Program-made: the position numbers and the translations under genes
Source of the DNA: Collinsella aerofaciens
GTDB lineage: Bacteria; Actinomycetota; Coriobacteriia; Coriobacteriales; Coriobacteriaceae
Direction of reading: 5' to 3'
Length of the DNA stretch: 64,000 bases
NCBI RefSeq assembly: GCF_028206995.1
Contig: NZ_JAQLFL010000003.1
Location: 1 to 64,000, forward strand
Shown: positions 1-64,000 of the stretch, piece after piece
How the letters are laid out: each line of letters opens with the position of its first letter
How positions within the stretch are numbered: the first letter of the stretch is position 1
The notes under the pieces: generated by a model
What the model was told of the DNA's origin: nothing
The model's input: the letters and a program-made list of their open reading frames with translations, nothing else
The model's database searches: none

Positions 1-68
1 GCGACGCGGAAATCGCGCGCCGTTGCCGCGCCCCGCAGTGCCCGCTTCCCCCGAGAACAATTATCAGT

Positions 69-131
69 GCAGGTAGAGCTCTTGCGCAAAAGCCATGTAC
101 TCGCGATATTGCAAAAAGTCTACTCACTTAG
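69..131 (+). repeat. Right half of the 121-bp stop-codon-ended repeat (copy 0)
   Basis: This 63-bp stretch aligns without gaps to the right half of the repeats at 10030-10150 and 11450-11570. It shares GCAGGTA at the left and AAAAGTCTACTCACTTAG at the right, with the middle diverged. The matching left end is not recognisable in the first 68 bases. It lies 122 bp upstream of the helicase start. Only the end motif and the spacing support membership, so this is a decayed or partial copy. Confidence 0.6.
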
Positions 132-253
132 CTGGCAACTGCACCAAACGGCTGGGCAGAACGCCCATTTCCTGCATTTTCTCGCGCGCTGGCACCCCGC
201 GCCGCTGCTACGCCATAATAGTTGGCGGACAAACGGCGAGAGAAAGCAACCAC

Positions 254-2935
254 ATGGCACAGACCACGACAGATACTTCCGCCAGCACCGTTTCTGGCGC
301 CGGCGCCGCCAGCTCGTTCTCGGGCGGCACGGGAACCGAAGCCGAATTCGGCTCGCTCGGCGCGCTCTCCCCCACCTGGTGGGAGCCCGAGGATGGTAGC
401 GAGCCCGAACCATGGCTCACGCCCGATCAGGCCTTCGAACGCTTCTTTGAATGGACAAGCGACCGCGGTATTGAGCTGTGGGACCACCAGGAAGAGGCCC
501 TCATGGATCTAGCCGCCGGTGACCATGTCATTTTGGGAACACCGACCGGATCGGGCAAGTCGCTTGTCGCGCTAGGCATGCTCTTTATGGGCATGGCACA
601 GGGCAAGCGCTGTTATTACACGGCCCCCATCAAGGCTCTGGTCAGCGAAAAGTTTTTCGACCTTGTGCAGGTGCTCGGCCGCGATAACGTCGGCATGATC
701 ACCGGCGACACGCATATCAACACCAAGGCGCCCGTCATCTGCTGCACGGCAGAAATCCTTGCCAACGATGCACTGCGCGAGGGCGAGGGCGCCGACGTGG
801 GCTGCGTCGCCATGGACGAGTTCCACTATTTTGCCGACCCCGACCGCGGCTGGGCCTGGCAGGTGCCACTGCTCACCCTGCCTCACACGCAATTCATGCT
901 CATGAGCGCCACGCTCGGCGATGTCACTGCCATCGCCGCCTCACTCGAGGAACACACCGGCGCTACCTGCGACTTGGTCGTCGATGCCCCACGCCCCGTG
1001 CCGCTGAGCTACGACTACGTGACGACCTCCCTCGAGGGCACCGTCGAGCTCGCGATGCGCGGCGGAGAGGCCCCGCTCTATATCGTGCACTTTAGCCAGG
1101 ATGCCGCCCTTGCGACGGCACAGTCGCTCGCCAACTTTGGCATTGCCAGCAAGGAGCAGCGCGAGGCCATCAAGGAGGCGGCCAAGGGCACGAGCTTCTC
1201 GACGGCCTTCGGCAAGATCCTCAAGCGTTTGCTTGGCTGCGGCGTCGGCGTGCACCACGCCGGTATGCTGCCGCGTTATCGTCTGCTGGTCGAGCGTTTG
1301 GCGCAGCAGGGCCTGCTGCCCGTCATCTGCGGTACCGATACGCTCGGCGTCGGCATCAACGTGCCCATCCACACCGTGGTGCTCACCGCGCTCACCAAGT
1401 TCGACGGCTACAAGATGCGTCGCCTGCGCGCCCGTGAGTTCCATCAGATCGCTGGTCGCGCCGGCCGTTCGGGCTTCGATACCGAGGGCATGGTCATCGC
1501 CGAGGCCCCGGAGCACGAGATCGAGAACGCTAGGCTCATGGCCAAGGCGGGCGACGACCCCAAGAAGCTCCGCAAGATTAAAAAGAAAAAGGCCCCCGAG
1601 GGCTTTGTCACCTGGAACAAGCAGACCTTTGAGCGCCTGATCGAGACGCAGCCCGAGACGCTCAAGCCGCGCCTTCGCATCACACACTCCATGGTGATTA
1701 GCGTGGTCGAGCAGGGCGGCGATGCCCGAGCCCGCGTACACGACCTCATCGAAACGAGCCTGCAGACTCCCGAGGAAAAGGCCAAGCTCGAGGTTCGCGC
1801 CGACGAAATCTTCGCCACACTCATCGATTCCGGCGTCGTCGTTCGCACCGAGGTGCCGCCCGCGCCCGACGCTCCGGCTGACGCCGCGCCGGACATCGAC
1901 TACGCGCTGACGGTCGATCTGCCCGAGGACTTCGCACTCGATCAGCCGCTCTCGCCGTTCTTGCTTGCCGCGTTGGAGCTGCTCGACCCCGAGAGCGAGA
2001 CCTATACCATGGATCTGATCTCGATGGTCGAGGCAACGCTCGAGGATCCCAAGCAGGTGCTGCGCGCACAGGAGCGCGCCGCGCGCGACCGCGCGATGGC
2101 CGAAATGAAGGCCGACGGCATAGAGTACGAGGAACGTCTGGAGCGCATTCAGGACGTCACCTACGAAAAGCCGCTCGAGGACTTGCTCGATGCCGCCTTC
2201 GACAAGTACTGCCAAGAAGTACCTTGGGCCAACGACTACCAGCTCTCGCCCAAGAGCGTCCTGCGCGACATGCTGGAGAGCGCGAGCGACTTTAAGGGCT
2301 ATATCCAAAAGCTCGGCATCGCCCGCTCCGAGGGCATTTTGCTGCGCTACCTAGCAGAGGCCTACCGTTCACTCGACCGCACCGTGCCCATCGAGAAGCG
2401 CGACGAGCGCCTGCGCGACATTATCTCGTGGCTGGGCTTTGTGGTGCGCTCGGTGGACTCGAGCCTGGTGGATGAGTGGGAGAACGCCGGCAACCCGGCA
2501 GCCCTCGATGCTGCGCCGCCGCAGGGCATCGACGAGGTCGTGGCGGACCGTCGCGGCTGCACGCTATTGGTGCGCAACGCGCTCTTCCGCCGCGTGACCC
2601 TTGCCGCCCGCGAGCACGTTCGCGACCTGGGCGAGCTCGACGACGACTGGGGCATGAGCGAGATCCGCTGGCAAAAAACACTCGACGCTTACCACGAGCA
2701 GCACGAGGAAATCCTCACCGACGGAGATGCCCGCAGCGCCGCGATGTTTTCCATTGACGAGTCCGACGAGAAGACCGCGCACGTATGGCACGTGCACCAG
2801 ATCTTTGCCGACGAGGATGGCGACCACGACTTTGGCATCATGGGCGATGTCGACCTGGACGCCACGCAAGACGGCGGCGAGGTCATCTTCAAAAACTACC
2901 GTGTCGGCTTTATCGAGGACCTGCTCGAAGACTAG
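254..2935 (+). CDS. Ski2-like DEAD/DEAH-box helicase with C-terminal DUF3516-type region
   Basis: An 893-residue superfamily 2 helicase. Visible motifs are Walker A GTPTGSGKS (residues 95-103), DEFH as motif II (188-191), motif III SAT (MLMSATLGD) and motif VI QIAGRAGR. The long C-terminal half matches what I know of DUF3516 proteins, which accompany actinobacterial Ski2/Mtr4-like helicases and are thought to act on RNA. The frame stays open upstream to base 95, but the start at 254 (MAQTTTDTS) is preferred because a purine-rich stretch precedes it and the upstream part reads through the repeat at 69-131. It is followed by a strong terminator. The substrate is not shown by the sequence. Confidence 0.85.
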   Translation: MAQTTTDTSASTVSGAGAASSFSGGTGTEAEFGSLGALSPTWWEPEDGSEPEPWLTPDQAFERFFEWTSDRGIELWDHQEEALMDLAAGDHVILGTPTGSGKSLVALGMLFMGMAQGKRCYYTAPIKALVSEKFFDLVQVLGRDNVGMITGDTHINTKAPVICCTAEILANDALREGEGADVGCVAMDEFHYFADPDRGWAWQVPLLTLPHTQFMLMSATLGDVTAIAASLEEHTGATCDLVVDAPRPVPLSYDYVTTSLEGTVELAMRGGEAPLYIVHFSQDAALATAQSLANFGIASKEQREAIKEAAKGTSFSTAFGKILKRLLGCGVGVHHAGMLPRYRLLVERLAQQGLLPVICGTDTLGVGINVPIHTVVLTALTKFDGYKMRRLRAREFHQIAGRAGRSGFDTEGMVIAEAPEHEIENARLMAKAGDDPKKLRKIKKKKAPEGFVTWNKQTFERLIETQPETLKPRLRITHSMVISVVEQGGDARARVHDLIETSLQTPEEKAKLEVRADEIFATLIDSGVVVRTEVPPAPDAPADAAPDIDYALTVDLPEDFALDQPLSPFLLAALELLDPESETYTMDLISMVEATLEDPKQVLRAQERAARDRAMAEMKADGIEYEERLERIQDVTYEKPLEDLLDAAFDKYCQEVPWANDYQLSPKSVLRDMLESASDFKGYIQKLGIARSEGILLRYLAEAYRSLDRTVPIEKRDERLRDIISWLGFVVRSVDSSLVDEWENAGNPAALDAAPPQGIDEVVADRRGCTLLVRNALFRRVTLAAREHVRDLGELDDDWGMSEIRWQKTLDAYHEQHEEILTDGDARSAAMFSIDESDEKTAHVWHVHQIFADEDGDHDFGIMGDVDLDATQDGGEVIFKNYRVGFIEDLLED

Positions 2936-2956
2936 CCGAACTTACCGGAACGAAAC

Positions 2957-2992
2957 GGGGCCGCTGGCAATATCGCCAGCGGCCCCACTTTT
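2957..2992. terminator. Bidirectional terminator
   Basis: A perfect 12-bp stem, GGGGCCGCTGGC paired with GCCAGCGGCCCC, has a 6-base loop and a short T run. It sits between two convergent genes, the helicase and the DUF2130 gene, and probably serves both. Confidence 0.8.
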
Positions 2993-3009
2993 GCACTATA
3001 CGCTATGCC

Positions 3010-4767
3010 TTACTCGGCACCCTCGACCTCATACGAATCCGCCTCGGCTGGCTCATCGTTTGTCTCTGTCGCAGCCCCGCGCGCCTCGTCAAACGCGGCC
3101 TTCATGGTCTTGTTGCCCCACGTGAGCTTGCGAATGGTAAGATCGTCCGCCTTCTTGTTGGCTAGGCGCAGATTGTTCTCGGAGGACAGCAACGCCTCCT
3201 TGGTTTTCTGCAGGTGGCTAATCGTCTTGTCGATCTCATCAATCGCCGTTTGGAACTTGCGGCTCGCGATCTCGTAGTTGCGACCGAAATCATTCTTGAA
3301 CTTCTCCATCTTGGCTTCGAAGTTCGTGACGTCGATATTCTGCTGTTTGTACTCCGCCAGTTCCTGCTTATAGCGCAGCGAACCCATGGCGGCGTTGCGA
3401 AGAAGCGTGATCATGGGAATAAAGAACTGTGGGCGAATCACGTACATCTTCTCGTAGCGATAGCTCACGTCCACGATGCCGGCGTTGTAAAGCTCGCTCT
3501 CGGGTTCGAGCAACGTGCAGAGCACCGCGTACTCACAGCCTTTCTGGCGACGATCGTGATCGAGTTTCTTAAAGAAGTCCTCGTTTTTATGCTTGGTCGC
3601 AGTCTCGTCGTTCTCGTTTTTCATCTCGAACATAATCGAAATGACCTCGTTGCCGCTCGCGTCGCACTCACGGAAAATGAAGTCGCCCTTGGTGCCCTCG
3701 GACGCATCGTTGTCCTTCTCGAAGTACGCGTTGGGAAACGCCGTCATGCGCAGGCGGTTAAACTCGGTCTCGCAGTGCTGCTCGAGCGACTCGCCCACCA
3801 TCTTGGTGGACAGGCGGACCTTCATGTCCTTAAGGCGCTCGATCTCTTCGTCCTTGTAGCGAATCAGGTCATCGCTCGCGCGCTTGGCCTGCGCAAGCTC
3901 GAGCTCGTGTGCCGCCTTGGCCTGTTCCTCGCGAGAATCGCGCACCGCCAGCTCGCTCGTCAGTTTGGCACGCGCCTCATCGCGCTCTCGCTCCGCCGCG
4001 GCGACCGCCTCCGACAGGTTCATTTTTGCCATCAGCTCCTGCTCGCGCAGCTGGGCGCGCAGACCCTCAGCCTCTTGCTCGGACTGAGCCTTTGCGGCGG
4101 AAAACTTCTCTTGCACCTTCGCGCGATAGTCAGTAAGCGCGCGCTCGGCCTCGCTGCGAGCGGCATCGAGCTCGCGCTGCGACTCAGCCGCAGCGGCGGC
4201 AAGCGCCATCTCCTGGGCCTTGTCCGCCGCGGCAAGCCTGGCCTGCAGCTCGGCAATCTGAGCATCACGTGCAGCTAAATCGTTTTGAGCAGCGTTGCGC
4301 GCCGCCGACTCGACGAGCTTAGCTTCGTCATCTTTGCGCTCCAGCTGCGCACGCAAATTGTCGATTTCTCGCTGAAGCTCGGCGTTTTCCTTTTGAGCGT
4401 CGGCACGGGCCTCAACCGCCGCGCGCTGGCTTGCACTCTCGCGCTCTGCGGCAGCGCCCTCGAGCTTGGCGCGCAGCTCGGCAAGCTCAGCATCGCGCTT
4501 GGCAACCTCTTGTGCCAGCTGTTGAGCTGCAGCGTTCTTCTGCTCGATAAGCTGAGCGTTGCGCTGAGACTCTGCCTTTTGCAAGGCAGCCGTCAAACGC
4601 GAGCGCTCAAGCTCCAGCGCCTGCTCGCCCTCGCGCTGGACTGCCTTCACACGCTCATCCAGGTCGCGCGAAAACTCGGCATCGCGCACTTGCTTGACAA
4701 TATCCGCATAGCCAGACGCATCGACCTTAAAGACTTCGCCACAATGCGGGCACTTGATCTCATTCAT
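3010..4767 (-). CDS. DUF2130 domain protein with long coiled coil
   Basis: A 585-residue protein. The N-terminus has a CPHCG half zinc-ribbon ([13 protein letters not shown]). Roughly residues 30-320 are Ala/Glu/Arg-rich heptads, a long coiled coil. The C-terminal part (about 330-520, with [12 protein letters not shown] and [11 protein letters not shown]) resembles the DUF2130 module, which has a nuclease-like look (acidic residue followed by E-x-K). That nuclease link is my inference. The start follows a GAGGAGCTGCT ribosome site. Biological role unknown. Confidence 0.8.
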
Positions 4768-4825
4768 AGCAGCTCCTCGATGAACGCAAATTTCAACCGC
4801 CTACACTCTACCGCGCTGCACGGAC

Positions 4826-4900
4826 AAAAAAGGCGCCGCCGCCATAATGGCAACGGCGCCGGAACCACCGCAAAGGTGCCTATCCCTATTGTGGTGGTTC
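4826..4900 (-). terminator. Tandem hairpins ending in a T run, after the phosphoesterase gene
   Basis: Read on the minus strand, a first 11-bp hairpin (arms 4890-4900 and 4862-4872, one G-T pair) is followed by a second GC-rich hairpin (4832-4860, GGCGCCG arms) and six T residues. The second hairpin is a classical intrinsic terminator just downstream of the phosphoesterase gene and upstream of the DUF2130 gene. Confidence 0.75.
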
Positions 4901-4907
4901 TGGCGCC

Positions 4908-5453
4908 CTATAGCCCAAAGAAGCTAAGAATCTGGTCGCGGCTTACGGGCTTGTACTCGTTGGCGTCGAGGCCGACATCGTAGCGAAAGATAGGACGTTC
5001 GCGGTCGCGATTGCGCACGTTGGTGCGGTCTCCTCTGCTGTGGATATGCCCGTGTAGCATGATGGCACCACGCGCCTTACCATTCCAGCTGAGCATGGGG
5101 TAATGGCTCATCACCAGACGATGGCCCTTGGCATAGCCGGGAGCAACCTCCAGGTAATCGCGCACGTCTTCCCAAATTTGCGGGGCGTCGGGATCTTCCC
5201 AGTCGCCGTCATGGTTACCGCAGATGAGCGTCACATTCTTGCATTCGATACGCTCGCGCAGGTGCACGGCGTCCGCTAGGGGCAAACGATAGGTAAAGTC
5301 TCCCAAGATATAGAGACGGTCGTCCGCCGCCACGCACTCATTAATGGCATCGGTGACCCTGCGGTTCATCTCCTCGACCGAATCAAACGGTCGATCCATA
5401 TCGTGCAAGATATTCGTATCGCCCAGGTGTAGGTCGGCGGTAAACCACATCAT
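4908..5453 (-). CDS. Calcineurin-like metallophosphoesterase
   Basis: A 181-residue single-domain phosphoesterase. The metal-binding motifs are in family order: D-x-H (ADLHLG), GD (LGDFTYR), GNHD (ICGNHDGD), a later H (MSHYP) and GHxH (LHGHIHSRG). Size and motif spacing fit the small stand-alone phosphoesterases found in many bacteria and phages. Substrate unknown. It may share a transcript with the small gene and the HIRAN gene upstream on the same strand. The start is MMWFTADLH; the second Met is an equal alternative. Confidence 0.85.
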   Translation of the reverse strand: MMWFTADLHLGDTNILHDMDRPFDSVEEMNRRVTDAINECVAADDRLYILGDFTYRLPLADAVHLRERIECKNVTLICGNHDGDWEDPDAPQIWEDVRDYLEVAPGYAKGHRLVMSHYPMLSWNGKARGAIMLHGHIHSRGDRTNVRNRDRERPIFRYDVGLDANEYKPVSRDQILSFFGL

Positions 5454-5519
5454 CGTCTATGCCCTCATTTCGCAACGCGTCAAACTGGTGCTAAGTATAC
5501 AGACACAGCGATGCGGCGG

Positions 5520-5699
5520 TTAGCCAAAGAGCCCGCCGAACAGTCCGCGGCGGCGCTTGTCTTGCTTTTTCGAAGCGTCACCCTGAGTTTTCTTGTCCTG
5601 CCGTTTCCTACGGCCCTGCTCCAACTCATCGTCATCGAGTAGCATATCCCATTCAAACGGATCATCCGTCAAATCGAACAGGTCATCGTCGTCAAACAT
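5520..5699 (-). CDS. Small 59-residue charged protein, unknown function
   Basis: The open frame encodes a 59-residue protein with sharply divided charge. The first 27 residues are acidic (starting MFDDDDLFDLTDDPFEWD). Residues 28-51 are basic (RRKRQDKK, KRRR). The end is a Gly/Phe tail, GLFGGLFG. Codon use looks like the neighbours. It sits between the HIRAN and phosphoesterase genes on the same strand with short gaps. The ribosome site is weak (GGGAAG). I do not recognise a family; an acidic N-terminus with a basic tail could bind a partner or nucleic acid. Confidence 0.6.
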   Translation of the reverse strand: MFDDDDLFDLTDDPFEWDMLLDDDELEQGRRKRQDKKTQGDASKKQDKRRRGLFGGLFG

Positions 5700-5717
5700 G
5701 GCAGCTTCCCTTACCGA

Positions 5718-6044
5718 TTAGCGAGCATCCACCACATAGAGGCCAACGCGCACCTGATGCCACGGGCTGCGCTCGGGAGCAACCTGTTGCACGCGGGCCT
5801 CAAATACGTCCTCGTGGCCGTAATACATCATCAAGGACAGCGGGCCGACCTCGTTTCCCGGAACATAGCCAAGCTTGGTGTTGCCGTAATAGATCGCAAC
5901 CGCCTCAGGGTCATGGGGATTATCGCGCTCGGCACACAGCGTCAGCTTATCGCCCGCTTTAAGATCGCCCAGGACCAAGGCGCCATCGGCATACTGAAAT
6001 CCTGCAATGTGAAATGACAGAAGAACACGTGAAGGCTCGTACAT
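5718..6044 (-). CDS. HIRAN domain protein
   Basis: A 108-residue protein that is almost entirely one HIRAN domain: FHIAGFQYADG, then LKAGDKLTLCAERDNPHDPEAVAIYY, then LGYVP. HIRAN domains are known to bind DNA 3' ends in HLTF/Rad5-type remodellers and also occur alone in bacteria. Here it is stand-alone. A GAGGAGCTGCT ribosome site precedes the start. The neighbouring phosphoesterase and helicase suggest, but do not prove, a nucleic-acid role. Confidence 0.8.
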   Translation of the reverse strand: MYEPSRVLLSFHIAGFQYADGALVLGDLKAGDKLTLCAERDNPHDPEAVAIYYGNTKLGYVPGNEVGPLSLMMYYGHEDVFEARVQQVAPERSPWHQVRVGLYVVDAR

Positions 6045-6280
6045 AGCAGCTCCTCTAACAGCCGGATAAACCGGTGTGTAACCTTATTGAGAAGTCTACG
6101 GTCCCGTGCGGACACAAATACATCCTGTCTGCGTCCTTCAATCGTTTGCCTCAACGCTTGCGCGACAGAACGCTTGCAGATAAGATAGGAACACGGATGG
6201 CACCCGTTGCCGCGGGTCTTGCCAACTCCGATACACGTTTTCATCGTGAGAAGTGGCCGTCTTCGCTTACGCGGGGGCGG

Positions 6281-6364
6281 CTATTTCATTCGGCCGATAA
6301 ACAGACCGAGTTCGATAGCCGCAATCAACAACGCCAATAACGAAATAACATCGCTTACGTTCAT
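6281..6364 (-). CDS. 27-residue hydrophobic peptide, type I toxin-like (Hol_Tox-like)
   Basis: The frame reads MNVSDVISLLALLIAAIELG then LFIGRMK and a stop. It is one hydrophobic helix with a charged tail, preceded by AGAAGGGAT at good spacing. Size and pattern resemble holin-like toxins of type I toxin-antitoxin systems (TxpA/Hol_Tox group), and a GC-rich imperfect hairpin (about 6256-6282) follows the stop. The flanks at 6045-6280 and 6365-6427 hold no other gene I can support. Any antitoxin RNA would be on the plus strand. Assignment is by pattern only. Confidence 0.5.
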   Translation of the reverse strand: MNVSDVISLLALLIAAIELGLFIGRMK

Positions 6365-6427
6365 ACCAAATCCCTTCTAAAGGGAGTTGGCCCATCCGTG
6401 CTCCATAACAGTAGTCTAACGCAAAAT

Positions 6428-6468
6428 GCAGGTAATAGGAACACTTGTTCGTATTACCTGCGCCCTTT
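6428..6468. terminator. Terminator after the aldehyde dehydrogenase gene
   Basis: Arms GCAGGTAATA and TATTACCTGC (10 bp) enclose a further inner stem GAACA/TGTTC. A pyrimidine-rich stretch follows on the plus strand and ATTTTG on the minus strand. It lies directly beyond the stop of the minus-strand aldehyde dehydrogenase gene. Confidence 0.7.
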
Positions 6469-6469
6469 T

Positions 6470-7849
6470 CTAATGCACAAACATGCGCACGAATTTGTGC
6501 TTCCAGCTTGCGTAGGGCGCATACCGAAACGGCACGTCCAGCCAGGTTGCCTTGTTCACGATGCTCTTCTTGTGGCTAAACGTATCGAAGCTCTCGCGGC
6601 CATGGTACTGCCCCATACCGCTCGCGCCCATGCCGCCAAAGCCCATATGGCTCGTAGCCAAGTGCATGATGGTGTCGTTGACGCAGCCGCCGCCAAAGGG
6701 CACGTAGCGCACAAAGCGTTGCTGAACCGCACGATCCTGGCTAAAGATATACAGGGCCAGCGGCGTCGGACGATCCGTAATAAACGCTTCGGCCTCGTCT
6801 AGGCTCTCAAACGTCAGCACCGGCAAGATGGGACCGAAGATCTCCTCCTGCATCACGGCGTCAGCGGGGGCCACGCCGTCCAAAATTGTCGGCTCAATCT
6901 TGAGCGAAGCCTCGCGCGCGGCACCTCCAAGCACGACCTTATCGGGATCGATCAGCCCGCGCGCACGCGCAAAATGCTTGGCGTTGACGATATGTCCGTA
7001 ATCCTCATTGTCGAGTGGATGTTCGCCAAACATGCGACGGACCTCCTCCTTGATGAGGCCCAGCAGCTCGTCGTGCACGCGCGTATCGACCAGCAGGTAG
7101 TCGGGCGCCACGCAGGTCTGCCCCACGTTGAGCCATTTACCAAAGGCGATGCGCCGTGCCGCGACCTTCAAGTTTGCCGTCGCATCCACGATGCAGGGAC
7201 TCTTTCCGCCCAGCTCAAGCGTCACAGGCGTAAGGTTTTTACTTGCGCGCTCCATGACGAGCTTGCCAACCGGAACGCTACCGGTAAAGAAGATCTTGTC
7301 CCAGTGCTCATCGAGCAGCGCTTCGTTCTCGGCGCGCCCGCCCTCGACAACCGTCACCAGGCGCGGATCAAATGCCTCTTCACAGATTTGCCTGAGCACC
7401 GCGCTCGATGCCGGAGCATAGGCGCTCGGCTTGATGACCACGGTATTGCCCGCGGCAAGGGCGCCAGCGAGCGGCTCGAGCGTCAGCAAAAACGGATAGT
7501 TCCAGGGCGCCATGATGAGCGTGACGCCATAGGGCACGGTTTGCGTTTTGCACACGCTCACGGCGTTAGCGAGGTCGCACGGACGCAGGCGCGGACGACT
7601 CCATCGGGCCACATGCGCAATCTGATGTCGAATCTCGGAAAGCGATGTGCCAGTCTCGCACATATAGGCCTCGTCATGCGACTTTCCCAAATCGGTCTTG
7701 AGCGCATGAGCGATATCGGCCTCGTGGGCCCGCACCGCATCGCGTAAACTCACGAGCGCGCGACGTCGAGCATCGACATCAAACGTGGCGTGCGTCTTAA
7801 AGTAGGCGCGCTGATCGCCGACGATGCGCGCAATTTCCTCGGTGTTCAT
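6470..7849 (-). CDS. Aldehyde dehydrogenase (class 3-like, NAD(P)+ dependent)
   Basis: A 459-residue cytosolic enzyme oxidising aldehydes to acids. It has the Rossmann/cofactor motif MAPWNYPF, the catalytic Glu motif VTLELGGKSPCIVD and the catalytic Cys region GQTCVAPDYLL. Length and the VTLELGGKSP and GQTCVAPDY motifs match the short class 3/YwdH/coniferyl-type group. A GGAGGGTGCC ribosome site precedes the start. The stop of the alcohol dehydrogenase gene lies 9 bp upstream on the same strand, so the pair is probably one operon interconverting an alcohol, aldehyde and acid. Substrate not determinable. Confidence 0.88.
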   Translation of the reverse strand: MNTEEIARIVGDQRAYFKTHATFDVDARRRALVSLRDAVRAHEADIAHALKTDLGKSHDEAYMCETGTSLSEIRHQIAHVARWSRPRLRPCDLANAVSVCKTQTVPYGVTLIMAPWNYPFLLTLEPLAGALAAGNTVVIKPSAYAPASSAVLRQICEEAFDPRLVTVVEGGRAENEALLDEHWDKIFFTGSVPVGKLVMERASKNLTPVTLELGGKSPCIVDATANLKVAARRIAFGKWLNVGQTCVAPDYLLVDTRVHDELLGLIKEEVRRMFGEHPLDNEDYGHIVNAKHFARARGLIDPDKVVLGGAAREASLKIEPTILDGVAPADAVMQEEIFGPILPVLTFESLDEAEAFITDRPTPLALYIFSQDRAVQQRFVRYVPFGGGCVNDTIMHLATSHMGFGGMGASGMGQYHGRESFDTFSHKKSIVNKATWLDVPFRYAPYASWKHKFVRMFVH

Positions 7850-7858
7850 GGCACCCTC

Positions 7859-9079
7859 CTAGTTCTCGTCCTCAAACATACCACCCGCGACGACCTCGTA
7901 CATATGCTCGAGCTCCGAGCGGTCCATCAAAAGTGGAACGGGGTACAGGGGATTGGCCTCGGCATCGGCATGGGCCGCCATTTGCGGAATATCGGAGCGG
8001 CGAATACCCGAGACATATTTGGGGATTCCCAGGGCCTCGTTCATGCGGTCGACCCAATCGATAAAGGCCTCGGCCGCAAGACTGTCCTGCGCGGTAGCCG
8101 GCGCAATGCCCGCCATGCGAGCAAGATCGGCAAGCTTGGGGGCGGCGGCGTCACCATAAGCGCGAAGCATGTGCGGCAGGATGATCGCGTTGGCCAAACC
8201 GTGCGGAATTCCGTATCGGCCGCCTAGACTGTGCGCGATGGCATGAACGTATCCAACATAGGAGCGCGTAAAGGCAACTCCCGCCTTATACGCCGCCGAA
8301 AGCATATTGCGACGCGCACGCATGTCGTCGCCATGCTCATAGGCCTCGAGCAAATTGTCGTGGATGAGCTGCACCGCCTGTCGTGCCATCTTGCGCGTAT
8401 AGGGCGTGGTGCTTCGCCCGATAAAGGCCTCGACGGCATGCGTCAGGGCGTCCATACCCGTCTGCCCCGTAATGGAGGCGGGCAGACCGCGCGTAAACTC
8501 GGGGTCGTGCACCGCAAAGCGCGGAATAAGCACAAAGTCGTTAATGGGGTACTTGTAGTGCGTCTCGTCATCGGTAATTACCGCCGCAAGTGTGACCTCG
8601 CTTCCCGTGCCTGCCGTGGTGGGGACGGCGATGAGCAGCGGCAGGCGACGATGAATCCGCAGCAGGCCGCGCATCTTGTTGATGGGCTTGTTTGGCTGCG
8701 CAATGCGTGCGCCTACGCCCTTGGCGCAGTCCATGGCTGATCCTCCGCCAAAGCCGATAATGGCCCGGCAGGCACTCTCTCGATACAGGGACGCCGCTTC
8801 CTCCACGTTTGAAACCGTGGGGTTTGTACGCGTTTCGGCATAGACCGTAACGCCAATCCCCCTGGATGCGAGCGCCGCCTCGAGCGGTGCCGTGAGCCCC
8901 AGACGGGCAATGCCGGGATCCGTCACGATAAGGACCTTCTGGATCGAGCGCTTTTGAAGCACCGCGGGCACATCCTCGGCATGCTCTAAAATGCGCGGCT
9001 CGGTATAGGGCAGGATCGGCAATGCAATGCGAAAAACCGTCTGATATGTTCGGCACCAGGCACGACGGGCTAGATGCAT
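7859..9079 (-). CDS. Iron-containing alcohol dehydrogenase
   Basis: A 406-residue group III (Fe-dependent) alcohol dehydrogenase. Evidence: the NAD-binding motif GGGSAMDCAKGVG, AVPTTAGTGSEVT, and the metal-ligand region with MDALTHAVEAF, HAIAHSLGGRYGIPHGLANAI. The frame extends upstream to 9160, but the ATG at 9079 follows AAGGAG with proper spacing and the protein then starts at the usual place. It precedes the aldehyde dehydrogenase gene in one likely operon. A palindrome (9098-9113) lies just upstream. Confidence 0.87.
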   Translation of the reverse strand: MHLARRAWCRTYQTVFRIALPILPYTEPRILEHAEDVPAVLQKRSIQKVLIVTDPGIARLGLTAPLEAALASRGIGVTVYAETRTNPTVSNVEEAASLYRESACRAIIGFGGGSAMDCAKGVGARIAQPNKPINKMRGLLRIHRRLPLLIAVPTTAGTGSEVTLAAVITDDETHYKYPINDFVLIPRFAVHDPEFTRGLPASITGQTGMDALTHAVEAFIGRSTTPYTRKMARQAVQLIHDNLLEAYEHGDDMRARRNMLSAAYKAGVAFTRSYVGYVHAIAHSLGGRYGIPHGLANAIILPHMLRAYGDAAAPKLADLARMAGIAPATAQDSLAAEAFIDWVDRMNEALGIPKYVSGIRRSDIPQMAAHADAEANPLYPVPLLMDRSELEHMYEVVAGGMFEDEN

Positions 9080-9097
9080 AAAGGAAACTCCTTCATT

Positions 9098-9113
9098 TGT
9101 TGATAGGTCAACA
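9098..9113. promoter_or_regulatory. Palindrome upstream of the alcohol dehydrogenase gene
   Basis: TGTTGATAGGTCAACA is a perfect 6-4-6 inverted repeat, 18 bp before the alcohol dehydrogenase start. A related half (TCAATCAACA) lies farther upstream near 9167-9176. It looks like an operator for an unknown regulator. Confidence 0.4.
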
Positions 9114-9201
9114 TTTGCTCGCCCGATTGTACTCAGCAAAGATCGCAGACGGCCTCCCAATCGTTAATCAATCAACATCTTCATATCTCGAAATTGTTTT
9201 A

Positions 9202-9218
9202 TTAATAATCATTCCTAA
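9202..9218. promoter_or_regulatory. PerR/Fur-like box upstream of the rubrerythrin gene
   Basis: TTAATAATCATTCCTAA is an imperfect palindrome around a central C with six of eight positions symmetric. It resembles PerR/Fur boxes. It lies upstream of TTCACA and TAATAG hexamers that could be the rubrerythrin promoter. Rubrerythrins are commonly PerR-controlled in anaerobes, so the context fits. No regulator gene is in view. Confidence 0.35.
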
Positions 9219-9335
9219 TAGGCTTCACATTTGGTTGCATTTATGGATAATAGAACTCGTCAAGACGCACGTCCGGAGAGGGCCCTTACGGGACCGGACG
9301 AGCGCACAATCGCCATCGATCGAAAGGATCGAATC

Positions 9336-9896
9336 ATGAAGTTTGTTTGCCCCGTTTGCGGTTATGTGGAAGAGTTCGACGGCGACCAGCTGCCCGAGGA
9401 CTTCAAGTGCCCCCAGTGCGGCGTTCCCGGTTCTCGCTTCCTGAAGCAGGAGGAGGGTCAGCTCGAGTGGGCTGCCGAGCACGTCGTGGGCGTCGCCAAG
9501 ATGGAGGGCGTCTCCGAGGACATCGTTGCCGACCTGCGCGCCAACTTTGAGGGCGAGTGCTCCGAGGTCGGTATGTACCTGGCCATGGCGCGCGTCGCTC
9601 ATCGCGAGGGCTATCCCGAGATCGGCCTGTACTGGGAGAAGGCTGCCCACGAGGAGGCCGAGCACGCTGCCAAGTTCGCTGAGCTCCTGGGCGAGGTCGT
9701 GACCGACTCCACCAAGAAGAACCTCGAGATGCGCGTTGAGGCCGAGAACGGTGCCACCGCCGGCAAGACCGATCTTGCCAAGCGTGCCAAGGCCGCTGGC
9801 CTTGATGCCATCCACGACACCGTGCACGAGATGGCTCGCGACGAGGCCCGCCACGGCAAGGCTTTCGCCGGCCTGCTCAAGCGCTACTTTGGCTAA
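9336..9896 (+). CDS. Reverse rubrerythrin (rubredoxin domain first)
   Basis: A 186-residue oxidative-stress protein. Residues 1-40 form a rubredoxin-type iron site with two CxxC pairs (CPVCG and CPQCG). The rest is a four-helix di-iron domain with E-x-x-H motifs (EEAEHAAKF and [11 protein letters not shown]). The rubredoxin-first order is that of reverse rubrerythrins, which reduce peroxide and oxygen in clostridia. The start at 9336 follows GAAAGGATC; the longer frame upstream is not needed. A terminator follows. Confidence 0.9.
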
Positions 9897-9930
9897 GCCA
9901 AACGCCTGAGACATAACCTCTAGCTCAATG

Positions 9931-9962
9931 AGGCCCGGACCGTATTGGTTCGGGCCTTTTTC
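9931..9962 (+). terminator. Terminator after the rubrerythrin gene
   Basis: AGGCCCGGAC pairs with GTTCGGGCCT (one G-T) around a short loop, followed by TTTTTC. Confidence 0.85.
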
Positions 9963-10029
9963 GTGCCTCACAAACTTGTTAACTACCTGAAATAGGACCG
10001 CCTTCGGCATAGGTTTCTCGTCAAAAACT

Positions 10030-10150
10030 AAGTGAGTAGACTTTTTGGAACTTGCCGAGCACGCCATCCATATTGCTTTATAAAGCCGCAGGTAAATGAC
10101 TTGTTTCAAAACGGCCTGGTCGCCAAAGTGCTAAAAGCCTACTCACTTAG
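10030..10150 (+). repeat. 121-bp repeat with inverted ends (copy 1)
   Basis: It starts AAGTGAGTAGACTTTT and ends AAAAGCCTACTCACTT (inverted, one mismatch), with CTAAG/CTTAG just outside. It matches the copy at 11450-11570 at about 84% over 121 positions without a gap (19 differences by hand count). The end sequence CTAAGTGAGTAG carries TAA, TGA and TAG in three different frames. The minus-strand nuclease-like gene takes its last residues LSE and its TAG stop from this end. Confidence 0.85.
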
Positions 10151-11266
10151 AACCGCAGCCGTCCACGATCGAGCCATTTTGTGTCTAGCGGGCATCTTTC
10201 CGTCGATTACTCCCAATTTTGTCCAGTCAACGAATAGTTCAGACCGGAGTAATGCCTCAGCCCTTTGCTCATCTGAGCTTTCATCACGATATTCAGCATC
10301 GAGCATCCTGCATACGGTCTTAACGATCGCGCGGAATCTACCCTCATCGGATATCTGTCTGTGTGTCAGGAGAAGTACATCGTAGCCCATGGCCTGAAGG
10401 GCCGTCATGCGGTCAGCGTCACGCAAGCCATCCCCCGCGCGTCCGTGCGAGGCCTTTCCCTGACATTCAATGGCCACCTGTCGCCTACCGTCCGGCGAAG
10501 AAAGAAGTAGGTCGATATATACACGGGACTTTCCCACAATCGCTCGAGCACTTGTGTTTAGCATCACTTCAACATTAAGCTCTATGCCGCAAAAACCTTC
10601 GCCTCCCAGGGATCGCGGCAGTGCAAGTAGCAAATACGCCTCGACCTCAAAAGGCGACGCGGCACCCAATGGAACGAGTTGCGATACCGCCATAAATCTA
10701 TTGCCGTAACGCATCCCACAAACATCTGAACAAAAACGGTCAAGGTCTCCGCCCAAAACCAAAGCGTCTCGACGCCATAAATTTGAGGCGGTGCCGTCCT
10801 CGGACGGGCAGCGCGCCCAACCGAACGTTGTCGAAATCGCACCCGAATCAATTGCACGCGAAAGCTCCGTCTCAAGTAACGCCGGCAGGGCACACACCGC
10901 AAACAAGCCACACATCTCCGCCAATACCAAAAGAAGCTGAAGATCCGTCAGATGCCGTGACATGATGAATGCCGTCAGTAGAGGAGACGTAATCAAAAAT
11001 CCATGCTCCGTTTCCAGCACGGATTCCCTGGGGAGCTCACCAAGAAACAGCCGCTGCCTAATGCTGGCAGGACAAGTCCGTTTGTTTCTCGTCCGAACCA
11101 ATGTATGCAACGGAAAACCGAGCGCGACCGCAGCCGTCGGGTTGCGGGCGAGATCATATCGCTGCCGGTCTTCTTCCGGTCGTGGAAGCGGCGGACACAA
11201 AGCGCGGACTTGAGGAGGCAAACGCCAGTACCTAAAAGCCGATATGTCACAAAGTAGATCCTTCAT
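10139..11266 (-). CDS. Uncharacterised protein with DUF559/Vsr-like nuclease C-terminus
   Basis: About 375 residues. The N-terminal part (DISAFRYWRLPPQV onward) matches nothing I can name. The C-terminal part has VYIDLLLSSPDG, then VAIECQGKASH, then RMTALQAMGYDVLLLTHRQI. This D, E-x-Q-G...H, R...L...GYDVL pattern resembles the DUF559/Vsr group of PD-(D/E)xK nucleases, with Q where K or D is usual. The gene lies between two copies of the 121-bp repeat and its last codons are within copy 1. Start uncertain (ATG 11266 or GTG 11272; no clear ribosome site). Possible selfish or defence nuclease; unproven. Confidence 0.6.
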   Translation of the reverse strand: MKDLLCDISAFRYWRLPPQVRALCPPLPRPEEDRQRYDLARNPTAAVALGFPLHTLVRTRNKRTCPASIRQRLFLGELPRESVLETEHGFLITSPLLTAFIMSRHLTDLQLLLVLAEMCGLFAVCALPALLETELSRAIDSGAISTTFGWARCPSEDGTASNLWRRDALVLGGDLDRFCSDVCGMRYGNRFMAVSQLVPLGAASPFEVEAYLLLALPRSLGGEGFCGIELNVEVMLNTSARAIVGKSRVYIDLLLSSPDGRRQVAIECQGKASHGRAGDGLRDADRMTALQAMGYDVLLLTHRQISDEGRFRAIVKTVCRMLDAEYRDESSDEQRAEALLRSELFVDWTKLGVIDGKMPARHKMARSWTAAVLSE

Positions 11267-11449
11267 AGGCACAGGAGAACACGAATTTCAACCCAGTCAG
11301 TCACGCATTGGCGCGAACGCACCAAAAATGGCGCCGAACGGACTGCCAAGTTTCCAACAGCCCTCCCCAACTGGCCAAAAGCTTGTCGAGAGCTGGACGA
11401 AGCCCTGTTGAAAACCCCATTTTTTTCTCATGCAGAAGCTTTACGCGGC

Positions 11450-11570
11450 AAGTGAGTAGACTTTTTTGAACATTCCGAGCAGGCCGGTCTTCCTGCTTTT
11501 CAAAACCGCAGGTAGATAGCTTGTTACAAAACTGCCTGGTCGCCAAAGTGCTAAAAGTCTACTCACTTAG
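11450..11570 (+). repeat. 121-bp repeat with perfect 16-bp inverted ends (copy 2)
   Basis: It starts AAGTGAGTAGACTTTT and ends AAAAGTCTACTCACTT, an exact inverted repeat. It has the same orientation and length as copy 1. The right half (GCAGGTAGATAGCTTGTTAC onward) is more conserved than the left. The minus-strand MocR gene ends inside it, using the TGA of the three-frame stop. The 177 bp between this repeat and the nuclease-like gene hold no gene I can support. Confidence 0.87.
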
Positions 11571-12999
11571 ATTGCAGAGTGCCCCCCATTAGCTGCAATT
11601 CCAAGGTAGTTAGTACTTTTGGACTCAGGTCGTCATACTGGACAAGAATATGAGTTGAGTTTTCAGGGGCAGATGCGCCATCGGCACACCAAAAACAGTC
11701 ACCGATATCGATAAAAGGGATGCTCGAGCGCGTGAGGGCCCGTGCAATAGTGCTTCCGCCCGTTCCACGCTCCGCAACCACGGTGCAGTAAAGGCCCGCG
11801 TCTGCGTGTTCGATCGAGACTTCCCCTGCCGGAAATGCCTTCCGTACAAGCGCCGCCAGGCCATCACGCGCCTCGCGAGCACGAACGCGCACGCGGTTCA
11901 CATGTCGCTCGTAATCACCCGATTCCAGCAAACGAGCCAAAGCGACCTGGTCAACAGAACTCACCGACGAGGCGTAAAAACCAAGGTTGCGCCTAAACCG
12001 CTCCATTAGCTCATCGGGCAGCACCATGTACGCTAGACGCAACGCCGATGACAGGCTCTTCGAAAACGTGTTGGTGTAGATAACCGACTGGGAGGCATCG
12101 ATCGACGCGAGCGCGGGAATTGGCTTGCCGGCAAGGCGAAACTCACAATCAAAGTCATCTTCGATGAGGTACCGACCTGGTCGCTCGGCGGCCCAGCTCA
12201 GCAGCGCATAGCGACGCGCAATGCTCGTCACAAGACCGGTGGGATACTGATGGGACGGCATAAGGTGAAGGACATCGGTCCCAGTTTTCTGCAGAGCGCT
12301 CAGGTCCACGCCGTCGTCATCCAACGGGATATGTCGTACTTGGCAGCCCATAGCCTGATAGATGCGCGTCAGACGCAAATAGCCCGGGTCCTCAACGGCA
12401 TACACCTTGTCAGCGCCAAGCAACTGAACCAACATGGTATCGAGCAGCTGGGCGCCTGCACCGATAACAATGTTGTTGGGGTCGACATTCATGCCCCTTG
12501 TCCCACGCAGATGGTGAGCAATTGCGCGTCGCAGCCGAGCGGTGCCCTGCGCCGGTGCGGGCGAAAAATTTTCGCGCTCATCTTCGGATGCCAGCGTCGC
12601 CCGTAGTGCGCTTTGCCAAAGCCGCGCCGCCTCCAAAGCGGAAGGAGAAAGTGCATCGAACAGCTCGACCTGTCCGTTGACATCATGCGCGCTGAGGCCC
12701 ACAGAGACGGTATCTCGGTCGATGCCCTGCGAAGCCAAAGGCAAAACCGGTGCATCCGGAAGCTTGCAAGCGTAGTAGCCACGACGCGGCATTGAGCAAA
12801 TATAGCCCTCGGCAAGTAACTGGCTATATGCATTCTCGATGGTAATGACACTGATTCCCAGATGACTGGCAAAGGCGCGCTTAGACGGAAGATGCTCCCC
12901 CGCCACAATACGTCCAGCAACAATATCATCTCGAATTTGCTGGTAAACATACTCATAAAGCGATGCTTCGCCGCGTTTTTCCAAATTGTAGTCAAGCAT
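11563..12999 (-). CDS. pdxR: MocR/PdxR-type regulator (GntR DNA-binding plus aminotransferase-like domain)
   Basis: A 478-residue two-domain regulator. Residues 1-75 form a winged-helix GntR domain (YEYVYQQIRDDIVAGRI, then LPSKRAFASHLGISVITIENAY). The rest is a fold-type I aminotransferase-like domain with the PLP lysine motif NTFSKSLSSALRLAYM. It is divergent from pdxS, 145 bp away, the classical arrangement of PdxR, which senses PLP and activates pdxST. A TTG start at 13032 is possible, but ATG 12999 follows AGGTGG. The last codons lie in the repeat at 11450-11570, so the natural C-terminus may have been altered. Confidence 0.85.
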   Translation of the reverse strand: MLDYNLEKRGEASLYEYVYQQIRDDIVAGRIVAGEHLPSKRAFASHLGISVITIENAYSQLLAEGYICSMPRRGYYACKLPDAPVLPLASQGIDRDTVSVGLSAHDVNGQVELFDALSPSALEAARLWQSALRATLASEDERENFSPAPAQGTARLRRAIAHHLRGTRGMNVDPNNIVIGAGAQLLDTMLVQLLGADKVYAVEDPGYLRLTRIYQAMGCQVRHIPLDDDGVDLSALQKTGTDVLHLMPSHQYPTGLVTSIARRYALLSWAAERPGRYLIEDDFDCEFRLAGKPIPALASIDASQSVIYTNTFSKSLSSALRLAYMVLPDELMERFRRNLGFYASSVSSVDQVALARLLESGDYERHVNRVRVRAREARDGLAALVRKAFPAGEVSIEHADAGLYCTVVAERGTGGSTIARALTRSSIPFIDIGDCFWCADGASAPENSTHILVQYDDLSPKVLTTLELQLMGGTLQSK

Positions 13000-13144
13000 G
13001 AGTTTGCCACCTGACCTTATCGAGCTGTTCAATCTGGTATTAGGCTGACATTATTATTATCTCGAAAACTGAGTATTTTGCCATACCCAGCTCCCCGATA
13101 GGATGTTCCGTCAAGCAATGCACATGCCAACCAAGGGAGCAACC

Positions 13145-14035
13145 ATGGCAGAACAGACCAGCAAGGCCGATCGCGTCAAACTCAATCGCGAACTCGCGCA
13201 GATGCTCAAGGGCGGCGTCATCATGGACGTCACCACGCCCGAGCAGGCACGCATCGCCGAGGAGGCAGGCGCCTGCGCCGTCATGGCACTCGAGCGCATC
13301 CCGGCCGACATCCGCGCCGCAGGCGGCGTCTCGCGCATGAGCGACCCCAAGATGATCAAGGGCATCCAAGAGGCCGTCTCCATCCCCGTCATGGCCAAGT
13401 GCCGCATCGGTCACATTGTCGAGGCGCAGGTCCTACAGGCCATCGAGATCGATTACATCGACGAGTCCGAGGTTCTCTCCCCCGCCGATGACGTCTATCA
13501 CATCGACAAGACCCAGTTTGACGTGCCGTTTGTCTGCGGCGCCCGCGATCTGGGCGAGGCGTTGCGCCGTGTTGCCGAGGGCGCCACTATGATTCGCACC
13601 AAGGGTGAGCCGGGTACGGGCGACGTCGTTCAGGCCGTGCGTCACATGCGCAAGATCCAAAAGCAGATCCGCGACGTTGTTGCCCTGCGCGACGACGAGC
13701 TCTTTGAGGCAGCCAAGCAACTGCAGGTTCCGGTCGAGCTGGTACGCGAGGTCCATGCCACGGGCAAGCTTCCCGTCGTGAACTTTGCCGCCGGCGGTGT
13801 AGCGACCCCGGCCGATGCCGCGCTGATGATGCAGCTGGGTGCCGAGGGCGTCTTTGTCGGCTCGGGCATCTTTAAGAGCGGCGACCCCGCCAAGCGCGCC
13901 GCTGCCATCGTCAAGGCCGTGGCAAACTTCACCGATGCCAGGCTCATCGCCGAGCTTTCGGAGGACCTGGGCGAGGCCATGGTGGGCATTAACGCCGACG
14001 AAATCGAGATTATCATGGAAGAGCGCGGGCGCTAG
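13145..14035 (+). CDS. pdxS: Pyridoxal 5'-phosphate synthase subunit PdxS
   Basis: A 296-residue TIM-barrel synthase that makes PLP from ribose 5-phosphate, glyceraldehyde 3-phosphate and ammonia. Family motifs include [52 protein letters not shown] and [14 protein letters not shown]. The start at 13145 follows AAGGGAGC, and the extra 14 upstream codons are unlikely to be used. pdxT begins 20 bp downstream, so the two subunits are cotranscribed. The divergent MocR gene is the likely regulator. Confidence 0.97.
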
Positions 14036-14055
14036 TCCAGCAGAAAGGATCGCAC

Positions 14056-14643
14056 ATGAGCGATTATGCAGACCAAACGGTTGCCGTGCTGGCGGTCCAA
14101 GGCGCTTTTGCCGAGCACGAGGCAAGACTATTCGAGCTTGGCGCACACTGTATTGAGCTGAGGCAGGCGGCTGATTTGAAGCAGGACTTTGACCGTCTGG
14201 TACTTCCCGGCGGCGAGTCTACCGTTCAAGGGAAGCTACTTGATGAGTTGGGCATGCTCGAGGAGCTTCGTGCCCGTATCGCTGAAGGTATGCCCGTCCT
14301 GGGCACCTGCGCCGGCCTGATTCTACTGGCTCACGACCTTGCCGCCCATGACGATAAGGGCACGCCGCGTCTGGAAACCATGGATGTACTTGTCGAGCGC
14401 AATGCCTACGGCAGGCAGCTCGGCAGCTTTCGAACCAAGGGGCAAATAGCCGGCATCGACGGTGAAGTGCCGCTGACGTTTATCCGCGCGCCCCGCATCG
14501 TCAAGGTCCACGGCGACGCCAAGGCCTTAGCGAAAGTCGACGGTCGTATTGTCGCCGCCCGTCAGGGCAACCAGCTCGGCGTAACCTTCCACCCCGAGCT
14601 CGACGACGATACCCGCCTCCACGAACTGTTCCTACAAATGTAG
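14056..14643 (+). CDS. pdxT: Pyridoxal 5'-phosphate synthase glutaminase subunit PdxT
   Basis: A 195-residue class I glutaminase that supplies ammonia to PdxS. Seen are LPGGESTVQGKLL, the nucleophile Cys in LGTCAGLILLA and the His-Glu pair in VTFHPEL near the C-terminus. AGAAAGGAT precedes the start. It is cotranscribed with pdxS, and a large hairpin follows at 14668. Confidence 0.96.
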   Translation: MSDYADQTVAVLAVQGAFAEHEARLFELGAHCIELRQAADLKQDFDRLVLPGGESTVQGKLLDELGMLEELRARIAEGMPVLGTCAGLILLAHDLAAHDDKGTPRLETMDVLVERNAYGRQLGSFRTKGQIAGIDGEVPLTFIRAPRIVKVHGDAKALAKVDGRIVAARQGNQLGVTFHPELDDDTRLHELFLQM

Positions 14644-14667
14644 GCATCGAAATCAACAAACGAAACG

Positions 14668-14729
14668 AGAGTGGATGATCTCCCACTTTGAGCTTGAATG
14701 CAGGCTCAAACCGGGAGATCATCCACTCT
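14668..14729. repeat. Large perfect hairpin after pdxT
   Basis: Outer arms AGAGTGGATGATCTCCC (14668-14684) and GGGAGATCATCCACTCT (14713-14729) pair perfectly over 17 bp. An inner 7-bp stem, TTTGAGC/GCTCAAA, encloses a 10-base loop, with a 2-base internal loop AC/CC between the stems. It lacks a clear T run, so it may be an atypical terminator of pdxST or a palindromic repeat unit. Confidence 0.7.
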
Positions 14730-14737
14730 TGTTCTAT

Positions 14738-14768
14738 GTAGTCGTTTAAGGACGTCCCCAATGACTAC
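14738..14768. repeat. REP-like palindrome, GTCCC core (pair partner of 54404-54434)
   Basis: Arms GTAGTCGTT and AATGACTAC (9 bp, one G-T) enclose TAAGGACGTCCCC. Its reverse complement closely matches the palindrome at 54404-54434. A related sequence, GGAGTGTCCCCAGCTGCC, follows at 14771. Confidence 0.6.
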
Positions 14769-14920
14769 AAGGAGTGTCCCCAGCTGCCGGCAGAGACGAT
14801 ATGAGCAGGACATAAAAACATTGAGAGCCCCTGCTGCATGAAAGACCGCGGATTAGGCCGACAATGGTGAGTGTCTAATCCAACCGTGGCGGCCACGCCG
14901 CATTCATGGAAGGGGCTCCC

Positions 14921-16035
14921 ATGCTCGATACTACCACCTTCGTCGGACTCGACGTCCACGCCCGCTCGATAAAGGCAGTCTCCCTCGACGTCATGACCGG
15001 GGAGGCGCGCTGCGCGACCTTCGGCTACGACGCCGGCGCCGTCGCGGGGTGGGTGCGGTCCGTGGACCCCAGGGCCAGGTGCGTGTACGAGTCCGGGGTC
15101 ACGGGGTTCGACCTGCAGAAGAGGCTCTCCGGCCTGGGGGTCGACTGCGTGGTCGGCGCCGTCTCGAAGATGATCAAGCCTAGCGCGGACAGGCGCAGGA
15201 AGAACGACCGCAACGACGCCGAGTTCCTCGCCCGCATGCTGTCGGTCGGCAACGTGGTCGAGGTGTGGGTCCCCGACGACGAGTGCGAGGCCGCCCGCGA
15301 CCTGACCAGGGCGCTCGAGGACGCGAGGGACGACCTCTCGCGCGCGAAGCAGCGGCTCTCCAAGTTCCTGCTCAGGCACGGGCTCGCCTTCGACGAGAGG
15401 ACGCCCACCGGCCGCAGGAAGGGCAACTGGACCCGGGCGCACTGGTCCTGGATCGAGTCGATTAGGTTCGCGGAGGGGGCCGACAACGACGTGCTCGCCT
15501 ACTACGTCGACGCGGTCAGGCGGGCGGCGGAGGAGAAGGCGAGGCTCGAGGGGCTCGTCGAGGCCGAGGCCCGCAAGCCCAGGTGGAGGAGGAGGGTCGA
15601 CTCCCTGCGCTGCCTCAAGGGCGTCGACACCGCGACGGCCGCCGACCTCGTGTTCGAGGCCGGCGAGTTCTCGAGGTTCAGGAACGCCCGGTCGTTCGCC
15701 GCATGGGTCGGCCTGACGCCCTCCGAGCACTCCAGCGGGGAGAGCGACCGCAGGGGCGCGATCACCAAGGCGGGCAACACAAACACCTGAGGAAGGCGCT
15801 GGTCGAGGCCGCGTGGCACTACCTGACGTGCTCGGGGCGGCCGAAGGACCTCGCCAAGGGCCAGGCCCCGGACCGGGTCGCCCGCAGGCATGCCGCCAAG
15901 GGCGTGCGGAGGCTGGTCGAGAGGCGGGAGGCGCTGCTCGCGCGCGGGGTCCACAACAACAAGGCGAACGTGGCCACGGCGCGCGAGCTCGCCTGCTGGG
16001 TGTGGGCGGTCGGCCTCATGGCCGAGGAGGCGTAG
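14921..16035 (+). pseudogene. IS110-family transposase, frameshifted
   Basis: The N-terminal half has the DEDD RuvC-like start FVGLDVHARSIKAV and the KNDRNDAEFLARM motif. The C-terminal half has the Transposase_20 region (LRCLKGVDTATAADLVFEAG, FAAWVGLTPSEHSSGES). After ITKAGNT the reading frame stops (NT then stop near 15788). The expected continuation HLRKALVEAAWHYL lies in another frame, so there are about two extra bases near 15776-15786. The rest is open to 16035. An alternative start is 14906. Codon use is more GC-rich than the neighbours, a sign of transfer. Confidence 0.85.
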
Positions 16036-16338
16036 GGGGCCGGTCCCCCGCACATAAGCCGATCACCCCGGAAGCGGTTCGATCCGAAGCCGTTGAGGCG
16101 AACCTCAGGTCCCTTTTCTGCGAGCGCCCAGGGCGCCACACGCGTGCACAGACTGTCGGTTCGACGAAGAAGCCTCAGCCGTAGCAACGGATTGCCCAGC
16201 GAGAGATCGCCGCGGGCGGATATTAAACTGCAAAGACGAGCGTCGGTAAGACACGCCGAGGTCGCCGCGGACGGGCTGATATAGGGAGAGGGCCTGACCC
16301 CATATCGTTGGGGCCAGGCCCGATTTTGCCTCTTGACA
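16036..16338 (+). ncRNA. 3' non-coding region of the IS element, possible bridge RNA
   Basis: About 300 bp between the transposase end and the right inverted repeat contain no gene. In the IS1111 subgroup this end is known to encode the bridge RNA that pairs target and donor. GC-rich inverted segments are visible, and a strong hairpin (16290-16296 with 16315-16321, and 16298-16302 with 16309-16313) followed by GATTTTG could end such a transcript. The placement is inferred from family knowledge, not from a fold. Confidence 0.35.
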
Positions 16339-16392
16339 ATGTCCTGCTCATATTAAAAGGAACGTCCCTAACTGCCGCATCCGGAGCAAGAC

Positions 16393-16560
16393 AACGCCGC
16401 AGGCAGAGGACGGACAGCGAGCGGGTCGCATTTGAGGCAAGGTGACGTGAAACGAAAGGGCGCTGACCTTCTGGTCGCGCCCTTGAAGTTGAACGTCAGA
16501 TTGTCCAAATGCGGCCCGCGCAGCGTCGAGCCGTTACGGCGTTTGGTAAAACGCCGTAAC
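16393..16560 (+). ncRNA. Structured repeat, copy A
   Basis: Nested pairing is visible. P1 joins 16421-16434 and 16506-16519 (one T-G). P2 is TGACGT/ACGTCA (16443-16448 with 16493-16498). P3 is AAGGGCGC/GCGCCCTT (16456-16463 with 16477-16484), capped by GACC-TTCT-GGTC. A separate 12-bp hairpin with a GGTA loop (16533-16560) ends exactly at the stop codon of the minus-strand RGG gene. Copy B at 18151-18317 keeps the structure with paired changes. G-T pairs favour the plus strand as the RNA. Confidence 0.65.
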
Positions 16561-17471
16561 TAAAAACGGTTACCGCGGAAGCCGCCGCCGTTGCGGCCGC
16601 CACGGTCGCCACCACGACCGCCGCGGTCGTTACCACGGTTACCGCCGAAGCCACCACGGTTGCCGCCGCGATCGCCATAGCCACCACGGTTGCCGCCAAA
16701 GCCGCCGCGACCGCCACGGTCGCCGCCACGGTCACCAAAGCCGCCACGGCCGCCGCGATCGCCACCGCGACCGCCACGGTCACCGCCACGGCCACCGCGA
16801 TCGCCAAAGCCGCCGCGACCGCCACGGTCGCCGCCACGGCCGCCACGGTCGTCACGGCCGCCGCGAGGACTGCGGTCCTCGTCCAGGCCCATGGCGACGA
16901 GCGGAGCGATAACCTTATCGAGAGCGGCCATCAGCTCGGTGGCCTCCTCATAAGAAAGCTCGGGCAGGAGCTTCTCCTTCTTGTTGGCAAGCTCGACCAG
17001 GCCCTCAGCGGCATCCTCGGCGGCGAAGACAACAATCTTGCGCATATCGCCCTCGGCGTCGTCGATGCGGCCGACCAGATCGGCAGCCTCGGCCTCGGCC
17101 ATCAGGCCATCGAGCTCACGGAGGCGCATGCCCAGCAGGTCGGACATTTCCTTCTGCTCCATCTTGGGCTTGAGGTCAAGAAGCTTGATGGCGCGCTCGA
17201 TGTTCGCCATGCGCTCGGCCTTGGCCTCCTCCTCCTTGGAAATAGCAAAGCGACGGCTACGCAGCAGGCGGGCGGCCTTCTGCATCTTGTCCATCAGCTC
17301 TTCGTCATCGTAATCAACGGCGGCCTCGACAACCTCGGCCTCCTCCTCGGCGGAAACCTCGTCAGCAGCCTCAACCTCGGCAGCTTCGGTCTCCACGGTC
17401 TCGACTGCCTCAACCTCGGCAGCCATGGTCTCGTTCTCGGTCTCGTTCATGATCTCTTCGTTCTCGGACAT
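16560..17471 (-). CDS. RGG-repeat protein with acidic N-terminus
   Basis: A 303-residue protein of unknown family. Residues 1-55 are Glu-rich. Residues about 60-195 are helical, with a segment that looks like a winged helix (MEQKEMSDLLGMRLRELDGL). Residues about 205-303 are tandem RGG repeats built from GGDRGGRGG and GGFGDRGG units, ending RGNRF. RGG boxes bind RNA in eukaryotes and in some bacterial helicases and cold-shock proteins, so an RNA-associated role is likely, but that is inference. The 214-bp leader (17472-17685) shared with the divergent def-like gene has GC-rich hairpins but nothing I can name. Confidence 0.75.
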   Translation of the reverse strand: MSENEEIMNETENETMAAEVEAVETVETEAAEVEAADEVSAEEEAEVVEAAVDYDDEELMDKMQKAARLLRSRRFAISKEEEAKAERMANIERAIKLLDLKPKMEQKEMSDLLGMRLRELDGLMAEAEAADLVGRIDDAEGDMRKIVVFAAEDAAEGLVELANKKEKLLPELSYEEATELMAALDKVIAPLVAMGLDEDRSPRGGRDDRGGRGGDRGGRGGFGDRGGRGGDRGGRGGDRGGRGGFGDRGGDRGGRGGFGGNRGGYGDRGGNRGGFGGNRGNDRGGRGGDRGGRNGGGFRGNRF

Positions 17472-17685
17472 GAGACTCCTTCTTAGCCCTCTCGGGCATC
17501 ATCGCCCCATTCGCGGGGCCCGTCGCGCACTCTTTGCGCTTTAAACATTCATGCCTCTCGGCAAAACGTCCATTAGTTTATGGTGTTGCCATCCAATCTA
17601 GCTGCAGAATCTATGTGCACACATTAATGCGACATGTCGCGGTATCATGGCCTGAACCAAACGTATCCACCTTAAGGAGCCCGCC

Positions 17686-18096
17686 ATGATTAAGCCCATC
17701 ATGAAATCCGAGTTCTTTTTACGCCTGCCTTCCGAAGACGCGGAGCCCGACGACGCCGTGATCGGGCAAGACCTCCTGGATACGCTCCATGAGCATGAAC
17801 ACGAGTGCGTGGGCCTCGCCGCCAATATGATCGGCGTGCGCAAACGCATCATCTGCGTAAAAGACGGCAGCAAGTCGCTGCTCATGTACAACCCGCAAAT
17901 TCTTGAGCAGGTCAACGCTTATCAGACGAGCGAAGGATGCCTCTCGCTGATCGGCGAGCGTCCCTGTACCCGCTATCGCCGCATTAAGGTTGAGTATCTG
18001 GACGAGAACTTCGTCCACCGCATCAAGAACTTCTCGGGCTACACCGCCGAGATCATCCAACACGAAATCGATCATTGCAACGGCGTCGTTATATAG
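17686..18096 (+). CDS. Peptide deformylase-like protein (motif I altered)
   Basis: A 136-residue protein of the deformylase family, which removes formyl groups from nascent proteins. Motif II EGCLS (metal Cys) and motif III HEIDH (metal His pair and catalytic Glu) are intact. Motif I is GLAANMIG instead of G-x-G-x-A-A-x-Q, so the conserved Gln is Met. It is short, as in the type found beside a second paralogue at 25576. AAGGAGCCCGCC precedes the ATG. Activity cannot be assumed. Confidence 0.8.
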   Translation: MIKPIMKSEFFLRLPSEDAEPDDAVIGQDLLDTLHEHEHECVGLAANMIGVRKRIICVKDGSKSLLMYNPQILEQVNAYQTSEGCLSLIGERPCTRYRRIKVEYLDENFVHRIKNFSGYTAEIIQHEIDHCNGVVI

Positions 18097-18108
18097 TTCC
18101 GCGAGTCA

Positions 18109-18129
18109 AGGAAAATGATCTGTTTTCCT
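18109..18129 (+). terminator. Hairpin after the deformylase-like gene
   Basis: AGGAAAA and TTTTCCT form a 7-bp stem around TGATCTG, 13 bp after the stop. CCGTCCCTAAT follows, as in the REP-like motifs, so it may be a repeat rather than a dedicated terminator. Confidence 0.5.
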
Positions 18130-18150
18130 CCGTCCCTAATGGACCATGAT

Positions 18151-18317
18151 AACGACGCAGGCTGAGTATACGACAGCGAGCGAGCCGCATTTGCACCAAG
18201 GTGACGTGAAACGAAAGGGCGCTGACCTTCTGGTCGCGCCCTTGAAGTTGAACGTCAGATTGGTGTGAATGCGGCTCGCGCAGCGTCAAGCGGTCCGCCG
18301 TTCGGTAGAACGGCGGA
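18151..18317 (+). ncRNA. Structured repeat, copy B
   Basis: Same order of elements as copy A at 16393. The P3 hairpin and its flanks (TGACGTGAAACGAAAGGGCG) are identical. P1 is extended to about 18 bp, with CACCAA/TTGGTG replacing the equivalent pairs of copy A. The terminal hairpin is TCCGCCGTTC-GGTA-GAACGGCGGA, so the stem sequence changed on both sides while the loop GGTA stayed. It ends 5 bp from the stop codon of the minus-strand aminotransferase gene. CGTCCCTAA lies about 20 bp upstream, as it does upstream of copy A. Confidence 0.65.
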
Positions 18318-18322
18318 ACTAG

Positions 18323-19843
18323 TTACGCTTGGCGGTAATGATCGAAGAAGTCGGCGAGGTCTTCGAGGGACTCTTTGAGTACTTCCATGCGCGGCAGGTA
18401 CACGATGCGGAAGTGATCGGGCTCTGCCCAGTTAAAGCCGCCGCCGCGCGTGATCAGAATCTTCTTCTCGTGCAGCAGGTCGAGGGCAAACTGCTCGTCA
18501 TCGGTGATGTTGAACTTTTTAACATCCATCTTGGGGAAGATGTAGAACGCCGCACGCGGCTTAACCACCGAGATGCCGTCAATCTTGTTGAGCGCCTCAT
18601 ACACAAAGTTGCGCTGCTCGTAGACACGGCCGCCGGGACGGATGTAGTCGTTAACGGACTGATGGCCGCCGAGCGCCGTCTGGACGATCGACTGAGCCGG
18701 CACGTTGGAGCACAGGCGCATGTTGGAGAGCATGTTGATGCCCATGATGAAGTCGCTCATGCAGCGCTGGTTGCCCGAAAGCACCATCCAGCCAATGCGA
18801 TAGCCCGCGATCATGTGCGACTTGGAAAGGCCGCTAAAGGTGACACAGGGCAGATCGGGGGCGAGCGAGGCAATCGAGACGTGCTCGTAGCCGTCCATGC
18901 ACAGGCGGTCGTAGATCTCATCGGCAAAGATCATCAGCTGATGCCTGCGTGCAATCTCGACGATGCCCTCGAGCACCTCGCGCGGATAGACAGAACCCGT
19001 GGGGTTGTTGGGGTTGATGATGACGAGGGCTTTGGTCGCGCTCGTAATCTTGGACTCCATATCCTCCAGGTCGGGATACCAATCCGCCTGCTCATCGCAC
19101 AGATAGTGCACAGGATGACCGCCGGCAAGGGTTGCGCACGCCGTCCAGAGCGGATAGTCGGGGCTGGGGATCAGAATCTCGTCGCCATTGTCGAGCAGCG
19201 CATTCATCGAAAGCTGAATGAGCTCGGACACGCCGTTGCCCGTGTAGATATGCTCCATCTGAACGTTGGGAAGGCCCTTGATCTGCGAGTACTGCATAAT
19301 CGCCTTGCGCGCAGAGAACAGGCCGCGCGAGTTGGAATAGCCTTCGCAGTCGGGCAGCTGCTGGCGCATATCCTTAATGACCTCATCGGGCGTGCGGAAA
19401 CCAAAGGGCGCCGGGTTGCCGATATTGAGCTTGAGGATGCGCTCGCCCTCGTCCTCCATACGGGCAGCCTCGTCGACGACGGGACCGCGCACATCATACA
19501 GGACGTTATCAAGCTTGGTAGATTTAGAAAAAGTACGCATGGTGGTGCTCCTTGGAATTTGAGCTGAGGGATGGGGTTCGGGCTTGGAAACGTTACGGGG
19601 CGATGATGTCTCGCCTTGATCGGCGTCACCGGCAAGCAGCCAGGTAACATCGACCTCCAAAATGCGGGCGAGCAGCTCTGCCACATCGCGCCGCGGAATC
19701 GTCTTGCCGCTCACATATTGGCTCATCTGACTCTTGCCGAGTTTTTTGCCGAGCATCTCCGATGCGCGGATTACGTCCGACTGGCGAACGTCGCGATCGG
19801 ACATGGTTTGTCGCAGGCGATCGCTAAACGTCTCTTGGGCCAC
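18323..19843 (-). CDS. AlaA-type aminotransferase fused to an N-terminal XRE-like HTH
   Basis: A 506-residue protein. Residues about 5-73 form a helix-turn-helix domain of XRE type (RQSDVIRASEMLGKKLGKSQ, then MSQYVSGKTIPRRDVAELL). From residue 102 the protein follows alanine aminotransferase AlaA closely: KLDNVLYDVRGPVVDEA, LNIGNPAPFGF, INPNNPTGSVY, and the PLP lysine in SGLSKSHMIAGYRIGWM. GTG 19843 is the start because AAGGAGG lies 5 bases before it; the 17 upstream codons are not needed. A second start at 19540 could make the enzyme alone. Palindromes upstream suggest self-regulation. Confidence 0.85.
   Translation of the reverse strand: MAQETFSDRLRQTMSDRDVRQSDVIRASEMLGKKLGKSQMSQYVSGKTIPRRDVAELLARILEVDVTWLLAGDADQGETSSPRNVSKPEPHPSAQIPRSTTMRTFSKSTKLDNVLYDVRGPVVDEAARMEDEGERILKLNIGNPAPFGFRTPDEVIKDMRQQLPDCEGYSNSRGLFSARKAIMQYSQIKGLPNVQMEHIYTGNGVSELIQLSMNALLDNGDEILIPSPDYPLWTACATLAGGHPVHYLCDEQADWYPDLEDMESKITSATKALVIINPNNPTGSVYPREVLEGIVEIARRHQLMIFADEIYDRLCMDGYEHVSIASLAPDLPCVTFSGLSKSHMIAGYRIGWMVLSGNQRCMSDFIMGINMLSNMRLCSNVPAQSIVQTALGGHQSVNDYIRPGGRVYEQRNFVYEALNKIDGISVVKPRAAFYIFPKMDVKKFNITDDEQFALDLLHEKKILITRGGGFNWAEPDHFRIVYLPRMEVLKESLEDLADFFDHYRQA
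19538..19553 (-). promoter_or_regulatory. Internal ribosome site and ATG inside the fusion gene
   Basis: On the minus strand AAGGAG is followed by CACCACC and ATG (start at 19540, Met 102 of the fusion). The product would start MRTFSKSTKLDNVLYDVRG, almost exactly where stand-alone AlaA proteins begin. This looks like a real second translation start. Confidence 0.55.
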
Positions 19844-19864
19844 TAGAACCTCCTTGCTGGCAAA

Positions 19865-19946
19865 GTTCAATTTATAGAACACGAATTGAACCAAGGTTCA
19901 ATTTAGCAAGCAGTATAGCGCCGTACCTCATTCGAAAGTTCAATTT
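19865..19946. promoter_or_regulatory. Operator array upstream of the HTH-aminotransferase gene
   Basis: A perfect 9-2-9 palindrome, AATTGAACC-AA-GGTTCAATT, lies at 19884-19903. Further GTTCAATT half-sites lie at 19865-19872 and 19938-19945. The nearest half-site is 22 bp before the start codon. A likely binding site for the gene's own HTH domain. Confidence 0.55.
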
Positions 19947-20005
19947 CATAAGAAAACGTACTGAACTCCGAGATTTGCCCAAAGCGGACAATGACGTGTA
20001 CACGT

Positions 20006-20863
20006 TTAGAGGTATTCGAGGAAACGGGCGGCAGCAAGCGAAACGTCAGCCGTGCGATATATCGCATTGATCTGCCGATGGGGATGCCCCTCGAGTGGGC
20101 GCACGGCAACATCGAACTGACAGCGGCGCAAGATGAGCGCAGGAAGAATGCTCACACCCAAGCCGTCCTCGACCATAGCCATAATCGCATAGTCATCCCA
20201 AGTCGACAGTTTTGAGCGCACTGCCAGCCCCGCCCGACGAAACAGCGGCGTAATCTCATCGTCGCTACCGCGTTCCAGCAGAATAAACTGCTCGTTGGCC
20301 AAATCGGCAAGAGAGACGACCTCCGCCGCGGCAAGCGAGGAGTCCGCTGGCACCACGGCCATCAGCTCATCTTGCACCAACGGCCGCGACGCCATGCCGG
20401 CGCCGCGTGGCTCGCGCGGAATAAAGCCCAGGTCGCAACGACCTTCCACCACCCATTGCTCAATCTCCGAATAGTCGCCCATCAGCAACTCATAATCGAC
20501 GTCTGGATGATCGGCGCGAAAGCGCGCAATCACCGGCGGCAGTACGTGGGTTGCCACACTCGAAAACGTACCGATGCAGATTTTGCCGCGCATGAGTCCA
20601 CGCATCTCATCCACCCGTCGCTGCAAACGAACGAATTCCTCGCATAACGCCTCGACCGCCGGCATGACTTGCCGCCCATCGGCAGAAAGCACTACGCCCT
20701 CGCGGCTTCTATCGAGCACTTTAAAGCCCCAGTCGGCCTCGAGATCGGCCACCATACGGCTCACACCCGACTGCGAATAGCTCAGCCGCTCGGCAGCGCG
20801 CGTAAAACTGCCGGCGTGCACGGTCTCGAGCAGCACCTGCATCTTTTGAATATTCGTTTCCAC
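20006..20863 (-). CDS. LysR-family transcriptional regulator
   Basis: 285 residues. The N-terminal winged helix is typical (LLETVHAGSFTRAAERLSYS, then QSGVSRMVADLEADWGFKVL), followed by a substrate-binding domain. It is divergent from an EamA transporter gene (gap 118 bp), so it most likely controls that exporter and itself. A T-N11-A box is present between them (20937-20951). Effector unknown. A similar LysR/EamA pair occurs at 55.9-57.8 kb. Confidence 0.9.
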   Translation of the reverse strand: METNIQKMQVLLETVHAGSFTRAAERLSYSQSGVSRMVADLEADWGFKVLDRSREGVVLSADGRQVMPAVEALCEEFVRLQRRVDEMRGLMRGKICIGTFSSVATHVLPPVIARFRADHPDVDYELLMGDYSEIEQWVVEGRCDLGFIPREPRGAGMASRPLVQDELMAVVPADSSLAAAEVVSLADLANEQFILLERGSDDEITPLFRRAGLAVRSKLSTWDDYAIMAMVEDGLGVSILPALILRRCQFDVAVRPLEGHPHRQINAIYRTADVSLAAARFLEYL

Positions 20864-20936
20864 GGCACTCCTCCACCTTTACATGAGTTTTTGTCATGTC
20901 ATCCATGAATTATATTCGCTTTTCTTCTATAGCCAG

Positions 20937-20951
20937 TTCACCCATAGTGAA
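20937..20951. promoter_or_regulatory. LysR-type box
   Basis: TTCACCCATAGTGAA is a perfect 5-5-5 inverted repeat with the T-N11-A form, 30 bp upstream of the transporter start and between divergent genes. Confidence 0.5.
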
Positions 20952-20981
20952 TATGCACAGATATAGAGGGGATGTCAGCGC

Positions 20982-21893
20982 ATGAACAACGGACTGTTTA
21001 CGTACTTAGCAGCATTGCTATTGTTTGGCTCCAACGGCATCATCGCCGCTGCCATCGCGCTGCCGAGCTCCGATATCGTGCTCCTGCGCACGTTTTTGGG
21101 CGCACTCTCGCTTGTCACCATCCTCGCCATCACCCAACGCCATAAGTTGCAGGCACCATCTCGTCCCCGCGAAGCCGCAGCCCTCCTCCTCTCGGGGGCC
21201 GCGCTGGGCGCCAGCTGGATTTTTCTGTTCCGCGCCTACCAGACGATCGGCGTCGGCGTATCCTCGCTGCTGTACTACTGCGGCCCCATCATTGTCATGA
21301 CGCTCTCCCCGCTCATCTTTGGCGAAAAACTGACCGGTGGCAAAATCGCCGGGTTTATCGCCGTCGCCTGCGGCGCTTTTCTCATTGCAGCGCAAGGTCT
21401 CGGCGGCAACATGCCCATTGCGGGCATCGTCTGCGGCATCGCCTCGGCATTTTGCTATGCGCTGATGGTCATCGCCAGCAAGGGCGCGCCGCACATCGAG
21501 GGCCTCGAGAACTCCGCGCTCCAGGTGAGCGCCGCCTTTGTGACCGCGCTGGTCCTCACGCTCATCACGCAGGGCGTCCCCTCATTCCTGTCCGCCGGCG
21601 TCGCCGCCAGTATTGATTGGCGCGCCGTCGTCATGCTCGGCGTCGTCAACACCGGCATCGGCTGCCTGCTCTACTTTAGTGCTGTCGCCAAACTGCCCGT
21701 CCAGACCGTCGCCGTCGTCGGCTACCTCGAGCCGCTTTCAGCGGTCGTGTTCTCGGCCGTCCTTTTGGGCGAAGCCATAACACCGATCCGTCTGATGGGC
21801 GCCGTGCTTATCATCGGCGGCGCGATTTTTTGCGAACTCGCCGGCAAACGCGCAAGCGCCAAGGCCGGCATCGTCCAAACAGTACGTGCTTAA
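20982..21893 (+). CDS. EamA-family (DMT) transporter
   Basis: A 303-residue membrane protein with about ten hydrophobic segments in two EamA repeats (first half LLRTFLGALSLVTILA to FIAVACGAFLIAA; second half GIVCGIASAFCYALMVIASKG onward, ending LIIGGAIFCELAGKR). The family exports amino acids or other metabolites. GAGGGGATG precedes the ATG. Likely controlled by the divergent LysR gene. Substrate unknown. Confidence 0.88.
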   Translation: MNNGLFTYLAALLLFGSNGIIAAAIALPSSDIVLLRTFLGALSLVTILAITQRHKLQAPSRPREAAALLLSGAALGASWIFLFRAYQTIGVGVSSLLYYCGPIIVMTLSPLIFGEKLTGGKIAGFIAVACGAFLIAAQGLGGNMPIAGIVCGIASAFCYALMVIASKGAPHIEGLENSALQVSAAFVTALVLTLITQGVPSFLSAGVAASIDWRAVVMLGVVNTGIGCLLYFSAVAKLPVQTVAVVGYLEPLSAVVFSAVLLGEAITPIRLMGAVLIIGGAIFCELAGKRASAKAGIVQTVRA

Positions 21894-21927
21894 AAGCCCC
21901 TGTTTTGAAATGTTACCTACGTATATA

Positions 21928-21951
21928 AATAATCCCCAGCTGGGGATTATT
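21928..21951. promoter_or_regulatory. 24-bp perfect palindrome upstream of the potassium transporter gene
   Basis: AATAATCCCCAG is followed directly by its reverse complement CTGGGGATTATT with no spacer. It lies 35 bp after the EamA stop and about 100 bp before the kup start. No T run follows, so it could be an operator or an unusual terminator. A related TCCCCA...TGGGGA palindrome lies in the promoter at 38579. Confidence 0.45.
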
Positions 21952-22050
21952 GTCTAAAACACCCCGATGTGCCAAACTGCTCTTATATGTATAAAGATGG
22001 CATAAAGGTCTACTGCTCCTTGCAGAGGCCAGATGTCCAAGGGAGTCCAC

Positions 22051-24282
22051 GTGGCACACAACAAACTGGAGGCAAGCCCCCAAGACCAGCGTGGTCAAGG
22101 CGGGCATGGCGTCATTCCCCTCTCCGCTGGCATGCTGCTCGTAACGCTCGGCGTCGTATACGGCGACATCGGCACGAGCCCTATGTACACCATGAAATCA
22201 ATCGTCGCCAACAACGGCGGCATCGGCACCGTCAGCGAGGACATGATTCTGGGCGCGCTTTCGCTCGTCATCTGGACTATGACGCTCGTGACCACGGTCA
22301 AGTACGTGGTAATCGCCATGAAGGCCGATAACCACAACGAAGGCGGCATCTTCGCCCTGTTTAGCTTGGTGCGCAAAGTGGCGCCGTGGCTGATCCTTCC
22401 CGCCATGATCGGCGGCGCGGCGCTGCTCGCCGACGGCATCCTCACCCCCGCCGTCACGGTCACCACGGCCATCGAGGGCTTGCGCACTATCGAGTGGGGC
22501 CATGCGCTTTTGGGCGACGGCCAGACCAACGTCATCATCATCACCATCATCATTATCTGCGGCCTGTTTGCCATGCAGCGCGCCGGCACTTCGTCGATCG
22601 GCAAGCTGTTCGGCCCGCTCATGACGCTGTGGTTCCTGTTCTTGGCTGGCGCCGGCCTGTTCAACATGCTCGGCAACCTGTCCATCCTACGCGCACTCAA
22701 CCCCATCCGCGGCATCATGTTCCTGTTCTCGCCCATCAACCACTCGGGCATCATGGTGCTCGGCTTCGTCTTTCTGTCGACGACCGGCGCCGAGGCCCTC
22801 TACTCGGATATGGGCCACGTGGGCAAGGCAAACATCTATGCATCCTGGCCGTTTGTTAAGGCGGCCCTTATCCTCAACTATCTGGGTCAAGGAGCTTGGC
22901 TGCTCGCCAATAACTCCAACCCCCAGATGCTCGCGATGGATATCGTCAACCCGTTCTATATGATGCTCCCCGAGCCCCTGCGCCCCTTTGCCATCGTGCT
23001 TTCGGCCGTGGCGGCCATCATCGCCTCGCAGGCGCTCATCACCGGCTCGTTCTCGCTGGTATCCGAGGCCACGCGCCTCAACCTTATGCCGCATCTGCGC
23101 ATCCACTACCCCAGCGACACCAAGGGCCAACTCTATATTCCGCTCGTCAACAACATCATGTGGGTCGGCTGTATCTTCATCGTGCTGCTGTTCCAAAACT
23201 CCGAGCGCATGGAGAGCGCCTACGGCCTCGCCATTACCGTGACCATGCTCATGACCACGACGCTTTTGACGAGCTACATCGCCGGCATCCTCAAGCACAA
23301 GCTGGGCGCCTGCGTCTTCGCCCTGCTCTTCGGTGCCATTGAGCTGTGCTTCTTTGCCTCGTGCCTCACTATGTTCTTTGACGGCGGCTATGTGATGATC
23401 TTCTTGGCCTCGCTGCTGTTTGGCCTTATGTACGTGTGGCGTCGCGGTACCGCCATCGAGCGCACGCAAACGATCCTGCTGCCCGTCTCCAAGTACATCG
23501 ATCAGCTCAACCGCCTGCGCAACGACGAGACCTACCCCGTGCTCGCCGACAATCTGGTGTTCCTCACCAACAGCCCCGATCCACTCACACTCGACCGCGA
23601 CGTGCTCTATTCCATCTTGGATAAGCATCCCAAGCGCGCCAAGGCATACTGGTTCATCAACGTGCACGTTACCGACGAGCCCTATACGCACGAGTATTCC
23701 GTCGAGACCTTTGGCACGGACTTTTTGTTCCGCGTGCGCTTGGACCTGGGCTTTAAGGTCAACCAGCGCATCAATGCCTACCTGCGCCAGATTGTTGGCG
23801 ACTTGATGGCATCGGGCGAGCTGCCGCCGCAGCATCACACCTACTCCATCTACGAGACGCGCGGCAACGTGGGCGACTTCCGTTTTTGCATGCTGCGCAA
23901 GATGCTTGCCCCCGAAACGGACATCAACCGCAACGACCACCGCGTCATGGCCATCAAGTACGCCGTCCGCCGCGCCTGCGGAAGCCCGGCACGCTGGTAC
24001 GGTCTTGAGAACTCGGCCATCATCATCGAGTACGTGCCGCTGTTTGCCCGCATGCGCCCGGCCGTTAAGCTCGTGCGCACCCAGGTGCCGCTCGAGGTTC
24101 AGATCGAAGAGGCCGAGGAAATGGAAGTCGATATCTTCTCGGACGACCTGGTCAACGGCAACGAAGCCGGTAGGAACATGAACGTCGACCCCACCGAGTT
24201 ACTCGAGAGCGTCGCCGATACGCCCGAACAGCAACTGCTCGACGGCCTCGAGAGCGAACAACTCAACGACGCCAACTTCTAG
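22051..24282 (+). CDS. kup: Kup-family potassium uptake protein
   Basis: About 743 residues. It starts with the family signature LVTLGVVYGDIGTSPMYTMKS and has about 12 membrane segments to around residue 455, followed by a cytoplasmic C-terminal domain with ADNLVFLTNSPDP and VGDFRFCMLRKML. Kup proteins import K+ with protons. GTG 22051 follows AAGGGAG at 5 bases; an ATG at 22033 adds six residues and is an alternative. The acidic C-terminal extension (EEAEEMEVDIFSDD) is longer than in E. coli Kup. Confidence 0.93.
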   Translation: MAHNKLEASPQDQRGQGGHGVIPLSAGMLLVTLGVVYGDIGTSPMYTMKSIVANNGGIGTVSEDMILGALSLVIWTMTLVTTVKYVVIAMKADNHNEGGIFALFSLVRKVAPWLILPAMIGGAALLADGILTPAVTVTTAIEGLRTIEWGHALLGDGQTNVIIITIIIICGLFAMQRAGTSSIGKLFGPLMTLWFLFLAGAGLFNMLGNLSILRALNPIRGIMFLFSPINHSGIMVLGFVFLSTTGAEALYSDMGHVGKANIYASWPFVKAALILNYLGQGAWLLANNSNPQMLAMDIVNPFYMMLPEPLRPFAIVLSAVAAIIASQALITGSFSLVSEATRLNLMPHLRIHYPSDTKGQLYIPLVNNIMWVGCIFIVLLFQNSERMESAYGLAITVTMLMTTTLLTSYIAGILKHKLGACVFALLFGAIELCFFASCLTMFFDGGYVMIFLASLLFGLMYVWRRGTAIERTQTILLPVSKYIDQLNRLRNDETYPVLADNLVFLTNSPDPLTLDRDVLYSILDKHPKRAKAYWFINVHVTDEPYTHEYSVETFGTDFLFRVRLDLGFKVNQRINAYLRQIVGDLMASGELPPQHHTYSIYETRGNVGDFRFCMLRKMLAPETDINRNDHRVMAIKYAVRRACGSPARWYGLENSAIIIEYVPLFARMRPAVKLVRTQVPLEVQIEEAEEMEVDIFSDDLVNGNEAGRNMNVDPTELLESVADTPEQQLLDGLESEQLNDANF

Positions 24283-24303
24283 CGACGTCACAAATCAACG
24301 ACA

Positions 24304-24337
24304 GCGGCCCTGCATCTCACGGGAGACGCAGAGCCGC
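24304..24337. terminator. Hairpin between convergent kup and bile salt hydrolase genes
   Basis: CGGC-CCTGC-ATCTC pairs in three short blocks with GAGAC-GCAG-AGCCG around ACGG. Placed between two convergent stops, it probably ends both transcripts. The stem is imperfect. Confidence 0.45.
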
Positions 24338-24361
24338 CTTGCATTGCAGTAAAGCTAGCGG

Positions 24362-25327
24362 CTACGAACGACGCGGCTCGGGAACCACGAGTCTATCGGG
24401 GCTCGCGCCCTCGGCATCCATCAGGCTCACGTAGCGAATCGACGGATCCCCATACATCGCGTAGTAATAATTGCCCGTGCGCGCGCTAAAGCATCCGGTG
24501 TAGATAGTCTTCTCGAACTTGCCATCGCCCATCCTGGACGCCCCCTCAATCATCACCACGCCCTCGAGCGAGCGGAACATACGGACGACGTTTTCGGTCT
24601 CGCTCTCCTTTTGCGGGTAATTGGCATTGAGATACGCCGCCTTTACAAAACGGCTCGGCGAATAGCAGTCACCCGGAATACCGCGCATGCCGGCACCCGC
24701 GCCATAGGGCTTGAGCTCGGCGCCACGCCATGTCGCCGTCTGCGGAAAATCGCTTGTGGCGGTGATATAGGTGCGGAGGTTTTCCATGTGCCACGGGAAG
24801 GTCGGCTGGTTGGCAAGGGTGTCGACCGGATCGTCGTATACATGCAGGCCGTCAGCCATCATCTCGACCACGATGCTACGCTGGCTGTCGCCGATAATCC
24901 AATGGAGCAGCGACACGCCCAGCCCCTCTCCGGCAGATTTGGCGACAATCACCGTGTCGCGCAGCGCGGCCTCGACCTCATCGACCGTCGAGAACGTCGC
25001 TGCCACCCACAGGGGAAACTCATAGGCCGCGATATTGGTCTTTCCATCAACCGGCCCCTCGGCATACTCGGCATAACCCGGGAAATTGAGGCCCGCCACG
25101 GCGAGGCCCGCATCGTTGCCGCAATCGAAGAACATAGGGTAGTTCTTGTAATCGATGCACATACCGATCACCGCGTGTGCCGCTGTCGCGTCGTCGATAA
25201 ACGAATACGGAATGTGAAACCCGCGCGGCATCACGCGAACCTGTTGGCCGTAGTCAAAGCTCCAGTCGAGATTGCGGCCCAGATACATGTGGCCAGAATT
25301 ATCGGTAAATCGAATGCTCGTGCACAT
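24362..25327 (-). CDS. bsh: Bile salt hydrolase / choloylglycine hydrolase
   Basis: A 321-residue Ntn-hydrolase that removes glycine or taurine from conjugated bile acids. The nucleophile Cys is residue 2 after removal of Met (MCTSIRF). The other family residues are visible: R18 and D21 (GRNLDW), N81 (LNFPG), N173 (NQPTF) and R226 (SPSRF), matching C2/R18/D21/N82/N175/R228 of known enzymes within two positions. ATG 25327 follows GGAGG and exposes Cys2; a longer frame to 25375 would bury it. No signal peptide, as expected. Penicillin V acylases share the fold, but the pattern favours bile salts. Confidence 0.9.
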   Translation of the reverse strand: MCTSIRFTDNSGHMYLGRNLDWSFDYGQQVRVMPRGFHIPYSFIDDATAAHAVIGMCIDYKNYPMFFDCGNDAGLAVAGLNFPGYAEYAEGPVDGKTNIAAYEFPLWVAATFSTVDEVEAALRDTVIVAKSAGEGLGVSLLHWIIGDSQRSIVVEMMADGLHVYDDPVDTLANQPTFPWHMENLRTYITATSDFPQTATWRGAELKPYGAGAGMRGIPGDCYSPSRFVKAAYLNANYPQKESETENVVRMFRSLEGVVMIEGASRMGDGKFEKTIYTGCFSARTGNYYYAMYGDPSIRYVSLMDAEGASPDRLVVPEPRRS

Positions 25328-25397
25328 GGCGCCTCCTAGCTTTACGTTCTCTCTTTCTAAGCTTATTGTCACCAATCAAAGAGGCGCTAAACACAAA

Positions 25398-25431
25398 AGC
25401 CCGGACATGACAACAACGTCATACCCGGGCT
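25398..25431. terminator. Hairpin upstream of the bile salt hydrolase gene
   Basis: AGCCCGG and CCGGGCT with inner ATGAC/GTCAT stems form a strong hairpin. No T run is seen on the plus strand. It lies upstream of the minus-strand hydrolase gene and downstream of the deformylase-like gene, and TTTTGTG follows it on the minus strand, so it probably ends the transcript from 25995. Confidence 0.6.
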
Positions 25432-25472
25432 ATTCAAGCAGGATAAACTCAACCAAGTTAACCCCGCAGGTC

Positions 25473-25581
25473 GTCTAAGGGGTCAAAGTGCCGCAGATTG
25501 CCACGAAAGAGGAGCGAAGCGTACTTAAGGTACGCGAGCGACGATTGAGCGGCAAGGTGCGGTGCGTTGATCCCCTTAGAC
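25473..25581. repeat. 109-nt long hairpin overlapping the stop of the deformylase-like gene
   Basis: Outer arms GTCTAAGGGG (25473-25482) and CCCCTTAGAC (25572-25581) pair perfectly. Inside are TCAA/TTGA, GCA/TGC, TTGCC/GGCAA and an apical GCGTAC-TTAAG-GTACGC hairpin. The right arm contains the stop codon of the minus-strand gene. Several inner pairs are G-T on the plus strand, which weakly favours that strand as RNA. It may be a mobile or regulatory 3'-end element. Confidence 0.65.
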
Positions 25582-25995
25582 CAACTTGCCGAGACAGTGG
25601 TCGATCATATGCTGGATCATTTGTGCCTCAAAGCCCGCGTAGTCGCGGCGGCACTCCTTCATCTTGCCGTCGACGATCTGGTCAAAGGCAACCTTGCACT
25701 TGATATAGCGCGTGGACTTGGTGACCTCCTCGTGCGTCAGGCAGCTCTCCTCCATCTTGCTGGCACCCAGGCCAAACACCAGGCGGGGGTTGTAGAGCAC
25801 ATGGGGCTCGCCGGCATCGTCCAGGTAGACGCAGACCTTCTTGGTGACGCCGATCTGGTTGGCGGCAAGGCAGCCGGCGTCCTCGAGCGACTTGATGGTA
25901 TCGATCAGGTCCTGTGCGACCGACTCGTCCTCGACAGTCGCAACCTCGCAACGCTGGGACAGGATAGCCTCGTCGTGGCAGAGCTCTTTAATCAT
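25576..25995 (-). CDS. Peptide deformylase-like protein (catalytic Glu missing)
   Basis: A 139-residue deformylase-family protein. Motif I GCLAANQIG keeps the Gln. Motif II reads EESCLT. Motif III is QHMIDH, so both metal His are kept but the catalytic Glu of HExxH is Met. It is probably inactive as a classical deformylase or has another role. ATG 25995 follows GGAGG; four upstream codons (MEER) are an alternative. The other paralogue, at 17686, lacks the Gln instead. Confidence 0.8.
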   Translation of the reverse strand: MIKELCHDEAILSQRCEVATVEDESVAQDLIDTIKSLEDAGCLAANQIGVTKKVCVYLDDAGEPHVLYNPRLVFGLGASKMEESCLTHEEVTKSTRYIKCKVAFDQIVDGKMKECRRDYAGFEAQMIQHMIDHCLGKLV

Positions 25996-26187
25996 ACGTT
26001 CCTCCATAGGGGTCGTTGTAACTGCTTAAGTATACGGTACCCACACATTTTCATACGGAAAATACCGCCCGTCCGCTACAAAGCGCCGAACATCAACATG
26101 TGAGAACAGCAAGGTTGTAAAGGCGATATAGTAAATGAGTTCGTGTCAATCGGCCTAAACTCGGGGCCGAACAAGGAAAGGGTATGC

Positions 26188-27501
26188 ATGGACGAACTTT
26201 TTCACGTCAGTGAGCGCAAGTCCACAATCGGGACCGAACTTCGCGCTGGACTGACAACATTCCTGGCGATGGCCTACATCATCGCCGTCAACCCCGCAGT
26301 GCTCTCGGGCGCTGGCATCGATGCGGGAGCGCTCGCCTGCGCCACCTGCCTGGGCGCCGGCATCATGACCATCTGCATGGGTATCTTCGCCAACCGCCCG
26401 CTCGCCTGCGCGTCGGGCCTGGGCATCAACGCCATGATCGCGGGCATCGCCACCACCATGTGCGGCGGCGACTGGCATGTGGCCATGAGCGTTATCTTCC
26501 TCGAGGGTATCGTCATCTTGCTGCTCGTCCTTTGCGGCCTGCGCGAAGCCATCATGGACGCCATCCCTGTGGTCCTGCGCCACGCCATCTCAGTTGGCTT
26601 GGGTCTGTTCATCGCCATGATCGGCCTGTGCGACGCCGGCATCATCACTGCTGGCGCCGGTACGCTCGTCGGCCTGGGCGACATCGCCTCCCCCACCTTT
26701 ATCGTCGGCATCATCTCCATCGTCGTGACGGTTGCCCTGGCTTCCCGCAACGTGCCGGGCTCGCTGCTCATCGGTATCATCGTCGCCGTTATCGCCGGTA
26801 TCCCGCTGGGCGTCACCCATGCGCCCGAGGGCCTTATCGCACCGCTCGACTTCTCGACCTTTGGCGCCCCGTTTGCCAGCACCGCCGATGGCAACATGGC
26901 CATCGTGAAGGTTCTGACCGACCCGATGCTGCTCGTCGTTGCCTTCTCGCTGCTTATGAGTGACTTCTTCGACACCATGGGCACCGCGATGGCCGTCGCC
27001 AAGCAGGGCGAGTTCTTGACCGAGGACGGCAATGTCGAGGACATCCGTCCCATCCTGGTCGTCGACTCCGTGGCCGCTGCTGCCGGTGGCTTTATGGGCG
27101 TCTCCTCCATCACCACCTTCGTCGAGTCCACCTCTGGCGCTGCTGACGGTGGCCGCACGGGCCTCACCTCCGTCACCACCGGCGTGCTGTTCATTCTCGC
27201 CGCGTTCTTCTCCCCCATCGTCACCATCGTTTCCAGCGCCGCCACCTGCGGTGCTCTGGTCTACGTCGGCTACCTCATGATGAGCGAGGCCTCCGAGATC
27301 GACTGGTCCGACGTGTCGCAGGGTTTCCCGGCGTTCATGATTGTCGCCGGCGTGCCCTTCACCTACTCCATCTCTGCCGGCATTGGCCTGGGCTTTATCG
27401 CCTACGTGATCGTCGCGCTCTTTAAGGGCGAGGCCTCCAAGATCAAGCCGCTCATGTGGATCGCAGCCCTTGCCTTCCTCGTCTACTTCTTCGTGGCGTA
27501 A
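26188..27501 (+). CDS. AzgA-type NCS2 purine permease
   Basis: 437 residues with 12-14 membrane segments. The AzgA/GhxP subgroup start is clear (STIGTELRAGLTTFLAMAYI, then IAVNPAVLSGAG), as is the later SLLMSDFFDTMGTAMAV motif. This group takes up adenine, guanine and hypoxanthine with protons. ATG 26188 is preferred because AAGGAAAGG precedes it; the frame is open from 26143. A terminator follows. It may work with the uracil permease at 30.4 kb in base salvage. Confidence 0.9.
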   Translation: MDELFHVSERKSTIGTELRAGLTTFLAMAYIIAVNPAVLSGAGIDAGALACATCLGAGIMTICMGIFANRPLACASGLGINAMIAGIATTMCGGDWHVAMSVIFLEGIVILLLVLCGLREAIMDAIPVVLRHAISVGLGLFIAMIGLCDAGIITAGAGTLVGLGDIASPTFIVGIISIVVTVALASRNVPGSLLIGIIVAVIAGIPLGVTHAPEGLIAPLDFSTFGAPFASTADGNMAIVKVLTDPMLLVVAFSLLMSDFFDTMGTAMAVAKQGEFLTEDGNVEDIRPILVVDSVAAAAGGFMGVSSITTFVESTSGAADGGRTGLTSVTTGVLFILAAFFSPIVTIVSSAATCGALVYVGYLMMSEASEIDWSDVSQGFPAFMIVAGVPFTYSISAGIGLGFIAYVIVALFKGEASKIKPLMWIAALAFLVYFFVA

Positions 27502-27529
27502 CGGCATAGCCTGCTAAAGCAAAACAGCA

Positions 27530-27569
27530 AAGCGCGGAGTCGCAACGAGCGGCTCCGCGCTTTTCTTTT
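27530..27569 (+). terminator. Terminator after the purine permease gene
   Basis: AAGCGCGGAG-T-CGC pairs with GCG-G-CTCCGCGCTT around AACGA, followed by TTCTTTTA. Confidence 0.8.
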
Positions 27570-27709
27570 AAAGGCGGGCAGAGCACGGGCGCGCGATGTA
27601 TTGTTTCCCGAATTTTGGACATTTTGCCCTCCAAACGGCACTACCGCCGGCTACATCCTGCAGATATGCTGGACGTAATCGCATAGGCCCTATGAGGATG
27701 GGAGTAACC

Positions 27710-29479
27710 ATGGCCGCCTTGTTCACGACCCCCAAGCGCAATGACAAAACCTCTGGAGCCCATTTTGTCGAGCCCGACGTGCGCCGTCGCACGCTGCTCG
27801 CACACGGCAGCTGGCGCCGCGTGACCCGCCGCATCGTCTGCGGCCTGGCCTGCGCGCTCACGGTGAGCTCGCTGCTCATGCCGAGCGTCTCGCTCGCGGC
27901 GGAGTGGGTGGACGTCGGCGGCACCCAGTACAATGCCGGCACCGCGGCAGGCGACGAGGCCGGCACCTGGAGCTGGGACGGCGCCGATGACATGAAGCTC
28001 AACGGCTATAACGGCGGCGAGATCAAGGCCGCGGGCAAGCTCAACATTGCGTACGAGGGCAAGAACACCGTGAAAACCGAGCCCGATTACACCGGAGCCG
28101 CCATCAAAGCGCAGGATGGCACTAACCAGAAAGCGGAGTTGAACATAACGAGCTCGAATAGCACGGATGAGCTCAATGTGACAGCCGAGGCCGATGAAAT
28201 TAAATCCACAGGCGACCTCTCCATTTCTGGCCCAGGCACCGTGAACACCACAAGCACCACTTCCGACGGAATTGAGGCAAAGGGCGACCTCTCTATCACG
28301 GGCTCGGGCACCGTGAATGCAACGGGCGGTACCGAAGGTATCCAATCCAAGGGCAAGACCACCATCGATTCCTCTGGCACAGTGATCGCTAAAGGAGGCG
28401 AAGGTTACGGCGTCGCCGCGGGCAATGACATCATCATCAAAGGCGGTGGCAAGGTAGAAGCAAGCTCGATAGAAGAAGCGGCGATTTGGGCTGAAGACGG
28501 CATCAACATCTCGGGCGGCAGCCAGGTCAAGGCGAACGCCGAGGGAGATCTTGCCGTCGACGCTGAGGGCAGTCTCGCGATCACGAACGCCTCCCTTGAC
28601 GCAAGCGGTGTTGAATATGGTATCTATGCCTACAAGGGCGTTACGCTCGATCACGCGACCGTGACGGTCCGCACAAGCGCGAGCGGCGGCCAGGCCATCG
28701 CCCTCATCACTGACGGGGACGACATCGTCATCAAGAATGGTTCCATCGTGGACGCGTTCGCGGAAGGCAAATTCTCGGTTGCAATCTCTACCAGAAACCA
28801 CCAGCCAAACGTCGCTGGCGGTCACATCTACATCAGCGACTCCGTTGTTAAGGCTATAGCCCGCTATGTCGAGACCGGTGGCGATGGCCCCGACTGCTAC
28901 AGTACAGACCAGGATGGCGAGATCACCCCTGAGCGCAGGGGCGTGAACATCGGCATCTATGCTCAGACCACCGAGGGTATTATGCCCGCCACCATCTCCA
29001 TCGTCCGCAGTAAGGTCACGGCCGAGGGAGACACGGCAGCGATTTTCGCCCTTGCCATGAGCACGGACGGCAAGGCAATCGGCACCATCGAAATCGAAGG
29101 CGCCAGCATCCTGACGCCTGAAGGCGGCAAAGTCATTGACTATCGCCACAAAGAAGAGCTCAGTGACGGCATCATGTACGAGGCAGGCCAAGTCATTGGC
29201 ACGGGCGACGCCGTGATTGATTCTCCCTACGACGATGTCATCGCCAAGAAAGCCGTCATCGCACCGTCCGAGGAGACCAAGCCCGAGGATTCCAAGCCTG
29301 ATTCCAAGCCTGAGGGCACAAAGGCGACCAAGACCGTTGCAGTTGCAGCCACGGGAGCCAAGACCACCGGCAAGCTCGCGGCAACCGGCGACGCCTCGAG
29401 CGCAGCCATCGTGGCAGCCGCCCTTACGGGAACAGCCGCCATCGCCGCAGGCGCCGTGGTGAGCCGCAAGCGCTCATAG
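27710..29479 (+). CDS. Sortase-anchored surface protein with beta-helix-like repeats
   Basis: 589 residues. A long N-region with RRVTRRIVCGLACALTVSSL and a likely cleavage after SVSLAA form a secretion signal. Residues about 65-500 have repeated short strands (GDLSISGPGTVNTT, GDLSITGSGTVNAT) of the kind seen in carbohydrate-binding or adhesin beta-helices. The C-terminus has a Pro/Lys-rich wall spacer, a sorting signal LAATG, a hydrophobic span and the tail SRKRS. LAxTG is the motif known for class E sortases of high-GC actinobacteria. The start follows GGGAG; Met codons upstream are alternatives. Ligand unknown. Confidence 0.75.
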   Translation: MAALFTTPKRNDKTSGAHFVEPDVRRRTLLAHGSWRRVTRRIVCGLACALTVSSLLMPSVSLAAEWVDVGGTQYNAGTAAGDEAGTWSWDGADDMKLNGYNGGEIKAAGKLNIAYEGKNTVKTEPDYTGAAIKAQDGTNQKAELNITSSNSTDELNVTAEADEIKSTGDLSISGPGTVNTTSTTSDGIEAKGDLSITGSGTVNATGGTEGIQSKGKTTIDSSGTVIAKGGEGYGVAAGNDIIIKGGGKVEASSIEEAAIWAEDGINISGGSQVKANAEGDLAVDAEGSLAITNASLDASGVEYGIYAYKGVTLDHATVTVRTSASGGQAIALITDGDDIVIKNGSIVDAFAEGKFSVAISTRNHQPNVAGGHIYISDSVVKAIARYVETGGDGPDCYSTDQDGEITPERRGVNIGIYAQTTEGIMPATISIVRSKVTAEGDTAAIFALAMSTDGKAIGTIEIEGASILTPEGGKVIDYRHKEELSDGIMYEAGQVIGTGDAVIDSPYDDVIAKKAVIAPSEETKPEDSKPDSKPEGTKATKTVAVAATGAKTTGKLAATGDASSAAIVAAALTGTAAIAAGAVVSRKRS

Positions 29480-29545
29480 ACGCCTTTGGCCTTTAACGCA
29501 CGGGACGGCACCCATGAAAGCGCCTAGCCCGAGCACCGTTTAACG

Positions 29546-29584
29546 ACGCCATCGCCGAGTTCCCCTCCGGCGGTGGCGTTTTCC
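29546..29584 (+). terminator. Terminator after the surface protein gene
   Basis: ACGCCATCGCCG pairs with CGGCGGTGGCGT (12 bp, one T-G) and is followed by TTTCC. Confidence 0.65.
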
Positions 29585-29695
29585 AGTTTGCGCTCGCGCG
29601 TTGCGCATGCGATTATTCTTAATGCAGCCCAACCTATATGTGCCAGCGTGCGACAATTGGGACCGTCGATATCACAACGCTGAGAGAAGCAGGCC

Positions 29696-30361
29696 ATGGA
29701 AGCGCATCGAAAGCAGATAACCGTCTATTCGAATCATGCGGAAAGCGTACCTGTCATCTACCTCCCCGTAGTCATGGGCGACGGCAGCGAGGTCTACAAC
29801 CGTTGTCTTGAGCTCGGCTGCCCGCCATTCACCCTCGTCGCCATTGGCGGGCTCGATTGGAATCGCGAGCTGAGCCCCTGGGCATGCGACGGGACCGTAC
29901 GCGATGCCGAACCTTTTGGTGGGCAGGCGTCCGGATTTCTCGATGAACTGCTGAACCGGATAATCCCAAAGGTCGAATTATCGCTCCCACTGCCGCCCAC
30001 CTGGCGCGGCATTGCCGGCTACTCGCTCGCGGGCCTCTTCGCGCTCTGGTCCCTCTGGCAAACCGACGCCTTTGACCGCATCGCGAGCGCATCGGGGTCG
30101 CTATGGTTTCCCGACTATGTCGATCGCGCCAGCACGGCGCCATTTGCCGGCAGCCCACAAGCTGTCTATCTGTCACTCGGCAAAAAAGAAACCAAGACGC
30201 CCAACCGCATGATGAGACACGTACTCGACGACACGCGTGCAATGGAAGAGCTACTCATCGAGCGCGGCATCCCAACAACGATGGAACTCAACCCCGGCAA
30301 TCACTTTGCCCAAACCGATCTACGAATGGCGCGTGGCATACGCTGGATACTGACGCATTAA
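29696..30361 (+). CDS. Alpha/beta hydrolase, esterase D-like
   Basis: 221 residues. The nucleophile elbow is GYSLAG and the late His is in PGNHFAQTD. The layout fits the esterase D (PF00756) group, which includes enterobactin esterases (Fes/IroE) and serine esterases, but this protein is shorter and no substrate can be named. No signal peptide, so it is cytosolic. The ribosome site is AGAGAAGCAGGCC. It is monocistronic, ending in a strong terminator. Confidence 0.8.
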   Translation: MEAHRKQITVYSNHAESVPVIYLPVVMGDGSEVYNRCLELGCPPFTLVAIGGLDWNRELSPWACDGTVRDAEPFGGQASGFLDELLNRIIPKVELSLPLPPTWRGIAGYSLAGLFALWSLWQTDAFDRIASASGSLWFPDYVDRASTAPFAGSPQAVYLSLGKKETKTPNRMMRHVLDDTRAMEELLIERGIPTTMELNPGNHFAQTDLRMARGIRWILTH

Positions 30362-30398
30362 AAATGGCGCCCACGCGTACGCACGGGCGCCATTTTTT
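30361..30398. terminator. Strong bidirectional terminator
   Basis: AAAATGGCGCCC pairs with GGGCGCCATTTT, followed by TT on the plus strand and by AATGCG on the minus strand, between the convergent esterase and uracil permease genes. Confidence 0.85.
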
Positions 30399-30418
30399 GA
30401 TTTAGCTGAACACAACTT

Positions 30419-31753
30419 CTACTCGACAGTCTCCTCGAGTTCAGAAACGGCAAACTCAAAGTCGTTGCCGGGCAGAATTGCGTTGAGCACGATGCCAACC
30501 AGCGAGCCCACGGCAAGACCGGAAAGCGAAATCGTCACGCCGCCCAGCTCCAGCACGATGGCACCGGCAGTGCTGTAAGCAATGCCGAGTGAAAGCACGA
30601 GCACCAGAGCGGCCACAAGCACGTTGCGGTTGTTCTGGAAATCGACCTGGTTCTCGATGAGGTTGCGGACGCCCACAGTGCTGATCATGCCGTAAAGCAC
30701 GAGCGACACGCCGCCGATAACGCATGCCGGCATGGCGGCAATCACGGCAGCGAACTTGGGGCAGAACGAAAGCACGATAGCGCAGCACGCGGCAATGCGA
30801 ATCACGCGCGGATCGAACACGCGCGTCAGGGCAAGCACGCCGGTGTTCTCACCATACGTGGTGTTGGCCGGAGCGCCAAAGAGCGAAGCCAGAATCGTGG
30901 CAAGACCATCACCGAGCAGCGTGCGGTGCAGACCGGGATCGGCAATGTAGTTGCGCTCGCAGGTGGAGCCAATAGCGGAAATATCACCGATATGCTCGAT
31001 CATAGTTGCAAAGGCCAGCGGCATGATGGTGATGATGGCCGTCGTGGCGAGGTCGCTATCAAACTGCGGACCAAAGAGCGCAAACACGGTGTTGTTCCAC
31101 ACGATGGGAAGACCGACCCACGGCGCGGCTGCGACACCAGAGAAATCGACCTCACCCAACGCGGCCGCAACGGCATAGCTCACCACGACGCCCAGCAGGA
31201 TCGGCACGATTTTGACCATGCCGCGGCCCCAGATGTTGCAGATGACGATCACTGCAACAGCGATAACGGCGACAAGCCAATTGGTCTGGCAGTTGGCAAT
31301 GGCGGAGCTTGCCAGGATCAGACCGATCGAAATGACGATAGGGCCAGTCACCACCGGCGGAAAGAAACGCATGACACGCTTGGCGCCAAACGCGCGGAAG
31401 AGCGCCGCCAGCACCGGATAGAGCAGACCGGCACAAGCTACGCCCAGGCAGGCGTAGGGCAAAAGCTCGGTCTCGCCGTTGGGCGCGATTGCGGCATAAC
31501 CGGCAATAAAGGCAAACGATGAGCCCAAAAATGCCGGCACCTTACCGCGCGACAGGAAGTGGAACAGCAGCGTGCCCAAGCCGGCAAACAAAAGCGTTGC
31601 CGATACCGAGAGGCCGGTGAGCACGGGCACCAGCACGGTGGCGCCAAACATGGCAAACAGGTGCTGTAGGCCGAGCAGGAACATGCGCGGGCGGCCGAGC
31701 GACGATGCGTCGTAGATGGCATCGCTGACGGCGGGCGTCGAGGACTGGGACAT
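30419..31753 (-). CDS. uraA: Uracil permease (NCS2, UraA type)
   Basis: 444 residues, about 14 membrane segments. The UraA start is clear (GLQHLFAMFGATVLVPVLTG), as are GSSFAFIAGYAAI and the conserved AFATMIEHIGDI, with the family Glu. It imports uracil, possibly xanthine. GAAAGGACATCC precedes the start. It is downstream of a MetE-like gene with a 122-bp gap, so probably separately transcribed. Confidence 0.9.
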   Translation of the reverse strand: MSQSSTPAVSDAIYDASSLGRPRMFLLGLQHLFAMFGATVLVPVLTGLSVSATLLFAGLGTLLFHFLSRGKVPAFLGSSFAFIAGYAAIAPNGETELLPYACLGVACAGLLYPVLAALFRAFGAKRVMRFFPPVVTGPIVISIGLILASSAIANCQTNWLVAVIAVAVIVICNIWGRGMVKIVPILLGVVVSYAVAAALGEVDFSGVAAAPWVGLPIVWNNTVFALFGPQFDSDLATTAIITIMPLAFATMIEHIGDISAIGSTCERNYIADPGLHRTLLGDGLATILASLFGAPANTTYGENTGVLALTRVFDPRVIRIAACCAIVLSFCPKFAAVIAAMPACVIGGVSLVLYGMISTVGVRNLIENQVDFQNNRNVLVAALVLVLSLGIAYSTAGAIVLELGGVTISLSGLAVGSLVGIVLNAILPGNDFEFAVSELEETVE

Positions 31754-31875
31754 GGATGTCCTTTCGAATGGAAGGGCGATCAGGCATATCGGATAACCTG
31801 CCCGAACGATACGATCCGAACCATTGTACGCGATACACTATGCCTCGCACGCGCCGCCACCTGCAAACACTAGCG

Positions 31876-33009
31876 CTATTTCCAAACGCGCTCGGCAATG
31901 CGCTTGACCAGCGCGATCTTTGCCCATTGCTCATCCTCGGTCAGCTTGTTGCCAATCTCGCAGCTGGCAAAGCCGCACTGAGGTGACAGATACAGGTTCT
32001 CGAGCGGCACGTACTTTGCAGCCTCGTGAATACGCTCGACGATGGCATCCTCGTCCTCAAGCTCAGCGGCCTTGGTGGTCACCAGGCCCAACACGACCTT
32101 CTTGCCGGGAGCAACGTACTTGAGCGGCTCAAAGCCACCGGCGCGCGGCGTATCGAACTCCAGGTAAAATGCGTCGACATCCTCGCGCGCGAACAGGTAC
32201 GGCGCGATGGGGTCATAGCCGCCCTCGAAGGCATAGGTAGAGTGGTAGTTACCACGGCACACGTGCGTGTTAATGACCAGGTCGTCGGGCTTGCCCTCGA
32301 TGGCGGCGTTGTTGAGCGCCACGCCCAGCTCGCTTACCTTTTGCAGGTCGACCGGGCTCATGCCGGTTTTGGCGACAAAATCGGTGTCGCAGTAGATGCC
32401 CCAGGTGCAGTCATCAAACTGGATGTTGCGGCAGCCTGCTGCGTACAGGTCGGCGATCACCGTGCGATAAGCGGCTGCGATGGCGTCGGCAAGTTCCTCA
32501 TCGGTCTTATAGACAGCGCGCAGGCTCTCCTGCTGGCCGTCGCAGCGGTCGAGCGTGACTTCGGAGAACGTCTGGATCGGCGCCGGAATGGTTTGCCGCG
32601 CGACCTGGCCCTCCCCCTCGAGCGCCTTGACAAATTTAAAGTGCTCGACGAACGGATGGTTCTCACCGCTAATGGGGCCGGTTACCACGGCGGTGTCGGC
32701 TGTGGTCTCCTCGTCGTGGAACATATAGCCCGTACGCGAGGTACGGCGTTCAATGCCGTTGAGCCCCCACATAAAGTCGAGGTGCCAGTAACTGCGGCGA
32801 AACTCGCCATCGGTAATCACCTGCAGGCCAGCGGACTTTTGCTTGTCCACCAGGTCGCGAATGGCCTCATCCTCGACGGCCTTAAGGCCGGCGGCGTCGA
32901 GTGTGCCCGCAGCATAGGCGGCACGGGCGTCCTTTACGGCCTGTGGACGAAGAAAGCTGCCGACGATATCGGCGCGAAACGGCGCGTTCAGCGTGGTTAA
33001 AGCACTCAT
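31876..33009 (-). CDS. MetE C-terminal-like methyltransferase (YxjG/YxjH type)
   Basis: A 377-residue cobalamin-independent methionine synthase-like protein. DIVGSFLRPQAVKDARAAYA, ITDGEFRRSYWHLDFMWGLNG, a His-Cys region (NTHVCRGNYHST) and a late Cys (LSPQCGFAS) give the expected zinc ligands. The family transfers a methyl group to homocysteine or a related thiol using an as yet unclear donor. ATG 33009 follows AAGGGAG; the frame is open to 33027. It follows a LysR gene on the same strand, with an operator-like palindrome between them, so that regulator probably controls it. Confidence 0.85.
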   Translation of the reverse strand: MSALTTLNAPFRADIVGSFLRPQAVKDARAAYAAGTLDAAGLKAVEDEAIRDLVDKQKSAGLQVITDGEFRRSYWHLDFMWGLNGIERRTSRTGYMFHDEETTADTAVVTGPISGENHPFVEHFKFVKALEGEGQVARQTIPAPIQTFSEVTLDRCDGQQESLRAVYKTDEELADAIAAAYRTVIADLYAAGCRNIQFDDCTWGIYCDTDFVAKTGMSPVDLQKVSELGVALNNAAIEGKPDDLVINTHVCRGNYHSTYAFEGGYDPIAPYLFAREDVDAFYLEFDTPRAGGFEPLKYVAPGKKVVLGLVTTKAAELEDEDAIVERIHEAAKYVPLENLYLSPQCGFASCEIGNKLTEDEQWAKIALVKRIAERVWK

Positions 33010-33050
33010 AGATATCTCCCTTTGCATTGGTTGCTTTACTGGGACAAAGT

Positions 33051-33118
33051 ATGAGCGCTCATATAGCCATCGTAAAATATACGTTTATAACAGTTTGATA
33101 TAGATGCTTCCTATATCA
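33051..33118. promoter_or_regulatory. Promoter region of the MetE-like gene with two palindromes
   Basis: ATGAGCGCTCAT (33051-33062) is a perfect 12-bp palindrome. TGATATAG-ATGCTTC-CTATATCA (33096-33118) is a perfect 8-7-8 inverted repeat of LysR-site form. AT-rich sequence between them (about 33070-33092) can hold a minus-strand promoter. Confidence 0.5.
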
Positions 33119-33164
33119 GTTGGGACTGCCATGAAGAGATTTGACCTGTACAGGACGCAGCAGT

Positions 33165-34061
33165 CTAGATATGCTGACGGATCGCGTCGATATAGGCTTG
33201 ACCGTAGCGCGTAAGCGTCGTGTTCTTGCGCGTGATGATGCCGATCTCCATGTACTCATCCACATCGAGCGGAATCGAGATAATGCCGGGGCCGTTGAGT
33301 TCGTGGCTAATCACGCCCGAACACACCGTGTAGCCGTTAAGGCCCATAGCCAGGTTGAACAGCGTCGCACGGTCGCGCACGCGGATGTTCTTGCGGCGCT
33401 CAAACGTCGAGGTCAGTTCCTCGGAATAGTAAAACGAGTTGTAGCTGCCCTGCTCATAGGACAAAAATGGGTAGTCCTCGAGGTCTTCGAGCGTCACGCT
33501 GGAGCGGCCCGCCAGCGGATGGTCTGCACACACAAAAACGTGCGGTGTGGCGCAGAAGAGCCCTTCGAACACGAGCTCGTTGGCCGCCAGCATGCGCTCG
33601 ATGACCTCGCGATTGTGCTCGGACAGGTACAGGATGCCGAGTTCGCTTTTCATATGCGCGACGTCCTCGATAATCTCGTGAGTCTGCTCCTCGCGCAGGG
33701 TAAAGTCGTAGCGCGCGGCATCGAACTCACGGATCACATCGACAAACGCGTTGACGGCAAAGGAATAATGCTGACAGCTCACACTAAAATGCGGCACCTG
33801 CTCGGATGCGCCCTTGTACTTACCTTCGAGCAGATCGGCCTGGTCAAGCACCTGTCGCGCGTAGCCCAAGAAGGTCTCGCCTTCCTCGGATACAACGACA
33901 CCCTTGTTAGTGCGCTCAAAGATGCGCACACCCATCTCGTTTTCGAGATCGCGGATCGACGCGGTAATCGAAGGCTGCGACACAAAGAGTCGGCGCGAGG
34001 CCTCGGTGATGCTGCCGCATTCGGCAACTTTGACGACATATCTGAGCTGCTGGAGCTTCAT
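33165..34061 (-). CDS. LysR-family regulator next to the MetE-like gene
   Basis: 298 residues with the usual LysR N-terminus (MKLQQLRYVVKVAECGSITE, then ASRRLFVSQPSITASI) and an effector domain. ATG 34061 has AAGGAGACAGCC before it; the frame is open a further 63 codons upstream but without a ribosome site. It probably activates the MetE-like gene downstream in response to sulfur amino-acid status. The preceding HAD gene ends 10 bp upstream, so these two are likely one transcript. Confidence 0.87.
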   Translation of the reverse strand: MKLQQLRYVVKVAECGSITEASRRLFVSQPSITASIRDLENEMGVRIFERTNKGVVVSEEGETFLGYARQVLDQADLLEGKYKGASEQVPHFSVSCQHYSFAVNAFVDVIREFDAARYDFTLREEQTHEIIEDVAHMKSELGILYLSEHNREVIERMLAANELVFEGLFCATPHVFVCADHPLAGRSSVTLEDLEDYPFLSYEQGSYNSFYYSEELTSTFERRKNIRVRDRATLFNLAMGLNGYTVCSGVISHELNGPGIISIPLDVDEYMEIGIITRKNTTLTRYGQAYIDAIRQHI

Positions 34062-34071
34062 GGCTGTCTCC

Positions 34072-34980
34072 TTAGCTGTTCGCGAGATTCGCGTCGGCCG
34101 CACCCTCCTGGCGCATAAACGGCGGCATCTCCCCCGTCGCGGCGCAGGCGGCAATCTGATGCAGAGCCCCGGCGACCGCATCGTCTGCCGCAGCGCCGAT
34201 ATGCCAGCGCGCGGCAGCCGTGACGGCCTCGTTGGCATTGGCGACCGCAACGGAGTTGAGAACGGCGCCGATCATGGGCAGGTCGTTATCGGAATCGCCA
34301 AATACGGCCACCTCGTCGGGCGTCAGGCTCAAGGCGCGCGCCAGCTCCAGCGCAGCGCAGCCCTTGTCCCAACCATCCGGAAGGATGTCGAACAGGCGCA
34401 CTCGGTTGTTGGGAAACACAAGCGAGAGTTCCGGCACCTCAACGGCAACGCGCTCGCGTAGCTCCGCGAGCTCCTCACGCGAACGGGCACTCCAGATATT
34501 CGCCTTAAACACCGGCGCGCCATCGACGACGGGACGACACGGGGCCTCTTCGCCTTTGAGCCACGCATTGCCGCCCGACTCCATAGCGCGACGCACACGC
34601 TCGGGATTGCTCGTCACGCAATAGGCATCGTTGCCCCAAAAGTCATCGCCCAGGCTGTAGACTTTTAGAAATGTATCGTCGGTCTCTTGCTCCAGATAGT
34701 CAGCCAAACGCATCAGAGCATCGTTGTCGATTGCGCGCGAAGCGACTACTTCGCCGTCGACAAACATCACCTGGCCGTTACAGAACGCACCGGTCGAAAA
34801 ACACTCGGAACGATTTTTGAACATCCAGCCCATCGCGGACGGCTGACGACCCGAAACCGGCCCAAAGTGCAGACCCGCCGCCTGCATGGCATGAATACCC
34901 TCAATGGCGTAGTCGCTGGCGCCGTCATGCCCGGCTGGAATCAGCGTATCGTCCATATCGGTCAGCACAAGTTTAATCAT
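34072..34980 (-). CDS. Cof-type HAD hydrolase
   Basis: 302 residues. HAD motif I is LTDMDDTLIPAG (nucleophile Asp), motif II the Ser of PVSGRQP, and motif IV GDSDNDLPMI. A large type IIB cap lies between. These enzymes dephosphorylate sugar phosphates or cofactors such as PLP and FMN; no specific substrate can be assigned. Just upstream lie a REP-like palindrome and the thiamine operon in the opposite direction. Confidence 0.88.
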   Translation of the reverse strand: MIKLVLTDMDDTLIPAGHDGASDYAIEGIHAMQAAGLHFGPVSGRQPSAMGWMFKNRSECFSTGAFCNGQVMFVDGEVVASRAIDNDALMRLADYLEQETDDTFLKVYSLGDDFWGNDAYCVTSNPERVRRAMESGGNAWLKGEEAPCRPVVDGAPVFKANIWSARSREELAELRERVAVEVPELSLVFPNNRVRLFDILPDGWDKGCAALELARALSLTPDEVAVFGDSDNDLPMIGAVLNSVAVANANEAVTAAARWHIGAAADDAVAGALHQIAACAATGEMPPFMRQEGAADANLANS

Positions 34981-35017
34981 AAGGCCCCCATTCGTATCGG
35001 TCCTACCTATTGTAACG

Positions 35018-35052
35018 ACCTGCCAAAATAAACCTGTCCCTTTTTGGCAGGT
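35018..35052. repeat. REP-like palindrome, GTCCC core (pair partner of 53494-53530)
   Basis: Arms ACCTGCCAAAA and TTTTGGCAGGT (11 bp) enclose TAAACCTGTCCCT. The loop is identical to that of 53494-53530 and one stem pair differs on both arms (G-C against A-T). It lies between divergent genes. Confidence 0.65.
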
Positions 35053-35079
35053 GCGCTAGTATAGGGAGCAACAGATTCG

Positions 35080-35171
35080 ATGCGGGAGTGCCGGCGGTGC
35101 AAACCACAAGGCTGAGAGGGCATGGGGCCCAATCCTTTGAACCTGTCAGTTAATGCTGGCGTAGGGAGCAT
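35080..35171 (+). promoter_or_regulatory. TPP riboswitch (THI element)
   Basis: The conserved core is present: GGCTGAGAGGG (35110-35120), CCTTTGAACCTG (35134-35145) and TAATGCTGGCGTAGGGA (35151-35167). P1 is closed by ATGC/GCAT. It precedes a terminator and the thiamine salvage genes. It binds thiamine pyrophosphate and represses the operon. Confidence 0.95.
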
Positions 35172-35182
35172 GCCGCCTTTAC

Positions 35183-35213
35183 AGGGGCGCTGTCTATGCA
35201 CAGCGCCCCTTTT
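35183..35213 (+). terminator. Riboswitch-controlled terminator
   Basis: AGGGGCGCTGT pairs with ACAGCGCCCCT around CTATGC, followed by TTT. It lies between the riboswitch and the thiM start, the expected expression platform for TPP-induced termination. Confidence 0.88.
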
Positions 35214-35235
35214 CTATGCCAAGGAGGCATGTGCA

Positions 35236-36075
35236 GTGATTGATTCGAAACAGCTTAAGCAACATATGGTCAAGGCCGCGGAGGAGATTCGCGCCACCAA
35301 TCCGATGGCCGGCTCCATCACCAACACGGTGACGATCGACTTTGTCGCCAATGCGCAGCTCGCCGTGGGCGGTTCGGCCGCCATGGTCTATCTGCCCGAC
35401 GAGGGCGAGGCGCTCGTTGCCGGCGGCGGCGCCATCTATCTCAACATGGGCACGCTCTTCCCCATCTACGAGCAGACGATTCCCCGCGCGGCCAAGGCGG
35501 CACACGACGCCGGCAAGCCCTGGGTGCTCGATCCGGTGGGCCTGGGCATCGGCAGCCTGCGCACCCAGTTGGTAAACGAGCTCAAGCAGTACAAGCCCGC
35601 CATCGTGCGCGGCAACGCCTCCGAGATCATCGCGCTCGCCGGCCTGTGGGGTCTTGAGGGCGAGGCGGCTGATCTGAGCCGCGTGCGCGGTGTCGATACC
35701 ACCGACACGGTCGACGCCGCCCGCGATGCCGCCGTGGCGCTCGCCCGCTACACCGGCGGCGCCGTAGTGGTCTCGGGCGAAGTCGACCTGATCACCGACG
35801 GCACGACGGTGGCCAAGTCCCACGGCGGCAGCCCGCTCATGTCAAAGATCACCGGCTGCGGCTGCTCGCAGGGAGGCGTGCTGGCCGTGTACGCCTGTGC
35901 CGCCGACCCGTTTACGGCCGCCATCTGCGGCACCGCCGTCTACAACGTTGCCGGCACGCGTGCCGCCGCTGTCGCCGATGCCCCGGCAAGCTTTAAGGTC
36001 GCCTTTATCGACGAACTCTACCGCGCAACCGCCCAAGACATTGCCGACAACCGACTCGAGCTCGAGGAGGCATAG
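35236..36075 (+). CDS. thiM: Hydroxyethylthiazole kinase ThiM
   Basis: A 279-residue kinase that phosphorylates the thiazole of thiamine for salvage. Seen are GSAAMVYLPDE, VLDPVGLGIGSLR, VRGNASEIIALAG, VVVSGEVDLITDG and the catalytic loop ITGCGCSQGGVLA. The start is GTG 35236, 8 bases after AAGGAGG; the frame is open upstream only through the riboswitch. First gene of the operon thiM, a thiamine-binding protein gene and thiE. Confidence 0.95.
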   Translation: MIDSKQLKQHMVKAAEEIRATNPMAGSITNTVTIDFVANAQLAVGGSAAMVYLPDEGEALVAGGGAIYLNMGTLFPIYEQTIPRAAKAAHDAGKPWVLDPVGLGIGSLRTQLVNELKQYKPAIVRGNASEIIALAGLWGLEGEAADLSRVRGVDTTDTVDAARDAAVALARYTGGAVVVSGEVDLITDGTTVAKSHGGSPLMSKITGCGCSQGGVLAVYACAADPFTAAICGTAVYNVAGTRAAAVADAPASFKVAFIDELYRATAQDIADNRLELEEA

Positions 36076-36078
36076 GCC

Positions 36079-36420
36079 ATGTCCGATCCCGCAACCAATA
36101 CCGGCATGAACACGCTCGTCGCCGTGGCCATCGCCCCCTGCGGCACCGGCGATGAGCTCTCCGCCGAGGTCGCCGAGGTCGTGCGCGTCATTCGCGAGAG
36201 CGGCCTTCCCAACCGCACCACCTCGATGTTCACCGAGATCGAGGGCGACTGGGACGAGGTCATGCAGGTCGTGCGCGACGCAACCTTTGTGTTGGCGAGC
36301 AAGGGCATCCGCACCGAAGTCGTGCTCAAAGCCGATATTCGGCCCGGATTTACCGACACCATGACCGGCAAGCTCGAGCGCATGGAAGCACAGATCAAAA
36401 AGCAGGAGGAAGCACGATGA
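36079..36420 (+). CDS. Thiamine-binding protein, MTH1187/YkoF-like (DUF77)
   Basis: 113 residues with the family pattern VAVAIAPCGTGDELSAEVAEV, SGLPNRTTSMFTEIEGDWDEVM, and a long C-terminal helix. Members bind thiamine or hydroxymethylpyrimidine and often accompany thiamine genes. It is between thiM (3-bp gap) and thiE (ATGA overlap), so translationally linked. Probably holds or delivers a pathway intermediate. Confidence 0.85.
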   Translation: MSDPATNTGMNTLVAVAIAPCGTGDELSAEVAEVVRVIRESGLPNRTTSMFTEIEGDWDEVMQVVRDATFVLASKGIRTEVVLKADIRPGFTDTMTGKLERMEAQIKKQEEAR

Positions 36421-37112
36421 GCATCCGCGACAACCTTGATATCTCGGCCTATCTGGTACTCGGCCCCGAAAACACGCTGGGACGTCCCATGGGCGATGTA
36501 GTGGCCCAGGCGCTCGACGCCGGCTTTACCTGCATCCAGGTGCGCTCCAAGGTGGCAAGCGCCCGCGAGATCATTGCGCTGACCGGCGACGCCGCGCAGG
36601 CAATCGCACAGGCTGGCAAGACCGGTCAGGTCGCCCTGCTCATCGATGACCGCCTGGACTGCGTACTCGCCGCGCGCGAGCAGGGCATTGCCGTCGACGG
36701 CGTGCACGTGGGCCAGAGCGATATTCCCGTCGAGGTCTGCCGCAAGCTGCTGGGCCCCGATGCCATTGTGGGCCTTTCGGCCCGTTGCGAGGAGATGCTC
36801 GAGTACGTCAAGACCGCCGACATGAGCCTAGTCGACTATCTAGGCATCGGCCCGCTCCACGAGACTGAGACCAAGCGCGATTGCGGACGCGCAGCCGATG
36901 GCTCCATCATCACCAAGAGCTTTGAGGACCTGGCCGCACTCCACGCGGCAAGCCCCGTGCCCATCGTGGTGGGCGGCGGCGTTAAGACAGCCGACTTGCC
37001 GCAGCTTAAGGCCACCGGCGTCGACGGCTTCTTTGTGGTGAGCGCTGTCTGCAGCGCCGATGACCCCCACGCCGCGGCCAAGGAACTCGTCGACACCTGG
37101 CAGCAGGCGTAA
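36417..37112 (+). CDS. thiE: Thiamine-phosphate synthase ThiE
   Basis: A 231-residue TIM barrel joining hydroxymethylpyrimidine diphosphate and thiazole phosphate. Motifs: GFTCIQVRSK, LLIDDRLDCVLA, GVHVGQSDIPVEVCRKLLG, VDYLGIGPLHETETK and PIVVGGGVKTADL. Its start overlaps the stop of the preceding gene (ATGA). Together with ThiM it completes thiamine phosphate by salvage; thiD and thiC are not in the window. Confidence 0.94.
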   Translation: MSIRDNLDISAYLVLGPENTLGRPMGDVVAQALDAGFTCIQVRSKVASAREIIALTGDAAQAIAQAGKTGQVALLIDDRLDCVLAAREQGIAVDGVHVGQSDIPVEVCRKLLGPDAIVGLSARCEEMLEYVKTADMSLVDYLGIGPLHETETKRDCGRAADGSIITKSFEDLAALHAASPVPIVVGGGVKTADLPQLKATGVDGFFVVSAVCSADDPHAAAKELVDTWQQA

Positions 37113-37156
37113 GTCTAGGCCGAGCAGCTGATCCGCAGCCTCATATCTTCAGCAAT

Positions 37157-37202
37157 GGAAAGCGCATCCCAGTTTGGACCTCCATTCCGGGATGCGCTTT
37201 CC
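37157..37202. terminator. Terminator after thiE
   Basis: GGAAAGCGCATCCC pairs perfectly with GGGATGCGCTTTCC (14 bp) around an 18-base loop, between convergent thiE and the patatin gene. Confidence 0.75.
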
Positions 37203-37224
37203 GCCGAGTCCACGGCAGTTTGCC

Positions 37225-38094
37225 CTACCCCGCCAGATACGCTTCCAACGCCGGCAAAGTCGCCTCCGCATCGTGGCGGCCGACCTGGTAGATACGCTCG
37301 AGCTCATCCGGCTCGCGGCACAGCGACGGCACCTTCACCGATTCGCTCGGCCGCACCACAAAGACCTCGCCGGCAGCCTCACGACGCGCCAAGTCATCGA
37401 GCGTGGCATTGTAGACCTCATGCCGATGCTCGAGCGCTGCAACAAACTCCGGGTAGTGACGGAACACGCGCCGCAGCATGGGCATCACGCTGTTGGGTTG
37501 CTTCACAAAGCCCGCCGGCTGCGTGAGTACCACGATATTGCGGTCATACCCCTGCGCAAACAACCAAGCGCTGGGAATGGAATCAGCCACGCCACCATCC
37601 AGATACTTATGCCCGCCAATAGCAACGGGACGCGTCGCCACGGGAATCGCCGACGACGCCCGGATCCACTCGATATCGCGCTCGTCGCCATAGGGCAGGT
37701 CGTGGTAGACGGCCTTGCCCGTCTCGATATCGGTACACACGCACGTAAACCGCATAGGGCAGGCGCGATATGTCTCCAGGTCGATGGGATCGCGCTCGAT
37801 GGGCACCTCGTGATAGGCAAAATCGGCATTGAACATGTCACCGGTTCGCAACCAGCTGGTCACACCCGCATAGCGCTTATCGGCACAATAGGCCTTGTTG
37901 TAGCGAATGGCGCGGCCGATCTGGCGCGATTTAAAGTTGTAGCCAAACGCCGCGCCCGCCGAGACACCCACCATATGGTCGCAGGTCAAACCGTGCTCCA
38001 TCCAAACGTCGAGCACGCCCGCCGTATACATACCGCGGTAGCCGCCTCCCTCGAGCGCAAGCCCCACCGTGTGCGTCGTATCCGGCTGTGCCAT
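37225..38094 (-). CDS. Patatin-like phospholipase
   Basis: 289 residues. The oxyanion motif LEGGGYRG, the nucleophile elbow GVSAGAAFG and the catalytic Asp in YLDGGVADSIP make the Ser-Asp dyad. The C-terminal half matches bacterial YjjU-like patatins. It probably hydrolyses membrane lipids or acyl esters in the cytosol. The ATG at 38094 is chosen because it starts just before the domain (MAQPDTTHTVGLALEGGG); the upstream 28 codons look non-coding. Confidence 0.88.
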   Translation of the reverse strand: MAQPDTTHTVGLALEGGGYRGMYTAGVLDVWMEHGLTCDHMVGVSAGAAFGYNFKSRQIGRAIRYNKAYCADKRYAGVTSWLRTGDMFNADFAYHEVPIERDPIDLETYRACPMRFTCVCTDIETGKAVYHDLPYGDERDIEWIRASSAIPVATRPVAIGGHKYLDGGVADSIPSAWLFAQGYDRNIVVLTQPAGFVKQPNSVMPMLRRVFRHYPEFVAALEHRHEVYNATLDDLARREAAGEVFVVRPSESVKVPSLCREPDELERIYQVGRHDAEATLPALEAYLAG

Positions 38095-38222
38095 GCGACC
38101 ATCTCCGTTCCTGCGTTTTAAACCGGGACAAGTATACCCGTCAACATATATCGTCTCAGTCGCATTTTCATCGAACATCGCATCGTCGCGCTACCGCCTG
38201 TCGAATAATAGCCGTCCACAGC

Positions 38223-38519
38223 ATGTGCACCCATATCCCCGCACTCGAGGAAAGCGGCTTTATGGTGACGCTCGACAAGCACATTTGGCAGATTGCGCCC
38301 GTCGACGGCGATCAAGGCCGCAGCACGCAGATCATTTCATCGATGCTCGAAATGGCGCAGTCGCTCCATCTGCCGGTCGTGGTCGAAGGCGTCGAGACGA
38401 ATGAGCAGGCGAACATGCTACGACAAATGGGCGCCCGCTACGCTCAGGGCTTCCTCTACTACCGCCCCATGCCTGCGAAGGATTTTGAGGCATTGCTCGA
38501 TGGTGGCAATAACAACTGA
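38223..38519 (+). pseudogene. Remnant of an EAL-domain protein
   Basis: About 98 residues matching only parts of an EAL (c-di-GMP phosphodiesterase) domain. ALEESGFMVTLDKHIWQ fits the middle. It jumps to a late segment, LHLPVVVEGVETNEQ, then MGARYAQGFLYYRPMP. The sequence joining them (PVDGDQGRSTQIISSMLEMA) is shorter than in whole domains, and the EAL motif and first metal ligands are gone. It lies 127 bp before the GGDEF gene, so a deletion has probably removed most of a larger signalling gene. Confidence 0.65.
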
Positions 38520-38578
38520 TACGCTCGCGCGCAAAACGCCACCGTCGAAGGGGGCATTTGTCTCCATTAGCTAACTTA

Positions 38579-38611
38579 TATCCCCAATTCAAACCGAATT
38601 GGGGATATAAT
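38579..38611 (+). promoter_or_regulatory. Promoter with overlapping palindrome upstream of the GGDEF gene
   Basis: TATCCCCAATTC and GAATTGGGGATA are perfect 12-bp arms around AAACC. The right arm runs into a TATAAT -10 hexamer (38606-38611). A repressor or other protein binding this palindrome would cover the promoter. Confidence 0.5.
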
Positions 38612-38646
38612 ACAAACCGTTGTTCCGCCCAAGGAGGTTATCCATC

Positions 38647-40176
38647 ATGAACGAGTCATATCGCCTGGGCGAGCAATCGATTATTGCCTATCTTCAGCGA
38701 CTTGCGAACGGCGTCTCGACCGCTGAACTCGATGTTGCCGCGCTGCCTGCTGAGCTACGCGCCGTTGGTGAGCAACTGCAAAAGACGCATGCCATCCTGC
38801 AACAAGAGCGCCAGCTGCTTGAGCGCAACGCCTATATCGATCCGCTCACCAACTTGGGCAACCGCAACGGATTCGACCGTCACGTCGAGCAACTCTGGCG
38901 CAAAGGCGATCCCTTCACCTGCGCCTATATTGACATCGACCATCTCAAGCATTGCAATGATAGGTTTGGCCACGCCGAAGGCAATCGCTATATTCTGGGC
39001 ATCTGCCGCACGCTCTCCGAAACCATGGAGCACGATGAGATGCTGTTCCGTATCGGTGGAGACGAGTTTGTGCTTATCTCGCTCTCCGCAAACGAGACCG
39101 AACTCGAGCAGCGCTTGGAGCAGGTACGTGCCGGGCTGATCGAGGCGAGCTCAGGTGGCAAGGCGCCCATGATCGGCAGCTTTAGCTTTGGCTGCTCGCG
39201 CGTCGATCCACTTGCTGGCGACACGCGTCGCCAGATGACGATGGATGCCGATCGCAAAATGTATCGCTATAAGCTTATGCATCGTGTGCAGCAACCGAAA
39301 GACGATGACGCGCCGCAACGCCCAATCGTCGATCAGCTTCCCTGCAACGACCGGGTGTTCCAAGCGATCTCCATGAGCTCCGAGACGCGCTATCCGTTTA
39401 TCCTCAATCTCGATACGGGAGAATCGCAATGGTCGGTTAACGCCGTGCGCGATTTTGACCTGCCCTCCCAGCACCCTTTTAACTCACTCGACATGTGGCT
39501 CGCCCGCGTTCATCCCGAGGACCGCGACAACGTACGTGCCGAGCTCGACATGGTGATAAACGGCACGTGGCACTTCCACTACATGCAGTATCGCGTAATG
39601 GATGCCACCGGAAAATACGTGCTTTGCGACTGCACGGGCTACCGCTTGGACGGCACCGATACCGAGCCCGGCATGTATGTGGGCATTATCATCAACCGAA
39701 GCTTGGCAGATACGACCGATTCCGTGACCGGCTTGGGCGATATTCACGCCCTGGTCAACGCCATTGGCGAAATGCGTCGCGTGGCGCGCAAGGCTGGTTT
39801 GATCGCCATCAAAATCGACGATATCGCTCAGGTCAATGCCCGCTTTGGCTTTGATGCGGGCGACCGCGTTTTGGCAGAATGTGCCGCCTGTCTGGTGGAA
39901 TGCTCGCGCGGTAAGGGTCGTATGTTCCGCTCGACGGGGCCGATGTTCGTGGCTCTTTTCGACGACTTTGATCCCGAAGAAACCGATGCGATTGCAGAGG
40001 AAATCGAGCGGTTCCTGGGTTCGCCCGTGCTCTTTGGCCCATTTGAATATCAGCCACCCATTCGCGTGGCCACGCTCCATCTGGACGGCGTCGACCGTCA
40101 GCCCGTTTCCATTTTGAACGAGCTCAAAGCGTTGCTCGGGAAAGCCGTGCAGGTGCCAGGCACCAAACTGGATTAG
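38647..40176 (+). CDS. GGDEF-PAS-degenerate GGDEF signalling protein
   Basis: 509 residues. Residues about 60-215 form a diguanylate cyclase domain with an intact RIGGDEF motif and DPLTNLGNRNGF at the start. A PAS-like segment follows (residues about 245-350, LNLDTGESQWSV, VHPEDRDNVRAEL). The last domain (about 360-500, DSVTGLGDIHALV) is GGDEF-like but reads RSTGPMF in place of GGDEF, so it is inactive. No membrane segment is seen. AAGGAGG precedes the ATG. The first domain can probably make c-di-GMP. An EAL remnant lies just upstream. Confidence 0.82.
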   Translation: MNESYRLGEQSIIAYLQRLANGVSTAELDVAALPAELRAVGEQLQKTHAILQQERQLLERNAYIDPLTNLGNRNGFDRHVEQLWRKGDPFTCAYIDIDHLKHCNDRFGHAEGNRYILGICRTLSETMEHDEMLFRIGGDEFVLISLSANETELEQRLEQVRAGLIEASSGGKAPMIGSFSFGCSRVDPLAGDTRRQMTMDADRKMYRYKLMHRVQQPKDDDAPQRPIVDQLPCNDRVFQAISMSSETRYPFILNLDTGESQWSVNAVRDFDLPSQHPFNSLDMWLARVHPEDRDNVRAELDMVINGTWHFHYMQYRVMDATGKYVLCDCTGYRLDGTDTEPGMYVGIIINRSLADTTDSVTGLGDIHALVNAIGEMRRVARKAGLIAIKIDDIAQVNARFGFDAGDRVLAECAACLVECSRGKGRMFRSTGPMFVALFDDFDPEETDAIAEEIERFLGSPVLFGPFEYQPPIRVATLHLDGVDRQPVSILNELKALLGKAVQVPGTKLD

Positions 40177-40250
40177 CACCGCGCCCACACCGCCTCCCCC
40201 ATCGTGCGATAATCCTCTGCAGAAGTCACCGACAGCAGAGGGAGTTTGTG

Positions 40251-40874
40251 ATGAAGGTTCTTTTGGTCAATGGCAGCCCCAAGGCAAACGGCAACACCGC
40301 CCGCGCACTCGCCGAGGTCGCCGAGCAACTCAATGCCGAAGGCATTGATACCGAGGTGTTTCAGCTGGGCACCAAGCCCATTCGCGACTGCATTGGCTGT
40401 GGTCAGTGCGGCAAGCTCGATTGCCGCTGCACCTTTGACGATGACGTGGTGAACGAGCTGATCGCTGCCGCCGAGCAGGCAGATGGTTTTGTCTTTGGCT
40501 CGCCCGTCTACTATGCGCACCCCAGCGGACGCATCCTTTCGGCCCTCGATCGCGCCTTCTATGCCGGCAGCAAAGCCTTTGCACACAAGCCGGGCGCTGC
40601 CGTCGCCGTTGCCCGTCGCGGCGGCACGTCGACCACCTTCGACGTGCTCAATAAGTACTTCACCATCAACCAGATGCCCGTGGTTGCTTCCACGTACTGG
40701 AACAACGTGTTTGGCGCCATGCCGGGCGAGGCCGCCCAGGACGCCGAGGGCCTGGCCACCATGCGCAACATCGGCAAGAACATGGCCTGGCTCCTGCATT
40801 GTATCGAGGCAGGACAGGCCGCCGGCATCGAAGCCCCCGAAGCCGATCGCGAGCGCACCAACTTCATCAGGTAG
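40251..40874 (+). CDS. Flavodoxin-fold NAD(P)H-dependent oxidoreductase
   Basis: 207 residues, NADPH-dependent FMN reductase family. The FMN phosphate loop is LLVNGSPKANGNTARAL, the Cys cluster CIGCGQCGKLDCRC is typical of iron-sulfur flavoprotein-like members, and GSPVYYAHPSGRI binds the flavin ring. ATG 40251 follows GAGGGAG; GTG 40248 is an alternative. The last codon and stop fall in a remnant of the structured repeat (40870-40885). Confidence 0.85.
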   Translation: MKVLLVNGSPKANGNTARALAEVAEQLNAEGIDTEVFQLGTKPIRDCIGCGQCGKLDCRCTFDDDVVNELIAAAEQADGFVFGSPVYYAHPSGRILSALDRAFYAGSKAFAHKPGAAVAVARRGGTSTTFDVLNKYFTINQMPVVASTYWNNVFGAMPGEAAQDAEGLATMRNIGKNMAWLLHCIEAGQAAGIEAPEADRERTNFIR

Positions 40875-40885
40875 AACGGCGGAAC
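40870..40885 (+). repeat. Fragment of the structured repeat's terminal hairpin
   Basis: GGTAGAACGGCGGAAC is identical over 16 bases to the loop and right arm of the terminal hairpin of copy B (18304-18319). It covers the TAG stop of the preceding gene and lies 6 bp before the ArsC-like start. Confidence 0.5.
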
Positions 40886-40891
40886 AAATAC

Positions 40892-41233
40892 ATGAACGTG
40901 CAAATTTTTGGCACCAAAAAGTCTTTCGATACCAAGAAGGCTCAGCGTTATTATAAGGAGCGCCGCATTAAGGTGCAGTTTATCGACCTTAAGGAAAAGG
41001 AGATGAGCAAGGGCGAGCTCACGAGCGTGATGCAGGCGGTCGGCGGCATCGACAAGCTGCTCAACCCCAAGGCTAAGGACGAGGAGACGCTCGCGCTCAT
41101 CCAGCACCTCACCCCTAGCCAGCGCTTCGATAAACTGCTCGAGAATCAGCAGGTTCTAGCCGAGCCCATCGTGCGCAACGGCAAAAAGGCCACCGTCGGT
41201 TATTGCCCCGATGTGTGGGGAGCCTGGGAGTAG
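40892..41233 (+). CDS. ArsC/Spx-family protein without the usual cysteine
   Basis: 113 residues of the thioredoxin-fold ArsC family (FGTKKSFDTKKAQRYYKERR, VQFIDLKEKEMSKGEL, NPKAKDEETLAL, AEPIVRNGKKATVGY). The active-site position normally held by Cys (as in CSKSR) reads KKSFDTK, so reductase chemistry by that Cys is not possible. Many small ArsC-like proteins of this type are uncharacterised. It has a weak ribosome site (GGCGGAAC) and follows the flavoprotein gene by 17 bp. Confidence 0.8.
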   Translation: MNVQIFGTKKSFDTKKAQRYYKERRIKVQFIDLKEKEMSKGELTSVMQAVGGIDKLLNPKAKDEETLALIQHLTPSQRFDKLLENQQVLAEPIVRNGKKATVGYCPDVWGAWE

Positions 41234-41319
41234 CCTGTGTTATTTGCCGGCGCGTGGGTATAAGAGCAGGCGTTTGGCATAAGATTTAACTGTAAGCCAT
41301 GTCTAACAAAGGAGGGCAC

Positions 41320-42450
41320 ATGCCCAACAAACCCGTGAAGATCATCATGCTTACCGGATACCTCGGTGCCGGCAAGACCACGCTGCTCAACCACATCCTC
41401 GCTAACGATGGCGGCATCCGCGCCGCCGTGATCGTCAACGATATCGGCGAGATCAACGTCGACGCCAGCCTTATCGCCGACGGCGGCCTTTCCGAGACCG
41501 ACGACCTCATCCCGCTCACCAACGGCTGCATCTGCTGCACGCTTTCGGACGACCTTGCTAACCAGCTGCAGGGCATCGCCGATTCGGGCAACTTCGACTA
41601 CATCATCATCGAGGCTTCGGGCATTTGCGAGCCTATCCCCATCGCCTACACCATCTCGAGCTTCTGCGACGAGGCCAAGGTGGGCGGCGAGCCCAAGCTC
41701 GCGCTCGACAACATCGTGGCCGTGGTCGACTGCGCCCGCATGTACGACGAGTTCAACGGCGGCCGCGACCTGCTGGCTGAGGATATCGACGAGGACGACA
41801 TAGAGAGCCTGCTCATCCAGCAGATCGAGTTCTGCTCCACGCTGATCCTCAACAAGACCGATACCGTGAGCCCTGAGCAAATCGCCGAGCTCAAGGCCAT
41901 CGTGCGCAGCCTGCAGAAGGACGCCGTGATCGTCGAGGCCCAAAACGGCGAGGTCCCCATGGAGGAGCTGCTCGACACCGACCGCTTCGACTTTATGCGC
42001 GCCTACAACTCCGCCGCCTGGATCGAGGCCATGGAGCATCCCGAGGAGCACGACGACCCCGAGGTGCTCGAGTACGACATCGAGACCTTTGTGTACTCGC
42101 GCCGCAAGCCGTTTGACCTGCAGAAGTTCACCAATTTTGTTGAGCAGGAGTGGCCCGACGAGGTCATTCGCGTCAAGGGCCCGCTGTGGCAGACCGGCGA
42201 TCCGGACATGTGCTACATGTTTGAGCAGGCCGGCCACCAGATGCGCCTGATGGAGAACGGCCTGTTTGTCGACTCGGCGCCCGAGGGCGAGAAGCAGAAG
42301 ATCATCGACGAGAACCCCGAGATCATGCAGATTTGGGACGACGAGACGGGCGACCGTATGACGAGCCTGTGCATCATCGGCCGTCACATGGACAAGGATG
42401 CGCTCATCGCCTCCCTCGATGCCTGCCTGACCGACTGGCACCGCGCCTAG
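41320..42450 (+). CDS. CobW/COG0523 family GTPase (metal chaperone-like)
   Basis: 376 residues of the G3E GTPase family. The P-loop is GYLGAGKTTLLNHIL, the metal-binding CxCC is NGCICCTLSDDL, the Glu/Ser region is IIEASGICEPIP and the guanine motif is LNKTD. The C-terminal CobW domain follows (LQKFTNFVEQEWPDEVIRVK). Family members deliver zinc, cobalt or other metals to enzymes. ATG 41320 follows AAAGGAGG at 5 bases. No Zur box could be identified by eye upstream. A strong terminator follows. Confidence 0.88.
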   Translation: MPNKPVKIIMLTGYLGAGKTTLLNHILANDGGIRAAVIVNDIGEINVDASLIADGGLSETDDLIPLTNGCICCTLSDDLANQLQGIADSGNFDYIIIEASGICEPIPIAYTISSFCDEAKVGGEPKLALDNIVAVVDCARMYDEFNGGRDLLAEDIDEDDIESLLIQQIEFCSTLILNKTDTVSPEQIAELKAIVRSLQKDAVIVEAQNGEVPMEELLDTDRFDFMRAYNSAAWIEAMEHPEEHDDPEVLEYDIETFVYSRRKPFDLQKFTNFVEQEWPDEVIRVKGPLWQTGDPDMCYMFEQAGHQMRLMENGLFVDSAPEGEKQKIIDENPEIMQIWDDETGDRMTSLCIIGRHMDKDALIASLDACLTDWHRA

Positions 42451-42489
42451 GTTTATCCAAGCGGGCATTTGTCCGCCTACGTAACCGCC

Positions 42490-42526
42490 AAACCACCACG
42501 AAGGTGCCCTTCGTGGTGGTTTTTCG
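42490..42526 (+). terminator. Terminator after the CobW-type gene
   Basis: AAACCACCACGAAGG pairs perfectly with CCTTCGTGGTGGTTT (15 bp) around TGC, followed by TTCG. Confidence 0.85.
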
Positions 42527-42545
42527 TTCTATGCCAAGGAGATTC

Positions 42546-43145
42546 ATGTTCAACATTGTGCTGTATGCGCCCGAGATTCCGGCCAATACGGGCAATATCG
42601 GCCGCACCTGCGTGGTTACCGGCGCCCGCCTACATCTGGTGGAGCCACTGGGCTTTTCGCTCGACGACAAGACAGTACGTCGCGCCGGCCTGGGCTACTG
42701 GCAAAACTTGGACGTGACCACCTATGCCGGCTGGGAGGATTTCCTTGCGCGCAACGACCTCTCCCCCGCCGACGAGCGCCTGCACTTGCTGACCAAAAAG
42801 GCGCGCCGTACCTATGCGCAAAGCACCTACCGCGACGGCGACTTTTTGGTCTTTGGCAGCGAGAGCTCGGGCATTCCCGAGCCACTGCTTGCCGCGGCGC
42901 CCGAGCGTTGCGAGCGCATCCCCATGCTGCGCGATTGCGACTCACTCGATAACGCCGAGGCTTGGGAAGCTCACGAGGAATCGCTGGGGCATACCGAGGA
43001 CAGCCACGAGGCCATCCTTCAACAGGATATCTGCGGCAACTTCGTCAACCCGGACGACTACCGCATCAGCGCTCTCAACCTCTCCAACAGTGCCGCCATC
43101 GTCCTCTACGAAGCCCTGCGCCAAACAGGCTTTCCGGGAATGTGA
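42546..43145 (+). CDS. trmL: tRNA (cytidine(34)-2'-O)-methyltransferase TrmL-like
   Basis: 199 residues of the SPOUT family, methylating the wobble base of tRNA-Leu. N-terminal LYAPEIPANTGNIGRTC and GARLHLVEPLGFSLDDKTVRRAGLGYW, then FGSESSGIP and C-terminal ISALNLSNSAAIVLYEALRQ form the knot. About 45 residues (from RDCDSLDNAEAWEAH to PDDYR) are inserted before the last knot segment compared with the usual 155-residue enzyme. AAGGAG precedes the ATG. The stop codon lies inside a REP-like palindrome. Confidence 0.88.
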   Translation: MFNIVLYAPEIPANTGNIGRTCVVTGARLHLVEPLGFSLDDKTVRRAGLGYWQNLDVTTYAGWEDFLARNDLSPADERLHLLTKKARRTYAQSTYRDGDFLVFGSESSGIPEPLLAAAPERCERIPMLRDCDSLDNAEAWEAHEESLGHTEDSHEAILQQDICGNFVNPDDYRISALNLSNSAAIVLYEALRQTGFPGM

Positions 43146-43171
43146 CAAAGGGACTGTCCCTTTGTCACATT
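43139..43171. repeat. REP-like palindrome, GTCCC core (pair partner of 44399-44428)
   Basis: AATGTGACAAAGGGAC and GTCCCTTTGTCACATT form a perfect 16-1-16 inverted repeat. It starts within the last codon of trmL, whose TGA stop it contains. Confidence 0.75.
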
Positions 43172-43289
43172 CAAGCGCCACGCCGATGGCACACACGCCT
43201 AATCGATGCTCTAGATAAAGAGCCCTCACTTTTAATCAGAATTAACTAAAGTAAAATGAAGTTAAATGGCGGTGTGAAAGGAGAGCCTT

Positions 43290-44392
43290 GTGAAATATCT
43301 CGAGAACCCGTTTACCCCCAGTTTTGGTGAGGTTCCTGCCCATCTCGCTGGCAGACAACAGATTATTCGGGATTTGGACCGTGCCTTCTTGAGCCAGCGC
43401 AGGCGCCCAGAATTGACCTCGATCTTCTCAGGCGCGCGTGGAACCGGTAAAACCGCTCTCATGTCGTCGCTCGCGACAAGGGCGGAATCCCACGGCTGGA
43501 TAGCCGTAAAGACAACCGCACTCCCGGGAATGCTTGAGGAAATCGAGTTCGGGGCGAAACGCGCCGCAGCCCATCTCATCGACTCGTCCAACCACTTCGA
43601 AGTCACCGGTCTCGGAATTGCACCGCTCGGCAGCATCGAAGTCAGTCGCGTTCACGATGCCTCAACCTGGCGTTATCGCATGAGCGACATCATCGACCAG
43701 CTCAACGAGGCGGGCACCGGTCTGCTCGTCACGGTTGACGAGGTGGACCCGACACTCGACGAGATGATTCAGCTCGCAGCGACGTATCAGCACTTTGTGA
43801 CCGATGGGAAACGCGTCGCCCTGCTCATGGCGGGACTTCCCAACAACGTCTCGACGTTGCTGAACCACAAGACGGTCTCGTTCCTTCGCCGCGCCCAACA
43901 ATATCATCTGGGTCGCATTGCCGACTATGACGTACGCGAGGCCTTGATTCGCACAATCCAGGAAAACGATCGCCTGGCAGATGCTGAGGGAATCGATAGA
44001 GCCGTTCGCTCGATCTCTGGTTTTCCCTTCCTATTGCAACTCGTAGGCTACCGTGCCTGGGATCTCACAAGCGATTCGAAGGAAATCTCGTCGCGCGCGA
44101 CTTTGACCTGGGAATCAAAATCGCGCGCGACGAGATGGACGACCGAATCCTCGCGGCAACCTATCGGGAACTCACTGCAGAGGACAAGCGATTCCTCATC
44201 GCCATGCTCGATGACGAGGAAGAGTCCACCACCGCTGACCTTGTCGAGCGCCTTATGCGTTCGCCGCAGCAGGTCTCCCGCTACCGACGCCGCATGATAG
44301 ATGCCGGCATCATCGGGGAACGAGGACGAGGGCTCGTCGCATTTGAATTGCCATTCTTCCGCGACTATCTCGCGGCTCAATGCGTGAAATAG
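43290..44392 (+). pseudogene. Orc/Cdc6-like AAA ATPase, frameshifted
   Basis: The family is the same as the gene at 46938: N-terminal NPFTPSFGEVPAHLAGR, Walker A SGARGTGKTALM, Walker B LLVTVDEVDP, sensor ALLMAGLPNNV, then FLRRAQQYHLG. After SDSKEISS (near 44090) the frame shifts. The missing part continues in another frame as LVARDFDLGIKIARDEMDDR to a winged helix (SPQQVSRYRRRMIDAGIIGE) and ends at 44392. About one base is lost or two gained near 44070-44100. GTG start after AAAGGAG. An inverted repeat TTAACT...AGTTAA lies at 43242-43265. Both flanks are matching palindromes. A sequencing error is possible. Confidence 0.75.
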
Positions 44393-44398
44393 AAGTCA

Positions 44399-44428
44399 AT
44401 GTGACAAAGGGGTGCCCCTTTGTCACAT
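44399..44428. repeat. REP-like palindrome (pair partner of 43139-43171)
   Basis: ATGTGACAAAGGGG and CCCCTTTGTCACAT form a perfect 14-2-14 inverted repeat. It lies 7 bp after the ATPase stop and 4 bp from the stop of the uvrA-like gene, so it sits between two convergent ends. Confidence 0.75.
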
Positions 44429-44431
44429 CGT

Positions 44432-46945
44432 CTATAGATAGCGACCAGTAACGCTCTTGGGGCAGGCAGCGATATCCGCCGGCGTACCGGCGCAGACGAT
44501 TTGCCCACCGGCGTCGCCACCGCCTGGGCCCATGTCAATCACATAGTCGGCGTTACGGATAAGGTCGAGGTCGTGCTCAATCACAATCACCGTGGCGCCC
44601 TTGGCAACGAGGCCATCAAACACGCTCAGCAACACCTGAACATCGAGCGGATGTAGTCCGATCGTGGGCTCGTCGAACACAAATACGGCATCGTCCTGCA
44701 CACGACCCATCTCGCTCGCGAGCTTAAGGCGTTGTGCCTCGCCGCCCGAGAGTGCCGGCGTGGGCTCACCAAGCGTGAGATAGCCCAAGCCCAGGTCGTG
44801 CAAGGTCTGCAAACGCATCTGAACTTTCTTGAGCCCCACCGTGGCGTCGAGGGCCTCATCCACACTCATGTCCATGAGCTGCGGCAACGTAAGCAGACTC
44901 CCGTCCTTGCCCTCGCGATGGATATGCGAAGCCGCGTCTGCATAACGTGAGCCGCGACATGCCGGGCAGACGATCTCGACATCGGGCAAAAACTGCACGT
45001 CGAGCGATATCGAGCCCGTGCCGTCACACGTAGGGCAGCGCAAGGCGCCGGTGTTGTAGCTAAAGGCGCCCGCCTTGTAGCCGGCTGCCTTGGCCTCGGG
45101 CGTACGGGCAAAGGCGCGGCGCAGCTCATCATGGATGTCGGCATAAGTCGCTACCGTCGAGCGCACGTTGGCGCCGATGGGCGTAGCGTCAATCAGGTTT
45201 GCGCGGGCAATACCCTCGGCATCGACCCAACGCACGTGCCCCGGCAGGCGCTCGCCAGCTGCCTGCGCCTTGAGTGCCGGGATGAGCGTCTCGAGCACCA
45301 ACGTCGTCTTGCCCGAACCCGAAACACCCGTAACCGCAACCAAGCGACCGCGCGGGATATCGACTTCGAGCGGCTTGACGGTATGGATGGCACCGGTTGC
45401 CATGCGGATATGGCCCTGGTCGAACATTTCGTCGTCAGTCACCTGCGGACGCAAGCGCTTGGGCTCGGCGCGCAAAAACGGCGCGATGCGACTGCTCTGC
45501 GATTGCTCGACCTCGTCTACCGTACCAGCGGCGATTACATTGCCGCCGCCTGCTCCGGCAACGGGGCCCATCTCAACCAGATAGTCGGCTTCCGCCAGTA
45601 CGCGCGTATCGTGGTCGACAACAACCACGGTGTTGCCGTCATCCACCAGATCGCGCATCACGCCCACCAGGCCGTCGACATTGGCAGGATGCAGGCCGAT
45701 CGAAGGCTCGTCCAGCACATAAAGCACGCCCGTCGATCGGTTGCGCACCACGCGAGCAAGCTGTACGCGCTGGCGCTCACCCGTGGAGAGCGTGGCACCG
45801 GCGCGATCGAGTGAAAGGTAATCGAGACCCAGGTCGACCAGACGACGGGCCGCGCTCAAAAACGAATCGCAGATATCCGTCGCCATGGGCCGCATCTCGG
45901 GCGGCAAGGATGCGGGCACCCCGCGCACCCACTCAATCGCCCCGCCCAGCGTCATGGCCGCCGCTTGCGCCAGATTGATACCGCGCACCTGGGGCTGGCG
46001 CGCAGCCTCGGAGAGACGCGTGCCGCCGCAATCGCGGCATGCTCCCTCGCGCAAAAAGCGCGCAACGCGTTTTAAACCCTTATCGTCCTTGACCTTGGCG
46101 AGCGCATTCTCGACGGTATAGACGGCGTTGTAATAGGTGAAGTCGAGCGGCGTGGCGCCCTCACCGTTTTTGGGAACGTAGAGAATGTGCTTCTTAACCG
46201 CCGGACCATGAAACACGATGTCGCGCTCTTGAGGCGTGAGCTGGTTAAACGGCACGTCGGTGCGTACGCCCATCTCACCTGCCACCTGCTTCATCAGATC
46301 CCACATGAGCGTACCCCAGGGAAGCACCGCGCCCTCGTTGATAGTCTTTGACTCGTCGGGCACCAGGCTCGCTTCGTCCACCTCGCGCATGACACCGGTG
46401 CCGCCACATGTGGGGCATGCACCGCCGCTATTGAAAGCCAAATCCTCGGCACTCGGCGCGTAGAACTCGCGGCCGCATGTCGGACACGTGAGCGACAGGC
46501 CAGCCGCTACGTTAAGGCTCGGCTCCACACGCGCCCCGCAATGCGGGCACACGTGATGGGCACAGCGGCTAAAGAGTAGGCGCAGGCTGTTGTTGAGCTC
46601 GGTCATGGTGCCAAAGGTAGAGCGCACGCCCGGCACGCTCGGACGCTGGTGTAGCGCGAGCGCTGCCGGCACGTGCAGCACCTCGTCCACCTGGGCGTGT
46701 TCGGCCTGCGTTAGGCGACGTCGAGTATAGGTGCTGAGTGCTTCCAAGTAGCGACGCGAGCCCTCGGCATAAAGAACCCCCAGCGCCAGCGAACTCTTGC
46801 CCGAACCCGACACGCCGGCAATGCCCACGAGCTTTCCCAGCGGAATATCGATATCGATGTCTTTAAGGTTATGAACGCGCGCGCCACGCACCTCGATAGC
46901 CTGCGGGCTCATCTTCTGTTCCGTCACCTTTATCACCCTACTCAT
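44432..46945 (-). CDS. UvrA paralogue (short, UvrA2-like ABC ATPase)
   Basis: 837 residues, about 100 fewer than housekeeping UvrA. Both ABC modules are present: Walker A GVSGSGKSSLALGVLYAEG and GVSGSGKTTLV, signatures LSTGERQRVQLARV and LSGGEAQRLKLASEM, Walker B LYVLDEPSIGLHP and VFVFDEPTIGLHP. Zinc modules CPHCG...CPTCG, CRDCG and CPTCDGTG...CPACRG are visible. UvrA2-type proteins are linked to resistance against DNA-binding drugs. The first ATG overlaps the stop of the upstream AAA ATPase gene by 8 bases (ATGAGTAG), so translation is coupled. Met 12 is an alternative start. Confidence 0.87.
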   Translation of the reverse strand: MSRVIKVTEQKMSPQAIEVRGARVHNLKDIDIDIPLGKLVGIAGVSGSGKSSLALGVLYAEGSRRYLEALSTYTRRRLTQAEHAQVDEVLHVPAALALHQRPSVPGVRSTFGTMTELNNSLRLLFSRCAHHVCPHCGARVEPSLNVAAGLSLTCPTCGREFYAPSAEDLAFNSGGACPTCGGTGVMREVDEASLVPDESKTINEGAVLPWGTLMWDLMKQVAGEMGVRTDVPFNQLTPQERDIVFHGPAVKKHILYVPKNGEGATPLDFTYYNAVYTVENALAKVKDDKGLKRVARFLREGACRDCGGTRLSEAARQPQVRGINLAQAAAMTLGGAIEWVRGVPASLPPEMRPMATDICDSFLSAARRLVDLGLDYLSLDRAGATLSTGERQRVQLARVVRNRSTGVLYVLDEPSIGLHPANVDGLVGVMRDLVDDGNTVVVVDHDTRVLAEADYLVEMGPVAGAGGGNVIAAGTVDEVEQSQSSRIAPFLRAEPKRLRPQVTDDEMFDQGHIRMATGAIHTVKPLEVDIPRGRLVAVTGVSGSGKTTLVLETLIPALKAQAAGERLPGHVRWVDAEGIARANLIDATPIGANVRSTVATYADIHDELRRAFARTPEAKAAGYKAGAFSYNTGALRCPTCDGTGSISLDVQFLPDVEIVCPACRGSRYADAASHIHREGKDGSLLTLPQLMDMSVDEALDATVGLKKVQMRLQTLHDLGLGYLTLGEPTPALSGGEAQRLKLASEMGRVQDDAVFVFDEPTIGLHPLDVQVLLSVFDGLVAKGATVIVIEHDLDLIRNADYVIDMGPGGGDAGGQIVCAGTPADIAACPKSVTGRYL

Positions 46946-48056
46946 GCCATAAAACTCGATCGCGAACGTACGCGCCCAGCATGGGCACGGTAAACCGGAC
47001 GAGGCCGTATCCGGCAGCCTCGATGACGCGCTCGCGAATCAGGCTTGCGCGATATTTACTCGCCCAGCTCTGGGTACGATCACAACGCTCAATGATATCC
47101 GCCGTGCGCGTCGGTTTGTTCTCGTCAACCGCCATAGCCTCGATAAAAAGGCGCTGTGGACTGCGCAGCCCGTAATACAGGGGCGCGTCAACCGCTTCGT
47201 AGAACTCGGAGACGGCATCCGCATGGCCATCCTCGACATCGCGCCTTTCGATGACCTGCGAGCCACGCCGGACAGCAGACCGCCACATGTAATATCCCAC
47301 CAGCTGAACCATGTAGGGATGCCCCATGCTCTTGCGCGCCGCAAGGTCCGCCGTCTCCGCGTCAACGTAAAGACCAGCGTCTTTGACCGTCTGGATATAC
47401 GAATCGCGCACCTTGGGCAAAGATATTGCCCCCAATGTACGCTGTTGGGCCCGCCGCAAAAACGTCACGCTCGGCTCTTCGAGCAAGTCGTCAACCATAC
47501 TGGGTAAACCGGCGAACACCAGCGCAAGACCGCGCTGGTCGCTATCGGACAAGCCCGTGTCATCCTGGTCTCCGAGCACCTGCTGATAGAGAACGGCGAG
47601 AGCCGCCAGTTCCTCGATAGACGCAGACTGCGCCTCGTCAATCGCAAACAGTATGCCCTTGCCTGGACCGAGCTTCTTGAGGCGCTCGTTGACCAGCCCT
47701 CGTAACGTTTCACCCTTTGCTCGCGCCGCCTCGACCGACATCCGGCCAAACGACGGACCGAACTCCATTGACGTCACAACGGGTTTATTCGAGCGAAGCG
47801 CATCGGCCAGGCGGTCGCATAAGCCAAGCGAAGCGGAATCGGAGATAACCGCCCATCCACGCTCGCTGGCTAGACGTTGCAGCTCCCGCAGGAGAACCGT
47901 TTTGCCGCAGCCGCGGTTTCCCGTAATGAGCATGAGCCTACCCGGCGCTCCGGCGCCGTTGTCGAGCCCTTCCTCAAAATCTTCGATGACCGGCTCTCGA
48001 CCGATGAGCATCGGAGGCCGCTTGCCTGCCGTTGGCTTAAAGGGATTTGGATTCAT
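46938..48056 (-). CDS. Orc/Cdc6-like AAA ATPase coupled to the uvrA-like gene
   Basis: 372 residues. NPFKPTAGKRPPMLIGREPVI, Walker A TGNRGCGKTVLL, Walker B ILFAIDEAQSA, sensor 1 ALVFAGLPSMVDDLL and FLRRAQQRTLGAIS, then a C-terminal winged-helix region. This stand-alone ATPase family is frequent in Bifidobacterium and Coriobacteriia and its role is not known. GAGGAGG precedes the start and three 10-bp iterons lie upstream. Its stop overlaps the uvrA-like start, which suggests a joint function, possibly on DNA. Confidence 0.8.
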   Translation of the reverse strand: MNPNPFKPTAGKRPPMLIGREPVIEDFEEGLDNGAGAPGRLMLITGNRGCGKTVLLRELQRLASERGWAVISDSASLGLCDRLADALRSNKPVVTSMEFGPSFGRMSVEAARAKGETLRGLVNERLKKLGPGKGILFAIDEAQSASIEELAALAVLYQQVLGDQDDTGLSDSDQRGLALVFAGLPSMVDDLLEEPSVTFLRRAQQRTLGAISLPKVRDSYIQTVKDAGLYVDAETADLAARKSMGHPYMVQLVGYYMWRSAVRRGSQVIERRDVEDGHADAVSEFYEAVDAPLYYGLRSPQRLFIEAMAVDENKPTRTADIIERCDRTQSWASKYRASLIRERVIEAAGYGLVRFTVPMLGAYVRDRVLWHE

Positions 48057-48091
48057 GTCGGCCTCCTCTGATCGGTAAACCCTGGTAACAG

Positions 48092-48120
48092 TTATACCAA
48101 CTTATACCGAATTATACCAA
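48092..48120. repeat. Three 10-bp iterons upstream of the ATPase gene
   Basis: TTATACCAA, TTATACCGA and TTATACCAA start at 48092, 48102 and 48112, an exact 10-base period, so all lie on one face of the helix. On the minus strand each contains GGTATAA, and GGTATAAT could also hold a -10 box. A binding array for a regulator, perhaps the ATPase itself. Confidence 0.6.
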
Positions 48121-48149
48121 TTTAATGCGGCAAAGAGTCTGACCCTCTA

Positions 48150-50153
48150 TCACCTATGGCCGAAAAACTCGGCATCCGCCGCTCGCCAGGGGCGGAAGGT
48201 GGCGGGATCGACCTTGACGTGCGCCGTGGCGGGTACGTCGTACCATTTGACCGTGTAGCCGGCGCCGTGAGAGCAAAAGACCGAGTCAGGCGTGTTGGGC
48301 AGATCGGCCTCGGGCTCATAGGCGGCCGTCTCGATTACGCGCTCGGCATCATGACAAGCCGCATAGCCGGCAAACTCTAGGTACAGATGACCGCGACCGC
48401 TCGTGTAGGCAGCCACCTCCAGCGCGTAATCCTGCACCTCAGATGCCGGCACGCGACCCACAAGCTTCGCCCGGTCTCCCGCCATCGTCGGCGGCTCGTA
48501 CTCGGCACCCATACGCGTGGCATCCGAGAGCGCCCGACCCACGCACTCCCCCGGCACCTCGAGCTCAAAGCGATACCACGGCTCCAACAGCACCGCCGCG
48601 CCGGCCTCGCGCGCCCGCATCAAACCCTGGCGAATCGCGCGGTACGTGGCCTGGCGAAAATCGCCGCCCTCGGTGTGCTTGGCATGCGCACGGCCGCCCG
48701 TGAGTGTAATGCGCACATCGGTGATGGGCGAGCCGGTCAGCACGCCCAGGTGATCGCGCTCCATGGCGTTGGTGAGTGCCAAACGCTGCCAGTTAAGATC
48801 GAGCTCGTCGGTCGAGGCCACGGTACCAAACTGCACGCCCGAGCCCGCCGGCAACGGCTCCAGACGTAGATGCACCTCAGCATAGTGACGCAGTGGCTCA
48901 AAGTGGCCCACGCCCTCGACCGGCTGCGAAATAGTCTCCTTATAGAGGATGCCGCCGGGCTCAAACTCGACCGCAAGGCCAAAACGATCGGCCAGCACTC
49001 GCTGCACGACCTCGAGCTGCACGGCGCCCATCAACTGCAAATGAATCTGCTCAAGATGAGTGTTCCAGCTTACGCCGAGCATGGGATCTTCGTCCGCCAA
49101 CTCAGTCAGTGCTTTGAACACCGCGTGGACATCGTGTTCGCCCGGAAGCACCGTATAGGTGAGGACCGGCGCAATGACGGGCGCATCGCACGCGGGTTCC
49201 GCGCCCAGGGCGTCCCCTGGGCGAACGTGCGCAAGGCCCGTCACGGCACAAATGCCGCCAGCAGCAACTTCTTGGGCAAGCTCATACTTCTCGCCGTTAT
49301 AGATGCGTACCTGATCGACCTTCTGCTCCCATGCCTCGGCACCGGAACGTCCGTTAATCGCCTGTTTGGCATGCAGCGTGCCGCCGGTCACTTTAACCCA
49401 AGCCAAGCGCTCGCCGCGGTCCCCGCGGCTGACGCGATAGACGCGGGCGGCAAACTCCGGGAGCCACGCCTGTTCGCGCATCAGCGCGCATATACCATCC
49501 AACAGCTCGTCCACACCTTGGTCCTTGAGCGCCGAGCCGGCAAAGCAGGGAAAGAGCTTGCGCTCAGCAACCATGCGCGACAGCGTCGCGGAGGAAAGCT
49601 CACCCGCCTCAAGAAACTCCTCGAGCGCCGCCTCGTCTAACGCAGCAGCATCCTCCTGAACGGTGCCGCCCGCCAGCAGTTCGTTGGCATCCAGGCAGCC
49701 CTCGGAAAGACGCTGCCCAAGCTGTGCCAGCAAAACATCGCGGCCGGGATTCTCCAAATCGATCTTGTTGATAAAGATGAACGTCGGGATGTCATAGCGC
49801 GCAAGCAGGCGCCACAGGGTTTCGGTGTGCCCCTGTACGCCATCGTTGGCGCCTACCACCAGAATCGCGTAGTCCAGGGCACGCAGCGTGCGCTCCGCCT
49901 CGGCAGAAAAATCGACATGCCCCGGTGCATCCACGAGCATGACGCGGGCATCGCCGTGGTCGAACACGGCCTGCGACGAGAAAATCGTGATGCCACGCTC
50001 ACGCTCGATCGCGTTAGTGTCCAGATGCGAATCGCCATCGTCCACGCGGCCGCGCTTGCGAATGCGGCCCGCGTTAAACAGCATGGCCTCGGCCAGCGTG
50101 GTCTTGCCGGCATCGACATGCGCCAAGATTCCAACGACCGCTTGCTTCGACAT
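48150..50153 (-). CDS. EF-G-like translational GTPase, Tet(M)-type ribosomal protection family
   Basis: 667 residues. G1 AHVDAGKTT, G2 RERGITIFSS, G3 VDAPGHVDF, G4 FINKID. Domain order follows EF-G/Tet(M), with domain IV (GGRAHAKHTEGGDF) and a C-terminal tail. Tet(M) is 639 residues, and this one has longer insertions and diverged sequence, so a chromosomal paralogue with unknown target is as likely as true tetracycline resistance. ATG 50153 follows AAGAGGAG; the frame is open to 50222. The 245 bp between this gene and mscL hold only possible promoters. Confidence 0.8.
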   Translation of the reverse strand: MSKQAVVGILAHVDAGKTTLAEAMLFNAGRIRKRGRVDDGDSHLDTNAIERERGITIFSSQAVFDHGDARVMLVDAPGHVDFSAEAERTLRALDYAILVVGANDGVQGHTETLWRLLARYDIPTFIFINKIDLENPGRDVLLAQLGQRLSEGCLDANELLAGGTVQEDAAALDEAALEEFLEAGELSSATLSRMVAERKLFPCFAGSALKDQGVDELLDGICALMREQAWLPEFAARVYRVSRGDRGERLAWVKVTGGTLHAKQAINGRSGAEAWEQKVDQVRIYNGEKYELAQEVAAGGICAVTGLAHVRPGDALGAEPACDAPVIAPVLTYTVLPGEHDVHAVFKALTELADEDPMLGVSWNTHLEQIHLQLMGAVQLEVVQRVLADRFGLAVEFEPGGILYKETISQPVEGVGHFEPLRHYAEVHLRLEPLPAGSGVQFGTVASTDELDLNWQRLALTNAMERDHLGVLTGSPITDVRITLTGGRAHAKHTEGGDFRQATYRAIRQGLMRAREAGAAVLLEPWYRFELEVPGECVGRALSDATRMGAEYEPPTMAGDRAKLVGRVPASEVQDYALEVAAYTSGRGHLYLEFAGYAACHDAERVIETAAYEPEADLPNTPDSVFCSHGAGYTVKWYDVPATAHVKVDPATFRPWRAADAEFFGHR

Positions 50154-50398
50154 GGCTCTCCTCTTATTGCAAGCCCATCGCACGCGGCAACAGGCACCCT
50201 CGTTCCACACTGGATGATACAATTTACGGGCCGGCGGGCGAAGCGGGCCCTATCCCCCGACCGAGCTCATCGCCCCGCGTTGCCGCGCGGCGATTTTCGT
50301 AGGTTCGCGCCTTGCGAAAGCCGGCACCTCCCCTTTTTGTCTGCCCTGGTTCATCTGGGACAGTAACAACGCGAACCTCACAACAGCGAGGAGCCACC

Positions 50399-50824
50399 AT
50401 GAAGGCATTGCTCAACGAGTTCAAGGAATTCATTAATCGCGGCAACGTGATAGACATGACCGTCGGCGTGATTATCGGCGGCGCATTCACCGCCATCGTG
50501 ACCTCGCTTACCGACAACATCATCAACCCGCTTATCTCCGTGATTGCCGGCGGCAGCGCCACCGAGATCTCGGGGCTGGTGGTGCCAGGAACCAATATCG
50601 ACTTTGGAGCGTTCATTGGCGCGTGCATCAACTTTTTAATTGTCGCCGCCATCGTCTTTGCCATCGTCAAGGCGTTTAACAAGGCGCAGGAGATTGGCGA
50701 TAAGCTGGCCGGCACCACCACCGAGGAAGCCGCACCGGCGCCCGTCTGCCCGTATTGTCTGGAAGAGGTGCACGAAGGCGCGACCAAGTGTTGTCACTGC
50801 GGAAGTGAGCTGCCCAGGGAATAG
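50399..50824 (+). CDS. mscL: Large-conductance mechanosensitive channel MscL with zinc-ribbon tail
   Basis: 141 residues. NEFKEFINRGNVIDMTVGVIIG and FGAFIGACINFLIVAAIVFA are the two membrane helices of MscL, which opens under membrane tension to release solutes. After residue 105 a two-CxxC zinc ribbon (CPYCLEEVHEGATKCCHCGSEL) replaces or extends the usual C-terminal helix; this occurs in several actinobacterial MscL. GAGGAGCC precedes the ATG. Confidence 0.92.
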   Translation: MKALLNEFKEFINRGNVIDMTVGVIIGGAFTAIVTSLTDNIINPLISVIAGGSATEISGLVVPGTNIDFGAFIGACINFLIVAAIVFAIVKAFNKAQEIGDKLAGTTTEEAAPAPVCPYCLEEVHEGATKCCHCGSELPRE

Positions 50825-50887
50825 TCGCGTAGACACAGCACTATCAACCACACGGCAAGCACCCCAGGCGCCGCAATCAACTGAATT

Positions 50888-50909
50888 TGGCCCCGTTTGG
50901 GGCCATTTG
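50888..50909. terminator. Terminator after mscL
   Basis: TGGCCCC-GTTT-GGGGCCA followed by TTTG; AAATTCAG follows on the minus strand. Confidence 0.65.
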
Positions 50910-50944
50910 TCGTTCGAGTGAATTGTTGCCATGAGGCCCGGCTT

Positions 50945-51433
50945 TTACGCCTCGCGCAGCCAATCGAACGCGACACGCGCCGTGCCGTCGGACACATAGA
51001 CGATACCAGCGCGCTCAAAGCCGGCCTTTATGATGGCACCCTGCATGGGCAGGTTGTCCTGATGCGTGTCGATACGCAGGTGATCGGCACGCTCCTTGGC
51101 AAAGGCAAATATCGCGGCCGCTATACCGTGCGCGGTACCGTCGGATGCCACACGGTGCAGCACGGCGTACGGAGTGTCGCTATGCCATTGACCGTCCTCA
51201 ATTACGTCATAGCACTCGTCCGGGCCGGGCAAAAAGGCAAACGTCGCCACCACTCGGCCGTCGACTTCGCACACATAGCTGCCACCGGCGGCGATATCGG
51301 CAGCCAGCTGCTCGGCAGAAGGCGTGCCCTCGGGCCACTGTGTGGCGTTGCCATGCGCGCGCATAAAGGCGCGGGCCGCGTCATAGATAGCCATAACAGT
51401 GGGGATGTCGGTATCGAGGGTTTTTCTGATCAT
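50945..51433 (-). CDS. GNAT-family N-acetyltransferase
   Basis: 162 residues. The acetyl-CoA-binding region is VLHRVASDGTAHGIAAAIFAFA, followed by LRIDTHQDNLPMQGAIIKAGFERAGIVYV, the standard GNAT motif A/B order. Substrate unknown. ATG 51433 is preferred over GTG 51436; GAGG lies upstream. Confidence 0.85.
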   Translation of the reverse strand: MIRKTLDTDIPTVMAIYDAARAFMRAHGNATQWPEGTPSAEQLAADIAAGGSYVCEVDGRVVATFAFLPGPDECYDVIEDGQWHSDTPYAVLHRVASDGTAHGIAAAIFAFAKERADHLRIDTHQDNLPMQGAIIKAGFERAGIVYVSDGTARVAFDWLREA

Positions 51434-51510
51434 CACGCGGCGACCTCACGTTTATTGGTATCACTTTGATTGGGCAATGATACCAGCGTTTGGAGAGGGG
51501 CGCGAAACAG

Positions 51511-51807
51511 ATGGGAAGCAAAAAGCGAGCCGCCTGGTCAAAGGCCAAAAGCGAGTTTTTGGGCGCTGCCACCGGCGGCGATATGAGCGACCTGTTTGCG
51601 CGCGAAGACGAGCGCCGCGACGCCCTGAACGCCGAGCGCAATGAAGCCTGGCGCTACAAGTCGTGCGAACGCAAAAACCGTTACGACACGCGCGCCGAGG
51701 CCGAGGCCGTTATGGCCGACTGCGAAAACCGCGGGCGGCGTGGTTTGGCCTGCTACAAATGCGAATACTGCGGCGGCTGGCACCTGACGTCGCACCCTTG
51801 GAAATAG
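51511..51807 (+). CDS. Small protein with C-terminal zinc-binding motif
   Basis: 98 residues of unknown function. The N-terminal half is charged (MGSKKRAAWSKAKSEF). The C-terminal half has C-x16-17-D-C then CYKCEYCGGWHLTSHP, a C-x2-C-x2-C...H-x3-H zinc ribbon of a type common in small actinobacterial and phage proteins. GGAGAGGGG precedes the start at moderate distance; a codon at 51490 is a less likely start. Confidence 0.65.
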   Translation: MGSKKRAAWSKAKSEFLGAATGGDMSDLFAREDERRDALNAERNEAWRYKSCERKNRYDTRAEAEAVMADCENRGRRGLACYKCEYCGGWHLTSHPWK

Positions 51808-51855
51808 ACCCCACATCGGCACGGCACTGACGGAGCGCCAACCATCGCACGCAAG

Positions 51856-52560
51856 CTACGGGCGCGGCGGCACCAAAACATCGTAGCGAACGGCCTTGCC
51901 CGCAAGTTGATAGCTCGGCTTAACGCCGGCAAGCAGTGGCCCCTTCACCGGTCGCTTGATAACCACCTTGCGCGGATGCACCGCAAGCGCAGCTTCGACC
52001 AGCGTCTCCTCATCGGCGCACGGCTGTTCCAGATGATGCAAGAGTTGGAACTTCTTTTTAACCGCCGCGCTCTTGGTGCGCCCGGGAAACATGGGGTCCA
52101 GATACACCACGTCGGGAGCGGTGAGCTCGCTCTGCCCGATCAGCTCAGCTGTATGGCGAAGGCCGGCAATGCTGTCCTCGCCCGCATGTAAGCGCATGCG
52201 CGCCACGGCTGTCGCAAGCGCCGGATCATCTGCCGCGCGATCCAAGGCATCCTTGAGGAGCGCCGCGATCACGCAATCCTGTTCATACAGATCGACGGTA
52301 AAGCCCGCGGCCGCCAACAGCAGCGAATCCTCGCCAAAGCCTGCCGTAGCGTCAATCGCCCATGGTCGCTCGATGCCCTTTGTGCGCGCAGCCTTCACCA
52401 ACAGCTCTTGTTGCAGACGGCCCTGCTTGAGTCGCGGCAGCATGCGGCCAAAATCGGCACGCAGCTCCATCGTGCCGTCGGTGAGCGTGAGGCCCTCGGG
52501 CTTCCCGGTCAGCTCAAGCCCCGCGGCCCGAGCAACAGAAAAGGGATCGACGACGTCCAT
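51856..52560 (-). CDS. rsmJ: 16S rRNA (guanine(1516)-N(2))-methyltransferase RsmJ-like
   Basis: 234 residues. WAIDATAGFGEDSLLLAAAGF binds S-adenosylmethionine, VVYLDPMFPGRTKSAAVKKK is the RsmJ signature and VVIKRPVKGPLL follows. Cytosolic modification of small ribosomal RNA. The N-terminal region resembles the RsmJ lead-in. AAGGAGTACCC precedes the ATG. Confidence 0.88.
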   Translation of the reverse strand: MDVVDPFSVARAAGLELTGKPEGLTLTDGTMELRADFGRMLPRLKQGRLQQELLVKAARTKGIERPWAIDATAGFGEDSLLLAAAGFTVDLYEQDCVIAALLKDALDRAADDPALATAVARMRLHAGEDSIAGLRHTAELIGQSELTAPDVVYLDPMFPGRTKSAAVKKKFQLLHHLEQPCADEETLVEAALAVHPRKVVIKRPVKGPLLAGVKPSYQLAGKAVRYDVLVPPRP

Positions 52561-52624
52561 GGGTACTCCTTAGCAAGCAAAACGAATACGCGGGGCGCCG
52601 TTTATGCCAGCACCCAACCGTCCG

Positions 52625-52768
52625 CTATTGTCCCACATGCGACATGGCCCACAGCATCGCAATGCAAAGCACCGCCATCAATCCCGTGCACACGGCAGCG
52701 ATCACAGAATCACCCATGCGCCTTCCCAACGACCGCGGCTCACGCACTTGCCCTGTTCCGTACATCAT
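52625..52768 (-). CDS. Small 47-residue membrane protein
   Basis: The frame reads MMYGTGQVREPRSLGRRMGD then a single hydrophobic span (SVIAAVCTGLMAVLCIAMLW) and AMSHVGQ. AAGGAGG lies 4 bases before the first ATG, a strong ribosome site. Positive residues before the span suggest the N-terminus stays inside. Family not recognised. The 233 bp upstream on the plus strand (52769-53001) hold no gene I can support. Confidence 0.6.
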   Translation of the reverse strand: MMYGTGQVREPRSLGRRMGDSVIAAVCTGLMAVLCIAMLWAMSHVGQ

Positions 52769-53001
52769 GGCTCCTCCTTCGGTCCAACTCTTACCATGGC
52801 CCCATCATCGCAGCGCCGCGCATACGCTGCCATCGATTTGACTTACGCCCAGCTTTCCTTTTTGAAAGGTTGGGTTGGGCCGCGCGGGCTCAAAGCGCTT
52901 TCAGGCGCATGCATCGCCCCGTTGAACTACAATGTGTTTCACGATATGTGCCGCAACCTGGGTGCGACAGATTCTCCGCGCCCGCATCGAAAGGACCAGC
53001 T

Positions 53002-53403
53002 ATGAGCGCCGCTCGCAAGACACTCAAAATCCTTGCCCTGATTTATTTTGTTCTGGGCATCGCCAGTCTCGTCATTGGAATCGCCGGCATCGCGACCGGC
53101 AAGCTCGAGTCCACCTACGGATCGAACGCCATGCTCGCCGCGGCCGTGGTTATCGTCAAGGGCCTCATCGATCTCGCCGCGGGCGTTGCGGGCATCAAGG
53201 GTGCCAACAAGCCTTCGCAGGTAGACGGAGCGTTTAAGCTCGGTATTGTTGCCGCGGTCGCCACGCTTGCCCAGGCGGTGCTCACGCTTCCCGCGCTCGG
53301 CGGCAGCACCGTCAACATCGGCGCCTTTGTCATCGTGGTGTACGACCTGTTCTTTGTTCAGCAGGCACACGCCGTTAAGGCCGAAAACAAGGACCGCCTG
53401 TAA
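53002..53403 (+). CDS. Four-span membrane protein, unknown function
   Basis: 133 residues with four hydrophobic segments (ILALIYFVLGIASLVIGIAG, MLAAAVVIVKGLIDLAAGVAG, LGIVAAVATLAQAVLTLPALG, VNIGAFVIVVYDLFFVQQ) and charged ends. Common in Coriobacteriia as a hypothetical membrane protein; no function known to me. GAAAGGACC precedes the ATG. A terminator follows. Confidence 0.75.
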   Translation: MSAARKTLKILALIYFVLGIASLVIGIAGIATGKLESTYGSNAMLAAAVVIVKGLIDLAAGVAGIKGANKPSQVDGAFKLGIVAAVATLAQAVLTLPALGGSTVNIGAFVIVVYDLFFVQQAHAVKAENKDRL

Positions 53404-53441
53404 GCGCTCGCTTCTCATAACCTCTGCAGCCAAGCAACTAA

Positions 53442-53477
53442 AAAGGGCCGATCGCGCATCTCCGCGGTCGGCCCTTT
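53442..53477. terminator. Terminator after the four-span protein gene
   Basis: AAAGGGCCGA pairs with TCGGCCCTTT around a GC-rich loop. A REP-like palindrome follows 17 bp later. Confidence 0.75.
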
Positions 53478-53493
53478 ACGTTTGTCCAGATAA

Positions 53494-53530
53494 AACCTAC
53501 CAAAATAAACCTGTCCCTTTTTGGTAGGTT
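53494..53530. repeat. REP-like palindrome, GTCCC core (pair partner of 35018-35052)
   Basis: Arms AACCTACCAAAA and TTTTGGTAGGTT enclose TAAACCTGTCCCT, the same loop as at 35018. It abuts the stop codon of the minus-strand methyltransferase gene. Confidence 0.65.
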
Positions 53531-53531
53531 G

Positions 53532-54347
53532 TTAGCTGTGGCGATACTCGGCGATGATGAAGTCGATGTCGGTTTGAAGGGTGTCCAAATTTGCCAGGCG
53601 CTCTTTGTCGGCAGGGCGCGTGCGATAGTAGTACGGCGTCATCTGGAACACCGCCTCAATGTCGGCCTGCGTCTGGAGCGTAATATTCGCAGATACCCGC
53701 TGCGTTCCGACCAACTCGAGCTCGGTAGTCTTCGGCAGTTTCTCGTCATTGAGATATGGCGTGTCGTAGAGCACCTCCTTGAGCCCAAACAGATGACGGG
53801 CGCCCGGCACCACGGTGTAGAGCGAGCCCTCGGGCTCCAGTACACGGGCAAACTCGCGCTCGTTAAAGGGAGCAAAGAGTTCAGTCACCATATCGAAGGC
53901 GCCATCGGCCACGGGGATATCCTTCATGTTGGCCACAAAATAGGTCGCATCGCCGCGCTTGGCGGCCAGGCGTACCATTTCTTTGCCCAAGTCGAACCCG
54001 TAAGCGTCCACGCCCGGCACCGCGCCCATGGCACTCGTGTAATAGCCCTCGCCGCAGCAAATATCGAGCAGCGTCATGGGGCCGCTCGTAGACGCAGCAC
54101 GCCCAGACACCTGCTTGCGCACCAGCTCAACCATCGCATCGCGCAACGGCGCGTAGTATCCACGGTTCAGAAAATCACGACGACTGCGCGCCTGCGACTT
54201 GGGATCGCCCATGGAGTCGCCGCTCTTGGACGAGCGCAGCAGATATAGATAGCCCTCGCGCGCACGGTCAAACCGGTGTCCGCCCGCGCATGCAGCACCG
54301 CGCTCATTGTCCACCAACGACTCATGGCAAACGGGACACAACAACAT
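53532..54347 (-). CDS. 23S rRNA (guanine-N1)-methyltransferase RlmA-like
   Basis: 271 residues. A zinc finger opens the protein (CPVCHESLVDNERGAACAGGH), followed by the RlmA-type motif GYLYLLRSSKSGDSMGDPKS and the SAM-binding LLDICCGEGYYTSAMG. The family methylates G745/G748 of 23S rRNA and can affect macrolide/tylosin sensitivity. AAGGAGTTGCC precedes the start. Confidence 0.86.
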   Translation of the reverse strand: MLLCPVCHESLVDNERGAACAGGHRFDRAREGYLYLLRSSKSGDSMGDPKSQARSRRDFLNRGYYAPLRDAMVELVRKQVSGRAASTSGPMTLLDICCGEGYYTSAMGAVPGVDAYGFDLGKEMVRLAAKRGDATYFVANMKDIPVADGAFDMVTELFAPFNEREFARVLEPEGSLYTVVPGARHLFGLKEVLYDTPYLNDEKLPKTTELELVGTQRVSANITLQTQADIEAVFQMTPYYYRTRPADKERLANLDTLQTDIDFIIAEYRHS

Positions 54348-54403
54348 GGCAACTCCTTAGCGCGAACAACACAACGCCCACCATTGTCGCACGCCTTCCC
54401 CAC

Positions 54404-54434
54404 CTAGTCATTGGGGACGTTCTTGAATGACTAG
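54404..54434. repeat. REP-like palindrome (pair partner of 14738-14768)
   Basis: Arms CTAGTCATT and AATGACTAG enclose GGGGACGTTCTTG. The reverse complement of 14738-14768 shares the GTCATTGGGGACGT core and most of the rest. It lies between the divergent methyltransferase and MATE genes. Confidence 0.6.
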
Positions 54435-54498
54435 TCGATTAGGAGTATCATCGTCTGCGCAAATAAGCACGAAATAGCATGTTAGAGATTGAGAGCGT

Positions 54499-55881
54499 AT
54501 GGCCGATACCGTATCTAAGCACATCGACATGACCACCGGCTCGCTGTGGCGCAATATTCCCCTGTTCGCCTTCCCCGTAGCCGCGACGAGCATCTTGGAG
54601 CAGCTGTCGAACCTCATCGCCACGGTCATCATCGGCAACTTCTCGGGCGACCAGGGAACCCTCGCCATGGCGGCGGTCGGCTCTAATGTTCCGCTTACCA
54701 GTCTTATGCTCAACCTGTTTATCGGCATGTCGCTTGGCTCCAATGTGGTCATCGCCAACGCTATCGGCCGCAACGACCAGAACATGGTCAAACGCGCCGT
54801 CCATACCTCGATTCTTATGGCACTTGTGGGCTTTGTTGTCATCGCTCTGGGCGAGGTCTTTGCCGAGCCCATGCTCGCCGCGCTCAACGTTCCCGCCGAG
54901 ACCATGCCGCTCGCTTCGCTCTATCTACGTGTCTTTTTGCTCAGCATGCCCTCAATCTTGCTTTACAACTTTGAGGCCGCGATCTTCCGCTCCGTCGGCA
55001 TCACCCGCATGCCGCTGCAGGCGCTTGCCGTGTCCACTGTCCTCAACATTGGCCTGGACCTCATCTTTGTCCCCGTACTCCACTGGGGCGTCGCGGGCGT
55101 CGCCATCGCCACCGCCATCGCCTACACCGTCAGTGCCGCCACGCTCTTTATCCGCCTGCTCAAGACCGACTCCGCCGTCCGCGTCACCCCGCGCGACCTG
55201 GCTATCGACCCCGTCGCCCTCAAGCGCATCGTCAAGATCGGACTGCCCGCCGGCATCCAAAGCGCCGTCTTTGCCGTCGCCAACATCATCATCCAGTCCG
55301 CCATCAACAGCCTGGGCACCGAAGTCATGGCGGCATCGAGCGCCGCCATGAGCCTGGAGTACGTGTGCTACAACCTGCTCAACAGCTTTAGCCAGGCTTG
55401 CACCACCTTTGTGGGACAAAACCACGGTGCCCGCCAGATCGACCGCTGCACCAAAACGCTCAAGGTCTGCCTTGTCGAAGGCGGTATCGTTGCACTCACC
55501 ACGATTATCGTTATTGTCGGCCTGGGGCGCGAAATCTTGTCGCTCTTTAACAGCGATCCCAACATCGTCTCGATCGGCTATATCCGCGTGTGTTCGATCT
55601 TCCCGGCGTACGCCTTTAGCATGTTCTACGAAAACATGTCAGGCTACCTGCGCGGCTTTGGTATCTCGCTCACGCCCGCCCTCATCACCATGATCTGCGT
55701 CTGCGGCATCCGCTTCTATTGGGTGTTCTGCGTGTTCCCGCACTTCCGCACCTTTGCGAACATTATGATGGTCTACCCCATCAGCCTGGGCACCACGGCG
55801 TTCTTTATGGTCGTGGCGGTGCTACTTTGCCACCCGGCACGCACCTATCGCGCCACCCAAGCCAGAGCGACAGCCCGCTAA
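54499..55881 (+). CDS. MATE-family efflux transporter
   Basis: 460 residues, 12 membrane segments in two MatE halves (LWRNIPLFAFPVAATSILEQL at the start, LKRIVKIGLPAGIQSAVFAV in the second half). MATE proteins export drugs and cationic metabolites using Na+ or H+. The ribosome site is weak (GAGATTGAGAG). No regulator is directly attached; the LysR gene downstream is convergent and belongs to the next pair. Confidence 0.9.
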   Translation: MADTVSKHIDMTTGSLWRNIPLFAFPVAATSILEQLSNLIATVIIGNFSGDQGTLAMAAVGSNVPLTSLMLNLFIGMSLGSNVVIANAIGRNDQNMVKRAVHTSILMALVGFVVIALGEVFAEPMLAALNVPAETMPLASLYLRVFLLSMPSILLYNFEAAIFRSVGITRMPLQALAVSTVLNIGLDLIFVPVLHWGVAGVAIATAIAYTVSAATLFIRLLKTDSAVRVTPRDLAIDPVALKRIVKIGLPAGIQSAVFAVANIIIQSAINSLGTEVMAASSAAMSLEYVCYNLLNSFSQACTTFVGQNHGARQIDRCTKTLKVCLVEGGIVALTTIIVIVGLGREILSLFNSDPNIVSIGYIRVCSIFPAYAFSMFYENMSGYLRGFGISLTPALITMICVCGIRFYWVFCVFPHFRTFANIMMVYPISLGTTAFFMVVAVLLCHPARTYRATQARATAR

Positions 55882-55908
55882 ACACCGCACTCAACGTCAC
55901 GCCAGTCA

Positions 55909-56775
55909 TTAATTAACAATATGCGAGCTCATATAGTCGATAAAACGCCTCGTGGCGATAGGCATGGTGTCCCAGCTGCGCCAAGCGGCCACCACGTCGC
56001 GCGAGGGAGCATGCACGATGGGCCGCACACGAATTTCGGCTCGCATGCCCTCCACAGTACGACGGTAGAGCATGCTCACGCCTAGGCCCTCCTCCACCAT
56101 CGCCATGATGGTGTAGTCGTCGGTTACCTCACTCGTCACGTGCGGCGACAGGCCATGCGCCGCAAATGCATCGAGCACCAGGCTCTGCTCGCCCTCATCC
56201 AGCAGCACAAACGGCTCGGACGCCAAATCGGCGAGCGTCACCTTTTCCTCTGCCGTCAGCGGATGCCCGACAGGCAACAGCGCCACCAACTCGTCGTGAT
56301 AGACCACACGCTTCTCGAGCCCTGCGGTAAAACCGCGCGCCGTAAAGCAAAAATCAACCACGCCATCGTGCACCCACTGGGCGTTGCGCGTGTAATCGCC
56401 CTGCTTGAGGGTAAAGCGTACGCCCGGGTGCAGCGCCCCAAAGTCGCGGATCACGCGCGGCAACACGGTTCGACTCACGTTGGTAAACGTCGCGATACGA
56501 ATATCAGTCGAGGAGAGCCCCAGCAACTCCTGGCGCTTGCCCTCAAGCTCGGCCTCGGCAGTTACGATCTGTCGCAGATACGGCAGGTACTGCTTGCCGT
56601 CGCGCGTAAGCGAAACGCCCTGCTTACCGCGCTCGATAAGCGTGGTACCCAGCTCGCGCTCGAGCGCCTTGACGGCCTGGCTCACCGCACTTTGCGTATA
56701 GCCCAGCTCGTCCGCCGCACCCTTAAGACTGCCGCGATCGACCACCATACAAACAATCTGATACCGCGATGCCAT
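55909..56775 (-). CDS. LysR-family transcriptional regulator
   Basis: 288 residues. N-terminal winged helix MVVDRGSLKGAADELGYTQS, then AVSQAVKALERELGTTLIE, and an effector-binding domain. It is divergent from an EamA transporter gene (gap 158 bp) with a dyad between them, and probably regulates it. The layout mirrors the LysR/EamA pair at 20-21.9 kb. Confidence 0.9.
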   Translation of the reverse strand: MASRYQIVCMVVDRGSLKGAADELGYTQSAVSQAVKALERELGTTLIERGKQGVSLTRDGKQYLPYLRQIVTAEAELEGKRQELLGLSSTDIRIATFTNVSRTVLPRVIRDFGALHPGVRFTLKQGDYTRNAQWVHDGVVDFCFTARGFTAGLEKRVVYHDELVALLPVGHPLTAEEKVTLADLASEPFVLLDEGEQSLVLDAFAAHGLSPHVTSEVTDDYTIMAMVEEGLGVSMLYRRTVEGMRAEIRVRPIVHAPSRDVVAAWRSWDTMPIATRRFIDYMSSHIVN

Positions 56776-56834
56776 CGTGCCTCCACATCGATGTAGCCGT
56801 AAAACGTTCTGCCAGGGCTTCTTCTGCCAACATT

Positions 56835-56853
56835 AGTATTTCTTAATCATACT
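56835..56853. promoter_or_regulatory. LysR-type dyad
   Basis: AGTAT-TTCTTAATC-ATACT is a 5-9-5 inverted repeat in AT-rich sequence between the divergent LysR and EamA genes. Confidence 0.4.
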
Positions 56854-56933
56854 GAAGATACATTCGCTTTACTACATCCACATCTGAGAGCAGAATCCTT
56901 TTTACGAAACCGTTCTGTAACAAAAGGAGTCCC

Positions 56934-57836
56934 ATGGATCGCAAAAAAGCAATCGCGCTCTCATTTTCCGTTCCCGTCGCATGGGGCTTTTCGTACCCCC
57001 TCATGAAGATCAGCATGGACAGCATGAACGCCACGAGCATCGTCGCGCTACGCTGCATCATCGCCTTTGTGGCCTGCCTGCTGCTCTTCCATAAGCGCGC
57101 TTTCCGCATTAACCGCGACCTGATGGTCCGCGCCGCCATCATCGGCGCCATTATGGCAACCGAGCTCACCTGTATGTGCCTGGGCTCCAGCCTCACCTCT
57201 GCCTCCACCGCCGGCTTTTTGCAGAGCCTGACGGTCGTGATCGTGCCGTTTGCCAACGCCGCCCTGCTGCGTCGTGCCCCCGAGCGCAAAGTGCTCATCG
57301 GCACCGCCATCGTCACCTGCGGCATGCTGCTGCTCTCGGGCGCCGACTTCACCAGCCTGAATCCGGGCGCGATTATCATGCTACTCTCGGCCTTTATCTA
57401 TGCCGGCCACATCATTGTGGCGAAGCGCTTTGTCGAAGATGTCGACCCGCTGGCTCTGGGCGTTTGGCAGCTGGGCTTTGGCGGCTTGTTCTCGGGCATC
57501 GCCGCATTCGCCTTTGGCGGTTTCACACTTCCCAGTACGCCCAGCGAGATCGTGGTCGTCGTTGCCCTCGCGCTCATCTGCTCTGCCTACGGTTTTATCA
57601 CCCAGACGCTCGTGCAGCCCCACGTGCCCGCCGAGACCACCGGCTTCGCCTTCTCGCTCGAGCCAGTCTGCTCCGCCGTCTTCTCGTTCTTCCTGGTCGG
57701 CGAGGTCCTGAGCCCCATCGCCTTCTTTGGCGCCGCCCTCATCCTCACCGGCGTCATGGTGGCAACCGTCGAGCTTCCGCGCCTCCGCGCACATGGACAG
57801 GCTCGCATGGCAGGAGCGCCCGAGCACGTCTCGTAG
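56934..57836 (+). CDS. EamA-family (DMT) transporter
   Basis: 300 residues with ten hydrophobic segments in two EamA repeats (LSFSVPVAWGFSYPLMKIS at the start; GAIIMLLSAFIYAGHIIVAKR opening the second half; PVCSAVFSFFLVGEVLSP near the end). Likely exporter of a small metabolite. AAAAGGAG precedes the ATG. Confidence 0.88.
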   Translation: MDRKKAIALSFSVPVAWGFSYPLMKISMDSMNATSIVALRCIIAFVACLLLFHKRAFRINRDLMVRAAIIGAIMATELTCMCLGSSLTSASTAGFLQSLTVVIVPFANAALLRRAPERKVLIGTAIVTCGMLLLSGADFTSLNPGAIIMLLSAFIYAGHIIVAKRFVEDVDPLALGVWQLGFGGLFSGIAAFAFGGFTLPSTPSEIVVVVALALICSAYGFITQTLVQPHVPAETTGFAFSLEPVCSAVFSFFLVGEVLSPIAFFGAALILTGVMVATVELPRLRAHGQARMAGAPEHVS

Positions 57837-57924
57837 ACCCCGCTCTTCATACAGCCGCGGCATAAAGGCAACCGGTGCGCCTTTACAATAGATGCCAACA
57901 GAGCATCTGACGTAAAGGAGCCCC

Positions 57925-58650
57925 ATGGACGCCGCGACCCGCGACCGCAACATAGCAACTTGGTTGGGCGATGCACCGCAGCCGGTACGTGACACTACGA
58001 ACCAGCTGCTCGAGCGCATCGCCCTTTTGCGTGCCGAGCAGACTATCTACCCGGCACAAGACGACATCCTCAATGCCCTCGCCTACACGCCGGCCGGCCA
58101 GGTCAAGGTTGTCATCTTGGGTCAAGACCCCTATCACGGACCCAACCAGGCCATGGGGCTGTCGTTCTCGGTCCCCGCGACGCAAACCAAGTTGCCGCCG
58201 AGCCTGCGCAACATCTACAAGGAACTCAATGCCGATCTGGGTTGTCCCATTCCCGCCACAGGAGATTTAACGCCATGGGCACAACAGGGCGTCCTGCTTC
58301 TCAACACTACGCTCACCGTGCGCGAGCATGCCGCGAACTCGCACGCCAAGCTGGGCTGGAGCACGCTCACCGACTACGTTATCGAACGCTGCTGCCAGCT
58401 GCCTCAACCGGTTGTCTTTTTGGCATGGGGCCGCTTTGCCCAGCAGATGGTCGAGGGCAAGCTCGTCGCAACTGACGCGGGCAAGGCAACCGACAAGTTC
58501 TGTCTGGCCTCCACGCACCCCTCGCCGCTTTCGGCCAATCGTGCCACGGCAGAACTCCCCGCCTTTATGGGGTCGCGTCCCTTCTCGGCAGCCAATCGGC
58601 TACTCGAACAGCACGGCTCGACCCCCGTCAACTGGACTTGCCTCGGCTAA
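57925..58650 (+). CDS. ung: Uracil-DNA glycosylase
   Basis: 241 residues, family 1. The water-activating loop is GQDPYHGPNQAMGLSFSV (catalytic Asp), the uracil-pocket Asn is in LLLNTTLTVREH and the DNA-intercalating loop is HPSPLSANR. It removes uracil from DNA to start base excision repair. AAGGAGCCCC precedes the ATG. A strong terminator follows. Confidence 0.96.
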   Translation: MDAATRDRNIATWLGDAPQPVRDTTNQLLERIALLRAEQTIYPAQDDILNALAYTPAGQVKVVILGQDPYHGPNQAMGLSFSVPATQTKLPPSLRNIYKELNADLGCPIPATGDLTPWAQQGVLLLNTTLTVREHAANSHAKLGWSTLTDYVIERCCQLPQPVVFLAWGRFAQQMVEGKLVATDAGKATDKFCLASTHPSPLSANRATAELPAFMGSRPFSAANRLLEQHGSTPVNWTCLG

Positions 58651-58665
58651 AAATCGATACATCAA

Positions 58666-58699
58666 AAACGCGCCCGACGGCTTTCCATCGGGCGCGTTT
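58666..58699. terminator. Terminator between ung and the SDR gene
   Basis: AAACGCGCCCGA pairs perfectly with TCGGGCGCGTTT, serving two convergent genes. Confidence 0.85.
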
Positions 58700-58700
58700 C

Positions 58701-59381
58701 CTATTCGGGCCAAATAAATTGCGTGCGGCCGGCCTCGCCGCCATCGATCAACAGACTCTGTCCGGTCATAAACCGGTTGGTCACGCCCACAAAGTAGATC
58801 CACTCGGCGATCTCTTGGGCGGTGGCCCAGCGTTTAAGCGGCGTGAGCTCCATAATCTGATTCCACAGGCGCTCGTCTTCCATCACGCAACGGTTGAGCG
58901 GCGTGATAACGCCGCCCGGGTCCACACTGTTGGCGATGGCCTGCGGCGCCAGGCGGTTTGCAAGGTTCTTGGTGTACGCGATAACGCCGCCCTTGCTGGC
59001 AGCATAGGCAGGAAACTCCGATCCCGTATGCCCGCTCGCCGACCCCACATTGACCACGGATTGGATAGCCGGCACCGGCTTGGCGGCAAGCCCCTCCCCC
59101 GCAAAGGCGTAGCGCTCGGTCACGTTGATGGTGCCATACAGGTTGGCGGCGATGTCATCGGCCGAATCCTGCGTACCGGCAACGTTCACGATCACCTGGG
59201 GTTCAAGGTCGCCTGGAAACGAGCCCGGCTCGCGGACATCAACGATCAGATGGCGGTAGCGCTCGTGTTCGACCGCCGCCGGCAGCAGATCAAAGCCCAC
59301 AACCTCGTGGCCCTCGTCCAAAAAGCGCTGCACGCATGCAGCTCCGATACCGCCCGAAGCGCCCGTGATCAAAACCCGCAT
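58701..59381 (-). CDS. Short-chain dehydrogenase/reductase
   Basis: 226 residues, classical SDR. Cofactor motif TGASGGIGAACV, NVAGT, the catalytic Ser in VVNVGSASG, YAASKGG (Tyr and Lys), and a C-terminal DGG. Resembles 3-alpha-hydroxysteroid dehydrogenase/carbonyl reductase-type SDRs that start RVLITGASGGIG and end GQSLLIDGGEAG; whether it acts on bile acids cannot be decided from sequence alone. It is 9 bp from the VUT gene on the same strand, so probably one operon. Confidence 0.85.
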   Translation of the reverse strand: MRVLITGASGGIGAACVQRFLDEGHEVVGFDLLPAAVEHERYRHLIVDVREPGSFPGDLEPQVIVNVAGTQDSADDIAANLYGTINVTERYAFAGEGLAAKPVPAIQSVVNVGSASGHTGSEFPAYAASKGGVIAYTKNLANRLAPQAIANSVDPGGVITPLNRCVMEDERLWNQIMELTPLKRWATAQEIAEWIYFVGVTNRFMTGQSLLIDGGEAGRTQFIWPE

Positions 59382-59390
59382 ACTTGCTCC

Positions 59391-60113
59391 TTAGGCGGTT
59401 GCGTGGCGCTCGAGGTACTCGGAGCCCACATTCTCGCGCTCCCAGCCGCGCACGACCTTGTAGCCCACAGGGCTCAGGAAGACCTCGCATAGCAGCTCGG
59501 CAACAGCACCCGTCAGCGAGCACATAAGGACCTGCACCCAGGTCCAACCAAAGAACGTGTGGCTCACTACAATGGCAAAGACCAGGTTGTCGATAAACTG
59601 GCCAACACCCGTAGACACATAGGAGCGGAAGGCAAAGCTCGCAAAGTTATTCTTTTTGAGCATACGGCCAAGCGACTGGTTGAGCGTGGAGTTAACCACG
59701 GCAGAAACGAGCATTGCCAGCGAAGAGCCCAGCACCACGTACCAGGTGCCACCGATGGTGGCGTTAAGGGCGGTGTTGACCTCGATCATGCCCGTGTCGT
59801 AGTAAGCGCCCCACATGCCGGGCGTGAGCGAGCACGCCCAAAAGCACAGGCTGACGGCGAGGTTGACCAGCAGCGCGAGGATAGAGATTTTGATGGATGC
59901 CTTGGCGCCAAAGCGCTTGCAGATCATGTCCTGGCACAAAAACGAGACCCAGCTCACCACAAAGCCGCAATCGAGTGCCAGATACGGCAAGCTGATAAGC
60001 TCTTTGTTGGCCAGCAGGTTCATCATGATGACGCTCACGAAAAACAGCGAAACCGTTGCCGCGGGAATGCTCCGCAACAGGACCTTGTAGTCCTCCATGA
60101 CCTTCTTGATCAT
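59391..60113 (-). CDS. VUT-family transporter, queuosine precursor type (YhhQ-like)
   Basis: 240 residues, six to seven membrane segments. It has the VUT pattern VIMMNLLANKELISLPYLALD, FLCQDMICKRFGAKASIK and STGVGQFIDNLVFAIV. YhhQ imports queuosine precursors in E. coli; other VUT proteins may carry related bases. GGAGTACATA precedes the ATG. The leader has a hairpin (60141-60169) followed by an A-rich segment. Confidence 0.85.
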   Translation of the reverse strand: MIKKVMEDYKVLLRSIPAATVSLFFVSVIMMNLLANKELISLPYLALDCGFVVSWVSFLCQDMICKRFGAKASIKISILALLVNLAVSLCFWACSLTPGMWGAYYDTGMIEVNTALNATIGGTWYVVLGSSLAMLVSAVVNSTLNQSLGRMLKKNNFASFAFRSYVSTGVGQFIDNLVFAIVVSHTFFGWTWVQVLMCSLTGAVAELLCEVFLSPVGYKVVRGWERENVGSEYLERHATA

Positions 60114-60140
60114 TATGTACTCCTTTGGTTTTAGGTTTAA

Positions 60141-60169
60141 CGAGCAGGATATCGGACCCGAACTGCTCG
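60141..60169 (-). promoter_or_regulatory. Leader hairpin upstream of the VUT transporter gene
   Basis: On the minus strand CGAGCAG and CTGCTCG pair around a 15-base loop, followed by TTAAACCTAAAACCAAAGGAG-type sequence up to the ribosome site. A hairpin plus A-rich tail next to the ribosome site is the general shape of a preQ1-I switch, but I cannot match the conserved bases by eye. Confidence 0.25.
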
Positions 60170-60269
60170 GACGCCCCGGTCTTGAGACGACGGTGGGTAT
60201 GATAGCCGCTCACACGGCATCAGGCAAGCAAACGGCGCGGCAGCCCCGCAGGGCCACCGCGCCGATGCG

Positions 60270-61883
<1,614 letters not shown>

Positions 61884-62020
61884 GCGGATCCTTTCTTGCA
61901 TTGAGTGCATTACGTCGTTGTAACCGCACTATTGTAGCCGCGAAATCCCGCCATAGGGCGCCTATCAGGACAAATTCATCAGTTGGGACCTGGGCAGCCG
62001 GCCCAATCCGTATTTACCTC

Positions 62021-62071
62021 TTGCAGAACTGTGCATAGTGTATATATACTGTGCTTACCGGTTATATACAC
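62021..62071 (+). promoter_or_regulatory. Promoter and operator of the GntR/ABC operon
   Basis: TTGCAG (62021-62026) and TATACT (62045-62050) form a promoter with 18-bp spacing. GTGTATATA (62038-62046) and TATATACAC (62063-62071) are perfect inverted arms 16 bp apart, overlapping the -10 box. This GTGTA...TACAC form fits YtrA-type GntR operators. Confidence 0.6.
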
Positions 62072-62098
62072 GTGTAGCCCAACAGCTAAGGAGCCGCT

Positions 62099-62479
62099 GT
62101 GGACATCATCCTATCCAATTCGAGCGACAAGCCCATCTACGAGCAGATAACCTCGCAAGTCAAAGCTCAGATCTTATCGGGCACGCTCGCCGCGGGAGCC
62201 AAACTCCCCAGCATCCGTGCACTCGCGAGCGACCTGGGCGTGAGCGTCATCACCACCAAGCGCGCCTACGCCGACCTGGAGCAGCTCGGCTTTATCTGCA
62301 CCGTGCAGGGCAAGGGCTGCTTTGTCGCCGAGGGCAACCAAGAACTCTTGCGTGAAAACCAGCTCTGCCATATCGAAGAGTTACTTGCGAAAGCGGCAAG
62401 CCAAGCCGAAGCCTTGGGCGTCACGCGCGACAAGCTGCACGAAATGCTCGACCTCGTGGCCCCCGAAACCATGCAGTAG
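62099..62479 (+). CDS. YtrA-type GntR-family regulator
   Basis: 126 residues: a winged helix (PIYEQITSQVKAQILSGTLA, LPSIRALASDLGVSVITTKRA) and a short helical tail for dimerisation, as in the YtrA subfamily that controls ABC transporter operons. Start GTG after AAGGAGCCGCT. It is first gene of an operon with an ABC ATPase and permease and probably represses it through the palindrome upstream. Confidence 0.9.
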   Translation: MDIILSNSSDKPIYEQITSQVKAQILSGTLAAGAKLPSIRALASDLGVSVITTKRAYADLEQLGFICTVQGKGCFVAEGNQELLRENQLCHIEELLAKAASQAEALGVTRDKLHEMLDLVAPETMQ

Positions 62480-62502
62480 CCATCTGCAAGAAAGGCTATA
62501 CC

Positions 62503-63384
62503 ATGCAAAACCTTTTAGAACTCAAAGGTATCTCACGCCGTGTGAGCGACCGTTTTTCGCTGCGTGATGTCACACTCGCTGTGGAGCCCGGCCAGATTGT
62601 CGGCTTTGTGGGTGCCAACGGCGCCGGCAAAACCACGACGATTCGAGCCGCGCTCGGGCTTATAAAGCTCGATGCCGGCGAGGTGCACCTGTTTGGGCAG
62701 CGCTGTGGCGCCGACGCGCCCGATGAAGCGCAGCGTTGTCTGCGCACTCGTGTCGGCCTCGTGCTGGACACATGCCCCTTCCCTTCCACACTCAAGGTGG
62801 CCGAAGTTGAGGCACTCGTAGGCCCGGCGTACCCCATGTGGAATCGCGAAACGTTCAGCGGACTCATCAACCGATTTGGCCTCGATCCCAAGGCAAAGGT
62901 CAAGGACCTCTCTCGCGGCATGGGCATGAAGTTGCAGCTTGCCTGTGCGCTCAGCCACAATGCCAAACTGCTCGTTTTGGACGAAGCCGCCGCAGGCCTC
63001 GATCCCATGGCACGCGAGGAACTGCTTGATGAGCTGCTTGCCTTTGTCGCTGACGGCCAGCACAGCGTGCTGCTCTCGAGCCATATTACGTCCGACCTCG
63101 ATCGCACCGCCGACCGCGTCATCTGCATCGACGCTGGCTCGATTATGTTTGACCTGCCGCGCGAGGATATTACCGACCGCGCTGGCATCGCCCACTGTAC
63201 CCAAGCACAGGCCGCCGAGCTTATGGCTTGCGTCGAAGGCGCCCGTGCCGCCCACCACGCCTATAGCGTGGACGTGCTCGTGCCCAACCGTCGCGAAACG
63301 CTCGAGGCCTTCCCCGAGATTCCCTGCGATCGGGCAACCATTGATGACTATCTGCGCCTCATGCTGAAAGGGGCTTCGAAATGA
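62503..63384 (+). CDS. ABC transporter ATP-binding protein (YtrB-like)
   Basis: 293 residues. Walker A GANGAGKTTTIR, signature LSRGMGMKLQLACALS, Walker B LLVLDEAAAGLDP, His switch LLSSHIT. It works with the permease encoded next, with ATGA overlap. The YtrA-controlled setting suggests export of peptides or response to cell-envelope stress. Confidence 0.9.
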   Translation: MQNLLELKGISRRVSDRFSLRDVTLAVEPGQIVGFVGANGAGKTTTIRAALGLIKLDAGEVHLFGQRCGADAPDEAQRCLRTRVGLVLDTCPFPSTLKVAEVEALVGPAYPMWNRETFSGLINRFGLDPKAKVKDLSRGMGMKLQLACALSHNAKLLVLDEAAAGLDPMAREELLDELLAFVADGQHSVLLSSHITSDLDRTADRVICIDAGSIMFDLPREDITDRAGIAHCTQAQAAELMACVEGARAAHHAYSVDVLVPNRRETLEAFPEIPCDRATIDDYLRLMLKGASK

Positions 63385-64000
63385 AACGCGCCTTTATGTC
63401 CGAGCTCGCCATCGTTCGCACGCTCGTCCCGAGCATCGCGGGCGTCGGCCTGTTCATATTCGTCGTGCTGACCCTCGCCAACGCATCGGATGGCGATTCC
63501 GGTATGAGCGCCGGCGCCTGCGCCGTCAGCGCCATGTCGCCCATCATGGCCATGAGCTCACTGGCAGGCTTCGACAATCAAAACGGATGGGAGCGCTATC
63601 GGGCAACGCTGCCCATCTCGCGCAAAGACATCATCTGCGCACGCTACCTGAGCATTGTCGCATTTTCGGCCGTCATGGCGTGCGCCGCCGCGCTTTTGAG
63701 CATCGTCGTCATCCCGCTCTTCAACAGCGCGGGCGTCCCTTCGACGGGGCAGGCTGTCTTTGAAATCACAATAGCCTCCGCCGCATCGATGCTCATCTCC
63801 CTCATGATGGTGTTTTTGGCACAGCCGCTGTTCTTTCGATTTGGACACATGGAGGCGCTGCGCCTATCCGTTGGCCTGTTTGCCCTGCTCGGATGCCTTG
63901 CCATGGCAATGCTGAGCTCCTCCAACCCCATTAGCAACTGGCTCATGTCGATTGCTGGGGCGAATCCCGATCCCGCCGTCCTTGGCTGTCTGTGTGCAGG
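63381..64000 (+). CDS. ABC-2 type permease, partial at window end
   Basis: At least 206 residues, cut by the end of the window. It starts MKRAFMSELAIVRTLVPSIA with a first membrane span, then PIMAMSSLAGFDNQNGWERYRATLP, typical of ABC-2 permeases that partner YtrB-like ATPases, and further spans (FSAVMACAAALLSIVVIPLF). Start codon overlaps the stop of the ATPase gene (ATGA). Confidence 0.85.
   Translation, partial: MKRAFMSELAIVRTLVPSIAGVGLFIFVVLTLANASDGDSGMSAGACAVSAMSPIMAMSSLAGFDNQNGWERYRATLPISRKDIICARYLSIVAFSAVMACAAALLSIVVIPLFNSAGVPSTGQAVFEITIASAASMLISLMMVFLAQPLFFRFGHMEALRLSVGLFALLGCLAMAMLSSSNPISNWLMSIAGANPDPAVLGCLCA

Follow-up and report, generated by a model that had tools for sequence, protein, structure and literature searches.

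ERIC elements have a conserved centre. ERIC, RUP and Correia elements are of fixed size, around 100-200 bp, with inverted ends and intergenic positions, as described in the available part of PMC10969869. In the REP sequences of Escherichia coli, IS621 of the IS110 family uses one point inside the dispersed hairpin, according to the accessible portion of PMC11208160, and other REP-targeting elements are described in the part of PMC1525189 that is available. Elements of the IS1111/IS110 group target integron attC sites, which are potentially folded repeats (PMC11187229, accessible text).

The DNA analysed here, referred to as the window, is a stretch of 64,000 nucleotides from Collinsella aerofaciens (contig NZ_JAQLFL010000003.1). 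It contains copies of a hairpin repeat, termed F1, which shares its central core with two sister families, F2 and F3. We consider it probable that F1 represents Collinsella 119-bp hairpin repeats located at a few shared intergenic sites, and that the core common to F2 and F3 is the exact, repeatedly used insertion point of an IS110-family element, likely steered by its own bridge (seek) RNA. No prior description of Collinsella hairpin repeats was found among the top-ranked results of literature searches over papers outside subscription.

The F1 repeats and their sites

Two full F1 copies are present on the plus strand of the window, copy A at 10030..10148 (oriented by its AAAACCGCAGGT-type core) and copy B at 11450..11568. 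The repeat proper measures 119 bp from arm to arm, or 121 bp when the trailing AG is counted, and over the longer span (10030-10150 and 11450-11570) the two copies align without gaps and are identical at 102/121 positions. The inverted 16-mer is perfect in copy B and matches at 15/16 in copy A. These values agree with an earlier, sequence-only reading of the window, which had described ungapped copies of equal length, ~84% identical, with 16-bp inverted ends. The arm pattern AAGTGAGTAGACTTTTT (17 bases, up to 3 mismatches) is found five times in the window, where 0.03 occurrences would be expected. On the same strand, the central core reads AAAGCCGCAGGT in copy A (10082..10093) and AAAACCGCAGGT in copy B (11502..11513), the latter being the IS110 target motif, with ACCTGC^GGTTTT on the bottom strand. 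The left and right inner motifs of copy B are located at 11474..11482 and 11536..11544, corresponding to element positions 25-33 and 87-95.

Two minus-strand genes end inside these copies, as had also been pointed out. An accessory nuclease-like gene between the copies (10139..11272) has its last codons (..LSE stop) and its TAG inside copy A, and a MocR/GntR-aminotransferase regulator gene (11563..13032) has its last codons and its TGA inside copy B. The product of the former shows a weak match to REase_MTES_1575 (PF18741, E 3.5e-6, below the cut-off), and PADLOC gave no match to a defence gene at E up to 1. The MocR gene adjoins pdxS and pdxT, and this part of the window (11563-14643) is therefore likely a vitamin B6 locus. 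A TPP riboswitch scoring at the Rfam gathering score is located elsewhere in the window (35074-35184, plus strand).

Among 43 genomes of the genus, of which G001 is the nearest to the window, the exact 16-bp F1 arm is present in 22 and the reversed control pattern in none (0/43). A search with the F1 sequence likewise gave 22/43 genomes, in a different set, with G014 found by its core alone and G033 missed. A two-arm F1 pattern applied to 84,980 species genomes, a collection that may lack entries closely similar to the window, returned 69 stretches, and all 69 are labelled Collinsella. F1 had no match in viral contigs, plasmids or phages, and a phage or plasmid origin was rejected on the basis of those sequence sets.

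To be collected, an F1 copy had to have its two arms, each with at most 3 mismatches, at a permitted length of 102-137 bp. The observed length is nearly constant: 90 of the 95 distinct copies measure 119 bp, two 118 bp and three 120 bp. A first set of 87 distinct copies had given 84 of 119 bp, two of 118 bp and one of 120 bp, and from these 84 we drew 21 non-redundant copies (<90% mutual identity) for alignment. The conserved blocks are the arms (positions 1-16 and 104-119), which scarcely vary among copies, the central core AAAACCGCAGGT starting from position 53, and an inner inverted motif at about 25-33 and 87-95 (CCGAGCAC and GTGCTCGG).

Clustering by flanking DNA places the 95 copies in seven groups (23, 17, 14, 12, 12, 12 and 5 copies) with no singletons; copy A belongs to group 1 (17 copies) and copy B to group 4 (12 copies). 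The seven groups are counted as eight sites because four loci hold two copies of the largest group ~3 kb apart. The presence of F1 in 22/43 genomes of the genus supports a dispersed family over a local duplication, the outcome that the same reading had named as the alternative to a mobile family.

The same reading held that the ends of the repeat carry stop codons in all three frames. This is accurate for three of the four ends of copies A and B, which read CTAAGTGAGTAG; TAA is lacking from the left end of copy B, GCAAGTGAGTAG. Three-frame stops occur in 38 of 63,982 plus-strand 18-mers of the window and in ~1.4% of 20,000 arm shuffles. The pattern is genuine yet peculiar to the F1 arm, and it likely follows from the sequence of this one arm, incidental to the element. 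Representative F2 and F3 arms, one each, have stops in one frame only. Gene ends fall inside F1 at the sites of copies A and B, two of the eight; at the other sites a crude gene finder places them 68 to ~320 bp outside, leaving aside one weak 41-aa ORF 49 bp away. It should be mentioned that the two sites form one region, flanking the accessory nuclease gene that is missing from four close relatives. A function as a universal stop is not borne out by these counts.

Element-free alleles were read base by base at two places, A-B and locus 0. In G003, G006, G032 and G034, alignment with the window breaks off at ~9,960 and resumes at 11,780, with ~200 bp in between, and copies A and B are missing together with the nuclease gene. 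In the three of these that the script resolved (G003, G032 and G034), the final part of MocR belongs to a diverged allele, which terminates shortly past the terminator-like sequence of the rubrerythrin gene. At locus 0 in G003 and G004, an unrelated ~195-bp stretch replaces 315 bp. The comparison of empty with occupied sites suggested by the sequence-only reading thus gave, at both places, the swap of a gene module or of a whole intergenic region and no clean 121-bp empty site. The insertion of a single element was rejected for these F1 loci, the element-free alleles at locus 1+4 and locus 0 being wholesale replacements. With all 95 distinct fetched copies at eight shared sites, current mobility of F1, as had been proposed, is not supported.

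Pairwise differences per site within groups amount to 0.024 for the arms, 0.040 for the core, 0.086 for the inner motif, 0.137 for the spacers and 0.179 for the flanks, taken as 30 bp per side; the comparison used only copies of 119 bp, in pairs whose flanks were long enough and at least 0.6 identical without gaps. The F1 arms diverge ~six times slower than the spacers, and the spacers outpace the flanks at loci 5 and 6. As judged from sequence comparison, selection would be the simplest reading of the slow arm change at fixed sites. Gene conversion between copies could also be its source, although it would be odd for conversion to affect the 16-bp arms and spare the spacers next to them. As a separate observation, ~1.5 kb splits F1 copy B in G024 (C1, 1347602-1349236), and the halves overlap by 7 bp, as would be expected after the insertion of an ordinary IS.

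Sister hairpin families with the same core

F2 and F3 have arms other than those of F1, CAAAACTATGCCGGTTTACTACGATGAA and GCCACGAAATGGGCCCATCTACTACGTTTA, respectively, around the same central core, CTACCTGC^GGTTTT. With up to 2 mismatches, F2 arms are found in 19/43 genomes and F3 arms in 22/43; the reversed control patterns gave no match for F2 and one for F3, in G020. The spacing between inner arm ends, permitted to vary from 102 to 114 bp, is 108 bp in 46/50 copies and 107 bp in 4/50, and a later set of 64 copies, restricted to 107-109 bp, gave 108 bp in 60 and 107 bp in four. The core starts at offset 48 in 45/50 copies, and three further copies were reversed by the script.

At the 3' site of selB (called by a partial TIGR00475 match), before tRNA-Sec, G031 carries F3 just after the selB stop codon, G024, G008, G002, G007 and G003 have nothing, and G018 and G006 have a different hairpin. 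The presence of F3 in one genome and its absence in five indicate that the sister family moved at some time. No target duplication is evident at this F3 insertion. The F2 copy at a second site, L214, has no counterpart in the six other genomes read, whose intergenic sequence there is different and shorter.

Two further arrangements were noted. A hairpin repeat with arms CAGTTGCGGTGAAATAGTTCC (L307, L308 and L243), with many partial matches, stands behind selB in the position taken by F3 in G031, and in G007 (C1, 1094999-1095600) F2, F3 and an F2 variant are found in a row, ~100 bp apart.

An IS110-family element at the core

The sequence-only reading had recorded a third right half of the repeat at 69-131. 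F1 sequence is indeed present there (plus strand, 69..131), running from the cut point of the core to 2 bp beyond the right arm. It does not result from truncation, which was rejected in favour of an IS110-family junction within the core: positions 1..68 represent the left end of an IS110-family element on the minus strand that interrupts the core of copy C, with the left junction CTACCTGC|ACTGATAATTG and the boundary at 68. The remainder of the element and, beyond it, the left part of copy C lie outside the window. The copy C orthologue in G018 (L135) carries an insert of ~1.3 kb at this very point of its core. Pieces of the readable part of this insert match, below the curated cut-offs, DEDD_Tnp_IS110 (PF01548, E 3.5e-5, 24.1 bits against a cut-off of 29, in a 43-aa piece) and, in a C-terminal piece with an HTH, Transposase_20 (PF02371, E 0.022, 15.5 bits against a cut-off of 21.3).

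The left end of the element was found 22 times in six genomes (G001 10, G011 5, G018 4, and G012, G026 and G032 one each) and once in the window, not counting eight rows with a match to the inner part only and L274, a doubled alignment of one copy. Of these 23 left junctions, 20 are in the cores of the hairpins: five in F1, four in F2 and 11 in F3, the last including L292, whose diverged F3 arm was judged by eye and which shares its last 40 bases with L297. The remaining three comprise L281, whose hairpin has arms of a further type, and two in a sequence ending TCCTGC. Four of the five F1 junctions are at locus 3 (window, G001, G011 and G018), and these four insertions may represent one inherited event.

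The insertion point, CTACCTGC^GGTTTT, is the complement of the core, AAAACC^GCAGGTAG, with small variants at 5/23 left and 1/10 right junctions. All 23 left junctions end in GC, 21 of them within ACCTGC or ACCAGC, and the 10 right junctions read GTTTT in nine cases and GTTTA in one. The inserted element thus has a specific target point and a fixed orientation, as in the IS110 family, and its non-coding region, 305 bp from the left end to the chosen transposase start, is the long upstream region that this family leads one to expect. The core is also conserved in G007, G008, G024 and other genomes in which the left end of the IS was not found, so the IS did not create the core.

An autonomous transposon with F1 or F3 arms was considered and, for the three wide arm pairs followed among the matches listed (G018 C1, G018 C5 and G012 C77), rejected, since these are IS110 insertions in the core; none of the three is a parent transposon sharing the hairpin ends.

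The 305-bp upstream region contains TGACCTGC, a candidate guide with ACCTGC, followed 21 bp on by CAAATCC. The former agrees with the top strand of the left target at 6/8 positions and the latter with the complement of the right target at 6/7; their upstream position and order agree with those of IS110 guides in the accessible text of PMC11187229. A guide-type match of this kind occurred in 237/5000 dinucleotide shuffles under a loose criterion and in 17/5000 when exact ACCTGC was demanded, and the candidate guides are treated as a lead because the criterion was chosen with the sequence already in view. The match is modest, with mismatches, and no convincing donor-side guide was found in the non-coding region.

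Origin and role of the hairpins among known systems

In our best reading, the hairpins are REP/MITE-like repeats that are probably now constrained and serve the IS110-family element as landing pads. F1, F2 and F3 likely arose as small non-autonomous repeats, and the F1 copies would no longer move. Their arms and core would probably be held by selection on the hairpin or on a bound protein at transcript ends, the role of the hairpins themselves potentially being transcript-end processing or protein binding. The IS110-family element is predicted to choose its target by its own non-coding RNA, with candidate guides upstream of the transposase gene. Neither an origin nor a transposase of the hairpins was found in this analysis.

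A broader version of this reading, put forward tentatively, is a modular hairpin superfamily, in which arms would be exchanged as families and the core, inner motif and exact length retained. The repeat might then be a domesticated element of fixed geometry at gene ends, its universal core offering harmless landing pads of unrelated outer sequence to an RNA-guided IS110 element.

The hairpins may instead act at transcript ends, being transcribed from either side, folding, and either processed or protecting RNA ends as for Correia and ERIC elements; this is a possibility that we would put below even chance. Precedents are given in the available part of PMC10969869. Copy B with 10 bp of flank has a predicted fold of -48.8 kcal/mol (z -3.86, 0/200 shuffles as low), and about 94% of cells are paired across the arms, inner stem and core hairpin of F2/F3 in an alignment of 23 of 30 non-redundant copies, from which four copies of 107 bp and the three script-reversed ones were left out. 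The proposal of the sequence-only reading to fold an alignment for covariation had a divided outcome. The whole-structure score is 0.321 versus 0.157 in shuffles (0/500 as high), but both stricter counts are within the range of the shuffles, with 13 pairs changed on both sides versus 12.0 (114/500 as high) and 35 further pair types versus 33.7 (149/500 as high). The covariation is weak evidence for structure because much of the signal tracks the split between F2 and F3. The neighbouring genes are convergent at five of the eight F1 sites, co-directional at three and divergent at none, based on up to four loci per group and a crude gene finder with a simple codon model; however, the orientation of the core relative to these genes is mixed. 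For F2/F3, with each group classed by the first of its members that was read and not all members of a group in agreement, 2/19 groups have divergent neighbours and two are unresolved, and a rule of occurrence only at gene 3' ends was discarded on account of the divergent groups. The F1 spacers, moreover, are unpaired, at chance level, and no Rfam 15 match above the gathering score was found at the F1 elements, which led us to reject a known structured RNA family.

A double-stranded DNA site of fixed geometry, with arms, inner motif and core bound on phased faces by, e.g., a nucleoid or recombination protein, would be rather unlikely on the present sequence comparisons. In its favour, spacer positions 34-52 of F1 are paired with their mirror positions in 159/399 cells (~40%, near chance; hand count over 21 copies), and the length stays near 119 bp across spacers that are constrained in neither sequence nor pairing; the conservation of arms and core at fixed sites also fits. 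However, one protein could hardly read all arms, because those of F2 and F3 differ from those of F1 around the retained core.

Movement of the hairpins as REPINs by a RAYT tyrosine transposase is improbable. Y1_Tnp proteins are present in 24/24 genomes searched, GTAG is found within the F1 arm, and REPs are known IS110 targets (PMC1525189 and PMC11208160, in the parts available). Against this, 24 loci read of 58 Y1_Tnp matches, with 1.5 kb on each side, have no F1 arm and no paired F2/F3; single 8-base arm words appear in eight of them and one-mismatch core words in two, and L326, L327 and L338 carry other inverted repeats. F1, furthermore, occupies ~8 sites, not hundreds. RAYT as mobiliser of the hairpins is thus unsupported in the loci read. 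The inverted repeat near RAYT-like genes in L327 (2261-2383; 36 bp, GGTAGTCAATTTGGGACGGGGCTATTTTAGCTACCC) and L326 (2262-2380) is a candidate Collinsella REPIN family. In G007 (C6, 221450-224176), the F3 copy L256 is located ~2.3 kb from a RAYT-like gene; the flank of L256 is near a RAYT-like gene in several other genomes, without a complete flank pair among the matches listed.

A transposing repeat that lands at 3' ends and supplies universal stops read from both sides is very improbable: the stops at three of four window ends, the two genes terminating there and F3 past selB in G031 are outweighed by F1 copies confined to shared sites without singletons, by A-B and locus 0, where no clean empty site was seen, by gene ends inside at 2/8 sites and by the one-frame stops of the representative F2 and F3 arms.

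IS110 elements are the natural source of bridge-RNA recombinases. If our preferred reading of the core as an IS110 landing pad is true, different arms around one core that is hit at one point would separate the part read by the guide, i.e., the core, from the contribution of the hairpin, i.e., the arms. The genus is common in the human gut, and the hairpins add to it a repeat superfamily whose constant length calls for explanation.

The Collinsella hairpins can be compared to three described systems, as far as the accessible texts portray them. Like E. coli REP and IS621, they are dispersed hairpins with an internal point targeted by an IS110-family element. Unlike REP, which are 20-40 bp long and often exceed 100 copies, the Collinsella hairpins are 119 to ~170 bp long, with F1 at ~8 sites, and they have different arms around a common core and no RAYT adjoining in the loci read. 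They are outside the RAYT/REPIN group on the features tested, neither RAYT flanking nor high copy number having been found. By layout and description alone, they resemble the MITE-like ERIC, RUP and Correia elements in fixed size, inverted ends and intergenic position. They differ from these in that no target duplication or partner transposase was found, and in arms and core that change slowly at shared sites; they are only partly MITE, the 16-bp terminal inverted repeats being present. Finally, the repeats in Collinsella, unlike attC, are dispersed and were not met in cassette arrays, but as with IS1111/IS110 at attC, an element with a putative DEDD transposase targets a potentially folded repeat.
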